Source of the DNA: Rhodothermales bacterium
Lineage (GTDB): Bacteria; Bacteroidota; Rhodothermia; Rhodothermales; UBA10348
Assembly: GCA_024711125.1 (NCBI GenBank)
Contig: JANJTM010000016.1
Location: 1 to 63,975, forward strand
Length of the DNA stretch: 63,975 bases
Reading direction: 5' to 3'
Shown here: piece by piece, positions 1-63,975 of the stretch
Layout: each line of letters opens with the position of its first letter
Numbering within the stretch: position 1 is the first letter of the stretch
Position numbers and translations under genes: made by a program
The notes under the pieces: model-generated
What the model was told of the DNA's origin: nothing
The model's database searches: none
Seen by the model: the letters and a program-made list of their open reading frames with translations, nothing else

Positions 1-81
1 AATAGATCGGGGAGTACGGAAATCGCCAGAATTCGAACGGGCTTCGCCGAAGCGGGAGGAAACCCGCCCGAGCGCCCGGGG

Positions 82-89
82 TATATTCC
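82..89 (+). promoter_or_regulatory. Putative -7 promoter element of tRNA-Glu
   Basis: TATATTCC lies 15 bases before the first base of the tRNA, where a Bacteroidota-type -7 element (TAnnTTTG) would give a very short leader. No convincing TTTG -33 element is seen at the expected distance, so this rests on one box and its position. Confidence 0.3.
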
Positions 90-104
90 GGCCCCCTGCG
101 AGAT

Positions 105-177
105 GCCGCGTTCGTCTAGGGGTCCAGGACACCGCCCTCTCACGGCGGCAACACGGGTTCGAATCCCGTACGCGGTA
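105..177 (+). tRNA. tRNA-Glu (anticodon CTC)
   Basis: A 73-base cloverleaf decoding GAG. The acceptor stem GCCGCGT pairs with ACGCGGT. The anticodon arm is CCGCC / GGCGG with loop CTCTCAC, giving anticodon CTC. The T arm is ACGGG / CCCGT with loop TTCGAAT. The D-arm sequence GTCTAGGGGTCCAGGAC is typical of glutamate tRNAs. The 3' CCA is not encoded, since the bases after the discriminator A are CCG. The first acceptor pair is a G-T wobble, and the discriminator is A rather than the G of E. coli tRNA-Glu. Both are slightly unusual, but the rest folds cleanly. Confidence 0.93.
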
Positions 178-182
178 CCGGA

Positions 183-216
183 GAAGCCCGGTGGGCCCCC
201 AGGCCCGCCGGGCTTC
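183..216 (+). terminator. Strong hairpin just after tRNA-Glu
   Basis: A 15-base-pair stem (one G-T wobble) beginning GAAGCCCGG and closing CCGGGCTTC, with a four-base loop, starts six bases after the tRNA. It is the natural place for transcription to end. No run of T follows (CGCATTCCC), so it is either a T-poor terminator or a processing or stability hairpin. Confidence 0.5.
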
Positions 217-372
217 CGCATTCCCGGCCCCCCGGGACGTGGGCGGCAGGATCGGGACGTGGTCTACAGTCCCGCGGGACGTGGACGAAAGAAGGGGACA
301 CTGCTCCCGGGTACGTTTGCATCCGGTCCTCGCGGCACCGCGCCGCGCCGTTTCCGCAAACCGTGCTACCCG

Positions 373-3300
373 GTGCGCCCCTCCTCCCCGCTTCCGAACT
401 ACGGTCTCGAGCGCCCGCTCGGACCGGCCCGTGTCGTCTCGATCCTGCTCTGGGCCGCCTTCCTGGTGGTCGTCGCCTGGATCCCTCCGCGGGACCGGCC
501 GGGCAGACACCCGGCGTCGGCAGCCGACGGCGCGTGGCGGTCTGCGGTCGAGGCCACCATAGCCGGGTCGGAGTACCTGATCCAGGCGAACGGAGCGGGA
601 TTCACGAGCCCGAACCGCGCGCAGGGCCTGCGTTTCGACTACACGCCGGAGGCCTTCACGGTCAGACCGTCGCGCGGACCCGTCGCGTGGTCAGCCGGCC
701 TGCGCATCGACGGCGTCTACCGGGGCCCGGTGCGCACCGCGGTTCCGATCCCCACGGCGGCCGCGGCGGTCGAGGACGGACGGCTGCGTTTCGACCATGG
801 GACATTCCGCGCCGAATACACCAACGGAAAGCCCGGCATGCGCCAGGACTTCGTCATCCTCCGGCGTGCGGAAGGGCACGGCCCGTTGGCCGTTGCGCTC
901 GGGGTCGTGGGCGAGCTCTCCGGGCGCCTGGACCGTGGCAATACGTTTGTCCTGGTCGACGAAGCCGGCAACCGCAGGCTCCGGTATTCGGGACTCAAGG
1001 CATGGGACGCGCGGGGCACCACGCTGGAATCGCGCATGCGGTGGGACGGCAACTCGCTGTTCCTCGAAGTGGACGATGCGGAGGCCGTGTACCCGGTGAC
1101 GATCGATCCGCTGTCCTCGACGGCCGACTGGTCGTACGAACCCGACCAGGCGAACACATTTCTCGGAGAATCGGTGGCGTCGGCGGGCGACGTCAACGGG
1201 GACGGATTCGGCGATGTAATCGTAGGGGCGGCCCGGTTCGACGGGCCGGATGCCGACGAGGGTCGGGTCTTCGTCTTCTACGGTTCCGCCACGGGGCTTT
1301 CCGCGACACCCGACTGGACGGAAGAACTTGACCAGGCCGGCGCGCGATTCGGCTCCCGCGTCGCGTCGGCCGGCGACGTCAACGGGGACGGGTACGACGA
1401 CGTGATCATCGGCGCGGACCTCTACGACAACGGCACCCTCAACGAAGGGGCCGCGTTCGTCTATTTCGGAAGCGCCACCGGGCTCTCGTCCTCCCCCGAC
1501 TGGACGGCCGACTCCGGCCAGGCCGACTCGGCGTTCGGTTTCTTCGTCGCGGGGGCCGGAGACGTGAACAACGACGGGTTCGACGACGTGCTGGTCTCGG
1601 CCTACCAGTACGACAACGGGGAGAGCAACGAGGGCCGGGTCTACCTCTGGTTCGGTTCGGCGACCGGACCATCGGGTTCGCCGGACTGGACGGACGAGGT
1701 GGACCAGGTGAACGCGTTGCTGGGGCGGAGCGTCGCGGGTGTCGGTGACGTGAACGGTGACGGGTTCGACGATATCGCGGCGGGAGCCAACGAGTGGGAC
1801 GGAGGGCAGAGTGACGAGGGAGGGGCGTTCATCTACTACGGCTCGGGCACCGGACCGTCGGCGTCTCCCGACGTCACGCTCGAGCCCAACCAGGTAACGG
1901 CCTATTTCGGGCGCAGCGTGGCCGGCGCCGGGGACGTGAACGGTGACGGGTTCGACGACGTGATCGTCGGCTCGCCGGGGTATACCAACGGTCAGTCCGC
2001 GGAGGGCCGGGCCTGGGTATTCCACGGTTCCGGCGCCGGGCTCTCGTCCTCGGCCTCGTGGACCTTCGAGCCGGACCAGGCGAGCGCCAGCCTGGGCTTC
2101 AGCACGGCCGGCGTGGGAGACGTCAACGCCGACGGGTTCGACGACGTGATCGTGGGCGCCTATCTGTACGACAACGTCGAAGTCAACGAAGGGAGGGCAT
2201 ACGTCTTCCTCGGCTCGGGCGGGGGGCTGTCGGTATCGGCCGACTGGACCGCCGAACCCGACGTCGCGGATGCCTTTTTCGGGTCGACCGTATCGGCGGC
2301 GGGCGACGTGAACGGCGACGGCAAGGCCGACGTCCTCGTGGCCGCGCAGCGATACACCGACGGCCAGGCCCAGGAAGGCGCGGTCTTCGCCTACTACGGT
2401 TCCTGCGAGGGCTGCTTCGGCGTATCGGGCACCGACGGCCTGGGCAACGACACCGGGTGGCGCATGTTTGCCCCGCCGGTGGTCGGGGCCACGCGGGCCG
2501 ACATCGGGGACGACGTCGACCTTTCCGCAACCACCGGCACCACGTTGTACACGTACGACGGAGGGTATGTCCCCGTGTCGAACGACGCCACGGTCCTGGA
2601 CAACGGCCGCGGCTACCTGTTGTACATCTTCGACGACGCCACCGACCCGATCGGCGCCGGGGGTGTGGCGCTGACGCTCCCGGGTTCGGCGCCCGTGGGC
2701 GATGTCGCGGTGGGTTCCCTCGACGTCAACGACCAATGGCACCTGATGGGAAACCCGTTCGGCGCCTCTTTCGACCTGTCGTCGCTGGACCTGGCCGCGC
2801 AGGGCATGCAGACCACCGTACAGATCTGGGACTGGTCCGGAGGAGGATCGTGGACCCTCGTCACGCAGGACGCGGGAACGTCCGACGTGATCGCCAAGGG
2901 GCAGGGATTCTTCGTGGAACGCGCCGATCCCGGTCTTGGCGGAACCACGCTGACCTTCCTCGCGGCGGGGCAGACCACGGGCGGGACCCTGATCGGCGGA
3001 AAGCGCGGGTCGTCGTCGCCGGTGCGCATCGAACTTCATCTCGAGGCCGAAGACGCGTTCGGCACGGTGAGGGCATACGGCTCCACGGCGCGGCTGCTCT
3101 TCGACGATGCCGCATCCGAGCAATGGGACCCGTGGGACGCGTCACGTCTCCTCCCACCCTTCGCTCCGGAATACGCCGTCCTCGGCGTCTCGGGAATGCG
3201 CGGCACACGGCGCGTGGACCAGGCGCAGCGCAGCCATCCGGCCTCGTGGGCGGGCGATGCCTCCTTCCCTGTCGTCGTACGCACCAAGGGTGACTTCTCC

Positions 3301-3762
3301 CGGTTCCGAGTCCGCTGGCCGTCCCTGGAGAGCGTTCCACCGCACTGGACGCTGTCGCTGCGGGACGCGGCGACGGGCGCCGAAGTGGACCTGCGCACCG
3401 TCGACGAATACGTGATCGACGGTCCCGTGGCCGACGGACGACTGACCGTCGTGATCGGCAATGCGGAGGGCGTCGGCGTCAGTACCGGTGATCTGCCGGA
3501 CGGCTGGGTGCTCGAAGGCGCCTATCCGAATCCCTTCAACCCCTCGACCACGATCGTCTACCACGCGCCCGAAGCGTCCCGCGTTCTGCTGACCGTGCAT
3601 GACGCGCTCGGGCGCAGGGTAGCCACCCTGGTCGACGGCATCGTTCCGGCCGGAAAGCACGAGACGACGTTCGAGGGCAAGGGCCTTGCGAGCGGGGTCT
3701 ACCTGTATGCGCTCCGCACCGGTTCTCAGCACATCGTGCGTCGGATGACGCTGGCGAAATAG
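373..3762 (+). CDS. Secreted FG-GAP beta-propeller protein with T9SS-type C-terminal sorting domain
   Basis: Probable surface or secreted protein of about 1129 residues. A hydrophobic stretch (VVSILLWAAFLVVVAWIP) near the N-terminus looks like a signal anchor. Seven tandem units of about 62 residues follow, each with a calcium-binding-type GDVNGDGFDDVIVGA motif; such FG-GAP repeats form an integrin-like seven-bladed propeller. A later region resembles a beta-sandwich. The last ~85 residues carry AYPNPFNPSTTI and end GVYLYALRTG...RRMTLAK, as in type IX secretion sorting domains. The frame is open upstream through the tRNA gene, so the start must lie after it; GTG at 373 is the last good in-frame start before the hydrophobic segment, with no clear ribosome site. 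Function (adhesion, binding) is inferred from fold only. Confidence 0.8.
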   Translation: MRPSSPLPNYGLERPLGPARVVSILLWAAFLVVVAWIPPRDRPGRHPASAADGAWRSAVEATIAGSEYLIQANGAGFTSPNRAQGLRFDYTPEAFTVRPSRGPVAWSAGLRIDGVYRGPVRTAVPIPTAAAAVEDGRLRFDHGTFRAEYTNGKPGMRQDFVILRRAEGHGPLAVALGVVGELSGRLDRGNTFVLVDEAGNRRLRYSGLKAWDARGTTLESRMRWDGNSLFLEVDDAEAVYPVTIDPLSSTADWSYEPDQANTFLGESVASAGDVNGDGFGDVIVGAARFDGPDADEGRVFVFYGSATGLSATPDWTEELDQAGARFGSRVASAGDVNGDGYDDVIIGADLYDNGTLNEGAAFVYFGSATGLSSSPDWTADSGQADSAFGFFVAGAGDVNNDGFDDVLVSAYQYDNGESNEGRVYLWFGSATGPSGSPDWTDEVDQVNALLGRSVAGVGDVNGDGFDDIAAGANEWDGGQSDEGGAFIYYGSGTGPSASPDVTLEPNQVTAYFGRSVAGAGDVNGDGFDDVIVGSPGYTNGQSAEGRAWVFHGSGAGLSSSASWTFEPDQASASLGFSTAGVGDVNADGFDDVIVGAYLYDNVEVNEGRAYVFLGSGGGLSVSADWTAEPDVADAFFGSTVSAAGDVNGDGKADVLVAAQRYTDGQAQEGAVFAYYGSCEGCFGVSGTDGLGNDTGWRMFAPPVVGATRADIGDDVDLSATTGTTLYTYDGGYVPVSNDATVLDNGRGYLLYIFDDATDPIGAGGVALTLPGSAPVGDVAVGSLDVNDQWHLMGNPFGASFDLSSLDLAAQGMQTTVQIWDWSGGGSWTLVTQDAGTSDVIAKGQGFFVERADPGLGGTTLTFLAAGQTTGGTLIGGKRGSSSPVRIELHLEAEDAFGTVRAYGSTARLLFDDAASEQWDPWDASRLLPPFAPEYAVLGVSGMRGTRRVDQAQRSHPASWAGDASFPVVVRTKGDFSRFRVRWPSLESVPPHWTLSLRDAATGAEVDLRTVDEYVIDGPVADGRLTVVIGNAEGVGVSTGDLPDGWVLEGAYPNPFNPSTTIVYHAPEASRVLLTVHDALGRRVATLVDGIVPAGKHETTFEGKGLASGVYLYALRTGSQHIVRRMTLAK

Positions 3763-3843
3763 CCGAACGTTCAGGCCCCGAACGCGGGTGTTCTCCCCCG
3801 ACTTGGCCTGCCCGGACTCCACCCCCTGCAAACGACCTCCGCG

Positions 3844-4047
3844 ATGCCCGACATCACCACCCCGGACCCCGAAGTCGCCGACGCAGCGGAGCGGCTTCCC
3901 TACGCGCCGCCGGAGCTTCGACGGCACGGCGACGTCGAGTCGCTGACCCAGGCCGAGTACGGCGGCCTGGATGCGGCGACGCACGGCCTGCTGTTCGCCA
4001 TGGCCAGCCCCGAGTTCGCGCCGGTGCCCGACGCGCCGATCCGATGA
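3844..4047 (+). CDS. Lasso-like RiPP precursor peptide (67 aa)
   Basis: Small peptide whose residues 20-35 read YAPPELRRHGDVESLT. This is an exact match to the lasso-peptide leader motif YxxPxLxxxGxxxxxT that PqqD-type recognition elements bind. In that family the Thr is the penultimate leader residue. The leader would then end at Q36, and the core would begin AEYGGLD, with Asp at core position 7, where a ring-closing acid can sit. The predicted core of about 31 residues is long for a lasso peptide and ends PDAPIR. The stop overlaps the next start (ATGA), and the four genes downstream encode matching modification enzymes. No ring-closing cyclase gene is nearby, so the final product is unknown. 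The call of precursor is strong; the call of a true lasso is not. Confidence 0.85.
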   Translation: MPDITTPDPEVADAAERLPYAPPELRRHGDVESLTQAEYGGLDAATHGLLFAMASPEFAPVPDAPIR

Positions 4048-4976
4048 GGCGGGAGACCCACGGGTGCCGCGCCGGGGGCCCTTTCGTCCTCCGGATGTAC
4101 GGATCGGTCGTCCGGAGCGATTGGCGGCTTCCGTTCGCCGAATGGCCGGCAGACACGCGCCCCGCCGTGACGATAACCCGGGACGACCGGCTGGCGATGC
4201 CGGCGGGTCACCGGGCGGACGGGCCGGTCGGTTTCCGCATCGACGAGCACGCGTGGTGGTTCGATTACCCCGATGCGGGGCTGTTCCGCATCGGTACATC
4301 GACCCTCACGGTGCGTCCGCACGACGGGGCAGACGACCGCGCCGTCGTGGAAACCCTCGCCGGACGATTGTCGGGCCTCCTGATGCGTCGTCGCGGCCGC
4401 CTGGTCCTGCACGCGAATGTCGTGGGCAAGGACGGGCATGCGGTCGTGCTCGCCGGACGCTCGGGTGCCGGCAAGACGACCCTGACGCGAGCGTTGCTCC
4501 ACCGGGGGTTCGAGTTCCTCTCGGACGACCTGGCCGTACTGGACGTCGGCGATGACCGGGTCGCGGTCGAGCCCGGTCCCGGGCGTCTGAAGGTGCGCAT
4601 GAGTCCGGGAATCCCCGGTCCCTCCGCGCCCGGCGAGCCCGCGGGCCGAGGAACGAGGGAGGTGGCCAAGACGGTGGAACCCGCGGAGGTGTCCGCCGCC
4701 CCTCACGAGGTATGCGCGGTGGTCGTCGTGGAAGCCGGCGCACCCTGGGCCTTCGATCGACTTCCCGCCTCGGACGCAGCGTTGGAACTCGTGCGCCACG
4801 CCCACATGCCCCGGTCCCTGGGGGTGACCGGGGCGGGCCGCCACCACCTGGCTGGGGCGACGAGACTGCTCGGATCGGTTTCCGCCCACCGGCTGTCGAG
4901 GGGAGAGGGCGCGGCCGATCTTTCGCGATCGGCGGATCGATTGTCGGCGATGCTTCACACACGGGGTGCGGCATGA
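4044..4976 (+). CDS. HPr-kinase-like protein of a RiPP cluster
   Basis: A 310-residue protein with a Walker A motif GRSGAGKTT (about residues 138-146), preceded by LVLHANVV and followed by FLSDDLAVL. This is the pattern of HPrK-like kinases found in lasso-peptide clusters. Known relatives (paeninodin PadeK type) phosphorylate the C-terminal serine of the precursor. The precursor here has no C-terminal serine; its only core serine lies in MASPEF. The target may therefore be that Ser, a Thr, or the enzyme may act differently. The N-terminal ~110 residues are poorly conserved, as is usual. The start overlaps the precursor stop and the stop overlaps the next start, both as ATGA, so expression is coupled. 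Cytoplasmic, no signal peptide. Confidence 0.8.
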   Translation: MRRETHGCRAGGPFVLRMYGSVVRSDWRLPFAEWPADTRPAVTITRDDRLAMPAGHRADGPVGFRIDEHAWWFDYPDAGLFRIGTSTLTVRPHDGADDRAVVETLAGRLSGLLMRRRGRLVLHANVVGKDGHAVVLAGRSGAGKTTLTRALLHRGFEFLSDDLAVLDVGDDRVAVEPGPGRLKVRMSPGIPGPSAPGEPAGRGTREVAKTVEPAEVSAAPHEVCAVVVVEAGAPWAFDRLPASDAALELVRHAHMPRSLGVTGAGRHHLAGATRLLGSVSAHRLSRGEGAADLSRSADRLSAMLHTRGAA

Positions 4977-6184
4977 CGCTCCCGCATCGTTTCTCCCGGA
5001 CGGAGTACCGGTTGCTGCTTGCCTGTCTGCGCCCACCGGTGACGAGGGATCCGCGCACGATTGCCGAGCTCGCGGCCTCACCCGACCTGGACCGCGTGCA
5101 GGTGTGTCGGTGGGCGGTCCTGCACGGCGCCGCGGGTTTCGTCGATCGCGCGCTGTCCGAATGCGGCGGCGACGTTCCGGACGACCTGAAGCACGAAATC
5201 GCCCGCCGAGCGGGGGCGGCCCGGATGCGGGCCCTGTTCCAGGTGTCCGTGCTCGCCGAAGTGGCCGACGGGCTCGAGGCTGCCGGGGTCCGCGCGTTGT
5301 CGATCAAGGGTCCTGCGCTCTCGGCGAGGCTGCACGGAGATCCGGCGATCAGGCCCTCGAACGACCTCGACTTCCTGGTGGACACCGATGGAGCGTCGAA
5401 CGCCCGTGGTGTCCTGTCCCGCCTCGGTTTCGTTCCGGCTCCGTCGAATGCCCGTGCGTTTGCCGCGACCCGCAATCCGGTCCCGCTCGAGTACCTGCGT
5501 CGCGGGGTCAAACTGGAATTGCACGAGCGCATGCTTCCGCACCTGGGCGCGGGTGAGCGCACGTTCGACACGCTCTGGAGGCATCGTGTCGCGGCGCGCG
5601 CGGGAAACCTCGACGTGGCCACCACCGGCACGGACGATACCGCGCTCCATCTCGCGCTGCACGGGTTCCGACACGGATTCTCGTGTCTGAAGTGGCTGGC
5701 CGACCTCGGAGTCCTGCTGACGCTGCGCAACGGGCCGGACTGGACGGCGGTGCGTGCCGCGGCACGGGCCCTGGGTCGCGAGAAGGCTCTCGTGCACGCG
5801 TACCGGGTCTCGGCAGAGGTCCTGGGCGTCGAACTGCCGACCGACCTGGAATCGGCGGACGCCGCGCGCGGACGCCCGGGCCGAAGCCACCTGCGCGCCA
5901 TGGAGCGTTCCTGGTTCCCGGACGGAAATCCGTCCCGGACGACCCGGGCCGCCGACCGGTTGAGGTTTCGCATACCGGGCCTCGGTCCGGTCGAGGCGCT
6001 CAGGGAGATGTGGTCGATGCTGTTCCGTCCTTCGGTCGAGGACTGGGCGGTGTTCCCGTTCCTGTCGCCCGACCTTCCGCTCGTCTTCTCGATCGTGCGC
6101 CCGCTGCGGCTCGCGGTCATGGCCGGACGATCGCTCGTCGGCGACCTGTCGCCGCGACAGGGAGCAACGGAGATACGGGCGTGA
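4973..6184 (+). CDS. Nucleotidyltransferase-family protein of the RiPP cluster
   Basis: A 403-residue protein of the nucleotidyltransferase-fold family often found beside lasso-type B1/B2 genes. The central segment SIKGPALSARLHG followed by IRPSNDLDFLV (about residues 105-130) carries the family's GPxLA...RxxxDLDxLV active-site signature with the metal-binding Asp pair. A helical C-terminal half follows (about 150-400). The start chosen is ATG at 4973, which overlaps the kinase stop by four bases. The stop overlaps the GTG of the next gene. Its role in RiPP maturation is not settled in known clusters; nucleotidyl transfer to the peptide or to an intermediate is an inference. Confidence 0.78.
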   Translation: MTLPHRFSRTEYRLLLACLRPPVTRDPRTIAELAASPDLDRVQVCRWAVLHGAAGFVDRALSECGGDVPDDLKHEIARRAGAARMRALFQVSVLAEVADGLEAAGVRALSIKGPALSARLHGDPAIRPSNDLDFLVDTDGASNARGVLSRLGFVPAPSNARAFAATRNPVPLEYLRRGVKLELHERMLPHLGAGERTFDTLWRHRVAARAGNLDVATTGTDDTALHLALHGFRHGFSCLKWLADLGVLLTLRNGPDWTAVRAAARALGREKALVHAYRVSAEVLGVELPTDLESADAARGRPGRSHLRAMERSWFPDGNPSRTTRAADRLRFRIPGLGPVEALREMWSMLFRPSVEDWAVFPFLSPDLPLVFSIVRPLRLAVMAGRSLVGDLSPRQGATEIRA

Positions 6185-6453
6185 AACTGGGCATCACACC
6201 CGACGCTTTCGCCTCGAGACCGTCGCCGGGCGAGGTCGTACTGCTCAACGGGCGAACCGGGGAGTATTTCTCGCTGGACGGGGTCGGAGCCTATGCCTGG
6301 ACGATGCTGGAGGAGGGACCGAAGAGCCTGCCGGAGCTGATCGAGGCCGTATCGGCGAGCTACGCGGTGGGCATTGAACGATGTCGGGGCGACCTGGAGC
6401 GGTTCGCGGTCGCGCTCGAGGCGGCCGGGCTCGTCGTCTCACTCCCCGATTGA
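6181..6453 (+). CDS. PqqD-family RiPP recognition element (lasso B1-like)
   Basis: A 90-residue PqqD-fold protein. It shows the typical strand pattern EVVLLNGRTGEYFSLDGVGA, then the helical segment AWTMLEEGPKSLPELIEAV, then a helix ending LEAAGLVV. In lasso systems this small protein (B1) binds the leader of the precursor through the YxxPxL part and hands it to the B2 peptidase. Both partners are present here. GTG at 6181 overlaps the upstream stop (GTGA), and four bases separate it from the B2 gene. Confidence 0.87.
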   Translation: MKLGITPDAFASRPSPGEVVLLNGRTGEYFSLDGVGAYAWTMLEEGPKSLPELIEAVSASYAVGIERCRGDLERFAVALEAAGLVVSLPD

Positions 6454-6457
6454 GGAC

Positions 6458-6973
6458 ATGGGGTACCCGATCCTACGGACGCTTCGCCGACTGCGCCCAC
6501 GCAGGAGTGTGGATGCCGTGCTCCTGGTCCGCGCCTTCTTCGAGGTCGTTCGAGCAGGGCGACGAGCCCGAAATCACCTCCCGGGTACCGCCGATCGCAT
6601 CGTTGCGGCCGGATCGCCCCCGGGGAGTACGCTCTGCCGCGAGAGGCGACCGGTCTCTCCCGAGCGGGCCGCGGCCGCCGTCGATCGTCTCGGAAGCGTG
6701 CTGCTGGGTTCCGATCAGTGTCTCGCGAAGGCTCTCGCCCTGCGATCGCTGCTCGCCCGACGTGGAATGGCGACCACGCTCCACATCGGGACGCGGGCCG
6801 ATGGACCCGGCTGGCGGGCTCACGCATGGCTCGAGTACGACGGTTCCGTGCTCATCGGCCGGCTGCCGGATCTGCACGAATACTCGCGGTTCGTGCCCGC
6901 GGCCAGGAAACAAACAGCACACAATCGTGACGAACGGGGACGAACAGCCCCGGACATGGGCCGTTCAGACTGA
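6458..6973 (+). CDS. Lasso B2-type transglutaminase-fold leader peptidase
   Basis: A 171-residue cysteine protease of the lasso peptide biosynthesis B2 family, which cuts the leader just after the Thr-x pair. The catalytic Cys lies in GSDQCLAKALALRSLL (about residue 88), and the catalytic His lies in WRAHAWLEYDG (about 122), with an acidic residue shortly after. The N-terminal ~80 residues form the helical part typical of the family. The basic C-terminal tail (about residues 150-171) looks unconserved. ATG at 6458 has GAGGA just upstream. It is the last gene of the operon, and no asparagine-synthetase-like cyclase follows. Confidence 0.85.
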   Translation: MGYPILRTLRRLRPRRSVDAVLLVRAFFEVVRAGRRARNHLPGTADRIVAAGSPPGSTLCRERRPVSPERAAAAVDRLGSVLLGSDQCLAKALALRSLLARRGMATTLHIGTRADGPGWRAHAWLEYDGSVLIGRLPDLHEYSRFVPAARKQTAHNRDERGRTAPDMGRSD

Positions 6974-6996
6974 TTCGAACAGCCTGTGGCGCCCCA

Positions 6997-8370
6997 ATGA
7001 CGATGCGACCATGCGGGCCGACGGCCCGCATCCTGACGTTTGTTTTCGCGACGATCGTAGTCTCTGCCTGCGGAACCGACACCGGAGGTCCCGCCGCCGG
7101 CATGCCGGGCGGAGGCCCCCCGGGCGGCGGTCGCCCCGGCGCTGGGGTCGTGCCGGCCGTGGAGGTGGTGCAGGCCAAGATGGGATCCCTTCCGCTCACC
7201 GAGCGCCTGAGCGGCACGGTGCGGGCCCAGAACCAGGTCGTGCTCTACGCCGAGATCTCGGCGCCCGTCGAGCGGGTGGCGGTGCGAAACGGCGATTTCG
7301 TGCAGGCCGGAGCGCCGCTGGTATACCTGCGCGACAAGCAGTACCAGGATCAGCTACGCCAGCAGGAGGCCGCGCTCCAGATCGCGGTGGCCGACCAGCG
7401 GCGCACGGCGGCCTCGCTGACCGAACTGCGTGCACGGCTCGACCGGGCTCGGCAGCTCGCCGAGAAGGAATTCCAGAGCGCGGCCGACCTGGAACTGCTC
7501 CAGGCGCAGGTCGCCGGCGCCGAGGCGGCCGACGAGCAGGCGAAGGCTCGCATCGCGCAGGCCGAGGCCAATCTCGAGGAGCAGCGTGAGGCCGTTCGGC
7601 GCACGGTCGTCCGTGCTCCCGTCGCAGGCACGATCGGAGGGCGCAACGTGGAAGTGGGCATGCGGGTCGATCCCAGCCGCCCGCTCTTCACGATCGGCGA
7701 CCTGTCGAAGGTGCGCGTGGACGTTTCGGTCACCGACCGCATGATGGACCGCATCCGAGTGGGCCAGACTGCCCTGATCACGGTGGAGGGCTCCGAGGGT
7801 GGCGCCATCGAGGCCGCGGTGAGCCGCATTTCTCCGTTTCTCGAGGTAGGGAGCTACTCGGCGGCCGCCGAGATCGACCTTCCGAACCCCGACAGCCGGC
7901 TCCGGCCGGGCATGTTCGTCGCGGTCGACGTGCTGTACGGGGAATCTGAGCCGGCGACGGTGGTGCCCGAGGCGGCGATCTACGAGGATCCGAACAGCGG
8001 CGTGATCGGTGCCTTCGTGGCGACGTCGCTGCGCAGCGAAACGCCCGTCGAGGAGCCCGAGTCGTACGATCCGCAGAATCCGCCCGCGCTCGTCGGGCCG
8101 ACGCCGGTGCGCTTCCAGCCGCTCGAAGTGCTGGCGCGCGGACGCGGCCTGGCGGGCGTATCGGGACTCGAGGCCGGGGAATGGGTGCTGACCGTCGGCC
8201 AGCATCTCATCCGCTCGGTGGACGGCACGGGCCAGGTGCAGGCGCGCCCGGTGCCGTGGTCCCGCGTCGCCGAACTGCAGCGCCTGCTCGATCGCGACCT
8301 GCTGCTCAAGTTCCTGGAGAAACAGCAGCGCCTCGCCCGGGAGTCGTTCGGCCAGGCGACGGCCGAGTAG
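6997..8370 (+). CDS. RND efflux periplasmic adaptor lipoprotein
   Basis: Membrane fusion protein of a tripartite efflux pump. The N-terminal signal ends in the lipobox VSAC, followed by a Gly/Pro-rich linker. A first biotinyl-lipoyl half (SGTVRAQNQVVLYAEISAP), a long alpha-helical hairpin rich in Gln, Glu and Ala (about residues 100-205), the second lipoyl half (VVRAPVAGTIGGRNVEVG) and a beta-barrel domain follow in order. A barrel insertion mentions no known ligand. The 457-residue length is on the large side because of a C-terminal extension. It sits 24 bases after the RiPP operon and 66 bases before the pump gene. A role in exporting the RiPP product is possible but unproven. Confidence 0.85.
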   Translation: MTMRPCGPTARILTFVFATIVVSACGTDTGGPAAGMPGGGPPGGGRPGAGVVPAVEVVQAKMGSLPLTERLSGTVRAQNQVVLYAEISAPVERVAVRNGDFVQAGAPLVYLRDKQYQDQLRQQEAALQIAVADQRRTAASLTELRARLDRARQLAEKEFQSAADLELLQAQVAGAEAADEQAKARIAQAEANLEEQREAVRRTVVRAPVAGTIGGRNVEVGMRVDPSRPLFTIGDLSKVRVDVSVTDRMMDRIRVGQTALITVEGSEGGAIEAAVSRISPFLEVGSYSAAAEIDLPNPDSRLRPGMFVAVDVLYGESEPATVVPEAAIYEDPNSGVIGAFVATSLRSETPVEEPESYDPQNPPALVGPTPVRFQPLEVLARGRGLAGVSGLEAGEWVLTVGQHLIRSVDGTGQVQARPVPWSRVAELQRLLDRDLLLKFLEKQQRLARESFGQATAE

Positions 8371-8435
8371 CCGACCGAAGACCCGACTCCACCGCCGATC
8401 AAGCCCCCGGAGCCCGGCTCCCAGACCCCGCGCGT

Positions 8436-11400
8436 ATGGCCTCCCTGACCGATACCTCGATCAAGCGACCCGTCGCCACGTCGATGGCCTACCTCGTGAT
8501 CATCACGGTGGGCATCGTCGGATTCCTGTTCCTCCCGGTCGACCTGCTTCCGCCCGTCGAGTTCACCCGGCTCACGGTCTTCACGAGCTACCCGAACGTG
8601 GGGCCCGAGGAGATGGAGCAGATCGTGACCGACCCGGTCGAGAACGCGCTCTCGGGCATCCCGAACCTGGACCGCATCTCGTCGCGCTCGTCCGAAGGCT
8701 CGAGCATGGTGACGCTCGAGTTCGCGCGCGGAACGAACATCGACGAAGCGTCGAACGACGTCAGGTCGGCGCTCGACCGCATCCGAAGATCGCTTCCGCC
8801 CGAAGTCGACCAGCCCGTCATCTGGAAGTTCGACCCGAACAACTTCGCGATCGTGACGATCGCGGTCGAGTCGCGTCGCCCGATGGAGGAGGTGACGCGG
8901 CTCCTTGAACGCGACCTCTCGAACCGGTTCGAGCAGATTCCCGGGGTCGGAACGGTCGAATTGCGCGGCGGCGTCAACCGCCAGATCCACGTCGACCTGG
9001 AGCGCGACCGGCTCCTTGCGGCCGGGCTCACGCCGGCCGACGTGCAGGCGGCCCTGGCGCGCGAGAACCAGACGCTACCGGGCGGAAACGTGAAGGAGGG
9101 CCTGAGGGACCTCTACGTGCGCTCGCAGGGCGAATACACGTCGGTGGCCCAGATCGCCGAAACGGTGATCCGGTACGTCGACGACCGGCCGATCCGCGTG
9201 CGGGACGTCGCGCGGGTCGAGGACGGGTACGAGGACGTGCGTTTCCTTTCGGAGCTGGACGGCGTTCCGATCATCCGCGTCCAGATCCAGAAGCAGAGCG
9301 GCGCCAACACCGTGACGGTGGCCGACGCCATCGTCGCCGAGGTGGGCCGGATCAACGCGGAGCATTCGGACCTGCGGATGAAGGTGATTTCGGACCAGTC
9401 GACCTTCATCCGCCAGTCGATCGACAACGTGCGCAGTTCGGCCGTCTGGGGCGGTCTGCTGGCGATCCTTGTCCTTTACCTCTTCCTGCGCAACGGCTCG
9501 TCGACGTCGATCATCGCGATCGCGATCCCGATTTCGGTGGTGGCCACCTTCGGCGTGCTCTACTACGGGGGCATGACGCTGAACCAGATGACGTTCGGAG
9601 GTCTCGCCCTCGGCATCGGCATGATGGTGGACAACGGCATCGTGGTGCTCGAAAACATCGTGCGACACCGCGAGGAGCACCGGATGTCCATCCTCGAATC
9701 GGCCCGCGTGGGCACGCGCGAGGTGGTGGGCGCCATCATCGCGTCGACGCTCACCACGATCGTGATCTTCCTGCCCATCGGGTTCATGCAGACGACGATC
9801 GGAGATCTCTTCACCGCGCTGGCGCTGGTGGTGGTGTTCTCGCTCGTCTGCTCGCTCATGGTCGCGCTCACGCTGATTCCCGTGCTTGCGTCGCGTTTCC
9901 TGAACGTCAAGCTGCCCGAAGAGGGCAAGCCGATCCATGCGTCGGGCTTCCAGAAGTGGTTCGACGGGCTCGAGCAGAAGTACTCGGCTTCGCTGCGCAC
10001 GGTCGTCCGGCACCGGAAGCTCGTGGCGGGCGTCTCGTTCACGCTGGTCGCCGCCGCGTTCGCCGCGTTTCCGCTGATCCCCGTGGAACTGGCGCCGCAG
10101 ACCGATGCCGACGAGATCCAGGTCACGATGGAAATGTCGCAGGGCACCAACGTGGCCGTCGTGCAGGCCTACCTGCAGGAGCTCGAGCAGGCCGTGCGGC
10201 CGCTTCTGCCGATGGACCAGGTGCGCGAAGTGGCGACCGAAACCCGGTTCGGAAACGCACAGGTGACGGTCCGGCTGAAGGACCCCTCGGAGCGCACCAT
10301 CGAGAGCCAGGCCCTGGCCGACGATCTTCGACGCAAACTGGTGTCGGCGGTACCCGGTGCCGAGATCCGGGTAGAGGCGCAATCCGGCCTCTGGGTGCTC
10401 CGGCGCCTGTTCTCCACGGGAACGGGCAACGAGGCCGTGCAGATCGAGCTGCGCGGGTACGATCTCGACGTGGCCGACATCACGGCGCGCGAGATCATGG
10501 GCCGAGTGGAGCGGATTCCGGGCGTGACGGGCGTTCGCCTGTCGCGACGCGAAGGTCGGCCGGAGCAGAACCTCGAATTCGACCGGGAGAAGATCGCGAG
10601 CCTCGGCCTGTCGGTACAGCAGGTCGGCCGTGCCATCCAGACCTCGGTGGGCGGAAGCCGCGCGGGGCAGTTCCGGGAAGGCGGGGACGAATATCCGATC
10701 ATCGTGCGTCTGCGCCCCGAGGACCGGCTCACCGTGCAGGACCTCGACGACATCGCCGTGCGCACGCCGGCGGGCGAAACCATCCCGGTCGCGTCGCTCG
10801 TGCTGCCGGTGCGCGGTCGGGCGCCCACCACGATCGAACGCAAGGACGGCGTGCGGGTCAACTACGTCTACGCCACGCTCGAGAAGGGCGTCGCGCTGGG
10901 CGATGCCGTGGAGGCCATCCGTTCCGACCTGTCGCGCATGAACCTGCCGGACGGCTTCTCCATCGCGTTCAGCGGCGAGTACGAGGAGCAGCAGAAAGCC
11001 CAAACGGACTTCCTGATCGCCGTCCTGCTCGCGCTCGCCCTGATCTACATGGTCATGGCCGGCCAGTTCGAGCGGTATCTCGACCCGCTGATCGTGATGT
11101 TCGCGGTGCCCGTGGCGATCATCGGCGTCGTGCCGACCATGCTGCTCACCGGCACCACGTTCAACATGCAGTCGATCATGGGCATGGTGATGCTCATCGG
11201 CATCGTGGTCAACAACGCCATCGTTCTCGTCGACTACGTGAACCTGCTGCGTCGCGAGCAGGGCATGGCGCTGCTCGATTCGGTGGTCGAGGCGGGTCGC
11301 CTGCGGCTGCGACCGATCGCGATGACGACGCTTACGACCGTGCTCGGACTGCTGCCGCTCGCGCTCGGCATCGGGGCGGGTGCCGAGATCCAGGCCTCCC

Positions 11401-11570
11401 TCGCCCGCGTCGTGATCGGCGGTCTCACCGCTTCGACGCTCGTCACGCTCGTCCTCATTCCCGTGGTCTACGTTTCGGCCCACGGGGCACTCGACCGGCT
11501 GCGCGCATGGTCCGAGGCGCGGCGCGGGCCGGCGCCTTCGATGGTGGCGGTTCCGTCCGAGCCCTCCTGA
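8436..11570 (+). CDS. RND-family inner-membrane efflux transporter (HAE1 type)
   Basis: A 1044-residue proton-driven pump starting [17 protein letters not shown], the usual cytoplasmic N-terminus followed by TM1. Two large periplasmic loops and two blocks of TM helices are present. TM4 carries [16 protein letters not shown], where the proton-relay Asp-Asp of E. coli AcrB is Asp-Asn, a common variant in this branch. TM10 carries [18 protein letters not shown]. Start chosen at ATG 8436; an upstream open stretch overlaps the adaptor gene and is not coding. It pairs with the adaptor; no outer-membrane channel gene is seen, so TolC would be encoded elsewhere. Confidence 0.92.
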
Positions 11571-11609
11571 ACCGCGGATACCGCGCCGATCACGCGAACG
11601 CTCAAGAAA

Positions 11610-11640
11610 AAGGGCCGCCCCGATACCGGGAGCGGCCCTT
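11610..11640. terminator. Bidirectional intrinsic terminator between the RND pump and clpP
   Basis: Perfect 9-base-pair stem AAGGGCCGC / GCGGCCCTT with a 13-base loop. It is preceded by AAGAAAA and followed by CTTC on the plus strand. Read from the minus strand, the stem is followed by a U-rich run, making a good terminator for clpP. Read from the plus strand it can stop the RND transcript. Confidence 0.85.
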
Positions 11641-11661
11641 CTTCACATTCGGCAGCGAGGC

Positions 11662-12366
11662 TCAGTCGTCCGACTTGTCCTTCTTCACGCCCTTCGGCTT
11701 CGGGGTCAGCACGTTGTCGATGAGCCCGTAGTCGCGCGCCTCGTCCGCGCCCATCCAGAAGTCGCGATCGCCGTCCTTCTCGATCTGGTCCGGCGTCTTG
11801 CCGGTGTGCTCGGCGAGGATGGCGTACAGGTTCTGCTTCATCTTGATGATCTCGCGCGCCGAGATCTCGATGTCCGACGCCTGCCCCTGGAGCCCGCCCA
11901 TCCACGGCTGGTGGATCATGATGCGGGAATTCGGAAGCGACGCGCGCTTGGTCTTCGACCCGGCCGCGAGCAGTACCGAGCCCATCGACGCGGCCAGCCC
12001 TACGCAGATCGTCGCGCAATGGCACGGGATGTACTGCATCGTGTCGTAGATCGCCAGGCCCGAGTCGATCGAACCGCCCGGCGAGTTGACGTAGATATTG
12101 ATGTCGCGCTCCGGGTCCTCGCTCGCGAGGAAGAGCAGCTGCGCCACCATCAGGTTCGCGATCTGGTCGTTGATCGGGGTGCCCAGCATGATGATGCGCT
12201 CCTTGAGCAGGCGCGAGTAGATGTCGTAGGCGCGCTCGCCGCGGGACGTCTGCTCGACCACCATCGGCACAAGCGTATTCCAGGCGCCCGGATCGATGGG
12301 GCCGGAGTAGATGTCCGACGGCAGCCGGCCCGGGGACTTCGCGAACTTCAGGAACGAATCGACCAT
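11662..12366 (-). CDS. clpP: ATP-dependent Clp protease proteolytic subunit
   Basis: Serine protease that forms the ClpP barrel and degrades proteins fed by Clp ATPases. The 234 residues include the catalytic Ser in [11 protein letters not shown] (about residue 127), His in IMIHQPW (about 152) and an Asp in the [18 protein letters not shown] segment. Strand-helix signatures [10 protein letters not shown] and ERIIMLG are intact. The N-terminus is about 20 residues longer than in E. coli mature ClpP, compatible with a propeptide, and the Lys/Asp-rich tail is unconserved. It follows trigger factor on the same strand (105 bases apart), a common arrangement, but clpX does not follow. Confidence 0.96.
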
Positions 12367-12471
12367 GAGTGGGGACCTCGTTGTCTCGTGCTTCCGATCA
12401 ACCGGACCTTTCTCGGCCGGTTCCGGTCTCCCGGGGGATCGACCGGGACCCGCCGGACTTGACCCGACCGC

Positions 12472-13821
<1,350 letters not shown>

Positions 13822-13965
13822 GCAGGCTCGGATGCGTGTGAACCGGGTACAGTCTGCATCGAACGACGCCGACCGCGCCGCGGTTCTATGCCACGCAGCC
13901 GCAGGCGCGCTTTCGGTCGCTATTCACGATCCCGACGCCGAGCGCGTCGCCGGGAGAGCCCGACC

Positions 13966-15261
13966 TCACGCGTAGCGGATCCAGCGGGCCAGGTCCTTCA
14001 AGCTGGCCTTTTTCCCGTACATCAGGATGCCCACGCGGTAAATCCTGGCCGCAAGCCACACCGATCCGAGGAAGGTCGCAAACAGGAGAACGAACGAAAG
14101 CGCCGTCTCCCAGAGCGGCACCTCGGTCACCGCCACGCGCACCACCATCGAGATCGGCGACGTGAACGGGACGAGCGAGAGCACGACCGCGAGCGTCGAG
14201 CCCGGGTTCTCCACCACGCCCTGCATGAAGATGATCGAGAGGATGATCGGAAGCATGATGGGCAGCATCAGGCCCTGCGCGTCCTGCTGCTGCTCGACGG
14301 CCGATCCGATGGCCGCGAAGAGACTGGCGTACAGCAGGTATCCGACCAGGAAGAACAGCACGAACCAGACGAACACGTCGGGTCCGATGGACGGGATCTG
14401 GAGATCCATGGCGGCGAGCACCTGGTCGTCGGTGGCGTCCGCGGCAAGGCCGAGGTTCGCCGGGCTGACGAAGAACGTGATGATCGCTCCCGCGCCGAAT
14501 GTGCCGGCCGCCATCAGGCCCGCCCACACGACCATCTGCACGAGCCCCATCGCTCCGATGCCCAGGACCTTGCCCATGAGCAGTTCGAAGGGGCGAACCG
14601 ACGACACGACGACCTCGACCACGCGCGAGAGTTTTTCCTCGATTACGCCCTGCATCACGACCGATCCGTAGACCAGCATCGCGATGTAGATGAGGAAGCC
14701 CATGACGAAGCCCACCACGGCGTAGAGCTCGGCATTTCCGGCCTCCTCGCCCTCGCGCGTAAGCTTGACGGAACTGAAGCCGAGGTCCGACTCGAGGATG
14801 GCGAGCACCTCGGGCGACACCTGCGCGTCGGCGAGCCGAAGATCTTCTACGGCCCGATTGACGACGTTGTCGAGGCGCCGGTTGAAGATGCTGCCGAGGC
14901 CACCTTCCATCGAGTAGTACATGATCTCGCCCACGCCCCTGAGGGCAGAGTCGGGGATCACCAGGTACCCCCCGAAACGCTCCTCGAGTACGGCCCGGCG
15001 TGCCGAATCCTCGGGTATGCTCATGGGAACGAAGGTGACCTGTTCGTCCGATTCCATGGCGATGGCGTCACCCAGGCGGCCGGTCCGGTCGAGCACGGCG
15101 ATGGTCTTGGTGACTCCCTCCATCGACTGGACCGTCATGTAGCCGATCGTACCGAAAAGGAGGACGAGCGCGATGGGACCCAGCAGGGTCGTGAAAACGA
15201 ACCACTTCGAGACGACCCGCTTGAGGAATTCGTTCTTGGCTACGATCCAGATGCGACGCAT
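13966..15261 (-). CDS. ABC-2 type exporter permease (NatB-like)
   Basis: A 431-residue membrane protein. One TM helix near the N-terminus (VLLFGTIGYMTVQ region, after a cytoplasmic start IWIVAKNEFLKRVVSK) is followed by a large extracytoplasmic domain (about residues 50-190). Five or six TM helices with the segments VEEKLSRVVEVVVSSVRPFELLMGKVLG and MLPIMLPIILSIIFM then follow. This layout is that of NatB/YhaP sodium- or drug-export permeases. The ATPase gene ends 25 bases upstream on the same strand. The substrate cannot be read from sequence. Confidence 0.88.
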   Translation of the reverse strand: MRRIWIVAKNEFLKRVVSKWFVFTTLLGPIALVLLFGTIGYMTVQSMEGVTKTIAVLDRTGRLGDAIAMESDEQVTFVPMSIPEDSARRAVLEERFGGYLVIPDSALRGVGEIMYYSMEGGLGSIFNRRLDNVVNRAVEDLRLADAQVSPEVLAILESDLGFSSVKLTREGEEAGNAELYAVVGFVMGFLIYIAMLVYGSVVMQGVIEEKLSRVVEVVVSSVRPFELLMGKVLGIGAMGLVQMVVWAGLMAAGTFGAGAIITFFVSPANLGLAADATDDQVLAAMDLQIPSIGPDVFVWFVLFFLVGYLLYASLFAAIGSAVEQQQDAQGLMLPIMLPIILSIIFMQGVVENPGSTLAVVLSLVPFTSPISMVVRVAVTEVPLWETALSFVLLFATFLGSVWLAARIYRVGILMYGKKASLKDLARWIRYA

Positions 15262-15286
15262 TCGATGACCTCGTTCGGGTTCCTGT

Positions 15287-16222
15287 TCACCGCGCCGGTT
15301 GGGTGCGCCCGGCGGCCTGGTCCTGCACCACGCTCACGAAAATGTCCCGCAGCGGGGGCTCGACGAGTTCGAACCGCGTGACCTGCTCCACCGCCGACAG
15401 CGCGGATTCGAGCACCAGGCGGGGTGCGACGCCATCCAGGAGCTGCAGTTCGGCGTGACTTCTCGACCGCGTCGCGACCCGGACCGAGCCCGTCCCTTCC
15501 AGCCGGTCGAGAAACGAATCGTCTCCTTCGAAGTCGAGCACCACGGTATTCCGACCGAAGGACCTCTTCACGTCGCGAAGCGATCCCTCGAGCAGCACGC
15601 GGCCCTTGGCGATGAGCGCGATATCGTCACAGAGCTGTTCGACCTGCTCCATCCGGTGCGAGGCGAACAGGATCGTGCGGCCCTCTTCCTTCAGTTCCAT
15701 GATCACGTCCTGGAGCAGTTCGGCGTTGATCGGATCGAGTCCGCCGAACGGTTCGTCAAGGATGACCAGCTTCGGGTCATGCAGGATGGCCGTGATGAAC
15801 TGGACCTTCTGCTGCATTCCCTTGGACAGCTCCTCGGTCTTTCGGCCGTACCAGTCGGCGGCTTCGAAGCGCCCGAGCCAGTATTTCGCGCGTTCGACCG
15901 CCCTGGAACGGGAGAGCCCCTTCAGTTCGCCGAAGAAGGTCAGCTGCTCCCCCACCTTCATCTTCTTGTAGAGGCCGCGCTCCTCGGGCAGGTATCCCAT
16001 CACGAGCTGGCTCCACGGTCCGACCGGCCTTCCGTCCAGCAGGACCTGACCTTCGTCCGGTACCGTGATGTACGTGATCATCCGGATGGACGTGGTCTTT
16101 CCGGCACCGTTCGGCCCGAGGAGGCCGAGGATGCGCCCCGGACGGGCTTCAAAGGAAACGTCGTCGACGGCCGTCAGGCGACCGAAGCGCTTGGTGATGC
16201 GGTCGACACGAAGCTCGGGCAC
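15287..16222 (-). CDS. ABC transporter ATP-binding protein (NatA-like)
   Basis: Nucleotide-binding subunit of the exporter whose permease follows. Walker A is GPNGAGKTT, the signature motif appears as ELSKGMQQKVQ, Walker B is KLVILDEPFGGLD, and the switch His lies in ILFASHRMEQ. A C-terminal ~80-residue extension is typical of NatA-type subunits. The start chosen is GTG at 16222 (VPELRVDRITKRFG), because the open frame before it has no similarity and overlaps the upstream lipoprotein gene. Length 311 residues. Confidence 0.92.
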   Translation of the reverse strand: MPELRVDRITKRFGRLTAVDDVSFEARPGRILGLLGPNGAGKTTSIRMITYITVPDEGQVLLDGRPVGPWSQLVMGYLPEERGLYKKMKVGEQLTFFGELKGLSRSRAVERAKYWLGRFEAADWYGRKTEELSKGMQQKVQFITAILHDPKLVILDEPFGGLDPINAELLQDVIMELKEEGRTILFASHRMEQVEQLCDDIALIAKGRVLLEGSLRDVKRSFGRNTVVLDFEGDDSFLDRLEGTGSVRVATRSRSHAELQLLDGVAPRLVLESALSAVEQVTRFELVEPPLRDIFVSVVQDQAAGRTQPAR

Positions 16223-16235
16223 GGCGGGGCGGGAT

Positions 16236-16856
16236 CTAGTGGAACCGAACGTCGTCGATTCCGAATTCGAAATAGCCGGGCAGGTTGGCGTACACCGCCA
16301 CGTGGATGACGTCAGCGCCGGTCCAGGGTTGCGTCTTCCCGAAACCTTCCTGTTTGAAGGCCGAGAACGGCAGGTCATAGCGGGACCAATCCGGACCCAC
16401 CTCGACGTAGGCGTTGAAATGGTCGAAATCCTGCACGGCGGCGGTTCCGATCTGCACGATGTAGGTGCCGGGGGTTCCGCGCAGGGCGAGCGAGAGGCCC
16501 CCGAATCCCGATACGTCGCGAGCGCGCTCATCGCGCGAGGGGTCTGCGAGGGGCGGCAACTGCGTCAGCCGGGTGCGCACGCCCGCCACCTCGCTCCCGT
16601 TCGGAACCTCCGGGCGCAGGCCCTGAACCGCGAGGTACCCCTTCGATTCGGTCGGAAATCCCCCGGGATCGACCGCCAGGGAAGCCCGAGCACCCTCACC
16701 GGTTCCGACCGGCTCCCAGGGGTGCCCCAGGGCGTTCAGTTCGTCACCGTCTTCGAACGCGTCCACGGCTCCCGTGAGCATCGGTACCGGCCGGGGATCC
16801 GAGCCACAGGCGACGACAGGCAGGAAAGCTAGGAGCAGGACCGTGAGTCGGCGCAT
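16236..16856 (-). CDS. Lipoprotein with CIA30/CBM11-like jelly-roll domain
   Basis: A 206-residue secreted lipoprotein: signal MRRLTVLLLAFLPVVACGS with Cys in VVAC. The rest reads as one beta-jelly-roll: an acidic opening VDAFEDGDE, then GFGGLSLALRG, a strand YIVQIGTAA, the DWSRYDLPFSAFKQEGFG turn and the closing FEFGIDDVRFH. That order of landmarks is typical of CIA30/CBM11-type carbohydrate-binding folds. No catalytic residues are evident. It lies 13 bases upstream of the ABC ATPase on the same strand and may belong to that operon. The ligand is unknown. Confidence 0.7.
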   Translation of the reverse strand: MRRLTVLLLAFLPVVACGSDPRPVPMLTGAVDAFEDGDELNALGHPWEPVGTGEGARASLAVDPGGFPTESKGYLAVQGLRPEVPNGSEVAGVRTRLTQLPPLADPSRDERARDVSGFGGLSLALRGTPGTYIVQIGTAAVQDFDHFNAYVEVGPDWSRYDLPFSAFKQEGFGKTQPWTGADVIHVAVYANLPGYFEFGIDDVRFH

Positions 16857-16871
16857 GGCGAGGTCGCGGAT

Positions 16872-17144
16872 TCAGAGCAGGGCCAGCGTACGGGGCGGAA
16901 TCGGGATAAGGTACTCCGGTCGGAAGACATCTTCATGGACACCGAACTGACCGGTGCCGCGGAAGTCCACGGCCACGTATCCGTCCACGACGTGCTTGAC
17001 CTCCCCGATTCCGTAATAGGTGGGCTGCGGACCGTAGTACACCAGCTGGCCCTGGCCCAGCTCGCGACGCCGGCGCGCCTTCCGGTGGAAGGCGGGCACC
17101 ACCGGGAGCAGTTCGAGGCGATAGGTTCCGGGAGGGATTCGCAC
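16872..17144 (-). CDS. Hypothetical protein (90 aa)
   Basis: I do not recognise this protein. The short frame starts at GTG and runs tight against the lipoprotein gene downstream (15 bases). The N-terminal third is basic (FHRKARRRRELGQG). The rest reads as beta-strands (LVYYGPQPTYYGIGEVKHVV, YVAVDFRG) with a terminal PPRTLALL, suggesting a small barrel-like domain. It has no signal peptide, no ribosome site is evident, and the true start could be internal. Support is from composition and gap-free packing only. Confidence 0.5.
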   Translation of the reverse strand: MRIPPGTYRLELLPVVPAFHRKARRRRELGQGQLVYYGPQPTYYGIGEVKHVVDGYVAVDFRGTGQFGVHEDVFRPEYLIPIPPRTLALL

Positions 17145-17202
17145 CGGGATATCGGCTGGACGGTCGGGTACCGCCGAAGGCGGCCGTCCTACAACGCGTC
17201 GT

Positions 17203-17241
17203 CCCGGACCGGGTTCGACGGGTCGTGCGGCCCGGTCCGGG
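17203..17241. promoter_or_regulatory. Perfect 11-bp inverted repeat in a divergent promoter region
   Basis: CCCGGACCGGG (17203-17213) and its exact reverse complement CCCGGTCCGGG (17231-17241), separated by 17 bases, end eight bases before the putative -33 element of the next plus-strand gene. The position suits an operator between divergent genes; a stem in an unknown transcript is the alternative. Confidence 0.4.
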
Positions 17242-17249
17242 GCGAAAAC

Positions 17250-17281
17250 TTGGGTTCGGAGGCTGCTCGATGCTATTTTCG
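17250..17281 (+). promoter_or_regulatory. Putative Bacteroidota-type promoter (TTGG-N20-TATTTTCG)
   Basis: A -33 box TTGG and a -7 box TATTTTCG are spaced by 20 bases, close to the TTTG-N19/20-TAnnTTTG consensus. Predicted transcription start is about 17286, twenty bases before the ATG of the DUF4290-like gene. The same TATTTTCG octamer occurs upstream of rnc and gcvH in this window. Confidence 0.5.
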
Positions 17282-17305
17282 GCGCCCAGTGACGACCGGG
17301 ACCCC

Positions 17306-17803
17306 ATGAATTACCGCGACAAGATCATCGATCGCCAGATCGGACGGAACGCCGAGCTCTTCGCCCTCGCCGTGGGCGAGAAGGCGACCCGGGAGGAGCG
17401 CTATCCGCTCGTGCGGATACTGGTCTCGATCCTGGAGCAGGCGCGGCCCGAGTGGAACCAGTCGCCGAACAAGGACCGCCAGATCGCCCACATCGTTTTC
17501 AAGATGTCCAAGGGCGCGATACCGCTCGACGAAACCGCCGAGATCGTGCGGCTCCGGGACATGGAGCGTGGGTTCGTCCCATTGCCCGAACGGCCCGGGG
17601 ACACCGACGCGGAGCGGGCTTCGTACAGCGAGGCCGCCGAGGCCCCCGTGGCCGACGTTTCGGGAGCGCCGGCCCCGGACGAGGGCGCAGCGGCACCGGA
17701 TGCCGAAACGACCCGACCGGAGGCGCTGGCCGAAGTCCCGGTCAGGCCCCCGCAGGTCGACCTGTTCGCCGAACGCGGCGGGTCGTCGTCCGACGCCGTC
17801 TGA
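17306..17803 (+). CDS. DUF4290-like conserved protein
   Basis: A 165-residue cytoplasmic protein. The N-terminal ~95 residues are helical. The pattern IGRNAELFALAV, then KATREERYPLVRILVSIL, then a KMSKGAIPLD-like segment matches the general layout of the Bacteroidota family DUF4290, as far as I can judge by eye. The C-terminal ~70 residues are a low-complexity Ala/Pro/Glu tail ending in VDLFAERGG. ATG at 17306 is preferred over ATG 17270 because a promoter box lies between them. The function is unknown. It converges tightly on ruvC. Confidence 0.65.
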   Translation: MNYRDKIIDRQIGRNAELFALAVGEKATREERYPLVRILVSILEQARPEWNQSPNKDRQIAHIVFKMSKGAIPLDETAEIVRLRDMERGFVPLPERPGDTDAERASYSEAAEAPVADVSGAPAPDEGAAAPDAETTRPEALAEVPVRPPQVDLFAERGGSSSDAV

Positions 17804-17816
17804 CCGCCCGGGATCG

Positions 17817-18362
17817 TCAGCCGATCCGGTCCGGGTTCTCGGCGATGAAGCGCTTCCACGACGAGGTCTTTCCGGGCTTCGACCTGCCGCGCGAGCGATG
17901 CGCGTGGCACAGGGATACGGCCAGGGCGTCCGACGCGTCGTGCGGAACGCGGTCGGCGTCCGGGCGGATGGAGAGGATGCTGCGCACCATGTAGCCCACC
18001 TGCTCCTTGGTCGCCGCGCCGTTGCCGGTGACCGACTTCTTCACCTCCTTGGGCGTGTATTCCACGACCGGAACCTGCCGGACCAGCGCCGAGAGCATGG
18101 CGGCAGCCTGTGCGCGCCCGAGCTTGAGCATGGATTGGGCATTCTGCCCGTAGACCGGCATCTCGACCGCGCAGACGTCGGGGTGCCACGCGTCGATGAC
18201 ACCCAGCAGGTGCTCGTGGATCGTGCGCAACTTGAGCGCGTGATCGCTCGAGTCCTCGAGCCGCAGGACCCCGAAGTCGAGCAGCCGCTCTCCGGACGGG
18301 GAGCTTTCGATCACCCCGTAGCCGGTGATGCGCGAGCCGGGATCGACGCCGAGCACGATCAT
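17817..18362 (-). CDS. ruvC: Crossover junction endodeoxyribonuclease RuvC
   Basis: Holliday-junction resolvase working with RuvAB (ruvB is also in this window, at 31851). All four acidic or His catalytic landmarks are seen: Asp in LGVDPGS (residue 7), Glu in CAVEMPVYGQN (about 66), and His/Asp in HDASDALAV (about 143-146). 181 residues, slightly longer than the usual ~170 owing to a basic C-terminal tail. ATG 18362 lies four bases after the yebC stop, so the two are co-transcribed, a widespread arrangement. Confidence 0.95.
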   Translation of the reverse strand: MIVLGVDPGSRITGYGVIESSPSGERLLDFGVLRLEDSSDHALKLRTIHEHLLGVIDAWHPDVCAVEMPVYGQNAQSMLKLGRAQAAAMLSALVRQVPVVEYTPKEVKKSVTGNGAATKEQVGYMVRSILSIRPDADRVPHDASDALAVSLCHAHRSRGRSKPGKTSSWKRFIAENPDRIG

Positions 18363-18366
18363 GGCG

Positions 18367-19113
18367 TCATGACAGCGCGGCGACGGTTTCGTCGTCGAAC
18401 TCGAGGGTGGAATAGACCTGCTGCACGTCCTGGTATTCCTCGACCTTATCGAGGAGCGCCGACACCTTGCGGGCCGTTTCGGGATCGACCTTCTTCGTGA
18501 CGGTAGCCTCGCGCACCAACTCTGCCTCGGCCACAGGGATGCCGGCCTTCTCAAGCGCCTTCTGCACGGCCCCGAACGCCTCGACCGGCGTGGACACCAC
18601 GAACATGTCCTCGTCCCGCTGCAGGTCGTCGGCACCGGCCTCGGCGACGAGCTCGAAGAGTTCCATTTCATCGGCCTTGTCGGCGGGGATCTCGAACTGG
18701 CCCTTGCGCTCGAACATGAACGCGACCGACCCCGCCTGGCCCAGGGTTCCGCCCGCCTTCGAGAACATCGCGCGCAGGTCGGCGACCGTACGATTGGTGT
18801 TGTCGGTAAGGGCCTCGACGAAGACGGCCACGCCGCCGGGGGCGTAACCCTCGTACGTGATTTCCTCGTAGTCGGCCCCCTGGATCTCGCCGGTGCCGCG
18901 CTTGATGGCGCGCTCGACGTTATCCTTGGGCATGTTTTCGGCCTTGGCCTTCTCGACCGCCAGGGCGAGGCGGGCGTTCATGCCCGGGTCGCCGCCGCCC
19001 TCGCGGGCCGCCACCATGATGTCACGGGTGATGCGCGCCCAGGACTTGGACTTGCGCGCGTCGGTTACGGCCTTCTGCCGCTTGATCTTCGACCATTTGT
19101 TGTGGCCAGCCAT
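18367..19113 (-). CDS. yebC: YebC/PmpR family protein
   Basis: A 248-residue three-domain protein starting [21 protein letters not shown], the family hallmark, with GRGGDPxxN-like [25 protein letters not shown] and [14 protein letters not shown]. Described as a DNA-binding regulator or, more recently, a translation factor for difficult stretches. It is the first gene of a yebC-ruvC pair. Confidence 0.96.
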
Positions 19114-19341
19114 CGTCGTATCGAAGCGATTCGTGCTCGGCGCGCAGGGTGTGCGACGCCCGGTGGTTCCGCGCCCCTGTCAGGGCCGCATCCCGTTGCA
19201 ACGCCGCCGACCCATTCCCGGATTCCCGGGCTCCGCCTGCCATTTCGTCAGCCTCGCCGCGAACCCGACGTCGGCAGGGGTGTTCAAACCCGCTCCTCCC
19301 ATAGATCCACCCGCGAACCGACCCGCCCAAGCCGGACCGCC

Positions 19342-20754
19342 GTGCAGCCCATCCTGGACATTCCGATTCTCGAAGACGATCTCGACGCACCCCGGACGGC
19401 GGGGGCGGAATCGGCCGGGCGCCGCCTGGTCTTCCTGGAGACCTACGGTTGCCAGATGAACGTCTCTGACAGCGAGATCGTGGCATCCGTGCTCCAGTCG
19501 GCCGGATACGGTCTGACGCACGACGAGCGGGCGGCCGACGTAGTCCTTCTCAATACGTGCGCGATCCGGGACAACGCCGAACAGAAGGTGCGGCGTCGGC
19601 TCGAGGAACTGCGGGCGCGGAAGCGCCGGCACCGCCCCGACCTCACGCTCGGCGTGCTGGGCTGCATGGCCGAGCGCCTCCGGCACAAGCTGCTCGAGGA
19701 GGAGCAGTTGGTCGATCTCGTCGTCGGGCCGGACGCCTACCGGGACATCGCGCGGCTGCTCGACGAGACGTCCGACAGCGGCCAGGCGGCCGTGAACGTG
19801 CTGCTTTCCCGCGAGGAGACCTACGCCGACATCCAGCCCGTGCGCTACGACACGAACGGCGTAAGCGCGTTCGTGTCGATCATGCGCGGCTGCGACAACA
19901 TGTGCGCCTTCTGCGTGGTGCCGTTCACCCGGGGCCGTGAGCGCAGCCGCCCCGTGGATTCCATCGTGGCCGAATGCACCGAGCTGGCCGCCATGGGATA
20001 CCGTGAAGTGACGCTGCTGGGCCAGAACGTCAACTCGTACCGATTCACCGACGCCGGCACGTCCGTTGACTTCGCCGAGCTCGTCTACAGGGTGAGCCTC
20101 GTGTCGCCCGAACTGCGCGTCCGATACTCCACGAGCCACCCGAAGGACTGCTCCGACGCGCTGCTGCACGTGCACCGCGAGCGGCCCAACGTCTGCAACT
20201 ACATCCACCTGCCCGTCCAGCACGGCAATTCGGACGTCCTGGAGCGCATGCGCCGCACGTACGGCCGCGAAGAGTACCTCGCGCTCGTCGAGCGGGCGCG
20301 CTCGATCGTGCCCGGCCTCTCCCTTTCGACCGACATCATCGCCGGGTTCTGCGGGGAGACCGAGGACGAGCACCGCGATACGCTCTCGCTCATGGAGACC
20401 GTGCGGTACGACCACGCGTACATGTTCGCGTACTCGGAGCGGCCGGACACCTACGCCGCGCGCAAGTACGTCGACGATGTGCCCGAGGACGTCAAGAAGC
20501 GGCGCCTGACCGAGATCATCGAACTGCAGACCCGCATCTCGCTAGAGACGAACCGCGTCGACGTCGGCGGCGTGCACGACGTTCTCGTCGAGGGATTCAG
20601 CCGTCGCAGCGAGACCCAGGTCGCCGGGCGCACGGATACCAACAAGATGGTTGTTTTCGATCGCGGGAGCTGGCGACCGGGAGATATGGCGCGGGTCCGG
20701 ATCACGGGGTGCACGTCGGCGACGCTGTTCGGCGAGGCCGTCGAAGCCGCCTGA
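19342..20754 (+). CDS. miaB: tRNA-2-methylthio-N6-dimethylallyladenosine synthase MiaB
   Basis: Radical-SAM methylthiotransferase that modifies A37 of tRNAs reading UNN codons. The N-terminal UPF0004 domain has three cluster cysteines in [25 protein letters not shown] and LGCMAERL. The radical-SAM motif is [16 protein letters not shown] (about residues 182-197). A C-terminal TRAM domain ends the protein. GTG at 19342 gives 470 residues and is the nearest in-frame start before the conserved part; longer starts run into the yebC promoter region. Confidence 0.95.
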
Positions 20755-20774
20755 AAGTCACCCGGCACAAGACC

Positions 20775-22047
<1,273 letters not shown>

Positions 22048-22064
<17 letters not shown>

Positions 22065-22551
22065 GGCGGCAGGAATCGGGGCGATCACGCTCCTCGCAGG
22101 GTGCGGATACTACAGCTTCACCGGGGCGACGATTCCGTCCCACCTGTCCACGATCGCGATTCCGCTCGCCGAGGATCGGTCGCTCTCGACGGTACCCGCC
22201 CTGGACGAGCAGCTCACGCGGCTTTTCGTATCCCGGTTCGTCGGGCAGACGCGGCTTTCCCTGGAGTCGGTTCCGTCGGAGGCCGATGCCGTCCTGGAGG
22301 CCGTGATCGACCGATACCAGAACCAGCCGGCATCGGTCGGGGGCCAGGAACGTGCGACGCGAAACCGGGTCACGCTCAGCGTGACCGTGGTCTACCGGGA
22401 CCAGGTAGAGGATCGCGAACTCGTCCGACGCGTTTTCACCGCCTTCGAGGAGTATGACGCGCTGGATCCGGCCCAGGAAGAGGCCGCCGCGGCCGCGGCC
22501 CTGGAAAAGATCGCGGATGACGTGTTCACGGCCGCCACCTCCAACTGGTGA
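22048..22551 (+). CDS. lptE: LPS-assembly lipoprotein LptE
   Basis: A 167-residue outer-membrane lipoprotein, partner of LptD in lipopolysaccharide insertion. The signal ends in LLAGCGYYSF with the lipidated Cys followed by the GYYSF typical of the Bacteroidota LptE family. Mixed alpha/beta body and TVVYRDQ strand. ATG 22048 lies inside the end of the activator gene. The miaB / activator / lptE order is one I associate with Bacteroidota. Confidence 0.85.
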
Positions 22552-22629
22552 CGCGAGACCTCGAGTGGTACATTCGACGGGCGCCCCCCCGGCGCACGCA
22601 CCGACGATACCGGAAACCGCGCAGCCCAC

Positions 22630-23595
22630 GTGCCTGACCTGAAGTCCACCGTTCAGATGATCCGCGACGGGCGCGCCGCGGAAGTCCGGCCTGCGCTCGA
22701 AACGCTGGCCGGCAAGGATCCGTCCAACCTGGCCGTACGCGCTTCGCTCGCCATGGCCTACGAAGCCGAGGGCCGGCTGGAAGACTCGGTTTCGGCCTGG
22801 AGGGCGGCGTGGTCCCTGTCGCCCGAAAGCCCCGCCGTTTCCGAGGGTCTTCGCCGCGCGCTGCGCACCCGCCTCCTGGCCCGGTACCGCAACGACCTCG
22901 CGACGACCGCCCAATACCTCGCCGGCCTTCCGCTCGTCAAGGATCCGGACAAAGGGGAGCCGGGCACGCCGCCGCCCGCGCCACCGACCGAGATCGAGCG
23001 GTTCGAGCGGCCGATCGCTCCGGGCGGGGGAGAGCCCGTCGTCGACGGGCCCGACGTGTACCCGGTCGACCGGGTGCCTGTCGAGGAGCCGTCTTCGTTC
23101 GCCGTCGAGGATCTTCGCGTGGAGCATCCGTGGGTTCCCGTCGAGGCGGATCCGCGGGTCGACGAGACCACGGTATCCGAACCGCCCGCGACGGCGTCCG
23201 AGCCCGAGTCGAGCGGCGCGCCTGCCGAAGAGGATCCGTACGCCCCGGTTTGGCAGCCCATGGACGAGCCCGTCATGGTCCCCGTACCTGCACCGGCCGA
23301 TCCGGCCCCGCCTCCGGCGGGCACGATCCGGGACGACAGCGACCTCGACGAGTTGATCCGCGAACTCGAATCGGCCCGCATCGTACCCGATCCGACGGTG
23401 CGCCCGGTGGACGTCAGGACCATAGAGCCCGACGTGGAGGACGTGGTGTCGGAGACGTTGGCCCGAATCTACTCGAACCAGCGCTTCTACGAGGAAGCGG
23501 CTGCCGTATACGAGAAGCTCGCCGCACAGCAACCCGCGCGGGCCGACGAGTTCCGGCGGAAGGCGGCGGAGATCCGCGGCCGCATCACGCGATGA
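22630..23595 (+). CDS. TPR-containing protein with Pro/Glu-rich linker
   Basis: A 321-residue protein without a clear signal peptide. An N-terminal pair of TPR-like helices (NLAVRASLAMAYEAEGRLED, AWRAAWSLSPESP; about residues 35-75) is followed by a long acidic, proline-rich linker (about 110-245). A C-terminal TPR-like segment contains SETLARIYSNQRFYEEAAAV and FRRKAAEIRGRI. GTG at 22630. The last codon overlaps the start of anmK (ATGA). The function is not recognised; a scaffold or regulator role would be guesswork. Confidence 0.6.
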   Translation: MPDLKSTVQMIRDGRAAEVRPALETLAGKDPSNLAVRASLAMAYEAEGRLEDSVSAWRAAWSLSPESPAVSEGLRRALRTRLLARYRNDLATTAQYLAGLPLVKDPDKGEPGTPPPAPPTEIERFERPIAPGGGEPVVDGPDVYPVDRVPVEEPSSFAVEDLRVEHPWVPVEADPRVDETTVSEPPATASEPESSGAPAEEDPYAPVWQPMDEPVMVPVPAPADPAPPPAGTIRDDSDLDELIRELESARIVPDPTVRPVDVRTIEPDVEDVVSETLARIYSNQRFYEEAAAVYEKLAAQQPARADEFRRKAAEIRGRITR

Positions 23596-24764
23596 CGGCC
23601 GCCGCGCAGGTCGGGCGCACCGGGCCGCGCGTGGTGGCAGGCTGCATGTCCGGCACGTCCGTGGACGGCATCGACGTGGCCTTCGTGCGCCTGCAGGGTT
23701 CGGGCCGGGACCTGGACTGGGAGGTGCTGCATCGTTCCGAAACCCCGTTCGACGGAAACGTGCGGGAGCGGGTCCTCGCGCTGTGCCATGCCGAGACGGT
23801 CCGGGTCGATGACCTCGTCCGGCTCCACGTTCGCCTCGCCCACGAATACGCGGGAGCCATCCGGGAGGCCTCCCGGGTCTCGGGCGTGTGGCCCGACGCC
23901 GTGGGCTGCCACGGGCAGACCGTCCGGCACCTGCCCGAGCCGCGTCTCTTCGACGGCGTGCCGCTCGCCTCGACGCTGCAGTTGGGAGACGCGTCGACCC
24001 TGGCGGCCCTGCTCGGGTTGCCGGTGGTCGGGGACTTTCGCCCGGCCGACGTGGCGCTCGGAGGACAGGGGGCGCCGCTGGTACCGTACGTCGACTGGGC
24101 CCTGCTCACCGACGCGCGCGAGACGCGTGTCGCCCTGAACATCGGAGGCGTCGCGAACCTCACCCTGCTGGCGGCGGGTGGCGGGGCCGACGCGGTGATC
24201 GCGTTCGACACGGGGCCCGGCAACATGGTGAGCGATGCGCTCTGCGCACGCTTCTTCGGGCGTCCGTACGATGCCGACGGCACGATCGCCCGGTCGGGAA
24301 CCGTGGACGAGAGCCTTCTGGCCTCGCTGCTCGAGGACGACTGGTTCCAGCGCCGTCCGCCCAAATCGACGGGAAGGGAGGCGTTCGGATCGGCGTACGC
24401 GCAGGCGCTGGCCGACCGGGGATCGGCGGCCGGCCTATCGCCGAGGGACCTGGTGGCGACCGCCGCCGCGCTGACCGCCGACTCCATCGCGTCGGCCTGT
24501 ACCCGTTTCCTCGAGCGGTCGCTCGACCGGATCCTGGTTTCGGGCGGAGGGGCCCGCAATCCCGCCATGCTCGACCGCCTTGCCCGCCGCATGGACGGGG
24601 TTCCGGTGGAGAGCACAGCCGTCGTGGGATTGGACCCGGACGCCAAGGAGGCGGTGGCCTTCGCGGTGCTGGCACATGAGACCCTCGCAGGCGTAGCTAC
24701 CGGGATGCCCCGCGTGACCGGCGCCTCGCGTTCCGCGATCCTCGGCAAGATCTGCCTGCCCTGA
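23592..24764 (+). CDS. anmK: Anhydro-N-acetylmuramic acid kinase
   Basis: Sugar kinase of cell-wall recycling that opens and phosphorylates 1,6-anhydroMurNAc to MurNAc-6-phosphate. The ATP-binding GCMSGTSVDGIDVA lies near the N-terminus (about residues 17-30), followed by VGCHGQTVRH, VGDFRPADVALGGQGAPLVP, NIGGVANLTLL and AFDTGPGNMVSD, and a second phosphate site VSGGGARNP. Length 390 fits. The substrate would come from anhydromuropeptides, which a NagZ-like enzyme at 48111 could process further. Confidence 0.94.
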   Translation: MTAAAQVGRTGPRVVAGCMSGTSVDGIDVAFVRLQGSGRDLDWEVLHRSETPFDGNVRERVLALCHAETVRVDDLVRLHVRLAHEYAGAIREASRVSGVWPDAVGCHGQTVRHLPEPRLFDGVPLASTLQLGDASTLAALLGLPVVGDFRPADVALGGQGAPLVPYVDWALLTDARETRVALNIGGVANLTLLAAGGGADAVIAFDTGPGNMVSDALCARFFGRPYDADGTIARSGTVDESLLASLLEDDWFQRRPPKSTGREAFGSAYAQALADRGSAAGLSPRDLVATAAALTADSIASACTRFLERSLDRILVSGGGARNPAMLDRLARRMDGVPVESTAVVGLDPDAKEAVAFAVLAHETLAGVATGMPRVTGASRSAILGKICLP

Positions 24765-24819
24765 GGACGAGCGGGCCCCTCCTTTACCCCTTCCGACCGC
24801 ACGAACCAATCCAGCGTTC

Positions 24820-25893
24820 ATGGACAGCCTCTTCACCCCGATATCCCACGTCGGCGAGTTCGGCCTGATCGACCGCATGAAAGCGGTGCTCGGTTCGGGC
24901 ACCGGCAACGCCGCGCTCATCGCCTCGATCGGAGACGACGCGGCGGTGTATCGAGTGGACGATGACACGGCCCACGTCATCACCACGGACGCACTGGTCG
25001 AGGGGGTGCATTTCGACCGCTCGTTCATGCCGTGGCCGCACCTCGGCGCCAAGGCGATTTCGGTCAACGTTTCGGACGTGGCCGCCATGAACGCGGTGGC
25101 CCGGTACGCGGTCGTGAGCATAGGACTTCCGCGCAACATGTCGGTGGAGATGGTCGAATCGCTGTATGTCGGCATGCGGGACGCGTGCGCGCGGTACGGT
25201 ATCGACCTCGTCGGTGGAGACACCACGGCCTCGCCCCAGGTCGTGCTCTCGGTAACGGTGGTCGGAGAGGTCGAACTGTCGCGGCTCGTCTTTCGGCGGG
25301 GAGCCCGCCCGGGCGACCTGGTGTGCGTCACCGGAGACGTGGGGGGTGCGTACGCCGGCCTGCAGGCGCTTCTCGAGCAGCGCCGCTCCATCCAGGAGAT
25401 GGGCGATTCGTACACGCCCGACCTCGATCCGTACCGGTACGTGATCAAGCGCCAGTTGACCCCCGAGGCCCGCGTCGACGTCATCGCCGACTGGGCGAAG
25501 CGGGGAGTGCGTCCCAGGGCCCTGGTCGACGTGTCGGACGGCGTCGCGTCCGAGGTGCACCACCTCTGCCGTGCCAGCGGATGCGGGGCGCGCATCCGGG
25601 GCGCCGCGCTTCCGATCGACCCGGAAACCCGTTTCGTCGCCGACGAGCAGATGCAGGATGTCGATACGTACGCCCTTTTCGGCGGCGAGGATTACGAACT
25701 CCTCTTCGCGCTCGATCCCGGCGACGAGCACCTGCTCGATCCCACGACGTTCACCGTGATCGGGGCGTTCACGGAGGCGTCGGAAGGAGTGACGCTGGTA
25801 ACGCCCGAGGGTCCGATCGTGCCGCTGCAGCCGTCGGGATTCGTGCATTTCACGGATCCCGGGGCCGACCAGGAGGAGGATCCGGACGCCTGA
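24820..25893 (+). CDS. thiL: Thiamine-monophosphate kinase
   Basis: Last step of thiamine diphosphate synthesis (TMP + ATP). 357 residues of the PurM/SelD-like fold: SIGDDAAVYRVDD near residue 30, ITTDALVEGVHFD (about 52), AISVNVSDVAAMNA, IDLVGGDTTASP, VCVTGDVGGAYAGL, and ALVDVSDGVASEVHHL. All Mg- and ATP-binding Asp residues of the family are visible. No TPP riboswitch is evident upstream. It converges on the metalloprotease gene with only 13 bases between. Confidence 0.93.
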   Translation: MDSLFTPISHVGEFGLIDRMKAVLGSGTGNAALIASIGDDAAVYRVDDDTAHVITTDALVEGVHFDRSFMPWPHLGAKAISVNVSDVAAMNAVARYAVVSIGLPRNMSVEMVESLYVGMRDACARYGIDLVGGDTTASPQVVLSVTVVGEVELSRLVFRRGARPGDLVCVTGDVGGAYAGLQALLEQRRSIQEMGDSYTPDLDPYRYVIKRQLTPEARVDVIADWAKRGVRPRALVDVSDGVASEVHHLCRASGCGARIRGAALPIDPETRFVADEQMQDVDTYALFGGEDYELLFALDPGDEHLLDPTTFTVIGAFTEASEGVTLVTPEGPIVPLQPSGFVHFTDPGADQEEDPDA

Positions 25894-25906
25894 CCGGTCG
25901 GCGGAA

Positions 25907-28453
25907 TCAGTAATCGGCCGAGCAGGCCCTCGACAGGTCGCTCCACCGGTCGATCCAGGCCAGGCGCGCCTGTCTCCACGGGGTGTCTCCCGATCCGATG
26001 GGCTGCCCGGGGGGTGTCTCCGGACTCACCGCGCGTTCCTGGGGGGTGTACAGGCGGGCCAGGAAGCGGTCGACCTGGTCGAAGACGTGGGCGCGGTGCG
26101 CGCGCGTCTCCAGGTCGTCGCCGGGTTCCCGGTCGAGCCAGGCCCTGAGGTCGAGAAGGTGCTGGAACAGCCGGTAGCGCACCGGCGGCGCCAGGGACGG
26201 CCGCGTCACGACCGCGAGAACCTCGTCCAGCCACGTCTGCTGTACGATGCGCTCCAGTTCGGCGAGGTAGGCGTCTTCGGCCGGCTCCGTTGTCCAGATG
26301 CGGGTCGTGACGGTCTCGAGCACGTCCGACAGGTCGGGCAGCCTGCGGTCGGCGTCGTGCTGGTAGACGAGGCGTGCCGCCCTCGCCGGGTCGAGGAGAA
26401 GAGAGAAGACCATCGACGACAACACCTCGCCGGGCACGTACGCGTCGGGCATGGGCAGCGCGTACGAATCGAAGAGTTCGCGCGTGGCCGGGTAGCCCGG
26501 CGGACGTGGGGGAAGCGATGACCGGATGCCGATCGGGAGCGCGAGTTGCCCGGGAGAGACCGCCGCAAGCAGTCGGTCCAGCGCCGCGCGCTGCACGGCG
26601 GCGTCCACCGGGCCGGGAAGCGGCTCGCGGGTCCCGGCCAGGGCGTAGCCGTACGAGGCCCCTCCGACCAGCTTGGAAACGGCCTCCAGTTGGTACCGGT
26701 GGTAGAGATAGATGGGGACCAGGGTCTCCTGCAGCGTGGCGAGCGGACGTCCCGGTCGCACCGAACCCGCTCCAAGACGCTGCAGTGCGGCGTTGCGCAC
26801 CAGGACCGCGTTCTCGAGGCCCGAAAGCGGGTCGGCCAGGTTGTCCCACAGGTGCGCCACCGGGTGCGAGGATCCCGTCGGCCGGGCGTCCTGGTCGGTC
26901 AGGTAGCGAAGCCCCCGTTCGCGGGCGGCGTCCAGGATCCCGGAAAGCCAGGCACGCCGGGCATCGGGCGTAGCCGCCTCGGGCGGGATCTCCGAATACC
27001 CGTACCGGATGGCCTCGATGTCCCATTCGCCGATCCCGGTGTCGTAGGCCCGGTCGAGCGTGAACCGGTTCTCCTCGATGAGAACGAGCGGAGCCGGATA
27101 GTCCATGACCGAGGCCCGGTCGTCGGCCGAGGCCGCGTAATTGTGCGCGAGGCCGAGGGTATGCCCGATCTCGTGGGCCGACAGCTGTCGGATCCTGGCC
27201 AGGGACGCCTTGAGCATCGGATCGTCCGGAGGCATCCCACCGACGTAGGGAGACAGCACGCCCTCGAAAATGAGGTAATCCTGCCGTACGCGCAGCGAAC
27301 CCAGCAGCACATGGCCCTTGATGATCTCGCCGGTTCTCGGATCGACGAGCGACGATCCGTAACTCCAGCCCCGGGTCGACCGGTGCACCCAGTTGATGAC
27401 GTTGTACCGCGCATCGAGCAGATCGGCGCCCTCGGGAAGCATCTCCACGCGGAAGGCATTCCGGAATCCGGCGGCCTCGAACGCCTCGGCCCACCAACGA
27501 CCGCCCGAGAGCAGGGCCGACCGAACCGGTTCCGGCGTGCCCGGATCGAGGTAGTACACGATCGGATCGACGGGGTCCGAGAGCGCGGCGCCCGGATCCT
27601 TCTTCTCGAGCCGGTGACGCTGGATGAGCCGTCGCGTCATGTCGTCCCCGATCGGGCTGGCGTAGTCGCTCCAGCTGAGGGGGAAATACCCGGACCGCGG
27701 GTCGAACTCCCGGGGTTCAAAACCGGGGGGAGGCAGTTCCACGAAGGAATGGCGCACCCGCATCGTCACCGCCGAAGGATCGGCCGCGACCTCCCGCACC
27801 CGGCTCCCGGGCGCGTCCGACTCGAACGTCAGGATGGCCTCCATCTCGGTATTCTTCGCGAATGCCTTGAGAACCTCCGGATTGGGCGCCGATCGGGACG
27901 CATCGAGGCGGAAGCTGCCCTGCCCCGCTCCCCTCAGTCGGGCGGCGATCCCGTGGGCGTCCCGCACCACGAACGCCGTCGCGTCCACGAGGTAGCGGTC
28001 CCCGGTGCGCGCCGCGATGTCGAACCCGTACACCACGGAGGAAGCGAACGCGTCCGCGACCGACTTCCGCTCGAGGGAGTCCGTGGTTTCCGCGCGGAAC
28101 TGCAGATTGGGTTCGACGAGCAGGAGCCTGCGTCCGACGCGCTCGAACCGGACGAGCCGCTGCGGGCCGAGCTGGTTGCGGTCGAGCCCCACGTCGTTGG
28201 AGCCGAGGCCGGCGGCCAGGGACACCGCGTACAGGAAGTCCTGCCCGGTACGGGGCACCTCCAGCCAGATCCTGCCGAGGTCGTCGTCCCACCAGAGGGA
28301 GAAGTACCCCGATCGGCGCTCGAGGCCCGCCGTCTTTTCCTCGATCGACGGAAGTCCCTGCCCGTGAGCCTCGGGGCCGGCGACGGCGAGGCACAGGAGC
28401 AGCGGCAGGAGGGCGAGGCCGGCGAAACCGGGACGGGACTGCGGGACGGTCAT
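25907..28453 (-). CDS. Secreted zinc-dependent metalloprotease (DUF5117/DUF5118 family)
   Basis: An 848-residue exported protease. A signal peptide (residues 1-32, GLALLPLLLCLAVAGPEAHG) precedes an N-terminal DUF5118/5117-like region beginning FSLWWDDDLGRIWLEVPR. The metzincin-like zinc site HEIGHTLGLAHN (about residue 424) has the full HExxHxxGxxH motif. A large helical C-terminal domain follows. Length is close to that of the family, which is common in Bacteroidota and related lineages. Physiological substrate is unknown. Confidence 0.88.
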   Translation of the reverse strand: MTVPQSRPGFAGLALLPLLLCLAVAGPEAHGQGLPSIEEKTAGLERRSGYFSLWWDDDLGRIWLEVPRTGQDFLYAVSLAAGLGSNDVGLDRNQLGPQRLVRFERVGRRLLLVEPNLQFRAETTDSLERKSVADAFASSVVYGFDIAARTGDRYLVDATAFVVRDAHGIAARLRGAGQGSFRLDASRSAPNPEVLKAFAKNTEMEAILTFESDAPGSRVREVAADPSAVTMRVRHSFVELPPPGFEPREFDPRSGYFPLSWSDYASPIGDDMTRRLIQRHRLEKKDPGAALSDPVDPIVYYLDPGTPEPVRSALLSGGRWWAEAFEAAGFRNAFRVEMLPEGADLLDARYNVINWVHRSTRGWSYGSSLVDPRTGEIIKGHVLLGSLRVRQDYLIFEGVLSPYVGGMPPDDPMLKASLARIRQLSAHEIGHTLGLAHNYAASADDRASVMDYPAPLVLIEENRFTLDRAYDTGIGEWDIEAIRYGYSEIPPEAATPDARRAWLSGILDAARERGLRYLTDQDARPTGSSHPVAHLWDNLADPLSGLENAVLVRNAALQRLGAGSVRPGRPLATLQETLVPIYLYHRYQLEAVSKLVGGASYGYALAGTREPLPGPVDAAVQRAALDRLLAAVSPGQLALPIGIRSSLPPRPPGYPATRELFDSYALPMPDAYVPGEVLSSMVFSLLLDPARAARLVYQHDADRRLPDLSDVLETVTTRIWTTEPAEDAYLAELERIVQQTWLDEVLAVVTRPSLAPPVRYRLFQHLLDLRAWLDREPGDDLETRAHRAHVFDQVDRFLARLYTPQERAVSPETPPGQPIGSGDTPWRQARLAWIDRWSDLSRACSADY

Positions 28454-28531
28454 GGCGACGCGGGGTTTCGGGAAGTATACGAGCCGGTCCCGACGCGCGC
28501 AGCCCCGGGAGGCGCGACCCGGATCGGGTGA

Positions 28532-30190
<1,659 letters not shown>

Positions 30191-30215
30191 CCCTACATCC
30201 CTTCCGGGAAACGTC

Positions 30216-30635
30216 GTGGATCACCTGTACGTCGAGATCGTGTCGCCTTTGGGCGCCGTCTTCCATGGACCCGCCCGCGCGGTGCGCGCTCCGGGAACGC
30301 AGGGTTCGTTCTCGGTCCTGCGGAACCACGCACCGATGATCGCTTCGTTCGAGGTGGGCGCCATCGCGATCACGACGCCTGCGGGCGACGAAATCCGCTA
30401 CGCCACGAGCGGCGGATTCGTGGAAGTCCTGAACAACACGGTCACGATCCTTGCCGAGACGGCCGAGCTGGCGTCGGACATCGACGTGGAGCGCGCCCGC
30501 GCGGCCGAGGAGAGGGCGTTGGCCCTGCTGGCCGAAGCGGGCGATCCCGAGGAGCGCCGCCTCGCCCAGGCCAAGCTCGACCGGGCCCGCAATCGCCTGC
30601 GCGCGTCCATGGGACAGGTCGGAACGCGCCGGTAG
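30216..30635 (+). CDS. atpC: F-type ATP synthase subunit epsilon
   Basis: 139-residue regulatory subunit with the N-terminal beta-sandwich (LYVEIVSPLGAVFHGPARAV, APGTQGSFSVLRNHAPMIAS) and a C-terminal helical hairpin (DIDVERARAAEERALALL... RLAQAKLDRARNRLRA). GTG start at 30216, 25 bases after atpD. Confidence 0.94.
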   Translation: MDHLYVEIVSPLGAVFHGPARAVRAPGTQGSFSVLRNHAPMIASFEVGAIAITTPAGDEIRYATSGGFVEVLNNTVTILAETAELASDIDVERARAAEERALALLAEAGDPEERRLAQAKLDRARNRLRASMGQVGTRR

Positions 30636-30656
30636 GCGAGTAATCGCGCAGACCTG

Positions 30657-30664
30657 TATCTTGG
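30657..30664 (+). promoter_or_regulatory. Putative -7 element implying a leaderless mRNA
   Basis: TATCTTGG ends four bases before the ATG at 30669. With Bacteroidota spacing, transcription would start at or within a few bases of the ATG. No -33 TTTG is visible, so support is modest. Confidence 0.35.
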
Positions 30665-30668
30665 GGTC

Positions 30669-31844
30669 ATGCGCCGAATCGACGAACTTCCGACCCCCTT
30701 CCTGGTCCTCGACAAGGCCCGCCTCGAGGCGAATATCCGGGCGATGCAGGCGCGGGCCGACGCCCAGGGCGTGACCCTTCGTCCCCACGCGAAGACCCAC
30801 AAGTCGGTCGACGTTGCCCGCTTGCAGCGGGACGCCGGGGCTCGGGGCATCACGGTCGCGAAGCCCGGAGAGGCAGAGGTGTTCGTGGCTTCGGGCTTCG
30901 GGGACGTCCGGTTGGCGTATACGGTCGTGGGACGCGACAAGCTGGAGCGGCTCGTCGCGCTCGCTTCGCGGGCCCGGGTGGGTTTCTGCGTGGATACGCG
31001 CGAGGGCGCCCGGGCGGCCTCCGACGTACTGGCCGGCGCCGGTGTCGTTCTCGACGTCCTCGTCGAGGTCGACATCGGCTACGGGCGTTGCGGCGTGGCG
31101 TGGGACGACCCGGCCTCGGTGGATTTCCTTCGGTGGGTCGAGGGGCTTCCCGGGCTCCGGCTGGTCGGCATCCTGACCCACGCGGGCCATGCGTACCAAG
31201 GCCCGGTCATGGAGGGCGAGTCGCCGGCCGACGCCCTGCGCGCGGTGATGCGAGAGGAGCGGGACCGCATGCTGGCCCTTGCCGCGCGGGCGCGGGCGTC
31301 GGGTGTCCCGGGGGTGGAACCCGGTCGCTTCGAGATCAGCGTGGGCTCGACGCCCTCCATGCGGTACTTCGAGAACGCCGAACGGGACGGTTTCCGCGTC
31401 ACGGAAATCCGGCCCGGCAATTATGTCTACCACGACGCGACCCAGGTGGCCCTCGGTTCCGCGACCTGGAACGAGTGCGCCCTGACCGTGCAGGCCGCGG
31501 TCGTGAGCAAGCACAGGAACGCCGACGGGAGCGAGAGGCTCTTCCTCGACGCGGGCAAAAAAGTGTTCACGTCAGACCGTACGCCCGGCTCGGGCACGTA
31601 CGGCACGCTGATCTATAATCCGAGGACCATGGAGCCGCTTCCGCACGCCCGGCTCTCGGGACTGAGCGAGGAGCACGGATGGGTGCACGTTCGCGGCGGA
31701 GCGACGCTTGCGGTAGGCGACCGCGTGCGCATCGTGCCGGCGCACGCGTGCGTGGCGGTCAATACGCAGGACCAGGTCTTCGTGGTGGACGGCGACCTGG
31801 TGCTGGACGCCTGGGGCGTCGACGCCCGGGGCCGCGTCGTCTGA
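30669..31844 (+). CDS. D-threonine aldolase / D-serine dehydratase-like PLP enzyme
   Basis: A 391-residue fold-type III PLP enzyme. The N-terminal alanine-racemase-like barrel carries the PLP lysine in RPHAKTHKSVDVARLQ (about residues 38-53). The C-terminal D-serine-dehydratase-like domain has the zinc-site residues typical of this family (His and Cys in EEHGWVHVRGG, VPAHACVAVN). Likely cleaves D-threonine to glycine and acetaldehyde, or acts on a related D-hydroxy amino acid; substrate cannot be fixed from sequence. It follows atpC by 33 bases but seems to have its own promoter. Confidence 0.85.
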   Translation: MRRIDELPTPFLVLDKARLEANIRAMQARADAQGVTLRPHAKTHKSVDVARLQRDAGARGITVAKPGEAEVFVASGFGDVRLAYTVVGRDKLERLVALASRARVGFCVDTREGARAASDVLAGAGVVLDVLVEVDIGYGRCGVAWDDPASVDFLRWVEGLPGLRLVGILTHAGHAYQGPVMEGESPADALRAVMREERDRMLALAARARASGVPGVEPGRFEISVGSTPSMRYFENAERDGFRVTEIRPGNYVYHDATQVALGSATWNECALTVQAAVVSKHRNADGSERLFLDAGKKVFTSDRTPGSGTYGTLIYNPRTMEPLPHARLSGLSEEHGWVHVRGGATLAVGDRVRIVPAHACVAVNTQDQVFVVDGDLVLDAWGVDARGRVV

Positions 31845-31850
31845 ACAGGT

Positions 31851-32885
31851 TCAGGTCTCCCCGAACAGGCCGGCCGGCGGCGTCGCAGGCGGGCGTAGGT
31901 GGAAATGCCGGTAGGCGCGCACGGTCGCGATGCGTCCGCGCGGTGTGCGCTCGATGAAGCCCTCCTGGATCAGGTAGGGCTCGTAGACTTCCTCCAGCGT
32001 GCCGGCGTCCTCGCCGACCGACACCGCGAGGTTGGTGAGGCCCGTCGGGCCCCCGCCGAACTTGTCGATCAACGTCGTGAGGATGCGCACGTCCATCTCG
32101 TCGAGGCCGTGTCCGTCCACGTTGAGCGCGTTGAGTGCGCGGTCGGCGACTTCGGGCGTGATCGAGCCGTCGCCCTCGACCTCGGCGAAGTCCCTCGCGC
32201 GCCGCAGCAGGCGGTTGGCGATTCGGGGCGTGCCACGGCTGCGGCGTGCGATTTCGAAGGCGCCTTCTACCGAGATGGCCACGCCGAGCAGGGCCGCCGA
32301 GCGCTGCACGATCTGCTGCAGGAGGTCGCTCGTGTAGTAGTCGTAGCGGAAGTCGATTCCGAACCGGGCGCGCAGGGGCGCCGAGAGCAGGCCCTTGCGG
32401 GTGGTCGCGCCGATCAGCGTGAAGGGCGGAAGCGTGATCTTGACGCTGCGGGCATTGGGGCCGGAGTCGATCAGGATGTCGATCCGGTAGTCCTCCATGG
32501 CGGCATAGAGGTATTCCTCGACGACCGCCGACAGCCGGTGGATCTCGTCGATGAAAAGGACGTCGCCTTCGTTGAGGTTCGTGAGCAGACCGGCTATCGA
32601 TGCGGGCTTGTCGAGCACCGGGCCCGACGTGGTCTTCATGCTTGCCCCCATCTCCTCGGCGATGATGAAGGCGAGCGTGGTCTTGCCCAGGCCCGGAGGT
32701 CCGGAGAGCAGCACGTGGTCGAGCGGCTCCCCGCGCCTTCGGGCGGCCGTGAGAAATACCGTGAGGTTCTCCTTGATCTGCCGCTGCCCGATGAACTCGT
32801 CGAGACGCCGGGGACGAAGCGCCTTTTCGACGTCTTCGTCCCCCCGCAGGGGATAGGCACCGAGGTTTCCCGGCCGGTCTTCCAT
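31851..32885 (-). CDS. ruvB: Holliday junction ATP-dependent helicase RuvB
   Basis: 344-residue AAA+ motor of branch migration. [12 protein letters not shown] at the start, Walker [12 protein letters not shown] (about residues 61-71), Walker B FIDEIHRL, sensor 1 [19 protein letters not shown] with the arginine finger, and the winged-helix C-terminal domain ending [17 protein letters not shown]. Convergent with the PLP enzyme gene (6 bases apart). ruvA is not in the window. Confidence 0.97.
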
Positions 32886-32954
32886 GGAGGGTGGTACGCG
32901 GGGATCGCTATAGGAAAGGAAAATCGGGCCGATCGGGCACGGACGGGGATCCGG

Positions 32955-32984
32955 TTGACATTCCGCGCGTGCCCGCTCTACAAT
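32955..32984 (+). promoter_or_regulatory. Canonical-looking promoter TTGACA-N18-TACAAT
   Basis: A perfect -35 hexamer TTGACA (32955-32960) and a -10 TACAAT (32979-32984) with an 18-base spacer. The predicted start is about 32991, two bases before the ATG of the DUF3109 gene, so the message would be essentially leaderless. This is the clearest sigma-70-like promoter in the window. Confidence 0.6.
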
Positions 32985-32992
32985 AAGGCATC

Positions 32993-33604
32993 ATGTTTGC
33001 GGTAGGCAACATACTCATTTCCGACGATCTGCTGGACGCGCCCTTTTCCTGCAACCTCGGGGCGTGCCACGGGGCGTGCTGTGTGGTAGGCGATGCGGGC
33101 GCTCCGCTCGAGCCCGACGAGCGTGCGCTGCTCGAGGAGGTGCTCCCGGTGGTGCGGGAGCGGCTACGGCCGGAAGCGCTGGCGGTCATCGAAGCCAAGG
33201 GCGTCTGGGAAGAGCTCGATCCGGGGGAGTACGCCACGACGTGCGTGGGAGATGCCGAGTGCGTGTTCGTCGTCTACGACGGCCCCGTCGCGAAGTGCGC
33301 GATCCAGGCGGCGCAGATGGAAGGGCGTACCGACATCGCGAAGCCCATCTCGTGCCACCTGTTCCCCGTGCGTATCGAACGGATCGGGGATTTCCACGTG
33401 GTGAATTATGAGCGCGTGGGCATCTGTCGACCGGGGGTCCGCCACGGCCGGGCGAAGGGCACGCAACTGGCCGCCTACCTGAAGGAGCCGCTCGAACGCC
33501 GGTTCGGCGCCGGGTGGTACAAGGAATTCGTGGAAGCGCTCGAAGCGCGACGCGCGTCGTTCGATGCATTGCCGGCGGCGCCCCGCCACTCGCCCTCTCC
33601 GTGA
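32993..33604 (+). CDS. DUF3109 family cysteine-rich protein
   Basis: 203-residue cytoplasmic protein of the DUF3109 family, common in Bacteroidota. Conserved cysteines occur in SCNLGACHGACCVVGDAG (about residues 21-38), ATTCVGDAECVFVV, AKCAIQ, PISCHLFPVRI and GICRPG, a pattern suggesting a metal or iron-sulfur centre. Function is unknown. It leads a run with rpoN (7 bases later) and the aminotransferase. Confidence 0.85.
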   Translation: MFAVGNILISDDLLDAPFSCNLGACHGACCVVGDAGAPLEPDERALLEEVLPVVRERLRPEALAVIEAKGVWEELDPGEYATTCVGDAECVFVVYDGPVAKCAIQAAQMEGRTDIAKPISCHLFPVRIERIGDFHVVNYERVGICRPGVRHGRAKGTQLAAYLKEPLERRFGAGWYKEFVEALEARRASFDALPAAPRHSPSP

Positions 33605-33611
33605 GCCCTCC

Positions 33612-35111
33612 ATGCTGAATCTCCAGCAGAAGCAGTCCCTGCAGCAGAAGCTGTCGCCGCAGCAGATCCAGTACATCAAGCTGCTGCAGTTGCCGACGCT
33701 TGCGCTCGAGCAGCGCATCAAGTCGGAAATGGAGGTGAACCCGCTGCTCGAGGAGGGCGACGAGGAAGAGATCGACGAGCCCGTCCAGGAGGAGACGGCA
33801 AGCGACGAGGAACAGGGTACCGACCGGATCGACGCGCCCGAGCCCGAGGCCCGGGACAACCGGGACGACGACTACGACTGGGAAGAACTGCTTCCGGACG
33901 CCGACGAGTTGTACGGGCACAAGGCCCGCGTCGATTCGGGAGACGACGAGGAATTCCGCGAGATTCCGCTCCCGGCCCGCACGTCCATGACCGAGCACCT
34001 CCTGGACCAGCTTTCGTACGCCGACTTCTCGGACGACGAGCGCGTGGTCGCGGAGCAGATCATCGGTTCGATTGACGAGGACGGCTACCTGAGGCGACCG
34101 CTCGAGTCGATCACCGACGATATCGCATTCAATTACGGGGTGATCCTGAGTGATGCGGCGGTGGAGGAGGTCCTCCACCGCGTGCAGCGGCTCGAGCCGG
34201 TCGGCATCGCCGCGCGTGACCTGCAGGAATGCCTGCTCGTCCAGCTCGACGTCCTGCCCGAGGATACGCCCGGCCGTGAGGTCGCCGTCGCCATGCTCGA
34301 GAAGGCGTACAAGGCCTTCACGATGAAGCACTTCGACCAGATCATGCGGCGGCTCGACATCGAGGAGTTCGAGCTGAAGGAGGCGTTCGACCTGATCCAG
34401 CGGCTGAATCCGAAGCCGGGAGAAGGGGAGTTCACCGCGTCCCAGAACTACATCACGCCCGATTTCTCGGTCCGGTTCGAGGAGGACGAGTTCCTCATCA
34501 CGCTGAACAGCGGCAATACGCCCGAGCTGCGCATATCCCGCCCGTACCGGCGCATGCTGGAGCAGCTCGTGACCGAGCGCAAGCGCGGACACTCGGACGG
34601 CGGTTTCGATTCCGAAACCCGCCAGTTCCTCAAGGCCAAGCTCGAGTCGGCCCGGTGGTTCATCAACTCCATCCACCAGCGTCGACACACGATGATGAAG
34701 GTCATGCACGCCATCGTGGAGCTGCAGGGTGACTTCTTCAAGTTCGGGGAGGGCTACCTGCGTCCGATGATCCTCAAGGACATTGCCGACATCATCCGGA
34801 TGGACATCTCGACGGTCAGCCGTGTCGTGAACGGCAAGTACGTCCAATGCGATTTCGGCGTGTACGAACTGAAATACTTCTTCTCCGAAGGCCTGGCGAC
34901 GGATTCGGGTGAAGAGGTGTCGAACAAGGAGGTCAAGGCCATCATCGACGGGATCATCGGGGCCGAGGACAAGAAGAAGCCCCTTTCGGACCAGCGCATC
35001 GCGCAGATGCTCGAGAAGAAGGGCTTCCAGATCGCGCGCCGGACCGTAACCAAGTACCGCGAGGCGCTCGGAATCCCGGTCGCCCGGCTCAGGAAGGAGA
35101 TCGTGCTGTGA
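33612..35111 (+). CDS. rpoN: RNA polymerase sigma-54 factor
   Basis: Alternative sigma factor requiring AAA+ activators, one of which is encoded at 20775. The N-terminal Gln/Leu-rich region I (KQSLQQKLSPQQIQYIKLLQ) ends at EVNPLLEE. An acidic region II (EEGDEEEIDEPVQEE) precedes the core-binding domain, the DNA-binding domain (IRMDISTVSRVVNGKYVQ) and the RpoN box ARRTVTKYRE near residue 475. 499 residues. The stop overlaps the next start. Confidence 0.96.
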   Translation: MLNLQQKQSLQQKLSPQQIQYIKLLQLPTLALEQRIKSEMEVNPLLEEGDEEEIDEPVQEETASDEEQGTDRIDAPEPEARDNRDDDYDWEELLPDADELYGHKARVDSGDDEEFREIPLPARTSMTEHLLDQLSYADFSDDERVVAEQIIGSIDEDGYLRRPLESITDDIAFNYGVILSDAAVEEVLHRVQRLEPVGIAARDLQECLLVQLDVLPEDTPGREVAVAMLEKAYKAFTMKHFDQIMRRLDIEEFELKEAFDLIQRLNPKPGEGEFTASQNYITPDFSVRFEEDEFLITLNSGNTPELRISRPYRRMLEQLVTERKRGHSDGGFDSETRQFLKAKLESARWFINSIHQRRHTMMKVMHAIVELQGDFFKFGEGYLRPMILKDIADIIRMDISTVSRVVNGKYVQCDFGVYELKYFFSEGLATDSGEEVSNKEVKAIIDGIIGAEDKKKPLSDQRIAQMLEKKGFQIARRTVTKYREALGIPVARLRKEIVL

Positions 35112-36589
35112 TGCAGACCCCGCTCGAAGGCTGGTTCGAACCGTTCCGGCGGAACACGGTCGGATGGGACGCGGAATTCGAGACCCCCTACGGCCGAAAG
35201 AAGCTCCTGTATGCCGACTGGATCGCATCCGGGCGGCTGTACGGACCGATCGAAGACCGCATCGCCCGGGAGTTGGGTCCCTTTGTGGGCAATACGCACT
35301 CCGAGTCGAGCACTACGGGCGTGTCGATGACGCGCGCGTACCATCATGCGAGGCAGATACTCAAGCGGCACGTGAACGCGGGGCCGCATGACGTCATCAT
35401 CGCCCAGGAGTCGGGCATGACCGGTGTCATCAACAAGTTCCAGCGCATCCTCGGGCTCCGGGTACCCGAGGCGCTCGACCCGTACCTCGCGATCCCTCCG
35501 GAGCGCCGGCCCGTGGTGTTGCTGACCCACATGGAACACCACTCCAACCAGACGTCGTGGCTCGAGACGATCGCCGACGTGGTCTGCGTGGATCCGAAGC
35601 CCGACGGCACGTGCTGCGTCGATGCGCTGCGTCGCGAGGTGGCCCGGCACGCCGGACGGCCTCTCATCGGATCCTTCACCGCGTGCTCCAACGTGACCGG
35701 CGTGCGCACCCCGTACCACGCCATGGCGCGCGTGATGCACGAGGCCGGGGGGCTCTGCTTCGTGGATTTTGCGGCATCCGCACCGTACGACCCCATCGAC
35801 ATGCACCCCGGCGACCCCCTGGAGTCCCTGGATGCGATTTTCTTTTCTCCGCACAAGTTCCTCGGAGGGCCCGGGTCGGCGGGCGTGCTCGTGTTCGACG
35901 GCAGGCTGGACCGGAACCGGGTCCCGGACCACCCGGGGGGCGGCACGGTGAACTGGACGAATCCGTGGGGCGAGCACCGGTTCGTGGACAACCTGGAGGA
36001 TCGGGAGGACGGCGGCACTCCGGCGTTTCTCCAGACGATCCGCGCGGCGATGGCGGTCCGTCTGAAGGAAGAGATGGACACCGACAAGATCCACGCCCGC
36101 GAACGGGAGCTGCTGGCCAGGGCATTTCCGGCGATGCGGTGCATTCCCGGATTGCGCATCCTGGCCGACGGGCTCGAGGATCGCCTGGGCGTCATCTCGT
36201 TCTACCTGGAGCACGTGCACTACAACCTGGTCGTGCGGTTGCTCAACGATCGGTTCGGCATCCAGGTACGCGGGGGCTGTTCGTGCGCGGGCACCTACGG
36301 TCACTACCTGCTCGAGGTGTCCCGGGAGCGGTCGCGGGCGATCACCGCGGCGATCGACCATGGCGACCTTTCGGCAAAGCCGGGCTGGGTGCGCCTTTCC
36401 CTTCACCCCACGATGACCGACGCGGAACTGGATTTCGCGGTGGCGGCCATCGGGCAGGTCGCACGGTTTGCCGGCGAGTGGGCGGCCGATTACGCCTACG
36501 ATCGGCACACGAACGAATACGTGCACAGGGACGGACCCGTGGCGGCACCGGACCTCGAACGCTGGTTCGACCTGGCCCCGGCCGGCTGA
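35108..36589 (+). CDS. Class-V aminotransferase / cysteine-desulfurase-like PLP enzyme
   Basis: 493-residue fold-type I PLP enzyme related to SufS/CsdA. The PLP lysine lies in FFSPHKFLGGPGS, with an upstream Asp in LCFVDFAASAPY and the substrate-binding THMEHHSNQTSW. A Cys pair in VRGGCSCAGTYGH (about residues 385-397) could be the sulfur-accepting site, but the surrounding sequence differs from classical SufS. A C-terminal extension is present. GTG 35108 overlaps the rpoN stop; ATG 35111 is the alternative start. Substrate unknown. Confidence 0.8.
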   Translation: MMQTPLEGWFEPFRRNTVGWDAEFETPYGRKKLLYADWIASGRLYGPIEDRIARELGPFVGNTHSESSTTGVSMTRAYHHARQILKRHVNAGPHDVIIAQESGMTGVINKFQRILGLRVPEALDPYLAIPPERRPVVLLTHMEHHSNQTSWLETIADVVCVDPKPDGTCCVDALRREVARHAGRPLIGSFTACSNVTGVRTPYHAMARVMHEAGGLCFVDFAASAPYDPIDMHPGDPLESLDAIFFSPHKFLGGPGSAGVLVFDGRLDRNRVPDHPGGGTVNWTNPWGEHRFVDNLEDREDGGTPAFLQTIRAAMAVRLKEEMDTDKIHARERELLARAFPAMRCIPGLRILADGLEDRLGVISFYLEHVHYNLVVRLLNDRFGIQVRGGCSCAGTYGHYLLEVSRERSRAITAAIDHGDLSAKPGWVRLSLHPTMTDAELDFAVAAIGQVARFAGEWAADYAYDRHTNEYVHRDGPVAAPDLERWFDLAPAG

Positions 36590-36959
36590 CCCACCCCCGC
36601 CCCCGCACGAGCCGGGGCAACCGGTGGACACCGACCGTCCAACGCTGCGTACGCGACGGGCGTCCCGGCCGACGGCGCGCGGGCGCTGCATGGGAGCGCC
36701 TGCCCGCGGGAAGAAGATTCCGCGGCGGGGCAGGTTATGCAGGGCGGTCCTCCGCGTCTTGGGTACGAACGGTGGCAGGCCGCCAGTGAACCGTCCCAGA
36801 CGGGCGATGAACGGAATAACGGCCTCTACCGCACGAAAACGCCCATTGCACGGAATTGCCGGGTCGAGCGGACGTGATGCCGAGGAGCCTGGAGAATTTG
36901 GCAGGGCATTTGCAATAAATCCACACGGACTCCGTTACCCCCCAACAGGTACAACGACC
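36590..36959 (+). other. 370-base non-coding stretch before the 83-aa gene
   Basis: No frame here shows protein-like features on either strand, and I see no tRNA or riboswitch. The last ~70 bases are relatively AT-rich (GAATTTGGCAGGGCATTTGC, AATAAATCC) and probably contain the promoter of the following small gene. Boxes do not fit the TTTG-N19-TAnnTTTG spacing well. Confidence 0.4.
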
Positions 36960-37211
36960 ATGGCCAGCATCGCGCTTCAGCACGGACGCTCGTCCTTCCC
37001 GGTCCTCCTCGCCCGCTACGTGCAGGGCGATATCGACAACTCCATGTGGAAGCGCCTCATGGCGTTGCTCGACGCCGACGGGGTTACGGAGCCCGAACGC
37101 ATGGCGCTCGCCCGCTTCGTCAACGACGTCGTGAGCGAAAACGGGCCTCAATCCCTCTTCGTGCCCAAGGAGGAGGAGGTCAAGGACCTTCTATCCGAAA
37201 CGAGGCACTGA
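36960..37211 (+). CDS. Small helical hypothetical protein (83 aa)
   Basis: Not recognised. Predicted all-helical, acidic in the second half: VLLARYVQGDIDNSMWKRLM, then a TEPERMALARFVNDVVSE helix, then the acidic tail PKEEEVKDLLSETRH. No signal peptide. It has a clear ATG after a 370-base gap and a terminator-like hairpin 140 bases beyond its stop, which is consistent with an independently transcribed small gene. Confidence 0.65.
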   Translation: MASIALQHGRSSFPVLLARYVQGDIDNSMWKRLMALLDADGVTEPERMALARFVNDVVSENGPQSLFVPKEEEVKDLLSETRH

Positions 37212-37340
37212 TCCGGGCCCGGTACGGGGGCCGTAACCCGCGCACCGGGACAGGAATCGTCGCAGACAACAGCAGATCGCACACTACCTCCTCCGTGTGA
37301 TAGGTCGGCCCGCAGCGGTGGGTGATGCGGAACGACCGGT

Positions 37341-38285
37341 CTACGACGCCTGGGGCCGGACGCTGGGTACAGCGTCCGGCCCTTCCATTTCTTCCGGAGG
37401 CGGTGCGGCGGCCGTGTCAGCCGCCTTCAAGGGCGCCTCGAGTTCCCGCAGGGCTGTGGCCTTCCTTTCGGCCACCGTCTCGTAGAGGGCGGTCTCGCTT
37501 CCGTACCAGGCCACCGTCGTGGCAGAGCGGCCGAAGAGCACGACCTGCTGCAGGAGGAAGACGACGATCGAGGCGCCCAGCCAGAGTTCGAGCACGGTGG
37601 GCAGGAGCCAGAGCAGGATCGCGGGCGCGAACCAGAGGACGTAGAGGCGGCTGGAAGCCCCGTGGCGGAAGGGAAACGCCAGGCCCTCGAGGAACGCCGA
37701 GAGCGGGGGCCGACCCTCGACGACAACGGCGATGCGGGCGTAGTCGTTCATGCAGTCGATGATCGCGAGCAACGAGATCATCAGCGTGGGCGCGACCACG
37801 GCCGTTGACCAGAAGACGCCGACTTCCCCGGAGAACAGCAGGACGAGGACAACCGCGACGGCGCCGACGACGACGGTGGAGACCAGCGCAGGGCCGAGGA
37901 AAACGAGCGAGACCACGATGCCGCGAAGCCCGAAGCGCCCGACACCTTCCCAGAAACCCCCGCCGTCGCGGCGCAGGGCGTGGGCGAGACCGACGCCGAC
38001 TACGGCATTCCAGGCGAAGAGCAGCGGGATCAACCAGCCGAGCAGCGCGATCGGCGTCGAGAGCAGGGTCGGGTGGTCCCGGATGATATCGACCACGAGA
38101 CCCACGTCGAGCCCATCGGCAAGGTCGGTGTCGAAGCCCGTGCCCTGCGTGGCCGACTGCAGCACCGAGGCGATCGGTGTGGCCATCAGGGCGGCGAGGG
38201 CCAGGTTGGCGAGGAAAAGCAGGACGGCGAGGCCCGGGCGCGCCCGGAGCCCTCGAAGGCCGGCGGAGAAGGCGGAAGCGACCAT
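37341..38285 (-). CDS. Multi-pass membrane protein of unknown function
   Basis: 314 residues with about six TM helices in hydrophobic blocks: LAVLLFLANLALAALMATPI, STPIALLGWLIPLLFAWNAV, IVVSLVFLGPALVSTVVVGA, APTLMISLLAIIDCM, LWFAPAILLWLLPTVLELW and IVVFLLQQVVLF. The N-terminus is cytoplasmic and basic, and the C-terminal tail (about 265-314) is Ala/Pro/Glu-rich and disordered. The order resembles DUF4013-type or glycerophosphodiester-phosphodiesterase-like membrane domains only vaguely, so I give no function. Seven bases downstream of the M1 peptidase gene, likely co-transcribed. Confidence 0.7.
   Translation of the reverse strand: MVASAFSAGLRGLRARPGLAVLLFLANLALAALMATPIASVLQSATQGTGFDTDLADGLDVGLVVDIIRDHPTLLSTPIALLGWLIPLLFAWNAVVGVGLAHALRRDGGGFWEGVGRFGLRGIVVSLVFLGPALVSTVVVGAVAVVLVLLFSGEVGVFWSTAVVAPTLMISLLAIIDCMNDYARIAVVVEGRPPLSAFLEGLAFPFRHGASSRLYVLWFAPAILLWLLPTVLELWLGASIVVFLLQQVVLFGRSATTVAWYGSETALYETVAERKATALRELEAPLKAADTAAAPPPEEMEGPDAVPSVRPQAS
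37353..37382 (+). terminator. Perfect 13-bp hairpin, terminator-like on the plus strand
   Basis: GGGCCGGACGCTG pairs perfectly with CAGCGTCCGGCCC around a four-base loop GGTA. On the plus strand it is followed by TTCCATTTCTTCC. It sits inside the last codons of the minus-strand membrane protein gene, so it would end the transcript of the 83-aa gene within its convergent neighbour. On the minus strand no T run follows. Confidence 0.55.
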
Positions 38286-38292
38286 GGCAGCG

Positions 38293-40284
38293 TCAGAATA
38301 GTCCGGAAAGGAGGTGAATGACCTGTTGGAAGCGGACGGTGAACTTGCCCTGTTCCCTGCGCGCGAAGCGTTTGCTGATTTCGGTCGTGCGGCGGTTGTT
38401 CAGTCGATCGGTTTCGAGCCAGAGCGCGCCGTCCGGATCGATCCACGCCTCGACCGCCCGCGCGGTCTTCGTGAAGGTGAATCGCTTCCATTCGTCCCGT
38501 CCGTCCCACGCCAGGTCTTCCGTGGTTCCGTCGTCGAACCGTACCCGAACCGTCGTGGGGAAGTGGCCGGTACCCTTCCGATGCACGGTCACGGTGGCCG
38601 TCTTCAGGGCCCGGGTGCTGTCCCCCGGGCTCGACGCTTCCGCTGCCCTGTTCTCGACCGAGGTCACTTCGTAATCCACCACGGCCGTGCCACGCACGTA
38701 CTGGTCGAAGAACCAATCGAGGTCGCGGCCGGCCACCTCCTCCATCGTGTCCTGGAGATCCCGGGTTGTCGGGTGGCGAAAACGCCACCTGTCGTAGTAC
38801 GTGCGCAGGAATCGGTGCATCGTATCCCAGCCGACGACCGACTCCAGGCTGTTCATGATGCTCGCCGGCTTGGCATACGAGGTCTTGCCGTAGTCCGAGG
38901 AGAAGTCGTGTTTCCAGGACCACGTCTCGATGGTGCCCCGCTCCGGCCGGCTCTGGGTATAACTCAGCCGATGGAGCTGCCGGCCCGAGACCGGGAGCCC
39001 GGGCAGGTCGAGCACCGAACCCGGGCCGTAGGCGTCGTCCATGATCCGCGACTCGATGTACGAATTCATGCCCTCGTCGAGCCAGGCCTCCTCGAACTCG
39101 TTGCTCGCGAGCAGGCCGTAGAAGTACTGGTGACCGAACTCGTGGATGGTGACCAGTTCGAGGGCGCGGACCCGGCGGGGAAGCATGTACGTGGTTCCGC
39201 ACGTGATGAGCGTGGGATACTCCATGCCGTTGGACCCGCCGATGCCGTCGACCAGCGTGAGCGTCGTGTACGGGTACTCGCCGACCCAGTCGTGGAAGCG
39301 CTCCAGCGCGACGACGGCCGCGTCGAGGTGCCGTTCGCCCTGGGCGCGGTGTTCCGGGCGGATGAGCGCGCGGATCGACACGTGGCGCCACTGCCGGGTG
39401 AACTCCTCGTACTTGTCGTAGGCCGTCCACGCGAAGTCGTGCACGTCGTCGGCGCGGAAGGTCACGGTCTTCGTTCCGCCCGAGGCCGCCTCGTCGACCT
39501 GCAGGCCCGTGGCCCCCACGACGTAGTCCGACGGCACCGTCATCGAAACCTCGTACGTGCCGAAATCGGCGTAGAACTCGCTGTTGGCGTGGAACTGGTG
39601 CGTATTCCATCCGCCGGTCGGGTGGTCGGAAGGCATGTACCGCTGCCCGGGCACCTCGTAGACGCCGATCTTGGGAAACCACTGCGCCACCATGAAGAAG
39701 GGATCGCCCCGGTCGTCCTTCAGCCATCCGGTGCGGGCGGTGATCCTCGGCAGCACCGATTCGAAGTCGATGTCGAGCGCGATGGTCTCCCCCGGTCCGA
39801 CGGGCGTCGGCAGGTCGACGGCGATCACCGTGCGGTCTTCCGGATTGCCGTCGTCGGGCTGGATGAACCGGATGCGCTCGGTGAGGTCCGCACCCGGGCC
39901 GGCGTACGGCACGACCGGTCCCAGGTCGTCGGGCACGTCTCCCGCGATGCGCATGGACCGCACCGTCATGCCGCCCCACACGTCTTCACCCGACGCCGAA
40001 AACCCGCGGTGCACGCCTCCGGATTCGTTCTGGAACGTCGATCCCGGTCGGAAGGCGTTGAGGTACAGGTGGAACTGCAGTTCCGCAACCGGAACGGGGG
40101 CCGGGTTCCGCCACGTCAGGCGCTGGGCGCCCGTCACCGTGCGCGTCTCGGGGTCCAGCCGGGCATCGATCCGGTACGAGACCCTCCGGTCGGAAAGGGG
40201 GCCGTCGTGCGTGGTCGTCGCCTGGGCGAGGACGCGCGCCGGGGTCGCCGCGAGGGCGACGAGGAGGAGGAGCCGGAAGAACAT
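38293..40284 (-). CDS. Secreted M1 family zinc aminopeptidase
   Basis: 663-residue exported peptidase. Signal peptide MFFRLLLLVALAATPARVLAQ. The N-terminal beta-domain starts VSYRIDARLDPETRTVTGAQ. The catalytic zinc site is TIHEFGHQYFYGLL (about residues 374-380) with the third ligand Glu in EEAWLDEGMNSY, matching HExxH-x18-E. The substrate-anchoring GGxEN loop is represented by GGSNGMEYPTL rather than the canonical GAMEN. ATG 40284 is chosen because the signal peptide begins there. Confidence 0.9.
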   Translation of the reverse strand: MFFRLLLLVALAATPARVLAQATTTHDGPLSDRRVSYRIDARLDPETRTVTGAQRLTWRNPAPVPVAELQFHLYLNAFRPGSTFQNESGGVHRGFSASGEDVWGGMTVRSMRIAGDVPDDLGPVVPYAGPGADLTERIRFIQPDDGNPEDRTVIAVDLPTPVGPGETIALDIDFESVLPRITARTGWLKDDRGDPFFMVAQWFPKIGVYEVPGQRYMPSDHPTGGWNTHQFHANSEFYADFGTYEVSMTVPSDYVVGATGLQVDEAASGGTKTVTFRADDVHDFAWTAYDKYEEFTRQWRHVSIRALIRPEHRAQGERHLDAAVVALERFHDWVGEYPYTTLTLVDGIGGSNGMEYPTLITCGTTYMLPRRVRALELVTIHEFGHQYFYGLLASNEFEEAWLDEGMNSYIESRIMDDAYGPGSVLDLPGLPVSGRQLHRLSYTQSRPERGTIETWSWKHDFSSDYGKTSYAKPASIMNSLESVVGWDTMHRFLRTYYDRWRFRHPTTRDLQDTMEEVAGRDLDWFFDQYVRGTAVVDYEVTSVENRAAEASSPGDSTRALKTATVTVHRKGTGHFPTTVRVRFDDGTTEDLAWDGRDEWKRFTFTKTARAVEAWIDPDGALWLETDRLNNRRTTEISKRFARREQGKFTVRFQQVIHLLSGLF

Positions 40285-40376
40285 GTCGTTTCGAGGAGGG
40301 TTGGTCTCCGCGGCGGGTCGCGGTCCGCCGGACCGCACGGTACGAATTTCGAAGGTCAATCGGCACAGGGGTTTCC

Positions 40377-41270
40377 ATGACGCACGCGGCACGGGTTCGG
40401 CTGTGCGAGGTGGGGCCGCGGGACGGCTTCCAGTTCGAGCGCACCCCCATCGACACCGCCACGAAGGTCCGGGCGCTTCGGGAGCTGGCCGCGGCCGGGC
40501 TTCCGCGCATCCAGGCGACGTCGTTCGTCCATGCCGGGCGGGTGCCCCAGATGGCCGACGCCGAGGCCGTGGCCGAGGCGGTGCTGGGGATTCCCGGACC
40601 CGAGTGGTCGGCCCTCGCACTGAACCTGAGGGGTGTCGAGCGGGCCCTGTCGGCCGGATTCCGGTGCGTGGACCTCTCGATCGCCACGAACGAAAGCCAC
40701 GCCAGGGACAACGTCGGGCGCACGGTCGAGCAGGGGGTGGACGAGGCCGAGGTCATGCTGCGTGCCGCACTCGACGGCGGCTGCCGCGTGCAGCTCGGCC
40801 TGCAGACCGTCTTCGGGTACGCGCAGACCGGCGACACGCCCCTCGAACTCGTCACGGGGATCGTGAGGCGGTTCGCCGGCTACCCCCTCGAATCGCTGTC
40901 CCTGGCCGACACGACCGGACGCGCCGGCCCCGAGGAGATCCGCCGCACCGTGGAGGCCGTGGCCGGGGCCGCCCCGGGCGTCGAACTGGTGCTCCACCTG
41001 CACGATACGCGTGGGCTCGGCCTCGTCAATATCGCGACCGCGCATGCCCTGGGCGTGACGCGGTTTGACACCGCTTTCGGCGGCCTGGGCGGATGTCCGT
41101 TCATCCCGGGAGCGACGGGAAACGTAGCCACCGAAGACGCGTGCTGGCTGTTCGAGCGCATGGGTCTGCACACCGGCGTGGACCGCAGCGCCGTGGCCCA
41201 GGTCTCTCGGCGCCTGTCCTCGGTACTGGGACGCCCCCTGCCCGGACGGCTCTGGTCGCTCGACGCGTGA
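40377..41270 (+). CDS. Hydroxymethylglutaryl-CoA lyase-like enzyme
   Basis: 297-residue TIM-barrel lyase of the HMGL family, cleaving HMG-CoA to acetoacetate and acetyl-CoA in leucine breakdown. VRLCEVGPRDGFQFE opens the barrel with the catalytic Arg-Asp. TSFVHAGRVPQMADA, LNLRGVERA, the metal-site HLHDTRGLGLVN and the C-terminal FGGLGGCPFIPGATGNVATED follow; the last contains the family's catalytic-loop cysteine (GGCPFxPGAxGN). Divergent from the M1 peptidase gene. Confidence 0.9.
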   Translation: MTHAARVRLCEVGPRDGFQFERTPIDTATKVRALRELAAAGLPRIQATSFVHAGRVPQMADAEAVAEAVLGIPGPEWSALALNLRGVERALSAGFRCVDLSIATNESHARDNVGRTVEQGVDEAEVMLRAALDGGCRVQLGLQTVFGYAQTGDTPLELVTGIVRRFAGYPLESLSLADTTGRAGPEEIRRTVEAVAGAAPGVELVLHLHDTRGLGLVNIATAHALGVTRFDTAFGGLGGCPFIPGATGNVATEDACWLFERMGLHTGVDRSAVAQVSRRLSSVLGRPLPGRLWSLDA

Positions 41271-41279
41271 ACCTCTCGG

Positions 41280-41308
41280 CGCTCAGGCCTCCACGTAGGC
41301 CTCGAGCG
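41280..41308. terminator. Hairpin at the HMG-CoA lyase / gcvP convergence
   Basis: CGCTC-AGGCCT, loop CCACGT, then AGGCCT-C-GAGCG forms an 11-base-pair stem with one bulged C. It starts ten bases after the lyase stop and covers the last codons of gcvP. It lacks a T run, so its role as a shared terminator is tentative. Confidence 0.35.
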
Positions 41309-44162
41309 GCGCGCAGGAGCAGACGAGGTTCCGGTCTCCGTGGGCGTCGTTCACCCGCCTCACGGTGGGCCAGAACTTGTGCGAACGGGTCCAGGGGGCC
41401 GGGTACGCGGCCGATTCGCGCGAATACGGACGGCTCCAGTCCGACGCCATCACCAGGCGGGCCGGGTGCGGCGCGTTCCGCAGCACGTTGTCCTCGGCGT
41501 CGGCGATGCCCAGCAGGACCTCCTGGATTTCGGAATGGATCGAAATCATGGCGTCCACGAACCGGTCCAGTTCGGCCTTCGCTTCGCTCTCGGTCGGTTC
41601 GACCATCATGGTACCCAGCACGGGCCACGACATGGTCGGTGCATGGAAGCCGTAGTCCATGAGGCGCTTGGCGACGTCCACCTCCGTGAGGGCGGTCTGC
41701 TGGCGCAGGTACCGCAAATCGAGGATGAACTCGTGCGCGACGCGGCCGTGCGCCCCGGTGTAGAGGATGCCGAAGTGTTCCTTCAGACGGGCCGCCATGT
41801 AGTTCGCGTTGAGAATCGCGAACTGCGTGGCGCGGCGAAGTCCTTCCGCGCCGAGCAGCGCGATGTAGGCCCAGGAAATGACGAGCACACCCGCGCTGCC
41901 GAACGGCGCCGACGAGACGGGTCCGATGGCGCGCGACCCGCCGGTGGCGACGACGGGGTGGCCGGGCAGGAACGGCGCGAGGTGCGGGGCGCAGCAGATG
42001 GGCCCGACGCCGGGACCGCCTCCGCCGTGCGGAATCGCGAAGGTCTTGTGCAGGTTGAGGTGGCAGACGTCGGCACCGATGTCTCCGGGCCTGCAGAGCC
42101 CCACCTGGGCGTTCATGTTGGCGCCATCCATGTAGACCTGCCCGCCGTTCCGGTGCACGACGGCGCAGATGTCCCTGACCGATTCCTCGAACACGCCGTG
42201 CGTGGACGGATACGTGATCATGAGGGCCGCGAGGCGGTCGGCGTGCTGGACCGCCTTGGCCTCGAGATCGGCGAGATCGATGTTGCCCATTTCGTCGCAC
42301 GCCACGACGACTACTTCCATGCCCGCCATGACGGCCGACGCGGGATTCGTGCCGTGGGCCGACGACGGGATGAGGCAGACCGTGCGGTGGGCGTCCCCGC
42401 GGTCGGCGTGATAGGCCCGGATCAACAGGAGCCCGGCGTATTCTCCGGCGGCCCCGCTGTTCGGCTGCAGCGAGACCCCGGGCAGGCCGGTGATTTCGCC
42501 CAGCCATGACGTGAGGTCGGCGACCATCGCGGCATATCCCCGGGCCTGGTCGGCGGGGGCGAACGGATGCAGCCCTCCGAATTCCTTCCACGTGACCGGA
42601 GCCAGTTCCACGGCCGAGTTGAGCTTCATCGTGCACGATCCGAGCGGGATCATGCTGGTCGTGAGCGAGAGGTCCTTGGAAGAGAGGCGGTGCATGTACC
42701 GCATCATCTCGCTCTCGGAGTGGTACGCGTTGAAGACCTGCTCTGCCAGGTAGCCCGTCGTGCGGGCGAGGGGCCCGCGATACCCGGCGTCGAGCGTCGA
42801 GGCCACGTCCTCGACCGGCGGTGCCTGCCGTCCGACGGCCGCCGAGAAGACCGACAGCACGTCGGCAAGATCGGTCGGAGTGACGGTCTCGTCGAGCGCG
42901 ACGCCCGTCGAGCCGTCGGTGAAGTACCGGAAGTTGATGCCTGCGGCAAGGGCGGCCCCGCGCACGGCCTCCTGCTGGGCCGGGGTCGTCGTGACGCGCA
43001 GCGTGTCGAAGACCTCGGTGGTCTTCACCCCGAGGCCGACGTGCCCGAGGGAGGTTGCCAGCACGCGGGAGAGGCCGTGCACTCGTTCGGCGATGGCGCG
43101 CAGCCCCCGCGGGCCGTGGTATACCGCGTACATGCTCGCCATCACCGCGAGCAGTACCTGGGCCGTGCAGATGTTCGACGTCGCCTTGTCGCGCCGGATA
43201 TGCTGTTCCCGCGTCTGCAGGGCCATGCGCAGGGCCGGGTGTCCGTCGGCATCCACCGTGACCCCGATGATGCGCCCCGGAATGAGGCGCTTGAAGGCGT
43301 CCTTCGTCGCAAAGAACGCGGCGTGTGGGCCGCCGTAGCCCATCGGCACGCCGAATCGTTGGGACGTGCCGACGACCACGTCGGCTCCCCAGGTGCCCGG
43401 GGCTTCCAGTACCGTAAGCGAAAGGAGGTCCGCGGCGACGACGAGCCAGGCGCCCGCGTCGTGCAGTCGGGCGGCGAAGGACGAGTGGTCGACGATCGTA
43501 CCGTCCGACTCGGGGTACTGGACCAGCGCGCCGAACGTGTCGGAGTCCGGCTCGAACCGGCCGGCATCGCCTACCACGACCCGTATGCCGAGAGGCTCGG
43601 CACGGGTCTCGACGACGGCGATCGTCTGCGGATGGCAGGCGTCGGAGACGAAGAACGTATTGCGCTCGGGACCCTTGACCGACCGGTGCAGCATCGCCAT
43701 CGCTTCGGCGGCGGCGGTGCCCTCGTCGAGCAGCGACGCGTTGGCGATCTCCATGCCGGTCAGTTCCATGACCAGCGTCTGGTAATTGAGCAGCGCTTCG
43801 AGGCGTCCCTGGGCGATCTCGGCCTGGTACGGCGTGTACTGGGTATACCAGTTCGGGTTCTCGAGAATGCCGCGTTGGATGACCTGCGGGACCACGGTTC
43901 CGTGGTAGCCCATGCCGATGTAGGAGCGGAACACCCGGTTCCGAGCGGCCATCGCGCCGAGATCGGCCAGGAGCTGGCGCTCGCTGCGGGCCGGGGGCAG
44001 GTCCAGCGGCCCGGCGAGGCGAATCGACGCCGGAACGGTCTGGTCGACCAGTTCGTCGAGGGAAGAAACCCCGACGACCGAGAGCATCGCTTCGAGGTCG
44101 CGTTCGAGCGGACCGATATGGCGGTCCCGGAATCGGTCGGTGGGCTGCAGGTCGATGGCCAT
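41283..44162 (-). CDS. gcvP: Glycine dehydrogenase (decarboxylating), P-protein
   Basis: 959-residue undivided P-protein of the glycine cleavage system, which decarboxylates glycine and passes the aminomethyl group to lipoyl-GcvH (encoded at 54192). PLP lysine in [20 protein letters not shown] (about residue 706), N-terminal half with [17 protein letters not shown] and [16 protein letters not shown]-terminal half with [14 protein letters not shown]. gcvT is not in the window. Confidence 0.97.
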
Positions 44163-44248
44163 CGGTGCGGTCGATGAGTAGGAGAGGGTAATGAACGCCG
44201 GGCCGCGACGGCGGTCGACGGGGCAGGTTCAATTCTCGGTGAAACGGC

Positions 44249-45025
44249 TCACTCGCCGGAGCGGGCGAGCGCGTCGAGGGCCGCCGCCGCAGCCAGCTGC
44301 TCCGCCTGCTTCTTGGAACCCGCCCGGCCGGTGGCGATGCCCTGGCCGCGCACGACGGCTTCGACCGTGAAGGTGCGCTCATGGCCCGGTCCCTCCTCGA
44401 GCAGGACGCGGTATGACGGCTGCGGCCAGCCGCGCGCCTGGGAGTGCTCGAGGAGGCGGCTCTTGTGATTGTCCTCTCGGCCGGCCAGGTTCTCGAGATC
44501 GATGCCCTCGAGCGCGGTCCGGTGCACGAACCGGGTCGCGGCCTCGATGCCCTGGTCCAGGAACAGCGCGCCCACCAGGGCCTCGTACGCGTCTGCGAGG
44601 ATGTTCTCGTTGGCTCTCCCGCGGTCCTGCTCCGCATTTTCGGACAACAGGACCAACTCGCCGATGCCGATCCGGCCCGCACGATCGGCAAGGGCCCGCG
44701 TATTGACGAGCTTGGAACGCAGGCGGGTGAGGAAGCCCTCGTCGCGATCGGGAAAGGTCTCGAAGACGAAGTGGGCGATGACGAACCCGAGCACCGAGTC
44801 GCCGAGGAATTCGAGCCGCTCGTTGGAGTCCTCGGCGGCGGGATACCGTCCGCGTCCGAGCGACCGGTGCTTCATCGCCTGCACGTACAGGTCGATACGC
44901 GCTACGGGTTCCGCGGTGACCAACCGGATGGCGTCAGCGTTCAGTCCGAAAGTGGGGAGCGTCTCTTCCCGTCGGCGGCCGAAAAGCCGCCTGGCGAAAG
45001 CCGTGATTCGCGGGATAAGGGACAT
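44249..45025 (-). CDS. rnc: Ribonuclease III
   Basis: 258-residue double-strand RNA endonuclease. The signature NERLEFLGDSVLGFVIA holds the catalytic Glu/Asp, a second acidic pair lies in LADAYEALVGALFLD, and the C-terminal dsRNA-binding domain runs SRLLEHSQARGWPQPSYRVL to GSKKQAEQLAAAAALDAL. ATG 45025 (MSLIPRITAFARRLFGRR) is preferred; the open frame before it is not protein-like and passes through a probable promoter. It converges with nothing and diverges from the aldehyde dehydrogenase. Confidence 0.95.
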   Translation of the reverse strand: MSLIPRITAFARRLFGRRREETLPTFGLNADAIRLVTAEPVARIDLYVQAMKHRSLGRGRYPAAEDSNERLEFLGDSVLGFVIAHFVFETFPDRDEGFLTRLRSKLVNTRALADRAGRIGIGELVLLSENAEQDRGRANENILADAYEALVGALFLDQGIEAATRFVHRTALEGIDLENLAGREDNHKSRLLEHSQARGWPQPSYRVLLEEGPGHERTFTVEAVVRGQGIATGRAGSKKQAEQLAAAAALDALARSGE

Positions 45026-45063
45026 CCGGAAGGGCGGGACCGTCGGCGCCGCGGGAGTTCCGT

Positions 45064-45071
45064 CGAAAATA
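45064..45071 (-). promoter_or_regulatory. Putative -7 element of rnc (TATTTTCG)
   Basis: On the minus strand TATTTTCG lies 39 bases before the rnc ATG, the same octamer as before the DUF4290-like gene and gcvH. No matching TTTG -33 box is seen. Confidence 0.4.
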
Positions 45072-45170
45072 CACCGAAGCGGACCGCATCGGGGACCCCC
45101 CGCTTTCGAACGGCCGGTACAGTGCCTAGCATGCCGATGCCCATGCCCCGTTCGTCGCACCGAAACTGCC

Positions 45171-46523
45171 ATGATGCGCTCGATCAATCCCTACGACCTG
45201 ACCGAGATCGCGCGGTACGAGCCGATCACGAAGGTCGCACTCGAAACGTGCATCGCGAACTCGCATCGAGCGTTCCTGGCACTGCGGGATACGTCGTTCG
45301 AGTTCCGGGCCGAGCGCATGCGCCGGGCCGCGGACCTGCTGGAGGACGGCGCGGCGCGCTGGGGGCGGCTCATGACGCTCGAGATGGGCAAACCCGTAGC
45401 GCAGGCCGAGGCCGAGGCCCGAAAGTGCGCGTGGGTCTGCCGGTGGTATGCCGACGAAGCCGAGCGCCTGCTCGCCGACGAGGTGATAGGCACCGACGCG
45501 TCCCGCAGTCTCGTCGCCTACCGCCCGCTCGGCCCCGTGCTCGCCGTGATGCCCTGGAATTTTCCGTTCTGGCAGGTATTCCGCTTTGCCGCTCCCGCGC
45601 TGATGGCCGGAAACACGGGCCTGCTCAAGCACGCCTCGAACGTGACCGGATGTTCGCTGGCCATCGCCGGGATCTTTGCCGAAGCCGGATTCGATCCGGA
45701 CGCCTTCCAGGCCCTCGTTCTCGAAGGCTCTCGGGTGGAACGCGTGCTCGCGGATCCGAGGGTGCGGGCGGCCACGCTCACGGGCAGCGACGCGGCCGGA
45801 CGCGCGGTGGGCAGCCTCGCGGGAAGGCACCTGAAGCCGTCGCTGCTTGAACTGGGAGGGTCTGACCCGTTCGTCGTCCTGGACGATGCCGACGTGGACG
45901 AAGCCGCGCGTATCGCGGTCACGGCCCGCATGCAGAACAACGGGCAGAGCTGCATCGCGGCGAAGCGCTTCATCGTGGACCGCTCGGTCCTGGGCGCGTT
46001 CACCGAACGTTTCGTCGCCGGCGTTCGGGCGCTGCGCGTGGGAGATCCGCTCGACCGCGCGGTGGACGTGGGTCCGCTCGCCCGGCTCGACCTTGCCGAG
46101 GAAATCGAGGACCAGGTTCGCAGGTCGGTGGACGGCGGTGCGCAGGTGCTGTGCGGCGGCACGCGTGACGGCTGCTTCTACGCCCCGACCGTGCTCGGAG
46201 CCGTGGATGAGCGTTCGGTCGCGTTCCGGGAGGAAATCTTCGGGCCGGTGGCCTCGGTCGTCGAGGCGCGGGACGAGGAGGACGCACTCCGCCTTGCCAA
46301 CGCGACGCCGTTCGGGCTGGGGGGCTCGGTGTTCACTCGCGACAGGGACCGCGGCGAGCGCTTCGCCCGGCGCATGGACGTAGGCTGCGCTTTCGTCAAC
46401 GGCATGGTGAAGAGCGACCCCCGATTGCCCTTCGGCGGCGTCAAGGACTCGGGGTACGGCCGGGAACTGGCCGCTCCCGGCATCCGTGCCTTCGTCAACG
46501 TGCAGTCGCTCTGGATAGCCTGA
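45171..46523 (+). CDS. NAD(P)-dependent aldehyde dehydrogenase (succinate-semialdehyde type)
   Basis: 450-residue oxidoreductase. Cofactor-binding PWNFPFWQVFRFAAPALMAG, catalytic Glu in LLELGGSDPF (about residue 227), catalytic Cys in NNGQSCIAAKRF (about 261) and the C-terminal PFGGVKDSGYGREL are all intact. The short N-terminus (SINPYDLTEIARYEPI) and overall order match the GabD/Sad branch acting on succinate semialdehyde or a close relative. ATG 45171 or the next codon is the start. Divergent from rnc. Confidence 0.9.
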   Translation: MMRSINPYDLTEIARYEPITKVALETCIANSHRAFLALRDTSFEFRAERMRRAADLLEDGAARWGRLMTLEMGKPVAQAEAEARKCAWVCRWYADEAERLLADEVIGTDASRSLVAYRPLGPVLAVMPWNFPFWQVFRFAAPALMAGNTGLLKHASNVTGCSLAIAGIFAEAGFDPDAFQALVLEGSRVERVLADPRVRAATLTGSDAAGRAVGSLAGRHLKPSLLELGGSDPFVVLDDADVDEAARIAVTARMQNNGQSCIAAKRFIVDRSVLGAFTERFVAGVRALRVGDPLDRAVDVGPLARLDLAEEIEDQVRRSVDGGAQVLCGGTRDGCFYAPTVLGAVDERSVAFREEIFGPVASVVEARDEEDALRLANATPFGLGGSVFTRDRDRGERFARRMDVGCAFVNGMVKSDPRLPFGGVKDSGYGRELAAPGIRAFVNVQSLWIA

Positions 46524-46532
46524 GCCGCGTCG

Positions 46533-47423
46533 TCACGGGCGCAGCGCGGCGTGCACGGCGGCGGCGATGCGGGCCCCGAGACGCCCCGACGCCTCGATGT
46601 CGTCGATGCCCTCGGTGAGGATCACGAGCACGTAGGGCTCCCCGTCCGCCGGGTAGACGATGCCCGCGTCGTGGTGGATGCGCGTGATGCTGCCCGTCTT
46701 GTGCGCCACGCGGGTGCCTTCGGGCAGACCGGCAGGGATCATGGAGTTGAATTCCTGCCGCAGGAGGATCGCGACCATCTCCCGGTCTGCTTCCGCCGAC
46801 ACGGCCCGGCCGTCGCGCAGGGCCTCGAACAGCGTCGCAAGGTCCGGCGCGTTCGTGCGGTTGCTGAGCCCGGCTTCGAAGGCCTTGAGGTCCTCGACGC
46901 CGCGCAGGGTCTGAAGCCGGCCCGCCCCGAGTCGACGGCTGGTCGCCTGTACGGAGTCGGCGGTGACCTCCTGGATCAGGAGGTTGGTCGCCAGGTTCGA
47001 CGACCACGTGATCATGGTTTCCGCGAGATCCCGTACCGCCACGAGCGTGCCGATACGGCCGTAAAGGTCGTCGTACGAGTCGTCCGAGATGGAGAATTCC
47101 GACCCGTCCACGATGGATCGGAACCGGTTCTCCACCCGGACCGAGTCGTCCAGCGAGCGCCGCCCGGTCGCCACCTGGCGGAAGAGTTCGATGAGCACGG
47201 GCACCTTCATCGTACTGGCGGCGTGGAAATCCCGCTCCGGTAGGCGGTCGAAGCGGGTGCCGGTCCCGGCGTCCCTGACCGAGACGGCCACGACGGCGTC
47301 GGGCGCTTCGGCGACGATGGCGTCGATTTCTGCGGCGATCCGGTCTGAAGCCGTCGGGGACGGGGAGCAGGACGTGGCGGCCATGACCAGCAGCAGGAAC
47401 GGAAGGCGGTGCGATCCGGGCAT
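46533..47423 (-). CDS. Beta-lactamase-fold serine hydrolase lipoprotein
   Basis: 296-residue exported protein with lipobox AATSC. Class-A-like landmarks: STMK with the active Ser and Lys (about residues 69-72), SSN at the SDN position (TWSSNLATNLL), and HKTGS (KTG, about 242). A Glu in FEAGLSNRT sits where Glu166 of class A enzymes would be, though the spacing to the Asn is one residue longer. It could hydrolyse beta-lactams or act on peptidoglycan as a carboxypeptidase-like enzyme; sequence alone does not decide. Last gene of a GH3/PhoU run. Confidence 0.8.
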   Translation of the reverse strand: MPGSHRLPFLLLVMAATSCSPSPTASDRIAAEIDAIVAEAPDAVVAVSVRDAGTGTRFDRLPERDFHAASTMKVPVLIELFRQVATGRRSLDDSVRVENRFRSIVDGSEFSISDDSYDDLYGRIGTLVAVRDLAETMITWSSNLATNLLIQEVTADSVQATSRRLGAGRLQTLRGVEDLKAFEAGLSNRTNAPDLATLFEALRDGRAVSAEADREMVAILLRQEFNSMIPAGLPEGTRVAHKTGSITRIHHDAGIVYPADGEPYVLVILTEGIDDIEASGRLGARIAAAVHAALRP

Positions 47424-47427
47424 GGCC

Positions 47428-48111
47428 TCAGTCCGGCTTGTCGATCCGGTCCCGGACCTCGATATGGGTCCGCCGGATCTGCTCGAACGGGAATACGACG
47501 CTCGACGCGATGTTCGCGAGGTGGGAACTGACGCGCCCGAGCATGCGGGCTGCGAGAGCGAGCACGACGGCCTCGTTCACGCTGTCGCTGCGTCCGGTAG
47601 CGAGGTCGCGAATGATGGACTGGATTTCACGCTTGCGCTCTTCGTGCAGGGTCAGGACGGCTTCGGCGCGCGTGACGTCGTTCTCGCGGAAACACGATCG
47701 TGTCAGCGTGAACATGGCCTGGATCTCGTTGCGCGCGTTGCGAAGCGGCAGCACGGCGGGTCCGAGGCGGGGTCGCGTGGCCAGCGATGCCAGGTCTCCG
47801 AGGCTCTTGGAAAGGTCGCCGATGCGCTCGGCTTCCTGCACGATGCCCAGGAGCTTGAGTGCGTACACCTGCGGACGACCGGGCTGGGAGGCGAGGTAGG
47901 CTTGCACCGCGGCGCGAAGGTGGCCCTCCCTGCGATCGATCTCGTCGTCCCTCCGTTCGAGGTCCAGGTCCAGGATCTCGTTGTCGAGCAGGTGACCGCA
48001 TGCCGCGCCGAACATCTCGTCGCCGATCCGCAGCATCTCCTGCAGGTCGGCGAAGGCGTCGTCCACCTGGGCGGGCCGGTCTCCCCCCTTGAGCCAGTCG
48101 AAGAGGGCCAT
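47428..48111 (-). CDS. PhoU-like domain protein
   Basis: 227-residue all-helical protein with two PhoU-like helical bundles: an E/D-rich first bundle (NEILDLDLERRDDEIDRREG) and a second (HEERKREIQSIIRDLATG). Regulators of this family modulate phosphate transport or Na/Pi cotransporters, but no transporter is adjacent. ATG 48111 shares one base with the stop of the GH3 gene, so the two are translationally coupled. Specific role unknown. Confidence 0.75.
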   Translation of the reverse strand: MALFDWLKGGDRPAQVDDAFADLQEMLRIGDEMFGAACGHLLDNEILDLDLERRDDEIDRREGHLRAAVQAYLASQPGRPQVYALKLLGIVQEAERIGDLSKSLGDLASLATRPRLGPAVLPLRNARNEIQAMFTLTRSCFRENDVTRAEAVLTLHEERKREIQSIIRDLATGRSDSVNEAVVLALAARMLGRVSSHLANIASSVVFPFEQIRRTHIEVRDRIDKPD

Positions 48112-49679
48112 CAGTCCAGCCTCAGGACGCTTCGGACGCGTCTCGCGGCGGCCGAGACCGAGGAGACGACATCACTGTACGTACACATGCGGAACGGCGA
48201 CGCGTCGAACGGCCCGAGTACGTCCGGGCTTCCGAGCGAGACGATCAACGTGGGGGACTGTGCCACGAGCGCCCGGACGAGCCGCTCCTGGTCGGGTCGC
48301 AGGCCGAAGCGATGCCACGCGGCGGGCTTGACGACCAGCGCACAGACCACCAGTCCAGCGCGTCCGGCGGCGCCGAGATGGCGCGCCAACTCGTCGTCCG
48401 GGACCTCGGGTCCGACGGTCGATACCGATGCCCCGGGGAGGATGCCGGCAAAGATCGCTTCGGCGGGGGCCTTGGTGGGATCGGGGTAGTCAGGAATCGG
48501 CCGGAATACGAGCACGTGCACGCCGTGTTCGCGCGCCCGGCGGGGCCAATCGGACGGCAGGGAACCGTATCCCCGTATGGCCAGGTCGGCCACCTGGTCA
48601 GAGAGTTCCTCGGCCTGCTGCCGGGCCAGGGGAGCGGCGGGCGGGGCGGTGAATACGTCGGCACCGTGCCGGGCGACGAGTCGCTGCTTGAGAGACCAGA
48701 CCCGGGAAAAGGCGGCGTCGAGCAGGCTTTCGTCGAGGTGTCCCGATTCCACGGCTGCAACCAACGCCTCGACGGCTACGATCGGGTCGCTCACGTCGAG
48801 CAGGACGTCCACGCCCGCGGCGACGAGCGCGGGCGCGCGGCGGGCCACGTCGACACCCGACTCGCCGGCGCCGCCCATCAGCAGGCTGTCGGATACGACC
48901 ACGCCCGCAAATCCCATCTCGTCTCGGAGCAGGCGGCGCAGGATCGCGGGCGACCACGTGGCCGTGAGCCCCGACGGGTCGAGGGCCGGGTACGCGACGT
49001 GCGCCGTCATCACCGAATCGACCCCCGCGAGGAACGCCGCACGGAACGGCAGCAGTTCCACGGAATCGAGGGAGGAGCGCTCTCGGGGCACGGTGGCTAC
49101 CCCGTCGTGCGAATCGGTTTCGGTATCGCCGTGTCCGGGATAATGCTTGGCGGTCGTGAAAACTCCCCCCTCCCTGCACCCGGCAATGAACGCCTGGACC
49201 AGTTCGGCCGCCACGAGCGGATCCGAGGAAAACGCGCGGGTGGAGATGATGGGATTCGACGGGTTCGAGTGCACGTCGGCCACCGGCGCGAAGAGCCAGT
49301 GTATGCCGAGCGACAGTGCTTCGCGGGCCGCGAGCCACGCGGCGTGGTGGACGAGCGAGGGCGCCCGGTCACCCGTCGTCCCGAACGCCATCGCATGCGG
49401 GAAAACGGCCGCGCCGGCCATCTGCTGCCCCGCGCCCCGCTCCAGGTCGGCGCCGACCAGCAGGGGGAAGGCCGCGTGGTCCTGGAGGCGTTTCAATGCC
49501 TCCGGCGTCCGGTCGGCGCGTCCGCGAAAGAGGACCACACCGCCCACCGGAAGGTCCTCCACGAGGCGTTGCATCCGATCGACGGCCTCGTCTGCCCATT
49601 GGGGAGGGGGCATGTTGGAGCCGAGGCGGGGAAAAACGAGCTGGGCGGCCCGGTCCCGGAGCGAAGTTGGCGCACGCAT
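48111..49679 (-). CDS. Glycoside hydrolase family 3, NagZ-like beta-N-acetylglucosaminidase
   Basis: 522-residue cytoplasmic GH3 enzyme. The NagZ signature KHYPGHGDTETDSHDG (about residues 177-192) holds the catalytic Asp-His pair of the loop, and the nucleophile Asp lies in VVVSDSLLM. The N-terminal barrel begins LVFPRLGSNMPPPQ. The C-terminal ~170 residues add a second domain absent from short NagZ proteins. Likely removes GlcNAc from muropeptides in cell-wall recycling; with anmK in the window this fits a recycling route. Confidence 0.87.
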   Translation of the reverse strand: MRAPTSLRDRAAQLVFPRLGSNMPPPQWADEAVDRMQRLVEDLPVGGVVLFRGRADRTPEALKRLQDHAAFPLLVGADLERGAGQQMAGAAVFPHAMAFGTTGDRAPSLVHHAAWLAAREALSLGIHWLFAPVADVHSNPSNPIISTRAFSSDPLVAAELVQAFIAGCREGGVFTTAKHYPGHGDTETDSHDGVATVPRERSSLDSVELLPFRAAFLAGVDSVMTAHVAYPALDPSGLTATWSPAILRRLLRDEMGFAGVVVSDSLLMGGAGESGVDVARRAPALVAAGVDVLLDVSDPIVAVEALVAAVESGHLDESLLDAAFSRVWSLKQRLVARHGADVFTAPPAAPLARQQAEELSDQVADLAIRGYGSLPSDWPRRAREHGVHVLVFRPIPDYPDPTKAPAEAIFAGILPGASVSTVGPEVPDDELARHLGAAGRAGLVVCALVVKPAAWHRFGLRPDQERLVRALVAQSPTLIVSLGSPDVLGPFDASPFRMCTYSDVVSSVSAAARRVRSVLRLD

Positions 49680-49706
49680 GGGGTGGACTGGATTGGCCCC
49701 GCCAAG

Positions 49707-50291
49707 TTAGCGATACAGGCCGTGATCCTCGACGTAGGAGAGTACCCTGTCGGGGAGCAGGTATCGCACCGACAAGCCACGCCCGATCCGATCCCGGATG
49801 TCGCTGGCAGAGACCGCCAGCCGCGGCGCGTCGAGCGCGATGGCGTCGGCCTGGACGGCCGCGAGGAGCCCTGCGAGGTCCGGCTCGGCGGCCCGCGGAT
49901 ACACCACGAGCCTCGCCATCGAGAGTATGGTGTCAGGCTCCTTCCACGTGGGGAAGGACTCGAGGCTGTCCTGCCCGATCACGAGATGCAGGTCCCAGTC
50001 CGGGTGCCTGTCCCGGAGCGAGCGCAGCGTATCCACGGTGAACGACACCCCCTCGCGCTCGATCTCCAGGTCGCTGACCTCGAACGCGTCGTGTCCGACG
50101 GTCGCCAGCCGGCACATGGCAAGGCGATGGGCCGCCGCCGGGGCGGCACGATCCGTCTTGTGCGGCGAGAGGAACGCGGGCATCCACACCACCCGGTCGA
50201 GACGGGCCTGGACGCGTGCCTGTTCGGCGATGACCAGGTGCCCGATGTGAACCGGGCTGAAGGAGCCGCCGTACAGGCCGACGCGCATCAT
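49707..50291 (-). CDS. nadD: Nicotinate-nucleotide adenylyltransferase
   Basis: 194-residue enzyme of NAD synthesis that adenylates nicotinate mononucleotide. GLYGGSFSPVHIGHL at the start holds the nucleotidyl-transfer HxGH motif. FLSPHKTD and the C-terminal VSASDIRDRIGRGLSVRYLLP (ISSTxIR equivalent) are typical. Two adjacent ATG codons begin it; the first overlaps the bamD stop by four bases. Confidence 0.95.
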   Translation of the reverse strand: MMRVGLYGGSFSPVHIGHLVIAEQARVQARLDRVVWMPAFLSPHKTDRAAPAAAHRLAMCRLATVGHDAFEVSDLEIEREGVSFTVDTLRSLRDRHPDWDLHLVIGQDSLESFPTWKEPDTILSMARLVVYPRAAEPDLAGLLAAVQADAIALDAPRLAVSASDIRDRIGRGLSVRYLLPDRVLSYVEDHGLYR

Positions 50292-51121
50292 CGCGAGGCG
50301 CCAGCCCCGGCCGCGCCGGCTGTGCCCGGGCGCAGTGCGGCGAGCCTCTCGGCGGCCGCGCGGTAGAGCGCCTCGGCGTCCTTGACCAACGGGCTGTCCG
50401 GGAAGATCTGCAGCAGGCGGTCGTAGTTCATCACCGCGCGTTCGAGGCGCTCGGCTTTCCGGGTCTGTACGCTCTGCTCGGCGTACCGGGTGTAGGCCCG
50501 GATGGCGCCCACAAGCGCGTCATCGGCCCACTCGGTATCGAAATACTCGTCGAAAACCGACTCGAACGTGATGCCGGCGGCCTCGTGGAGTCCTCGCTGT
50601 TCGTACTGCAGGCCGGCGTCGAACCGCTTCAGGGCCAGGCGATTACGCAGTTCGACGATTCGCCCGGCCGCTTCCTCGCTCAACGCTCCGTCGGGATACC
50701 GGGTCAGGTACAACTCGAACTGCGCGATGGCGGCTTCGGTATCCGACTGGTCGAGCCGGTATTCGGGCGCCCGATCGTAGTATGTCATCGCGAGATCGAA
50801 CGAAGCCTGCGGAACGCGCGGATCGTTACGATAGATCTGCGTGAAACGGGTGTACTCGTTCGCCGCGAGCAGGTACTCCCTGTTGGCGCGGTAGGCCCGA
50901 GCCAACGCGAGCTGGGCGTCGGCGGCCCATTCGTGCGTCCGTCCGAAGTCGAAGGCACCCTGCAGGTAGGGAATCGCCTGCTCGGGTTTGCCGGCTTCAA
51001 GCAGCTCGAGACCGCGGCGGTAGGCGTCCTCGGGACCGTCATACGCGACGCGCGACGAACCCGCACAGGCAGACAGCAGGAGGGCAGAAGCGAGAACGAA
51101 CGTCGCGGAGGCGATTCGCAT
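50288..51121 (-). CDS. bamD: Outer membrane protein assembly factor BamD
   Basis: 277-residue TPR lipoprotein of the BAM complex. Signal with lipobox LLSAC, then five TPR-like helix pairs including YRRGLELLEAGKPEQAIPYL, LALARAYRANREYLLAANEY and FELYLTRYPDGALSEEA. Ala-rich end. Start at ATG 51121, which begins the signal peptide. It couples to nadD through a four-base overlap. Confidence 0.88.
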   Translation of the reverse strand: MRIASATFVLASALLLSACAGSSRVAYDGPEDAYRRGLELLEAGKPEQAIPYLQGAFDFGRTHEWAADAQLALARAYRANREYLLAANEYTRFTQIYRNDPRVPQASFDLAMTYYDRAPEYRLDQSDTEAAIAQFELYLTRYPDGALSEEAAGRIVELRNRLALKRFDAGLQYEQRGLHEAAGITFESVFDEYFDTEWADDALVGAIRAYTRYAEQSVQTRKAERLERAVMNYDRLLQIFPDSPLVKDAEALYRAAAERLAALRPGTAGAAGAGASR

Positions 51122-51167
51122 GGTCACGGGGGAAAGTGCGCTGCAGTCACAACGCGGCCCCGGCCTC

Positions 51168-51198
51168 CCATGGTATTCGGAAGGTTCGGGCGGCCAAA
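51168..51198 (-). promoter_or_regulatory. Putative promoter of bamD (TTTG-N19-TACCATGG)
   Basis: On the minus strand a -33 TTTG (51195-51198) and a -7 TACCATGG (51168-51175) are spaced by 19 bases. The -33 is perfect; the -7 matches TAnnTTTG at its TA and at two further positions. Predicted start about 40 bases before the bamD ATG. Confidence 0.4.
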
Positions 51199-51228
51199 AC
51201 AAACCCTCGTGACGGTCGGCTGTTCCGG

Positions 51229-52620
51229 TCAGCGCAGGAGTTCGACCCGCCCGTCCCGGTATCGCTGGTAGAACAGGGCCTCGTTGACCTGCCCCCCGCG
51301 GAAGTCGATGCGCATGCCGGTGCCGTCGAAGAGCGGAGCGCGACGAAGGGCGTCGGCGATATCGGTGGCCGATCGTTCCCCCTGCATGGCGTGGAGCACG
51401 AACCGCGTGACGTCGTAGCCGACGTGGGCCAGCCGGCCGGCGTCCACACCGAAACGACGGCGGTGCTCGCGCAGGAACTCGCGGGTGAACCGCTCTTCCG
51501 GGTCTACCCGGAAATCGTTGAGATAGGTGACCGCGAAGGGATCGGCCGCCGCGCCGAGCCGAAGTTGGTGCCACTCGGCGTTGCCGAGGATACGGACGTC
51601 GGCTCCGGCTTCGGTCAGCGATTGGATCAGGGCATTCGCCTCCCGCTCGGCCTGCCTTCCGGCGAGCGGAACGAAGAGTCCGCGGGCACGGCGAAGGCCG
51701 TCTGCAGGCAGGGTTTCCGCGATATGCGACCACTCGGTGCCCGAATCCAGGGCTCGGAAGAACACGACTTCGGCGCCCAGCTTTCCGACCTCGTCGCGAA
51801 ACGCCTCGGCCATGGCGGTCGAGAAACCCTGCGAGTCGAAGGCCGCCAACACGCCGAAACGCCGCAGGAGCAGTCCGTTCACGCCGAAGCGGGCCAACGC
51901 CCTTCCGCGCGTGGCGATCGTGGGATTGGCCTGGAATACGAACCGCCGGTTTTCGGATACCCGGTCGTCGGTGGCCAGGGGCGCGACGAAAACGACCCGC
52001 CGCGTTTCGGCCTCGGCCGCCGCCATCCGGGCCTGGTCCGAAAACAGCGCTCCGAGGATCATCGTCACGCCCTCGTCAGCCAGGGACGCCACGGCGGTAG
52101 CCGCCCCGGAGGCTTGCGCCCCTATGTCCCGAAAGACGAGCCGAACGCGCTCGTGGCCGGCAGCCGTTCCGTTGTGTTCGTCGACGGCCTGGCGGATGCC
52201 GTTGAACAGCGCCTGCGATTGGGCCGACTCCTCGCCCTGCAGCGAGAGAATCACGCCGACCGGGCGCGCGCGCTGCGCCAGTACGGCAACCGCGGCGCGC
52301 GTGAGCGAGAGGGTGTGTTCGGCGTCCTGGACGTAGCGTGAGCCCGGGTACTGCGCCAGGAAGGCGCGCAGGGCCATCTCGGCCTCTTCGAAACGGTGCG
52401 CGCGGTAGAGCGACTTGGCGGCCATGAAGTGGCCGGCGGAAATCCAATCCCTGTCCTCGGAAGAGGCCACGGCCATGAAGCGGAGCAGCGCCCGGTCGAA
52501 GTCACCGAGCTCGAACGCGGCCAGCCCCTCCCGGAAATCGTCCGGCATGGCCTCCTGGGCCCCGGCGGGCGCCGCGGCAGGGACGAGCAGGCCAAGCGCG
52601 AGGACCAGGATGCGGATCAT
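51229..52620 (-). CDS. LpoA-like protein: TPR plus periplasmic-binding domain
   Basis: 463-residue exported protein. Signal [21 protein letters not shown], then TPR-like repeats ([40 protein letters not shown]; residues ~25-105), then a type-I periplasmic-binding fold ([52 protein letters not shown]). A TPR region fused to this fold is the layout of LpoA, the activator of penicillin-binding protein 1A in Proteobacteria, and of amino-acid-binding proteins. No ABC transporter subunits are adjacent, favouring a structural role. ATG 52620 overlaps the guaA stop by four bases. Confidence 0.72.
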
Positions 52621-54185
52621 TCCCATTCGATGGTCGCGGGAGGCTTCGAGCTGATATCGTAGACGCACCGGTTGATTCCGCGGATCTCGTTGACGATCCG
52701 GCTCGACACGTGCGCGAGAAAATCGTACGGCAACGGAGCCCAGTCGGCGGTCATTCCGTCCACGCTGGTCACGGCCCGGAGGGCGCACACGTTCTCGTAC
52801 GTGCGCTCGTCTCCCATCACGCCGACCGTGCGGACCGGCAGCAGCACGGCGAACGCCTGCCAGACCCGATCGTACAGCCCCCAGCTGCGCAGTTCGCCGA
52901 TGAAGATGTCATCGGCGTCGCGAAGCAGGCCGAGATCGGACCGCGTCACGGCGCCGGGGATGCGGATGGCGAGGCCGGGGCCGGGGAACGGGTGCCGTCC
53001 GATGATGGACTCCGGTACGCCGAGAAGACGGCCGATGGCGCGTACCTCGTCCTTGAACAACTCGCGGAACGGCTCCAGGATCTCGAAATCGAGGTCATCG
53101 GGAAGCCCACCCACGTTGTGGTGCGTCTTTATCGTCGCCGAGGGGCCCTTGAAGGAGACGCTTTCGATCACGTCGGGGTACAGCGTGCCCTGCGCAAGGA
53201 AACGCGGCTTGCGGTCGAGGTGACTCACCACGGTGCGCGTCGCCGAATCGAAAACCTCGACGAACGTATTGCCGATGATCCTGCGCTTGCGCTCCGGATC
53301 GGTGACGCCGTCCAGCCGTCCAAGGAACAGGTCCGACGCGTCCACGGCCTCCAGCCGGATATGGTAATGGTCACGAAACGTGGCCTGCACCTGCTCCCAC
53401 TCGCCCTTGCGGAGAAGCCCGTTGTTGACGAAGATGCAGGTCAGCCGGTCGCCGATGGCCTTGTGCAGGAGTACGGCCGCCACGGAGGAATCGACGCCTC
53501 CCGAGAGTCCAAGGATGACGTGCTCCTCGCCGACGAGTTCACGGACCTCGCGGGTCTTCTCGTCGATGAAGGACGCGGGCGACCAATCGCCCGCACACCC
53601 GCAGACCTCGAACGCGAAATTGCGGATGAGCGCGGCTCCATGCTCGGTGTGTACCACTTCCGGGTGGAATTGCACACCGAAATGCGGTCCCCGTTCGGAC
53701 CGGACGGCCGCGATCGGGGCGTTTTTCGTGTGTGCGATCACCCGGTAGCCGGGCGGGAGGGACGTGAGATGGTCCCCGTGGCTCATCCATACGGTGGAGC
53801 CCGACGGGATTCCGCGCAGGAGATCGGCGTCGTCGTCCACTTCAAGGTGGGCCCGGCCGAATTCCCGGTGTGCCGCGCGGGCGACCGTTCCCCCGGTCCG
53901 GTGGGCGATGGCCTGCAGGCCGTAACAGATACCCAGGACGGGCATCGGGGACCCGTCGGAGCGGACCATGCCGAGGATCGCGTCGTCGACCTGCGGCGCC
54001 CCGGGATCGTACACGCTGGAGGGGCCACCCGACAGGATTACGCCACGGGGCTCGAGGCGAGCCACGTCCTCGGCGGCGATCGTGCAGGGGTGGATCTCGG
54101 AATAGACGCCGGCCTCGCGAACCCTCCGAGCGATCAACTGGGTGTATTGGGAGCCGAAGTCGAGGATGACGATCCGTTCATGCAT
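52617..54185 (-). CDS. guaA: GMP synthase (glutamine-hydrolysing)
   Basis: 522-residue two-domain enzyme converting XMP to GMP. Glutaminase domain: [19 protein letters not shown] at the start, catalytic Cys in [11 protein letters not shown] (about residue 84), His-Glu in [14 protein letters not shown]. Synthetase domain: P-loop [15 protein letters not shown] and the C-terminal dimerisation domain ending [11 protein letters not shown]. Six bases after gcvH. Confidence 0.97.
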
Positions 54186-54191
54186 GCCGGG

Positions 54192-54578
54192 TCACGCCGA
54201 AATCATCGAGGCGTAGTCGTCGGCCGACAGCAGATCCGAGGCTTCCCCCGGATCGGACAGCTCGATCCGGATCATCCAGCCCTCACCGTACGGGTCCGAA
54301 TTCACCAGCTCGGGATTGCCGTCGAGGGCCGGGTTGATCTCGGCGACCGTTCCGGATACCGGCATGAACAGTTCCGAGACGGTCTTCACCGCCTCGACCG
54401 AGCCGAAAACCTCGTCCTTCGCCACCTGGGAGCCGACCGAGTCGATCTCGACGAAGACGATGTCGCCGAGCTCCTGCTGGGCGAATTCGGTGATGCCGAC
54501 CGTGCCGGTCTTGCCGTCGGCCGAAAGGCGCACCCATTCGTGCTCCTTGGTGTACTTGAGGTCCTTGGGGAACTGCAT
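54192..54578 (-). CDS. gcvH: Glycine cleavage system H protein
   Basis: 128-residue lipoyl carrier. YTKEHEWVRL at the start, GITEFAQQELGDIVFVE, and the lipoylated Lys in FGSVEAVKTVSELFMP (about residue 64). It shuttles the aminomethyl group from GcvP (41283). It leads into guaA and probably has its own promoter. Confidence 0.96.
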   Translation of the reverse strand: MQFPKDLKYTKEHEWVRLSADGKTGTVGITEFAQQELGDIVFVEIDSVGSQVAKDEVFGSVEAVKTVSELFMPVSGTVAEINPALDGNPELVNSDPYGEGWMIRIELSDPGEASDLLSADDYASMISA

Positions 54579-54612
54579 GGTGAGCCGCCGTGGGCTAAGG
54601 GAAGGGAAAGCC

Positions 54613-54620
54613 CGAAAATA
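54613..54620 (-). promoter_or_regulatory. Putative -7 element of gcvH (TATTTTCG)
   Basis: On the minus strand TATTTTCG lies 35 bases before the gcvH ATG, identical to boxes before rnc and the DUF4290-like gene. No convincing -33 TTTG. Confidence 0.4.
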
Positions 54621-54709
54621 CGCACGGACCGTCGCGATTCCCGGGAATTCCCGTTCCGGGGAAGGGTCATCCGAAGAAGATCGCGTGGCGGTCGATCCGG
54701 CCGGTGGCG

Positions 54710-56059
54710 TCAGGCCTGCGGGGGAACGAGTTCGAAGGACTCGAGAAACCGCGTATCGAACCGGCCGGCCACGAACTCCGGGTGCCGGAGAAGCTGCTTG
54801 TGGAACGGGACGGTGGTCTGGATGCCCTCGATCACGAATTCGTCGAGGGCGCGCAGCATCTTCTCGATGGCGAGATTCCGCGTCCGGGCGCGCACGATGA
54901 GCTTGGCGATCATCGAATCGTAGTACGGCGGAATCTGGTAGCCCGTGTAGACGTGCGTGTCGACCCGGACGCCGTGACCGCCAGGCGGGTGGAACGTGTG
55001 GACCCGGCCCGGGCTGGGGCTGAAATTGCGGAAGGGGTCCTCGGCGTTGATGCGCGCTTCGATTGCGTGTCCCACCGGGGCCTGGTGGTCGTCCTCGATC
55101 GACTCGCCGAGCGCGACCCGGATCTGCTGCGCGATGAGATCGGTGTCGGTCACTTCCTCGGTGACCGGGTGCTCGACCTGGATGCGCGTGTTCATCTCCA
55201 TGAAGTAGAAGTCGCCGTTCGCGTCGAGAAGGAACTCGACCGTTCCTGCGCCCTCGTACTTGACCGCGGCGGCACCCCTGACCGCCGCGTCGCCCATCCG
55301 GGCGCGCAGCGAGGCGTCCACCACCGGCGACGGCGACTCTTCGAGCAGCTTCTGGTGGCGCCGCTGGATCGAGCATTCGCGCTCCCCGTAGTGGATGACA
55401 TGCCCGCGACCGTCGCCCAGGACCTGGATCTCGATGTGCCGGGGGCTGGTGACGAACTTCTCCACGTAGACCGAGCCGTTTCCGAACGCCGCTTCGGCTT
55501 CGTTCGACGCGGTCGCGAACGCGTTGGCGAAGTCCGATTCGTTCATGACGACCCGCATGCCGCGTCCGCCGCCGCCTGCGCTGGCCTTGATGATGACCGG
55601 GTACCCGAATTTCCGGGCGATCCGTTGGCCGTCCTCCACGGTCTCCACTACGCCGTCGGAGCCCGGGACGACCGGCACACCGGCCGCCCGCATCGTGTCC
55701 TTCGCGAGGCTCTTGTCGCCCATGAGACGAATGGTCTCGGGCGACGGGCCGATGAACTTGATGTGGTGGTCCTCACAGATGGCGCTGAAATCCGCGTTCT
55801 CTGCGAGAAAGCCGTACCCCGGATGGATCGCGTCGGCGCCGGTCACCTCGGCGGCGGCCAGGATGCGATCGAAACGCAGGTAACTCTCGCGGCTGGGCGG
55901 AGGGCCGATGCAGACCGCCTCGTCGGCGAACCGCACGTGCAGGCTGTCCCTGTCGGCCGTGGAAAACACGGCGACCGTGCGCAGGCCCATCTCGTGACAG
56001 GTGCGGATGATGCGCAGGGCGATCTCGCCCCGGTTGGCGATGAGGACCTTCCGGATCAC
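54710..56059 (-). CDS. accC: Acetyl-CoA carboxylase, biotin carboxylase subunit
   Basis: 449-residue ATP-grasp enzyme that carboxylates biotin on AccB, first step of fatty acid synthesis. [18 protein letters not shown] at the start, [17 protein letters not shown]-binding [30 protein letters not shown] with the catalytic residues, and the C-terminal domain ending near [13 protein letters not shown]. 34 bases after accB. Confidence 0.97.
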
Positions 56060-56093
56060 GGTTCGGCTGGATTGGCCCGGTCGGGAGCGCCCG

Positions 56094-56630
56094 TCAGGCG
56101 GGCTCGATGACGAACAGGGGCTGGTCGAACTCGACCGGCTGTGCGTTGTCCACGAGAATCTCCCGCACGATGCCCGACATCTCGCATTCGACCTCGTTCA
56201 TCAGCTTCATCGCTTCGATGATGCAGAGGACGTCGCCGGGCTTGACGCGGTCGCCGACCGACACGTAGGCGTCGGCATCCGGCGAGGGCGAACGGTAGAA
56301 CGTGCCCACGATCGGTGCGCGCACTTCCTTGCCCGGGGTCACGCGGACGGCGGCGGATTCGGCGGGCGCGGGCGACTGGGCGGCCGGGGCGGCCGGGATG
56401 GAGGCGGACTGGACCGGGGCGTGGCCCGGACCGGCCTGGGGAGCCGGCCAGGCCCCCGGATACGCCATCGGAGGGAACGCGAACGGGAAGGCCTGGGCCG
56501 GCGGCTGGACCGTCACCGACGGGGCGTTCTTGCGCACGACGACCTTCAGGTCGCCGTCATGGATCTCCACTTCCGATACGTCGCTCTGCGCGACGACCTG
56601 AAGGAGTTCCCTGATGCGGTCTAGATCCAT
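56094..56630 (-). CDS. accB: Acetyl-CoA carboxylase biotin carboxyl carrier protein
   Basis: 178 residues. N-terminal helix and strand typical of BCCP ([20 protein letters not shown]), an Ala/Pro-rich flexible linker (about residues 45-95), and the C-terminal biotinyl domain with [15 protein letters not shown] and the biotinylated Lys in [13 protein letters not shown] (about residue 138). Works with AccC; efp-accB-accC order is the classical one. Confidence 0.96.
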
Positions 56631-56669
56631 GCGATCGCTGGATTGGACGGGCGGGGACGTCCCCGGAGG

Positions 56670-57242
56670 TCAGGACGCCGTGGAGACGCGCGTAATGTAG
56701 TCACCGCGTTCCGTATTGACGCGGATCACGTCGCCTTCGTTGATGAAGAGCGGCACGTACACGATGGCCCCGCTCTCGAGCGTGGCCGGCTTGGTGGCGC
56801 CGGTCGCGGTGTCTCCCTTGAGCCCGGGGTCGGTCTGCACCACCTTGAGTTCCACCGAATTCGGGATTTCGGTGGTGAGCGGCTGCTCGGTCTCCCCGTG
56901 GAACATGATGTCCACGGTGCCCCCTTCCTTGATGAAGAGGCGACCTGCGACGAAATCCTTCGGCAGCGTGACCTGCTCGTAGGTTTCGTTGTTCATGAAA
57001 TGCAGCCCCAGGTCGTCCTCGTAGAGGAACTGGTGGGGGCGGCGCTCCACGCGCGCCGTGTCGACGCGTTCGCCGGCGCGGAACGTATTGTCGACGACCT
57101 TGCCGGTCCGGACGTTCTTCAATTTCGAGCGCACGAACGCCCCGCCCTTGCCGGGCTTTACGTGCATGAACTCGACGATGGTCCAGAGGTCGTTGTTCCA
57201 GACGAGCGTGAGCCCGTTCCTGAAGTCGCTGGTATCGGCCAT
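56670..57242 (-). CDS. efp: Translation elongation factor P
   Basis: 190-residue KOW/OB-fold protein that rescues ribosomes stalled at polyproline. The tip of domain I is HVKPGKGGAFVRSKLKN, with Lys at the position modified in other species. Domain end DTATGATKPATLESGAIVYVP matches the family. It is followed by accB 39 bases later. Confidence 0.96.
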   Translation of the reverse strand: MADTSDFRNGLTLVWNNDLWTIVEFMHVKPGKGGAFVRSKLKNVRTGKVVDNTFRAGERVDTARVERRPHQFLYEDDLGLHFMNNETYEQVTLPKDFVAGRLFIKEGGTVDIMFHGETEQPLTTEIPNSVELKVVQTDPGLKGDTATGATKPATLESGAIVYVPLFINEGDVIRVNTERGDYITRVSTAS

Positions 57243-57249
57243 GGCAGGT

Positions 57250-57257
57250 CGAAGGTA
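57250..57257 (-). promoter_or_regulatory. Putative -7 element of efp (TACCTTCG)
   Basis: On the minus strand TACCTTCG ends seven bases before the efp ATG, so transcription would begin only a few bases from the start codon. The upstream region is unusually AT-rich for this genome (TATCTTTTCTGGCTATTTAC), as expected for a strong promoter. Confidence 0.45.
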
Positions 57258-57328
57258 GAATCGTAAATAGCCAGAAAAGATACCGCGACGTCGCGTCGGC
57301 AGTCAATCGATCGGGCAGGAGGCGGGGC

Positions 57329-59002
57329 TCAGCGACTGAATTCTGCCACGATCTTCTCAATCTCGGCATCCGACAGCGCGGCGCGCGGGGGCGGATCCGG
57401 GGATGCCGCGGCGGGTGTTCCGGACGGGGACGTGCGCTGCGCGACGGGAAGGAGCGTCTCCGGAGCCGGAATCGCCTGCTGCGTTGCGCCGTCCGGGAGG
57501 CTCGCGGGCGCCGCGACGGTCGGGGGCGATCCGGCCCTCGCGCGCAGACGTTCGTCGATGCGCGCCATCCAGTCGGTGCCCGACGCCGGGGCAGACGCGC
57601 GGCGACGGCCGGAGGGCGCCGCCGGGGTCGGCGCGGGAAGCGCGCGGTCGGCCCGGTGCACGGGATCCGTCTCGAAGGCCACCCGCTTGATGTTCAGCAG
57701 GTGCAGCGGCGAGATGTTATCGCTGGTGATCGATCCCCCCAGCGTACCGGGACCCAGCGTAAGCGCGGGGAAGAGCCGGTTCGTGTACCCGACCGATCCG
57801 AGTGCCGTAACCGAGTTCACGACGATGCGCATCGCCGGTTTCTGCAGGGCGAAGGCCTCGATGACGCGCTCGTTCGTGCCGTGGATGCCGAGGGTATGCC
57901 CCATGCCGCCGTACGCGAGGATCTCCATGCACCGTTCACATCCCGCCTGCCATCCGTCGGCGGTGTAAAACGTCAGGATGGGAGAGAGCGTCTCGCGCGA
58001 AAGCGGCTCGGCTGGGCCGACGGCATCGGCTTCCGACACGAGGACACGCGTATCGCGCGGAACGGAGAACCCGGCGAGGGCGGCGATATCGTGGGGCGGC
58101 TTGCCGACCTGGGCCGGGTTGAGCCGTCCTTCGCGGACGACGACCGCCCGGAGAAGATCACGTTCGCCCGGCGTGACGAAATGGGCCCCGTTCGTCTCCA
58201 GCGCCTTGAGCAGCCGGGCCCGGATCGGCAGGTCGGCCACGACGCTCCGCTCGGTGGAACACAGTACGCCCCAGTCGAAGGAGGCCCCGTACACGAGATC
58301 CCGGGCCGCCTTGTCGACGTCGGCGCTGCGATCCACCCACACCGGCACGTTTCCCGAACCGACGCCGTAGGCGGGTTTGCCCTTGCTGTAGGCGGCGCGG
58401 ACCATGGCCGAGCCGCCCGTAGCCAGGATCACGTCCACCGACGGATGGGAGAGCAGCGCTTCCGTACCGGATTCGCTGACCTCCGTCATGCACGCGAACA
58501 GACCCTTCGGTGCCCCGGCGGCGACCGCGGCCTCGGCGACGACCCGGAGGGCCTCGGCCGTACAGCCGGAGGCGCGCGGATGCGGACTCATGACGATGGC
58601 GCACCGGGCCTTGGCCGCGATGATGGCCTTGTACAGGGCCGTGGACGTGGGATTCGTGGACGGAATCAGCGCCGCGACCACTCCCATCGGCGAGGCGACC
58701 TCCCAGACGGTCCCGTCGTGAGGCCGCGCGACCACGCCCACGGTCGGCATGCCGCGCACGGCCTCGGCCAGCCTGCGGGTCGCGAAAAGATTCTTCAGTT
58801 TCTTGCTGTCGACCCGCCCGAAGCCGGTTTCGTCGCAGGCAAGCCGCGCGAGCCGTTCCGCGGCCTGGGCACCGGCCGCGGCCATGGCCTCCACGATGCG
58901 GTCCACGGCGGCCTGATCGAGGCTCTTGGCCTCGTGAAGGGCATCGCCGGCCGCCGCCACGAGGGACCGGGCTTGCTGGATCGAGCGGAGGTCGGCGTCC
59001 AT
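57329..59002 (-). CDS. Acylating aldehyde dehydrogenase (EutE/PduP-like) with C-terminal tail
   Basis: 557-residue CoA-acylating aldehyde dehydrogenase. Core residues ~1-450: PMGVVAALIPSTNPTSTAL, GGSAMVRAAYSKGKPAYGVG, and the catalytic Cys in FDWGVLCSTERSVV (about residue 248), replacing the usual FDNGxxCxSE. The core ends GPGTLGGSITSDNISPLHLL. Then comes an Ala/Pro-rich linker of about 90 residues and a final short helix LSDAEIEKIVAEFSR. Linker plus amphipathic terminal helix is the layout of encapsulation peptides on microcompartment enzymes, but no shell gene is in the window. It lies 86 bases upstream of efp on the same strand. ATG 59002 chosen; the open frame before it is not protein-like. 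Confidence 0.82.
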   Translation of the reverse strand: MDADLRSIQQARSLVAAAGDALHEAKSLDQAAVDRIVEAMAAAGAQAAERLARLACDETGFGRVDSKKLKNLFATRRLAEAVRGMPTVGVVARPHDGTVWEVASPMGVVAALIPSTNPTSTALYKAIIAAKARCAIVMSPHPRASGCTAEALRVVAEAAVAAGAPKGLFACMTEVSESGTEALLSHPSVDVILATGGSAMVRAAYSKGKPAYGVGSGNVPVWVDRSADVDKAARDLVYGASFDWGVLCSTERSVVADLPIRARLLKALETNGAHFVTPGERDLLRAVVVREGRLNPAQVGKPPHDIAALAGFSVPRDTRVLVSEADAVGPAEPLSRETLSPILTFYTADGWQAGCERCMEILAYGGMGHTLGIHGTNERVIEAFALQKPAMRIVVNSVTALGSVGYTNRLFPALTLGPGTLGGSITSDNISPLHLLNIKRVAFETDPVHRADRALPAPTPAAPSGRRRASAPASGTDWMARIDERLRARAGSPPTVAAPASLPDGATQQAIPAPETLLPVAQRTSPSGTPAAASPDPPPRAALSDAEIEKIVAEFSR

Positions 59003-59182
59003 GGTCCGTTCAGGGAATTGCGGGAATAAACGGGTCCCGCCGCGCACGGGCAAGCGAACGCCGTGGCACAAACCCGTATCGAAATGAGACGACCCCGACC
59101 GAAAAACCGGAATCTGCCCGTACTCCCTGTGGAAGGATACGCGCTAAACCCTCGGCGCAGAACTTTTGCCGAACGAGATTCC

Positions 59183-59779
59183 ATGAGAGGGAATCCCAAT
59201 ATCATCGACGAACAGACCTTGGCCGGCTACCTGGCCGGCGACCTGCCCCCGGCGCGACGCCGCCAGGTCACCCGGTACCTCGCGGAGAACGAGGAAGCCC
59301 GGGAGCTCGTGCTGGTAGCCCGCGAACTCCTGGATGACCAGGGATGGAGATCGCTGCCCGACGACGGCCTCTTCACCCTGCGCCGGCTGCGACTGGCGGT
59401 CTGGATCGCCGGAATCACGATGCTCGTGGCGGCGGTGGCGGTCACCCTGCTCCTCGCGGTCCGATTCCGGGAAGAAGCCCTCGCGGTCAGGACGCGCCCT
59501 GCGGGCGTGGAGGACGCATCCTGGTCTGCGGATCTCACCGTTCAATCGGGTCGCCTGCGATGGGACGCGATTCCGGGAGCGACCTACGCCGTGGTGTTCT
59601 GGGACGTGGAACGCGGCGTCGAATCGCTTCGGGTGCCCGTCGACGGACCTGCGGTCGACATCGGGGGACTCGTGGTCGCGGAATCGGGACGGCCCCACGC
59701 GGTGTGGATCGAGGCGATCGCACCCGGTGGGGCCGTGATCCGGAAGACGCCGCCCATCCGGCTGCGTCCCGCGCCGTGA
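59183..59779 (+). CDS. Anti-sigma-factor-like single-pass membrane protein
   Basis: 198 residues. A cytoplasmic N-terminal helical part (IIDEQTLAGYLAGDLPPARRRQVTRYLAENEEAREL, in two halves around DLPPARRR) resembles zinc-free anti-sigma N-domains. One TM helix (VWIAGITMLVAAVAVTLLLAV, about residues 72-92) leads to a periplasmic domain with fibronectin-like strands (SGRLRWDAIPGATYAVVFW). No ECF sigma gene is adjacent, so partnership is unknown. ATG 59183 has GAACGAGA upstream. Confidence 0.6.
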   Translation: MRGNPNIIDEQTLAGYLAGDLPPARRRQVTRYLAENEEARELVLVARELLDDQGWRSLPDDGLFTLRRLRLAVWIAGITMLVAAVAVTLLLAVRFREEALAVRTRPAGVEDASWSADLTVQSGRLRWDAIPGATYAVVFWDVERGVESLRVPVDGPAVDIGGLVVAESGRPHAVWIEAIAPGGAVIRKTPPIRLRPAP

Positions 59780-59786
59780 GGCCCGA

Positions 59787-61739
59787 TCAGTTGTCGTTGG
59801 CGTCGATGCCCTGCCGCCCGATGTGCCGCGCGTTGCGCATGTAGGTGGGCCAGTTCGACTGGGCGAGGCCGGTCGAACCCGTTTCGAAGCGGAAGAGCTG
59901 GCCGTTCTGCCCTCCGATCAGGAGGTGTCCGTTGCGCGTGATGGTCGGAGGATTGGGCGCCGTCGTGCCCAGCGCATAGTTCCAGTAGGGTGTACCGTTC
60001 GAGTTCATCGCGTAGACGTTCTCACCGGACACGTAGTGCAGGACCTCGTTCGAGTCGATGGCTACCATGCTCACGCCGTGGGGCGTCGCCGACCCGGATG
60101 ACAGCGGATCGCGCCACCCGGGGATGCGGTAGATCACGTTTCGCAGGTCCTTGTCCCACGCGACGAGGCTTCTGCCCGTGCCCACGTAGACGGTGCCGTC
60201 CGGACCGATGATCGGCCCCGAGGACGGGTACTCGATCGGATCGGACGGGATGGCCGAGGTCGTGAAGTTGGCCAGGTCGAGCAGATCGGCGCGGAAGATC
60301 GCTCCGTTCTCGAGTACGCCGTACACGACGTCAGACGTCGTCTGCTGGATGGGCTGGCCCGGCAGGGTCAGGCTGAGGGTCTCCTGGATTACGGCCAGGG
60401 ACTTCTGGACGCCGGACCCCAGGAGTACCCATTCCGGGGCCCGGTTGAGCGGAATGACGGTGAGCATTCCGCGCGCGTCCGCGACGATCACGGTCCGGTC
60501 CGGAGTGATGACGGGAGCCGCGACGATGGAGATCGACGTGGAACCGGTAATCTGCTTCGGGTAGCCGGCAATCGTCTGACCGTTGAACGTGTTGACCGCG
60601 TGGAGGTATCCGCGGGAATCGCCGAACCAGAGCACGCCGTCCACCGACAGCGACGGAGCCGTCGGGTTGGCGAATCCGACCACGTCGGGCTGGTAATACC
60701 ACAGTTCGTTGCCCGACAGCGGGGCGAGGGCGTACAGGCGTCCGTCTTCGCTGACGGCGTACACGTCCTCGTTGTTGCCGATGACCGGGGCACGGCGGAT
60801 CGGGCCCTTGGCGTCAAACGTCCAGGCGAGTTTCCCCGTGTCGTCGAACGCGGTGACTCGCCCCGTGTCGAGACCCGTGGCGGCGTCGCGCCACGTCGAG
60901 GAGACGTATACCCAGTTGTTGAATCCCACCGCTATGGCACCGGTCACCTGCCCGCGGATGCCGGCCGTACGGGAAATCAGGTCGCCGGGATCGGCTTCGT
61001 CGTCCGGGTCGTCGGCCTCGGCCTCGACGGTGATCTCGACCGGGTCCGACACCGAGAACGCTTCGGCCGTGGCGTACGACTTGAGCTGCAGGACGTGCAG
61101 CCCGGGAAGGAAGCCGTCTGTATTCCAGTCGTAAAGGAACGTGGATCCGTCGGGCAGGTCGCCGAACGTCGTGTGGACCACGGTGCCGTCGACGAGGAAG
61201 TCGACCTGCTGGATGCGCTCACTGGACCAATCCGGCCCGACCAGGCGCTGGGCGACCAGCCGGACGGTCCCAGAGATCGTCTTGCCGGCCGAGGGTTCGA
61301 TGATGCGGAGCGCCGGACCGGGGATCGTCGACTGGTTCTGCACCTTCAGGTACAGCGGTATCGATACGCCGCGGGACTGGTACCTGTCGTACGCCACCGC
61401 CTCGACGCGATACAGCCCGTCGGCCATCGGCGTGCTGTCCCAGCGGAACAGGAACTTGTCACCCACCGCGGTAGCCTCCCCGATGCGCACGCCGTCGAGA
61501 TTGACGTTGATGAACGAGATGTAGTTGTCCGCGCCCAGCGGTTCGGCGTCGATCACGAAAAGGATATGGCGTCCCGAAATCGTGGCGCGGTCGACGGGCG
61601 ACTCGATGGTCACTCGCGGTGCCCGCTGGTCGATCCCGGCTCCGAACAGGTCGCACCCGGCCAGCAACGGCAAGAGGAGCGCGACGAGGAACGTAGTGGG
61701 CCGCAGGCCGTGGGTGATGGAAGGTCTCGTGTGCGTCAT
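59787..61739 (-). CDS. Lipoprotein with Ig-like repeats and PQQ-type beta-propeller
   Basis: 650-residue exported lipoprotein. The signal ends in LLAGCDLFG. Two Ig-like modules of about 100 residues follow: the first begins PRVTIESPVDRATISGRHIL, the second ALRIIEPSAGKTISGTVRL. An acidic spacer (EADDPDDEADPGD) then leads to a propeller of PQQ-like blades: GRVTAFDDTGKLAWTFD, GRLYALAPLSGNELWYY, GYLHAVNTFNGQTIAGYP, NVYAMNSNGTPYWNYA. No enzyme site is visible. Such proteins act as surface scaffolds or, as BamB, in outer-membrane assembly; the Ig-like front argues for a surface role. ATG 61739 begins the signal. It converges on the anti-sigma-like gene with seven bases between. Confidence 0.75.
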   Translation of the reverse strand: MTHTRPSITHGLRPTTFLVALLLPLLAGCDLFGAGIDQRAPRVTIESPVDRATISGRHILFVIDAEPLGADNYISFINVNLDGVRIGEATAVGDKFLFRWDSTPMADGLYRVEAVAYDRYQSRGVSIPLYLKVQNQSTIPGPALRIIEPSAGKTISGTVRLVAQRLVGPDWSSERIQQVDFLVDGTVVHTTFGDLPDGSTFLYDWNTDGFLPGLHVLQLKSYATAEAFSVSDPVEITVEAEADDPDDEADPGDLISRTAGIRGQVTGAIAVGFNNWVYVSSTWRDAATGLDTGRVTAFDDTGKLAWTFDAKGPIRRAPVIGNNEDVYAVSEDGRLYALAPLSGNELWYYQPDVVGFANPTAPSLSVDGVLWFGDSRGYLHAVNTFNGQTIAGYPKQITGSTSISIVAAPVITPDRTVIVADARGMLTVIPLNRAPEWVLLGSGVQKSLAVIQETLSLTLPGQPIQQTTSDVVYGVLENGAIFRADLLDLANFTTSAIPSDPIEYPSSGPIIGPDGTVYVGTGRSLVAWDKDLRNVIYRIPGWRDPLSSGSATPHGVSMVAIDSNEVLHYVSGENVYAMNSNGTPYWNYALGTTAPNPPTITRNGHLLIGGQNGQLFRFETGSTGLAQSNWPTYMRNARHIGRQGIDANDN

Positions 61740-62220
61740 GGCACGTCTCGGGAGATCGGAGTGTGGCTTGTGCCGGGCTTCGCGCCGGACGTGCGAACGC
61801 TGAGCAAGTAGCGGGCCAATCCCGGGTGGTGAGCCCGGCAGGCTCCGGAATGCCCCGCCAGGCCCGATTTGGGCCTCGGCTCGCCGCCCGGTCGGTGCCA
61901 TTTTGAGACGGATACCCCCTCGCGCGGGTATAGGAATGGGATTTCCGGCCGATCCCGGAAGGGAGGACGTGGGCCCCGGGATACCGTGGATCCCCGTCCC
62001 TCGTCGCCGCGCATCCGGCGACGGCGACCCGGTGCCGAAGCGGATCTCAAAAGGGGATCCCGACGGCCTCCGGGCCGACCGGAACCGGGAGCCGGCAGCC
62101 GCAAATCCCCCAAAACCCGCTCGCAAGGCCCGGTTCGGCATTCCCCGGGCAAAGACGGCATACGGTTTGATGACATGGTCGCTCGGTTGTCCGTGTCTCA
62201 CCTTTGATCGCCAGTTCGCA
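61740..62220. other. 481-base divergent intergenic region
   Basis: Separates two divergent genes and shows no convincing coding frame. It holds a perfect 7-base-pair hairpin GTCGCCG / CGGCGAC at 62003-62022 and several shorter inverted repeats. A CACCTTTG at 62199-62206, one base off the -7 consensus, sits 14 bases before the ATG of the KaiC-like gene. No riboswitch that I recognise. Confidence 0.4.
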
Positions 62221-63483
62221 ATGGAAAGAGCATCAGCCCAATCAGCCGGTCTCGCCGCGTTGATTCCGTCGGGCATCGACCCGATCGATCGGGAATGGGG
62301 CGGGCTGTACCGGGGCGGCGCATACCTCGTGTTCGGCCGCGCCGCGAGCGGCCGCGGGCTGCTCAACCTGCGCTACGTCATGACCGGCGTGGAGCGGCGC
62401 GAACGGTGCCTGTTCATCGCGTCGGATCGCCCCAAGGACCTGATGATCCAGGCCGCATCGATCGGTTTCGACCTCAGGAAAGCGCAGAAGGCGGGTTTCG
62501 TACGCCTGATGCGCATTCCTCCCATGCTGAACCTGCAGAGCATGGGGGACGAGGCGGTGGCCAAGGCGCTCTGGGACCTCGTGGCGCTGGTTCGGCGGGA
62601 AAAGCCCGATCGCATCGTCATCAACGATTTCATGCCGTTCGTCATGTTCCGGTCGTTCGACCGGTTCCGCATGGAGTTCGTCCGCATGCTCGAGCAGTTC
62701 GATTCGCTCGAGTCCACCGCCATCCTGGCGCTGCCCGAACCGGCCAACCAGCAATCGCGCCGCGTCATCGAGTTCATGGCCGGCCAGATGACCGGATCGA
62801 TGCACGTCGAGCTGGAGGACGACGACCCGGGATCGACCGTGCGCCGGCTCACGCTGATTCCGCATATCGGACAGATCAAGCGGCAGTCGGTCGAGTCCTG
62901 GGACCTGGCCGGGCTGACGCAGGGCGCAGGCACGGTGTCCATCGCGGGAGAGTCCACGATCGAATTCGGACAGTACACGCAGGTTGACCCTGCGGAAGGT
63001 ATTTCCGAGGCTCCGAGACCCGCCGTTTCGGCCCCGGGTGGTTCGCGAGCCGGTTCCGGCGAGAATGTCGAGCACCGGTATGCCGACCGGGACGCGTTCC
63101 GCCTGCGCCTCCAGCGGCATTTCGAGGGGCGCGACGCCGGCGCCCGTCCGTTCCTCCTGCTGGCGATGCGTATGGACCGCTCGGGCGGCAAGACCACGCG
63201 GCCCTTCGATTTCGAGTTCATCATCGACCTGGTCGCCGACACGCTGCGCACCGACGACGACATGCTCATCGGGGCGACCGACGAGCGGCTCGTGGTGTTG
63301 CTGGCCGACAGCCGCCCCGAAGAAGCCCAGGGTTTCTTCGCACGGCTCAAGAACCGGCTCCGCGCCGAAGCGCCGGACCAGGCCGATCACCTGCTGCACG
63401 CCGTTTCGGCGATCGTCGTCCCCGACGGCCGTCCGTTCCAGAGCGCCGAGGAGTTCCTCGCGTACGCCCTGGACGAGGCCTAA
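62221..63483 (+). CDS. KaiC-like RecA-fold protein with degenerate P-loop and GGDEF-like C-terminal domain
   Basis: 420-residue cytoplasmic protein. The N-terminal ~240 residues follow a KaiC/RecA pattern: IPSGIDPIDREWGGLYRGGA, a P-loop position reading FGRAASGRGLLNL (about residues 37-49), CLFIASDRPKDLMIQAAS, and a Walker-B-like DRIVINDFMPFV. The essential Lys-Thr/Ser of Walker A is replaced by Arg-Gly, so ATP hydrolysis is doubtful. After a Pro/Gly linker the last ~130 residues (PFLLLAMRMDRSGG, DTLRTDDDMLIGATDERLVV) resemble a GGDEF-type fold without the GGDEF residues. It resembles regulatory partners rather than enzymes. Confidence 0.6.
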   Translation: MERASAQSAGLAALIPSGIDPIDREWGGLYRGGAYLVFGRAASGRGLLNLRYVMTGVERRERCLFIASDRPKDLMIQAASIGFDLRKAQKAGFVRLMRIPPMLNLQSMGDEAVAKALWDLVALVRREKPDRIVINDFMPFVMFRSFDRFRMEFVRMLEQFDSLESTAILALPEPANQQSRRVIEFMAGQMTGSMHVELEDDDPGSTVRRLTLIPHIGQIKRQSVESWDLAGLTQGAGTVSIAGESTIEFGQYTQVDPAEGISEAPRPAVSAPGGSRAGSGENVEHRYADRDAFRLRLQRHFEGRDAGARPFLLLAMRMDRSGGKTTRPFDFEFIIDLVADTLRTDDDMLIGATDERLVVLLADSRPEEAQGFFARLKNRLRAEAPDQADHLLHAVSAIVVPDGRPFQSAEEFLAYALDEA

Positions 63484-63497
63484 CCAGACCGACCGAC

Positions 63498-63975
63498 ATG
63501 ACTTCGCTCCGGTTCTTCCTGGCATCCCTGGCGATCCTGCTGGCGACCGCGCTTCCGGCGGCCGTATCGGCACAGGATCTGGCCGCGCAGCAGCGTGCGG
63601 CGTCCGCGCTGGATGCCGGACGGTACGACGAAGCGCTGCAGATATTGGAAGGCCTCGTCCAGCCGGGGACCCGGGATACGCGACTTCTGCTGCTGAGAGC
63701 GCGTGCGCAGGAAGGCCGCGGCAATGCCGCGCAGGCCCGTGCCGACTACCAGGCCGTGCTCGCCATCGATCCGGCCAACCAGGACGCGCTCCAGGGCGTT
63801 GGCCGACTGGCCGATCCCCGACAGCCCGCGTCGTCCGGATCGAACCTCTCGGGCCTCAGGGCCCTGATCGACGCGAACCCCGACAACCTGGCGTACCGGA
63901 TCCGGTACGCCGACGCCCTGTACGACGGGCGCCGGGTCCGCGAGGCCCCCGGGGCCTACGGGGAATACCTGGAAA
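63498..63975 (+). CDS. Exported TPR protein, 3' end beyond the window
   Basis: 159 codons visible, cut by the window edge. Signal peptide MTSLRFFLASLAILLATALP ending near VSAQD. Then TPR-like helices AASALDAGRYDEALQILEG, RLLLLRARAQEGRGNAAQAR, YQAVLAIDPANQDALQGVGR and, after a short linker, YRIRYADALYDGRR. It lies 14 bases after the KaiC-like gene on the same strand, so they are probably co-transcribed. Function unknown. Confidence 0.75.
   Translation, partial: MTSLRFFLASLAILLATALPAAVSAQDLAAQQRAASALDAGRYDEALQILEGLVQPGTRDTRLLLLRARAQEGRGNAAQARADYQAVLAIDPANQDALQGVGRLADPRQPASSGSNLSGLRALIDANPDNLAYRIRYADALYDGRRVREAPGAYGEYLE

Follow-up and report, generated by a model that had tools for sequence, protein, structure and literature searches.

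Linear polyphosphorylated peptides (LPP) were described in Bacillota by Popov et al. in 2026 (PMC13381572) and are the known system closest to the five-gene operon of a Rhodothermales bacterium (genome G000) analysed here. LPP clusters and this operon have in common a YxxP leader (YxxPx[V/L] in LPP) with Thr at its cleavage end, a discrete PqqD-type RRE, an HprK-like kinase, an NTP transferase and the lack of a cyclase. They differ in the peptidase, which is SpI-like in LPP, whereas the operon encodes a B2 enzyme and no SpI among its five genes; in the MsbA-like transporter of LPP, which the operon lacks, being followed instead by genes for HlyD and RND proteins; and in the precursor, which in LPP reads YxxPxVLxHQxIxFETxxS with Ser3, and here YxxPxLxxxGxxxxxT with Tyr at core position 3. 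Further to that, LPP are restricted to Bacillota and have highly variable C termini, while the present type is found in Rhodothermales and has a conserved core. We conclude that the operon is closest to LPP and would work alike, yet is not to be classed as LPP.

The phosphorylated lasso peptides (paeninodin, pseudomycoidin and Bsf) share with the operon the leader, RRE, B2 peptidase, HprK-like kinase and nucleotidyltransferase (PsmN, BsfN), but they are marked by a cyclase, a ring acceptor at positions 7–9 and Ser as the phosphate acceptor (C-terminal or Ser3). By the cyclase test, as read from the genome sequence, the operon is not a lasso peptide cluster. The HPr-rel-A system (TIGR04352/TIGR04353) also combines an HprK-related kinase with a PqqD-like protein, but the G000 proteins fall far under the cut-offs of both equivalogs, with 56.5 of 200 for the kinase (TIGR04352, E=2e-15) and 19.5 of 35 for TIGR04353. 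The HPr-rel-A definition is not known to include a lasso-leader precursor.

We suggest that the operon, rather than being a broken lasso cluster, probably adds a new branch to the linear phosphorylated peptides reported in 2026. An initial annotation of this DNA had proposed a cyclase-free, probably linear modified peptide of a possibly undescribed RiPP class. The first part is supported, as no cyclase is found in G000 and this state is kept, with a conserved core, in a relative (G014), while "undescribed class" is too strong because LPP already show the same logic (PMC13381572).

The five genes and their neighbours

The operon occupies positions 3844–6973 of the window, that is, of the whole stretch of 63,975 nucleotides analysed, and sits 3.8 kb from the left end of its contig. 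Its five genes, all intact and tightly coupled on the forward strand, encode a 67-aa precursor peptide (3844..4047), an HprK-like peptide kinase (4044..4976), a PF14907 nucleotidyltransferase (NTP_transf_5, 4973..6184), a PqqD-type discrete, B1-like RRE with a GTG start (6181..6453) and a transglutaminase-like B2 leader peptidase (6458..6973). Three junctions are 4-base stop/start overlaps (ATGA, ATGA and GTGA) and the fourth is a 4-base gap. Genes, positions and junctions are all as first annotated, and profile searches back each identity. A promoter and terminator scan found nothing. The genes that begin 24 nt past B2 (6997..11570, +) encode an HlyD-type fusion protein (PF16576/PF13437) and an AcrB-type RND pump (PF00873); the pair is a possible but unproven exporter of the peptide, and its adjacency to the operon is not seen at the loci of the two relatives described below (G014 and G419). 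Directly upstream of the operon (436–3762, +) lies a gene for a large protein of FG-GAP repeats whose C terminus resembles a secretion tail, and at 12472–13821 (−) one for a trigger-factor-like protein with a long terminal His/Asp tail (HDHDHDHHHHDHDHDHDHDH), perhaps metal-binding.

The precursor scores 21.3 bits against the lasso leader profile NF033521 (cut-off 19), has two homologues in G014 and a further one in G419, and resembles the neighbouring genes in codon-position GC. The RRE-binding motif of its leader, Y20-x-x-P23-x-L25-x3-G29-x5-T35 (positions −17 to −2; 3901..3948, +), is an exact match to the YxxPxLxxxGxxxxxT pattern claimed for it. Characterised lasso leaders have the register Y-17/P-14/L-12/T-2 (PMC10368454), and by applying it (the T-2 rule) we placed the core start at Ala37, in agreement with the residue 37 put forward in the initial annotation. 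The predicted core, AEYGGLDAATHGLLFAMASPEFAPVPDAPIR, is encoded at 3952..4044 (+), with the Tyr3 codon at 3958–3960.

Besides TIGR04352, the kinase also scores under the curated cut-off of PF07475 (22.3 of 33.3). Its predicted fold (mean pLDDT 78) matches the HPr kinase 1ko7 with a Z of 13.6 and an rmsd of 2.6 over 130 residues, and PEPCK with a Z of 15. His123, the Walker Lys144 and Asp161-Asp162 are intact, and the clade motif is RHAH[ML]PRSL; a His-Lys-Asp-Asp catalytic set of this kind is known from lasso peptide kinases (PMC9266682, PMC10368454). With both this catalytic set and the modelled HprK/PEPCK fold present, the predicted enzyme is HprK-like. The nucleotidyltransferase matches PF14907 at 141.8 bits (cut-off 31.2, E=3.5e-41) and carries the motif KGP...NDLDFLV. 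Among solved structures, the PqqD-like RRE, which reaches 57.5 bits against PF05402 (cut-off 23.4), comes closest to TbiB1 (E=3.6e-11), an RRE from a lasso cluster. The B2 protein scores 67.5 bits against NF033537 lasso_biosyn_B2 (cut-off 33) and 62.3 bits against PF13471, and alignment with other B2s shows that the Cys and His (QC...HAW) and the downstream Asp (LPD) are retained; its sequence gave no match among solved structures. A lasso-type leader motif, a B1-type RRE and a B2 peptidase are all three present in the operon.

The search for a cyclase and for relatives

A lasso cyclase had been reported missing on both sides of the operon. None is there, and a profile search of the whole G000 genome (3.79 Mb in 81 contigs, 99.3% complete) returned zero matches to the lasso cyclase NF033535. 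The sole PF00733 (Asn_synthase) match, at 22.6 bits, is a 435-aa protein on contig 56 adjoining a glycosyltransferase, which was considered as a hidden cyclase and rejected on its score (20.9–22.6 bits), its lack of any lasso-cyclase score and its neighbour. Lasso cyclases in other genomes of the same order score 597–714 bits, and family-wide none of 27 genomes rises above the lasso cyclase cut-off. Of the 37 B2 loci fetched from relatives in the phylum, 17 come with a cyclase-like ORF in the fetched stretch. The other 20 lack one, and several of these are cut by contig ends. As cyclase-free B2 loci are common in the phylum, a missing neighbour cyclase alone is weak evidence of novelty; the novelty claim is carried by the genome-wide cyclase absence together with the conserved core.

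Comparison of gene order across genomes, as the initial annotation had advised, brings out the same state in another genus. Genome G014 (same family, 98% complete) carries the kinase, nucleotidyltransferase, RRE and B2 in the order seen in G000. This operon lies midway along a 2.1-Mb contig, and its precursor gene and B2 face each other tail to tail. The genome has no lasso cyclase near the operon or elsewhere, and only an AsnB-like protein, on a separate contig, whose 156 bits fall well under the cut-off of 525. Its core, AEYGGLDQLLFGSLFAMASPGLPSAPSR, matches that of G000, and an orphan second precursor with the same AEYGGLD core lies on another contig (L163:8878-9105, C2:297377) with no maturation genes nearby. 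The cyclase-free state is conserved. In another genome of G014's genus (G015, C118), a short B2 fragment (L034:11011-11106) is probably the relic of a lost operon.

A Rhodothermales MAG (G419, JALSSK010000036) has the precursor, with the core AEYGDLTTAKYGDLFGSRTI, the kinase and the nucleotidyltransferase at a locus without PqqD and B2. Its cyclase-bearing clusters lie on other contigs and have their own kinases, one of them also its own recognisable lasso precursor. Near the G419 precursor locus there is an exosortase X gene (L131:10200-10805), and a sugar-epimerase-like gene lies in the region. A kinase and precursor search of the order found the locus in 3 of 114 genomes (a thin sample of draft assemblies with gaps), and a kinase-profile search of 84,980 species returned the G419 locus as the only close relative, other matches being distant kinases. 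Precursor-profile scans of the phylum and the order yielded no further members, their weak matches being ordinary leader-motif precursors, and a scan of a plasmid collection gave one weak kinase match.

When the four precursors (one each from G000 and G419, two from G014) are aligned, the leader Y, P, L, G and T are invariant, as are A37, E38, Y39, G40, L42, G48, L50 and F51 of the core. The core is more conserved than the leader; each of the four carries Tyr at core position 3, and in G000 and G014 the core follows the pattern TQ/TK-AEYGGLD....G.LFAMASP. Change in the core codons is mostly synonymous (dN 0.18–0.34, dS 1.2–2.2, values that are indicative as they come from 23 codons only), and in the alignment the core can be seen by eye to hold two loose copies of an eight-residue unit (A-x-aromatic-G-x-L). 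The C termini are R, R, R and I, with no C-terminal Ser. Asp occupies core position 7 in three of the four and would be possible, though rare, as a ring acceptor; the G419 core has no Asp or Glu at 7–9. Precursors of cyclase-bearing clusters in the same order nearly all have Asp or Glu at 7–9, and many end in Ser.

Proposed product, alternatives and origin

We consider it fairly likely that the operon produces a linear, phosphorylated RiPP, LPP-like in its working and released by the B2 peptidase. The chemistry we infer is as follows. The PqqD-like RRE would bind the YxxPxL leader, and the HprK-like kinase would phosphorylate a core hydroxyl, the two candidates being Tyr at position 3 and a conserved Ser in the ASP stretch. 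The PF14907 transferase would then add a nucleotidyl or hexosyl cap to the phosphate, the product being perhaps nucleotidylated or glycosylated, and the B2 peptidase, guided by the RRE, would cut after residue 36 and free AEYGGLD... without a macrolactam ring.

In paeninodin and pseudomycoidin, HprK-like kinases act on the C-terminal Ser, and in the latter PsmN adds hexose to the phosphoserine (PMC9266682). BsfK (PMC10368454) and LppK (PMC13381572) phosphorylate strictly core residue 3, and neither phosphorylates S3Y variants. As the focal precursors have neither a C-terminal Ser nor Ser3, the acceptor would be Tyr3 or the Ser of the ASP stretch. The Ser is a plausible choice at somewhat under even probability, and Tyr3 may be put forward a little more tentatively; a Tyr acceptor would be without precedent and is a prediction, since BsfK and LppK rejected it. 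A further-reaching idea, which we regard as doubtful, is that of a second, independently evolved cyclase-free RiPP family outside Bacillota, in which an HprK-type tyrosine kinase would act on Tyr3 of the invariant AEYG and the PF14907 enzyme would cap the phosphotyrosine.

A true lasso peptide with an Ala1-Asp7 ring, its cyclase unassembled, acting from elsewhere or replaced by an unrelated enzyme, is unlikely. The leader, RRE and B2 are all lasso-type, Asp7 is present in most of the precursors and the G000 operon lies close to a contig end; the G014 operon, however, is mid-contig, and the AsnB-like protein of that genome falls under the cyclase cut-off. G000 has no PF00733 or NF033535 cyclase, its lone weak PF00733 match standing beside a glycosyltransferase, and none of the 27 family genomes passes the cut-off. 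The G419 core, moreover, offers no acceptor at 7–9, and the cyclase clusters of that genome are separately located and come with kinases, and in one case a precursor, of their own. The missing cyclase could also mean that what is left of a lasso cluster is decaying here and has lost its function, and the patchy occurrence, the relic-like B2 fragment in G015 and the lack of RRE and B2 at the G419 locus agree with that. Such decay is nevertheless quite unlikely, given that the five overlapping frames are all intact and keep their catalytic residues, that two genera carry this set undamaged, that the core blocks are identical and their codons differ mostly at synonymous sites, that G014 has a second conserved precursor, and that the kinases form a cyclase-free clade, which recent loss in a single genome would not produce.

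The precursor might instead be a peptide with an intracellular regulatory or a surface-polysaccharide role, phosphorylated and nucleotidylated for the control of exopolysaccharide, with no natural product released. The exosortase X and sugar-epimerase-like genes beside the G419 locus point that way, as does the position of LPP and paeninodin clusters in capsular polysaccharide loci (PMC13381572). On the other hand, the B2 leader peptidase encoded at two of the three loci implies that the core is released, and no obvious polysaccharide genes adjoin the G000 and G014 loci, which leaves this reading distinctly unlikely.

For the preferred reading, a linear phosphorylated peptide, the trees suggest an origin. 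The kinases of G000, G014 and G419 form one clade (SH-aLRT 99), which sits beside or among kinases mainly from cyclase-bearing lasso clusters, in a part of the tree where deep branches are weak. The nucleotidyltransferases of G000 and G014 pair (SH-aLRT 99), as do their B2s (88), while the G419 nucleotidyltransferase falls outside the pair and for this reason may have been replaced. Going by these sequence trees, the most likely ancestor of the gene set is a lasso cluster that had a kinase, the cyclase being lost before or during the spread of the set in Rhodothermales; descent with cyclase loss would be the simplest account.

Consequences for genome mining and other loci

If the proposed reading is true, recognition of lasso-type leaders and proteolysis by B2 can do without ring closure, and Bacillota are not alone in having the phosphorylated, cyclase-free branch of this chemistry. 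The locus would also provide a test of kinase specificity, as the two characterised RiPP kinases that act at residue 3 reject the very residue always found there in these precursors. In genome mining, such loci would be misannotated wherever every B2 or PqqD set is called a lasso cluster; about half of the fetched B2 loci in the phylum have no cyclase in the stretch.

Several other loci were seen in the course of the analysis. In genus g11 (stretches L042, L045, L048, L054 and L068, from G034, G029, G076, G084 and G176), B2 and PqqD occupy a conserved place, and the stretches as fetched contain no cyclase and no leader-motif precursor; L042, L045 and L054 clearly show the full order NTase-B2-HprK-PqqD. 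This is another cyclase-free lasso-toolkit locus. B2/PqqD loci with no strong lasso cyclase in the stretch, some with NTase and HprK added, are also found in L036, L043, L052, L055, L064, L066 and L069, of which some are cut by contig ends and two, L066 and L069, contain a weak asparagine-synthetase-like ORF. Precursors that have the leader motif and a C-terminal Ser occur at L165:8607-8870 (G056) and L167:8908-9084 (G200), in stretches without B2 or cyclase, and L165 has PqqD and HprK.

Follow-up and report, generated by a model that had tools for sequence, protein, structure and literature searches.

A tailed aldehyde dehydrogenase of Rhodothermales as probable cargo of a dispersed, FRAG-like microcompartment with an inferred deoxyribose-5-phosphate pathway

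Bacterial microcompartments of the FRAG types have scattered shell genes, a triplet of BMC-P genes and an aldehyde dehydrogenase (AldDh) that is mostly remote from them, and have been described in Ignavibacteriae and allied phyla (Sutter et al. 2021, PMC8217296, available in part). That catalogue, in the portions consulted, assigns FRAG1-7 no obvious signature enzyme and calls them enigmatic on account of this scatter and of the lack of an evident enzyme that makes the aldehyde. In a second type, SPU (sugar phosphate utilization), the aldehyde is acetaldehyde, which deoxyribose-phosphate aldolase (DeoC) produces from deoxyribose-5-phosphate and on which AldDh then acts, according to excerpts of PMC4207490 and PMC8217296. 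For some genomes of the HO type, an unlinked pfam01791 (DeoC-family) aldolase with an N-terminal extension resembling an encapsulation peptide (EP) is reported in the same sections of PMC8217296. The EPs of PduP-type cargo carry hydrophobic residues at positions i, i+3/4 and i+7, as described in excerpts of PMC12339742 and PMC11157265. With regard to other scattered loci, the available part of Axen et al. (PMC4207490) suggests that constitutively expressed compartment genes need no adjacency.

We describe here an acylating acetaldehyde dehydrogenase (ALDH) from a Rhodothermales genome that most likely encodes a dispersed FRAG-like compartment, in which deoxyribose-5-phosphate would be converted through acetaldehyde to acetyl-CoA; encapsulation, flux and cofactor recycling are inferred. 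The gene lies in the window, by which we mean the whole stretch of DNA analysed (63,975 nucleotides, contig C61), with these features:

57329..59002, minus strand: ALDH gene, stop codon included, 557 amino acids (open reading frame; matches to PF00171, to TIGR02518 below its cut-off, and to 5j78 over residues 2-445)
57332..57667, minus strand: C-terminal tail, residues 446-557, with two motifs within variable Ala/Pro/Ser-rich linkers; pLDDT mostly <50 except in the terminal helix
57530..57571, minus strand: internal tail motif WMARIDERLRARAG, residues 478-491, in 60/61 orthologues; modelled helix 478-489
57332..57376, minus strand: terminal helix LSDAEIEKIVAEFSR, residues 543-557, probable encapsulation peptide, with its hydrophobic spacing in 60/61 orthologues; modelled helix 545-556
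52617..57242, minus strand: efp, accB, accC, gcvH and guaA, downstream of ALDH on the same strand; context only, outside the proposed system; names read from translations

The ALDH frame opens with the ATG at 59002. Its core (residues 2-445) is complete and aligns to the acetylating acetaldehyde dehydrogenase 5j78, its nearest solved relative, at 460 bits (E 1e-136), compared with 167 bits for 4c3s, which we take to be a PduP-type ALDH. TIGR02518 is the best NCBIfam model for the core, at 517 bits against a cut-off of 620. Because of the 5j78 alignment and the rank of TIGR02518, the core is assigned, by sequence comparison, to the acylating ALDHs and is closer to the AcdH type and the AdhE N-terminal domain than to PduP/EutE. 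The preliminary description of this DNA had called the core EutE/PduP-like; its acylating nature stands, whereas the proposed type does not agree with the two scores.

The run efp-accB-accC-gcvH-guaA is syntenic with ALDH in 7 of 10 compared genomes, and such housekeeping neighbours fit constitutive expression, for which there are no expression data. On the opposite side of ALDH, a divergent gene for a small protein resembling an anti-sigma factor (59063-59779, plus strand; no Pfam match) is kept beside it in several genomes. A gene for a KaiC-like ATPase (PF06745; 61903-63483, plus strand) likewise recurs next to it.

The extension beyond the core comprises 112 residues, not the roughly 90 first estimated, and Ala plus Pro account for 39% of it compared with 22% of the core, so that the original picture of a complete acylating enzyme prolonged by an Ala/Pro-rich stretch ending in a helix is otherwise borne out. 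Tails were counted in 61 of the 62 loci given, L013 being left out for want of a stop-terminated frame. Of the two motifs, the internal one (consensus W/F-x-x-x-I-E-x-R-L-R-x-R-A-G) and the terminal spacing phi-x-x-phi-phi-x-x-phi (consensus I-x-x-[IL]-[IV]-x-x-F) are each found in all orthologues with such a frame except one. The two motifs persist among orthologues of the order and of further families in the phylum even though the linkers vary in both length and sequence, and because of this we regard the conservation as more than chance. Both motifs are present in L109, an Ignavibacteriae record, and both are missing from all six comparison homologues (five of other lineages and one paralogue). 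A stricter PduP-like pattern, combining the hydrophobic face with an acidic residue, fits 37 of the 61 tails, compared with 1.5% of shuffles.

The two helices listed above are AlphaFold2 predictions, and the remainder of the tail is modelled with low confidence. The terminal helix had been termed amphipathic. Its hydrophobic moment does not stand out (258th among 545 windows; p 0.39 against shuffles) and fails to support that word, so the support comes instead from the conserved hydrophobic spacing of a modelled helix. If an EP is taken to be a short terminal helix with a hydrophobic face on a flexible linker, the ALDH tail qualifies through its spacing and its predicted helix among low-confidence linkers, the moment alone not being above chance. 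The arrangement of an acylating ALDH, a linker and a terminal helix as EP resembles that of PduP/EutE cargo (PMC12339742, in part), from which it differs in its AdhE-N/AcdH-type core, in a helix that is C-terminal and not N-terminal, and in the additional internal motif. A two-motif cargo tail is not recognised as such in those parts of the microcompartment literature that were consulted for comparison.

Searches of 12 genomes with the internal motif gave ALDH as the sole match above noise (12/12, with E no higher than 1.2e-8; E 0.011 for the runner-up). As bait for further cargo the motif therefore produced nothing in these genomes, and it had no match among PDB sequences at E up to 10. The terminal-helix profile ranked ALDH first in 11 of the 12, the helix of the ALDH in G005 reaching only E 2.1. 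A protein of about 365 residues recurred in the second tier of this search; its match lies inside the chain, and it was hence judged unrelated.

Codon-model gene calling chose shadow ORFs in this high-GC genome and was replaced by conservation between genomes. The following shell genes were identified:

C70:53790-54314, strand not given: pair of BMC-H genes (shell gene search of the same genome)
C78:56642-57153 (a pair) and C24:56335-56592 (a third), strands not given: three BMC-P genes (three PF03319 matches)

The genome thus holds two BMC-H and three BMC-P genes on three contigs, and none was found on the ALDH contig, in agreement with the earlier observation that the window lacks shell genes. 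The preliminary description had proposed that the tail targets a cargo encoded away from its shell, and had named as refutation a genome without shell genes and a tail helix not conserved among orthologues. Neither applies, and the proposal is supported by the remote shell genes, by the conservation of the tail and by a near-perfect co-occurrence of ALDH and shell, physical encapsulation being inferred.

Shell genes are present in 46 of 80 order-level genomes (BMC-P in 46, BMC-H in 44). ALDH was found in 43 of these 46 and in none of the 34 shell-negative genomes (0/34). Shell genes occur without it in G021 (87% complete), G030 (77% complete) and G047, where a contig edge holds a match of 28 residues. 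Outside the order, within a set of 394 phylum genomes, 57 have a strong ALDH match, 65 have BMC-H and 56 have both. The lone outside genome with a strong ALDH and no BMC-H is G382 (81% complete); nine have BMC-H without this ALDH, and at least one of the nine (G201) possesses a clustered compartment of another kind. Six genomes of the phylum set with weak ALDH matches (335-377 bits: G087, G297, G406, G169, G098 and G182) were not counted as orthologues. The genome lists behind these counts, and behind those for DeoC given below, were compiled by hand from search outputs. On this evidence, all of it from sequence, the case for ALDH as a putative cargo enzyme is strong.

The first BMC-H protein carries AMVKAA and AATDAGAAAA in this genome and in all 32 copies read (32/32). 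These stretches form the groove between BMC-H tiles that is reported as the encapsulation-peptide site in PduA (PMC11157265, in part). PduL (PF06130), tried as a cargo marker, was dropped, as it is absent from all 80 order-level genomes. Recycling of CoA is consequently unexplained: either it is recycled otherwise, or carbon leaves as acetyl-CoA. Other neighbours of the shell genes considered as extra cargo, namely FbaB, YbbR-like, CdaA-like and Pcm, look like housekeeping proteins (names partly from translations).

One neighbour, deoB, is linked. This phosphopentomutase gene (410 bits against a cut-off of 341) precedes the BMC-P pair on C78 and occurs in the same stretch as that pair in 9 of 10 other genomes, the linkage being lost in G036. 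Its position beside BMC-P pointed to deoxyribose-5-phosphate and hence to DeoC:

C71, strand not given: DeoC, deoxyribose-phosphate aldolase (TIGR00126, 266 bits against a cut-off of 117), unlinked to ALDH

Most genomes, with or without a shell, have a TIGR00126 DeoC, so its presence is uninformative and the N-terminus is what informs. In shell-positive genomes the DeoC frame is about 60-80 residues longer, and this extension is followed by a conserved GA-x-R stretch and then by the core. Extended proteins begin with MNEGDKEQIVRRLEARV in G036 and with MTETERQQLVDRLARQF in the genome studied here (C71); in shell-negative genomes of one family DeoC begins with MTPQELARLIDHT. Within the order, the DeoC start could be read in 42 of the 46 shell-positive genomes (G007, G012, G014 and G041 were unreadable) and in 28 of the 34 shell-negative ones. 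All 42 of the former have the extension, and 2 of the latter 28 were flagged. These calls were made with a loose GAxR expression; the two flags, G033 and G069, look unrelated by eye and were kept in the count. Outside the order, 53 of 54 readable ALDH-positive genomes have the extension (57 in all; G138, G332 and G340 were not read). It is missing from all 12 readable ALDH-negative genomes outside (0/12), six of them with BMC-H matches though without this ALDH.

A start resembling M[NT]xxE[KR]xx[IL][IV]xRL was seen in 39 of the 42 genomes of the order, G066, G072 and G079 deviating. An earlier expression with a single spacing fitted 8 of 42 genomes in the order and 44 of 54 outside it, and was abandoned, the spacing differing between the two groups. 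In family f26 the DeoC starts resemble classical EPs, for example MNSSIIDKVVSQVF, and deoC lies 8-18 kb from the BMC-H pair in 18 of 24 genomes (a count read off listings). A profile of the ALDH helix finds the DeoC start of the same genome only at E 1.66, and because of this the two predicted peptides are not demonstrably one family. As a cargo of the SPU kind, DeoC has an EP-like extension and its gene is unlinked; encapsulation is not shown. The unlinked extended aldolase of HO genomes (PMC8217296, in part) is a clear precedent for such an arrangement. HO differs in having a main shell locus with BMC-T, whereas the order's genomes have only two PF00936 matches and no main locus.

From the distribution of its extension, DeoC appears to be the missing aldehyde producer, which suggests deoxyribose, the sugar of DNA, as the material that the compartment processes. 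The evidence for DeoC as partner is strong but correlative. ALDH might instead be microcompartment cargo acting on some other aldehyde, with DeoC a minor or independent passenger: G083 has a shell and a tailed ALDH, yet its DeoC lacks the extension, and the ALDH core falls under the curated cut-off of an acetaldehyde-specific model. We consider this unlikely, given that the extension follows the shell in 42/42 and 53/54 readable genomes, that the nearest solved relative of the core is an acetylating acetaldehyde dehydrogenase, and that deoB is linked to shell genes in 9/10 other genomes. G044 (L423, L223) also counts against the favoured scheme: it is without a shell and has only an AdhE-like ALDH, yet its DeoC retains a helix-like N-terminus, MTDAQIDQLISRF, possibly a relic of a lost system.

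In a tree of DeoC cores (n=122), no fewer than 6 changes of the shell label are required (bootstrap 5-6; 25.6 on average after shuffling), with shell-negative DeoCs nested several times inside shell-positive groups. Twelve divergent DeoC rows were excluded. The number of changes is approximate, given the unknown position of the root and the uncertainty of some long branches. So many changes indicate that the tie between shell and extension is not a single event, and the most economical account is that an old system has repeatedly been lost, the shell and the DeoC extension going together. These losses also bear on whether the tail might bind something other than a shell, such as a partner enzyme or a self-association site, its correlation with the shell reflecting shared ancestry only. 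That reading draws on the lack of any match to the internal motif in solved structures, or in other genes above noise in the 12 genomes, and on evidence that is all correlative, ALDH and shell being unlinked. We think it very improbable, since the correlation outlasts several independent losses and leaves no ALDH in the 34 shell-negative genomes, the tail is missing in homologues of other lineages, and the PduP pattern with its acidic residue is so much rarer in shuffles than in the tails (1.5% versus 37/61).

We hold it highly probable that ALDH is cargo of a microcompartment encoded at five unlinked places (ALDH; the BMC-H pair on C70; the BMC-P pair and deoB on C78; the third BMC-P gene, overlapping an AAA+ ATPase gene, on C24; DeoC on C71), with deoxyribose-5-phosphate converted to acetaldehyde and then to acetyl-CoA. 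In the proposed scheme DeoB would supply deoxyribose-5-phosphate, from which DeoC would produce acetaldehyde; ALDH, held by its C-terminal tail, would convert acetaldehyde, NAD+ and CoA to acetyl-CoA, and the shell would retain the toxic and volatile acetaldehyde. The ALDH terminal helix would serve as EP, docking in the groove between BMC-H tiles, and the DeoC N-terminus may dock in the same groove; both dockings are proposed because the first BMC-H protein has the two groove stretches. The internal ALDH motif probably provides another contact, to shell or cargo, although this is a guess. The scheme rests on shell genes, a conserved tail, the DeoC extension, co-occurrence and dispersal, all read directly from the genomes; encapsulation, substrate, direction of flux, groove docking and the role of the internal motif are inferred, without experiment or a structure of tail and shell.

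DeoC and acylating ALDH are reversible enzymes. An anabolic compartment in which ALDH makes acetaldehyde from acetyl-CoA and DeoC builds deoxyribose-5-phosphate would accord with that reversibility, with the place of ALDH at the head of a housekeeping gene run and with the lack of PduL to drain acetyl-CoA, but we think it very unlikely, since SPU compartments, which use this same pair, are interpreted as catabolic (PMC8217296 and PMC4207490, in part) and the deoB linkage suits salvage of deoxyribose-1-phosphate.

The catabolic compartment that we favour shares with SPU the pair of DeoC and AldDh. SPU, in the consulted parts of its descriptions, groups its genes in a single locus that includes RpiB and often PduL. 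The system described here lacks PduL, and its genes are scattered. With ALDH, the BMC-H genes, the BMC-P pair, the third BMC-P gene and DeoC on five contigs, a single locus of shell and enzymes is not present. In G036, which is a single contig, ALDH lies at 1.39 Mb, the BMC-P pair at 3.55, DeoC at 4.02, the third BMC-P gene at 4.27 and the BMC-H genes at 4.33 Mb. Very probably, then, two enzymes, ALDH and DeoC, are packed in a shell from at least five scattered loci. The features recalling FRAG (PMC8217296, in part) are shell genes at several places, on three contigs here and around 3.55, 4.27 and 4.33 Mb in G036; three BMC-P genes, compared with the triplet by number alone; and a remote AldDh. 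The system departs from FRAG in the proposal of DeoC as signature enzyme, where the consulted sections of the catalogue give none, and in its host, Rhodothermales not being named for FRAG in those sections. We therefore use the label FRAG-like and not FRAG (the shell subtype, FRAG1-7, is unassigned) and regard the system as the working of SPU with the architecture of FRAG. No paper tying DeoC to FRAG, or to compartments of Rhodothermales or Ignavibacteria, was found in the open-access papers searched, subscription papers and preprints being outside the scope of the search.

These results support the preliminary description and extend it to a compartment with dispersed genes and an inferred deoxyribose-5-phosphate pathway; the internal motif at 57530-57571, the unlinked DeoC partner and the type of compartment had been missed. 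If DeoC is the aldehyde-making enzyme of FRAG, the function of these compartments becomes directly testable. If the reading is true, cargo can be found without reference to gene neighbourhood, by means of a terminal peptide whose gain and loss follow those of the shell, and a lineage-wide route for reuse of the sugar of DNA is added. More tentatively, and with somewhat more doubt than confidence, the FRAG-like compartments of Rhodothermota, Ignavibacteriota and Bacteroidota may represent an old, constitutive organelle for deoxyribose salvage, with DeoC as signature enzyme, no operon, several losses together with the DeoC extension, a two-part ALDH tail, and an AAA+ ATPase coupled to BMC-P for assembly or turnover of the shell.

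Several observations concern the shell genes and their surroundings. The second BMC-H protein (G000:C70:54087-54314; L006 10067-10537) and its orthologues have a C-terminal extension, kept across the phylum, that ends in a conserved stretch like Rho_N/SAP (Rho_N E 0.002, SAP 0.018-0.05, all below Pfam cut-offs); a shell protein that binds nucleic acid would, if true, be notable. A YbbR/CdaR-like gene (L006 10599-11594; L398 7780-8688; L405 10603-11535) comes after the two BMC-H genes both in the order and in family f26; its name comes from the translation, and the copy in the genome studied here has no Pfam or NCBIfam match. One genome that holds the dispersed system also has a second, clustered compartment locus (L399, G252:C1:116000-134000), where shell genes are grouped with a PduP-type ALDH and a class II-like aldolase. 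The gene for the AAA+ ATPase, a protein of 657 amino acids (G000:C24; L008 9366-11614), overlaps the third BMC-P gene by ATGA. The two also share a stretch in 9 of 10 other genomes, and the ATPase is a possible assembly factor.
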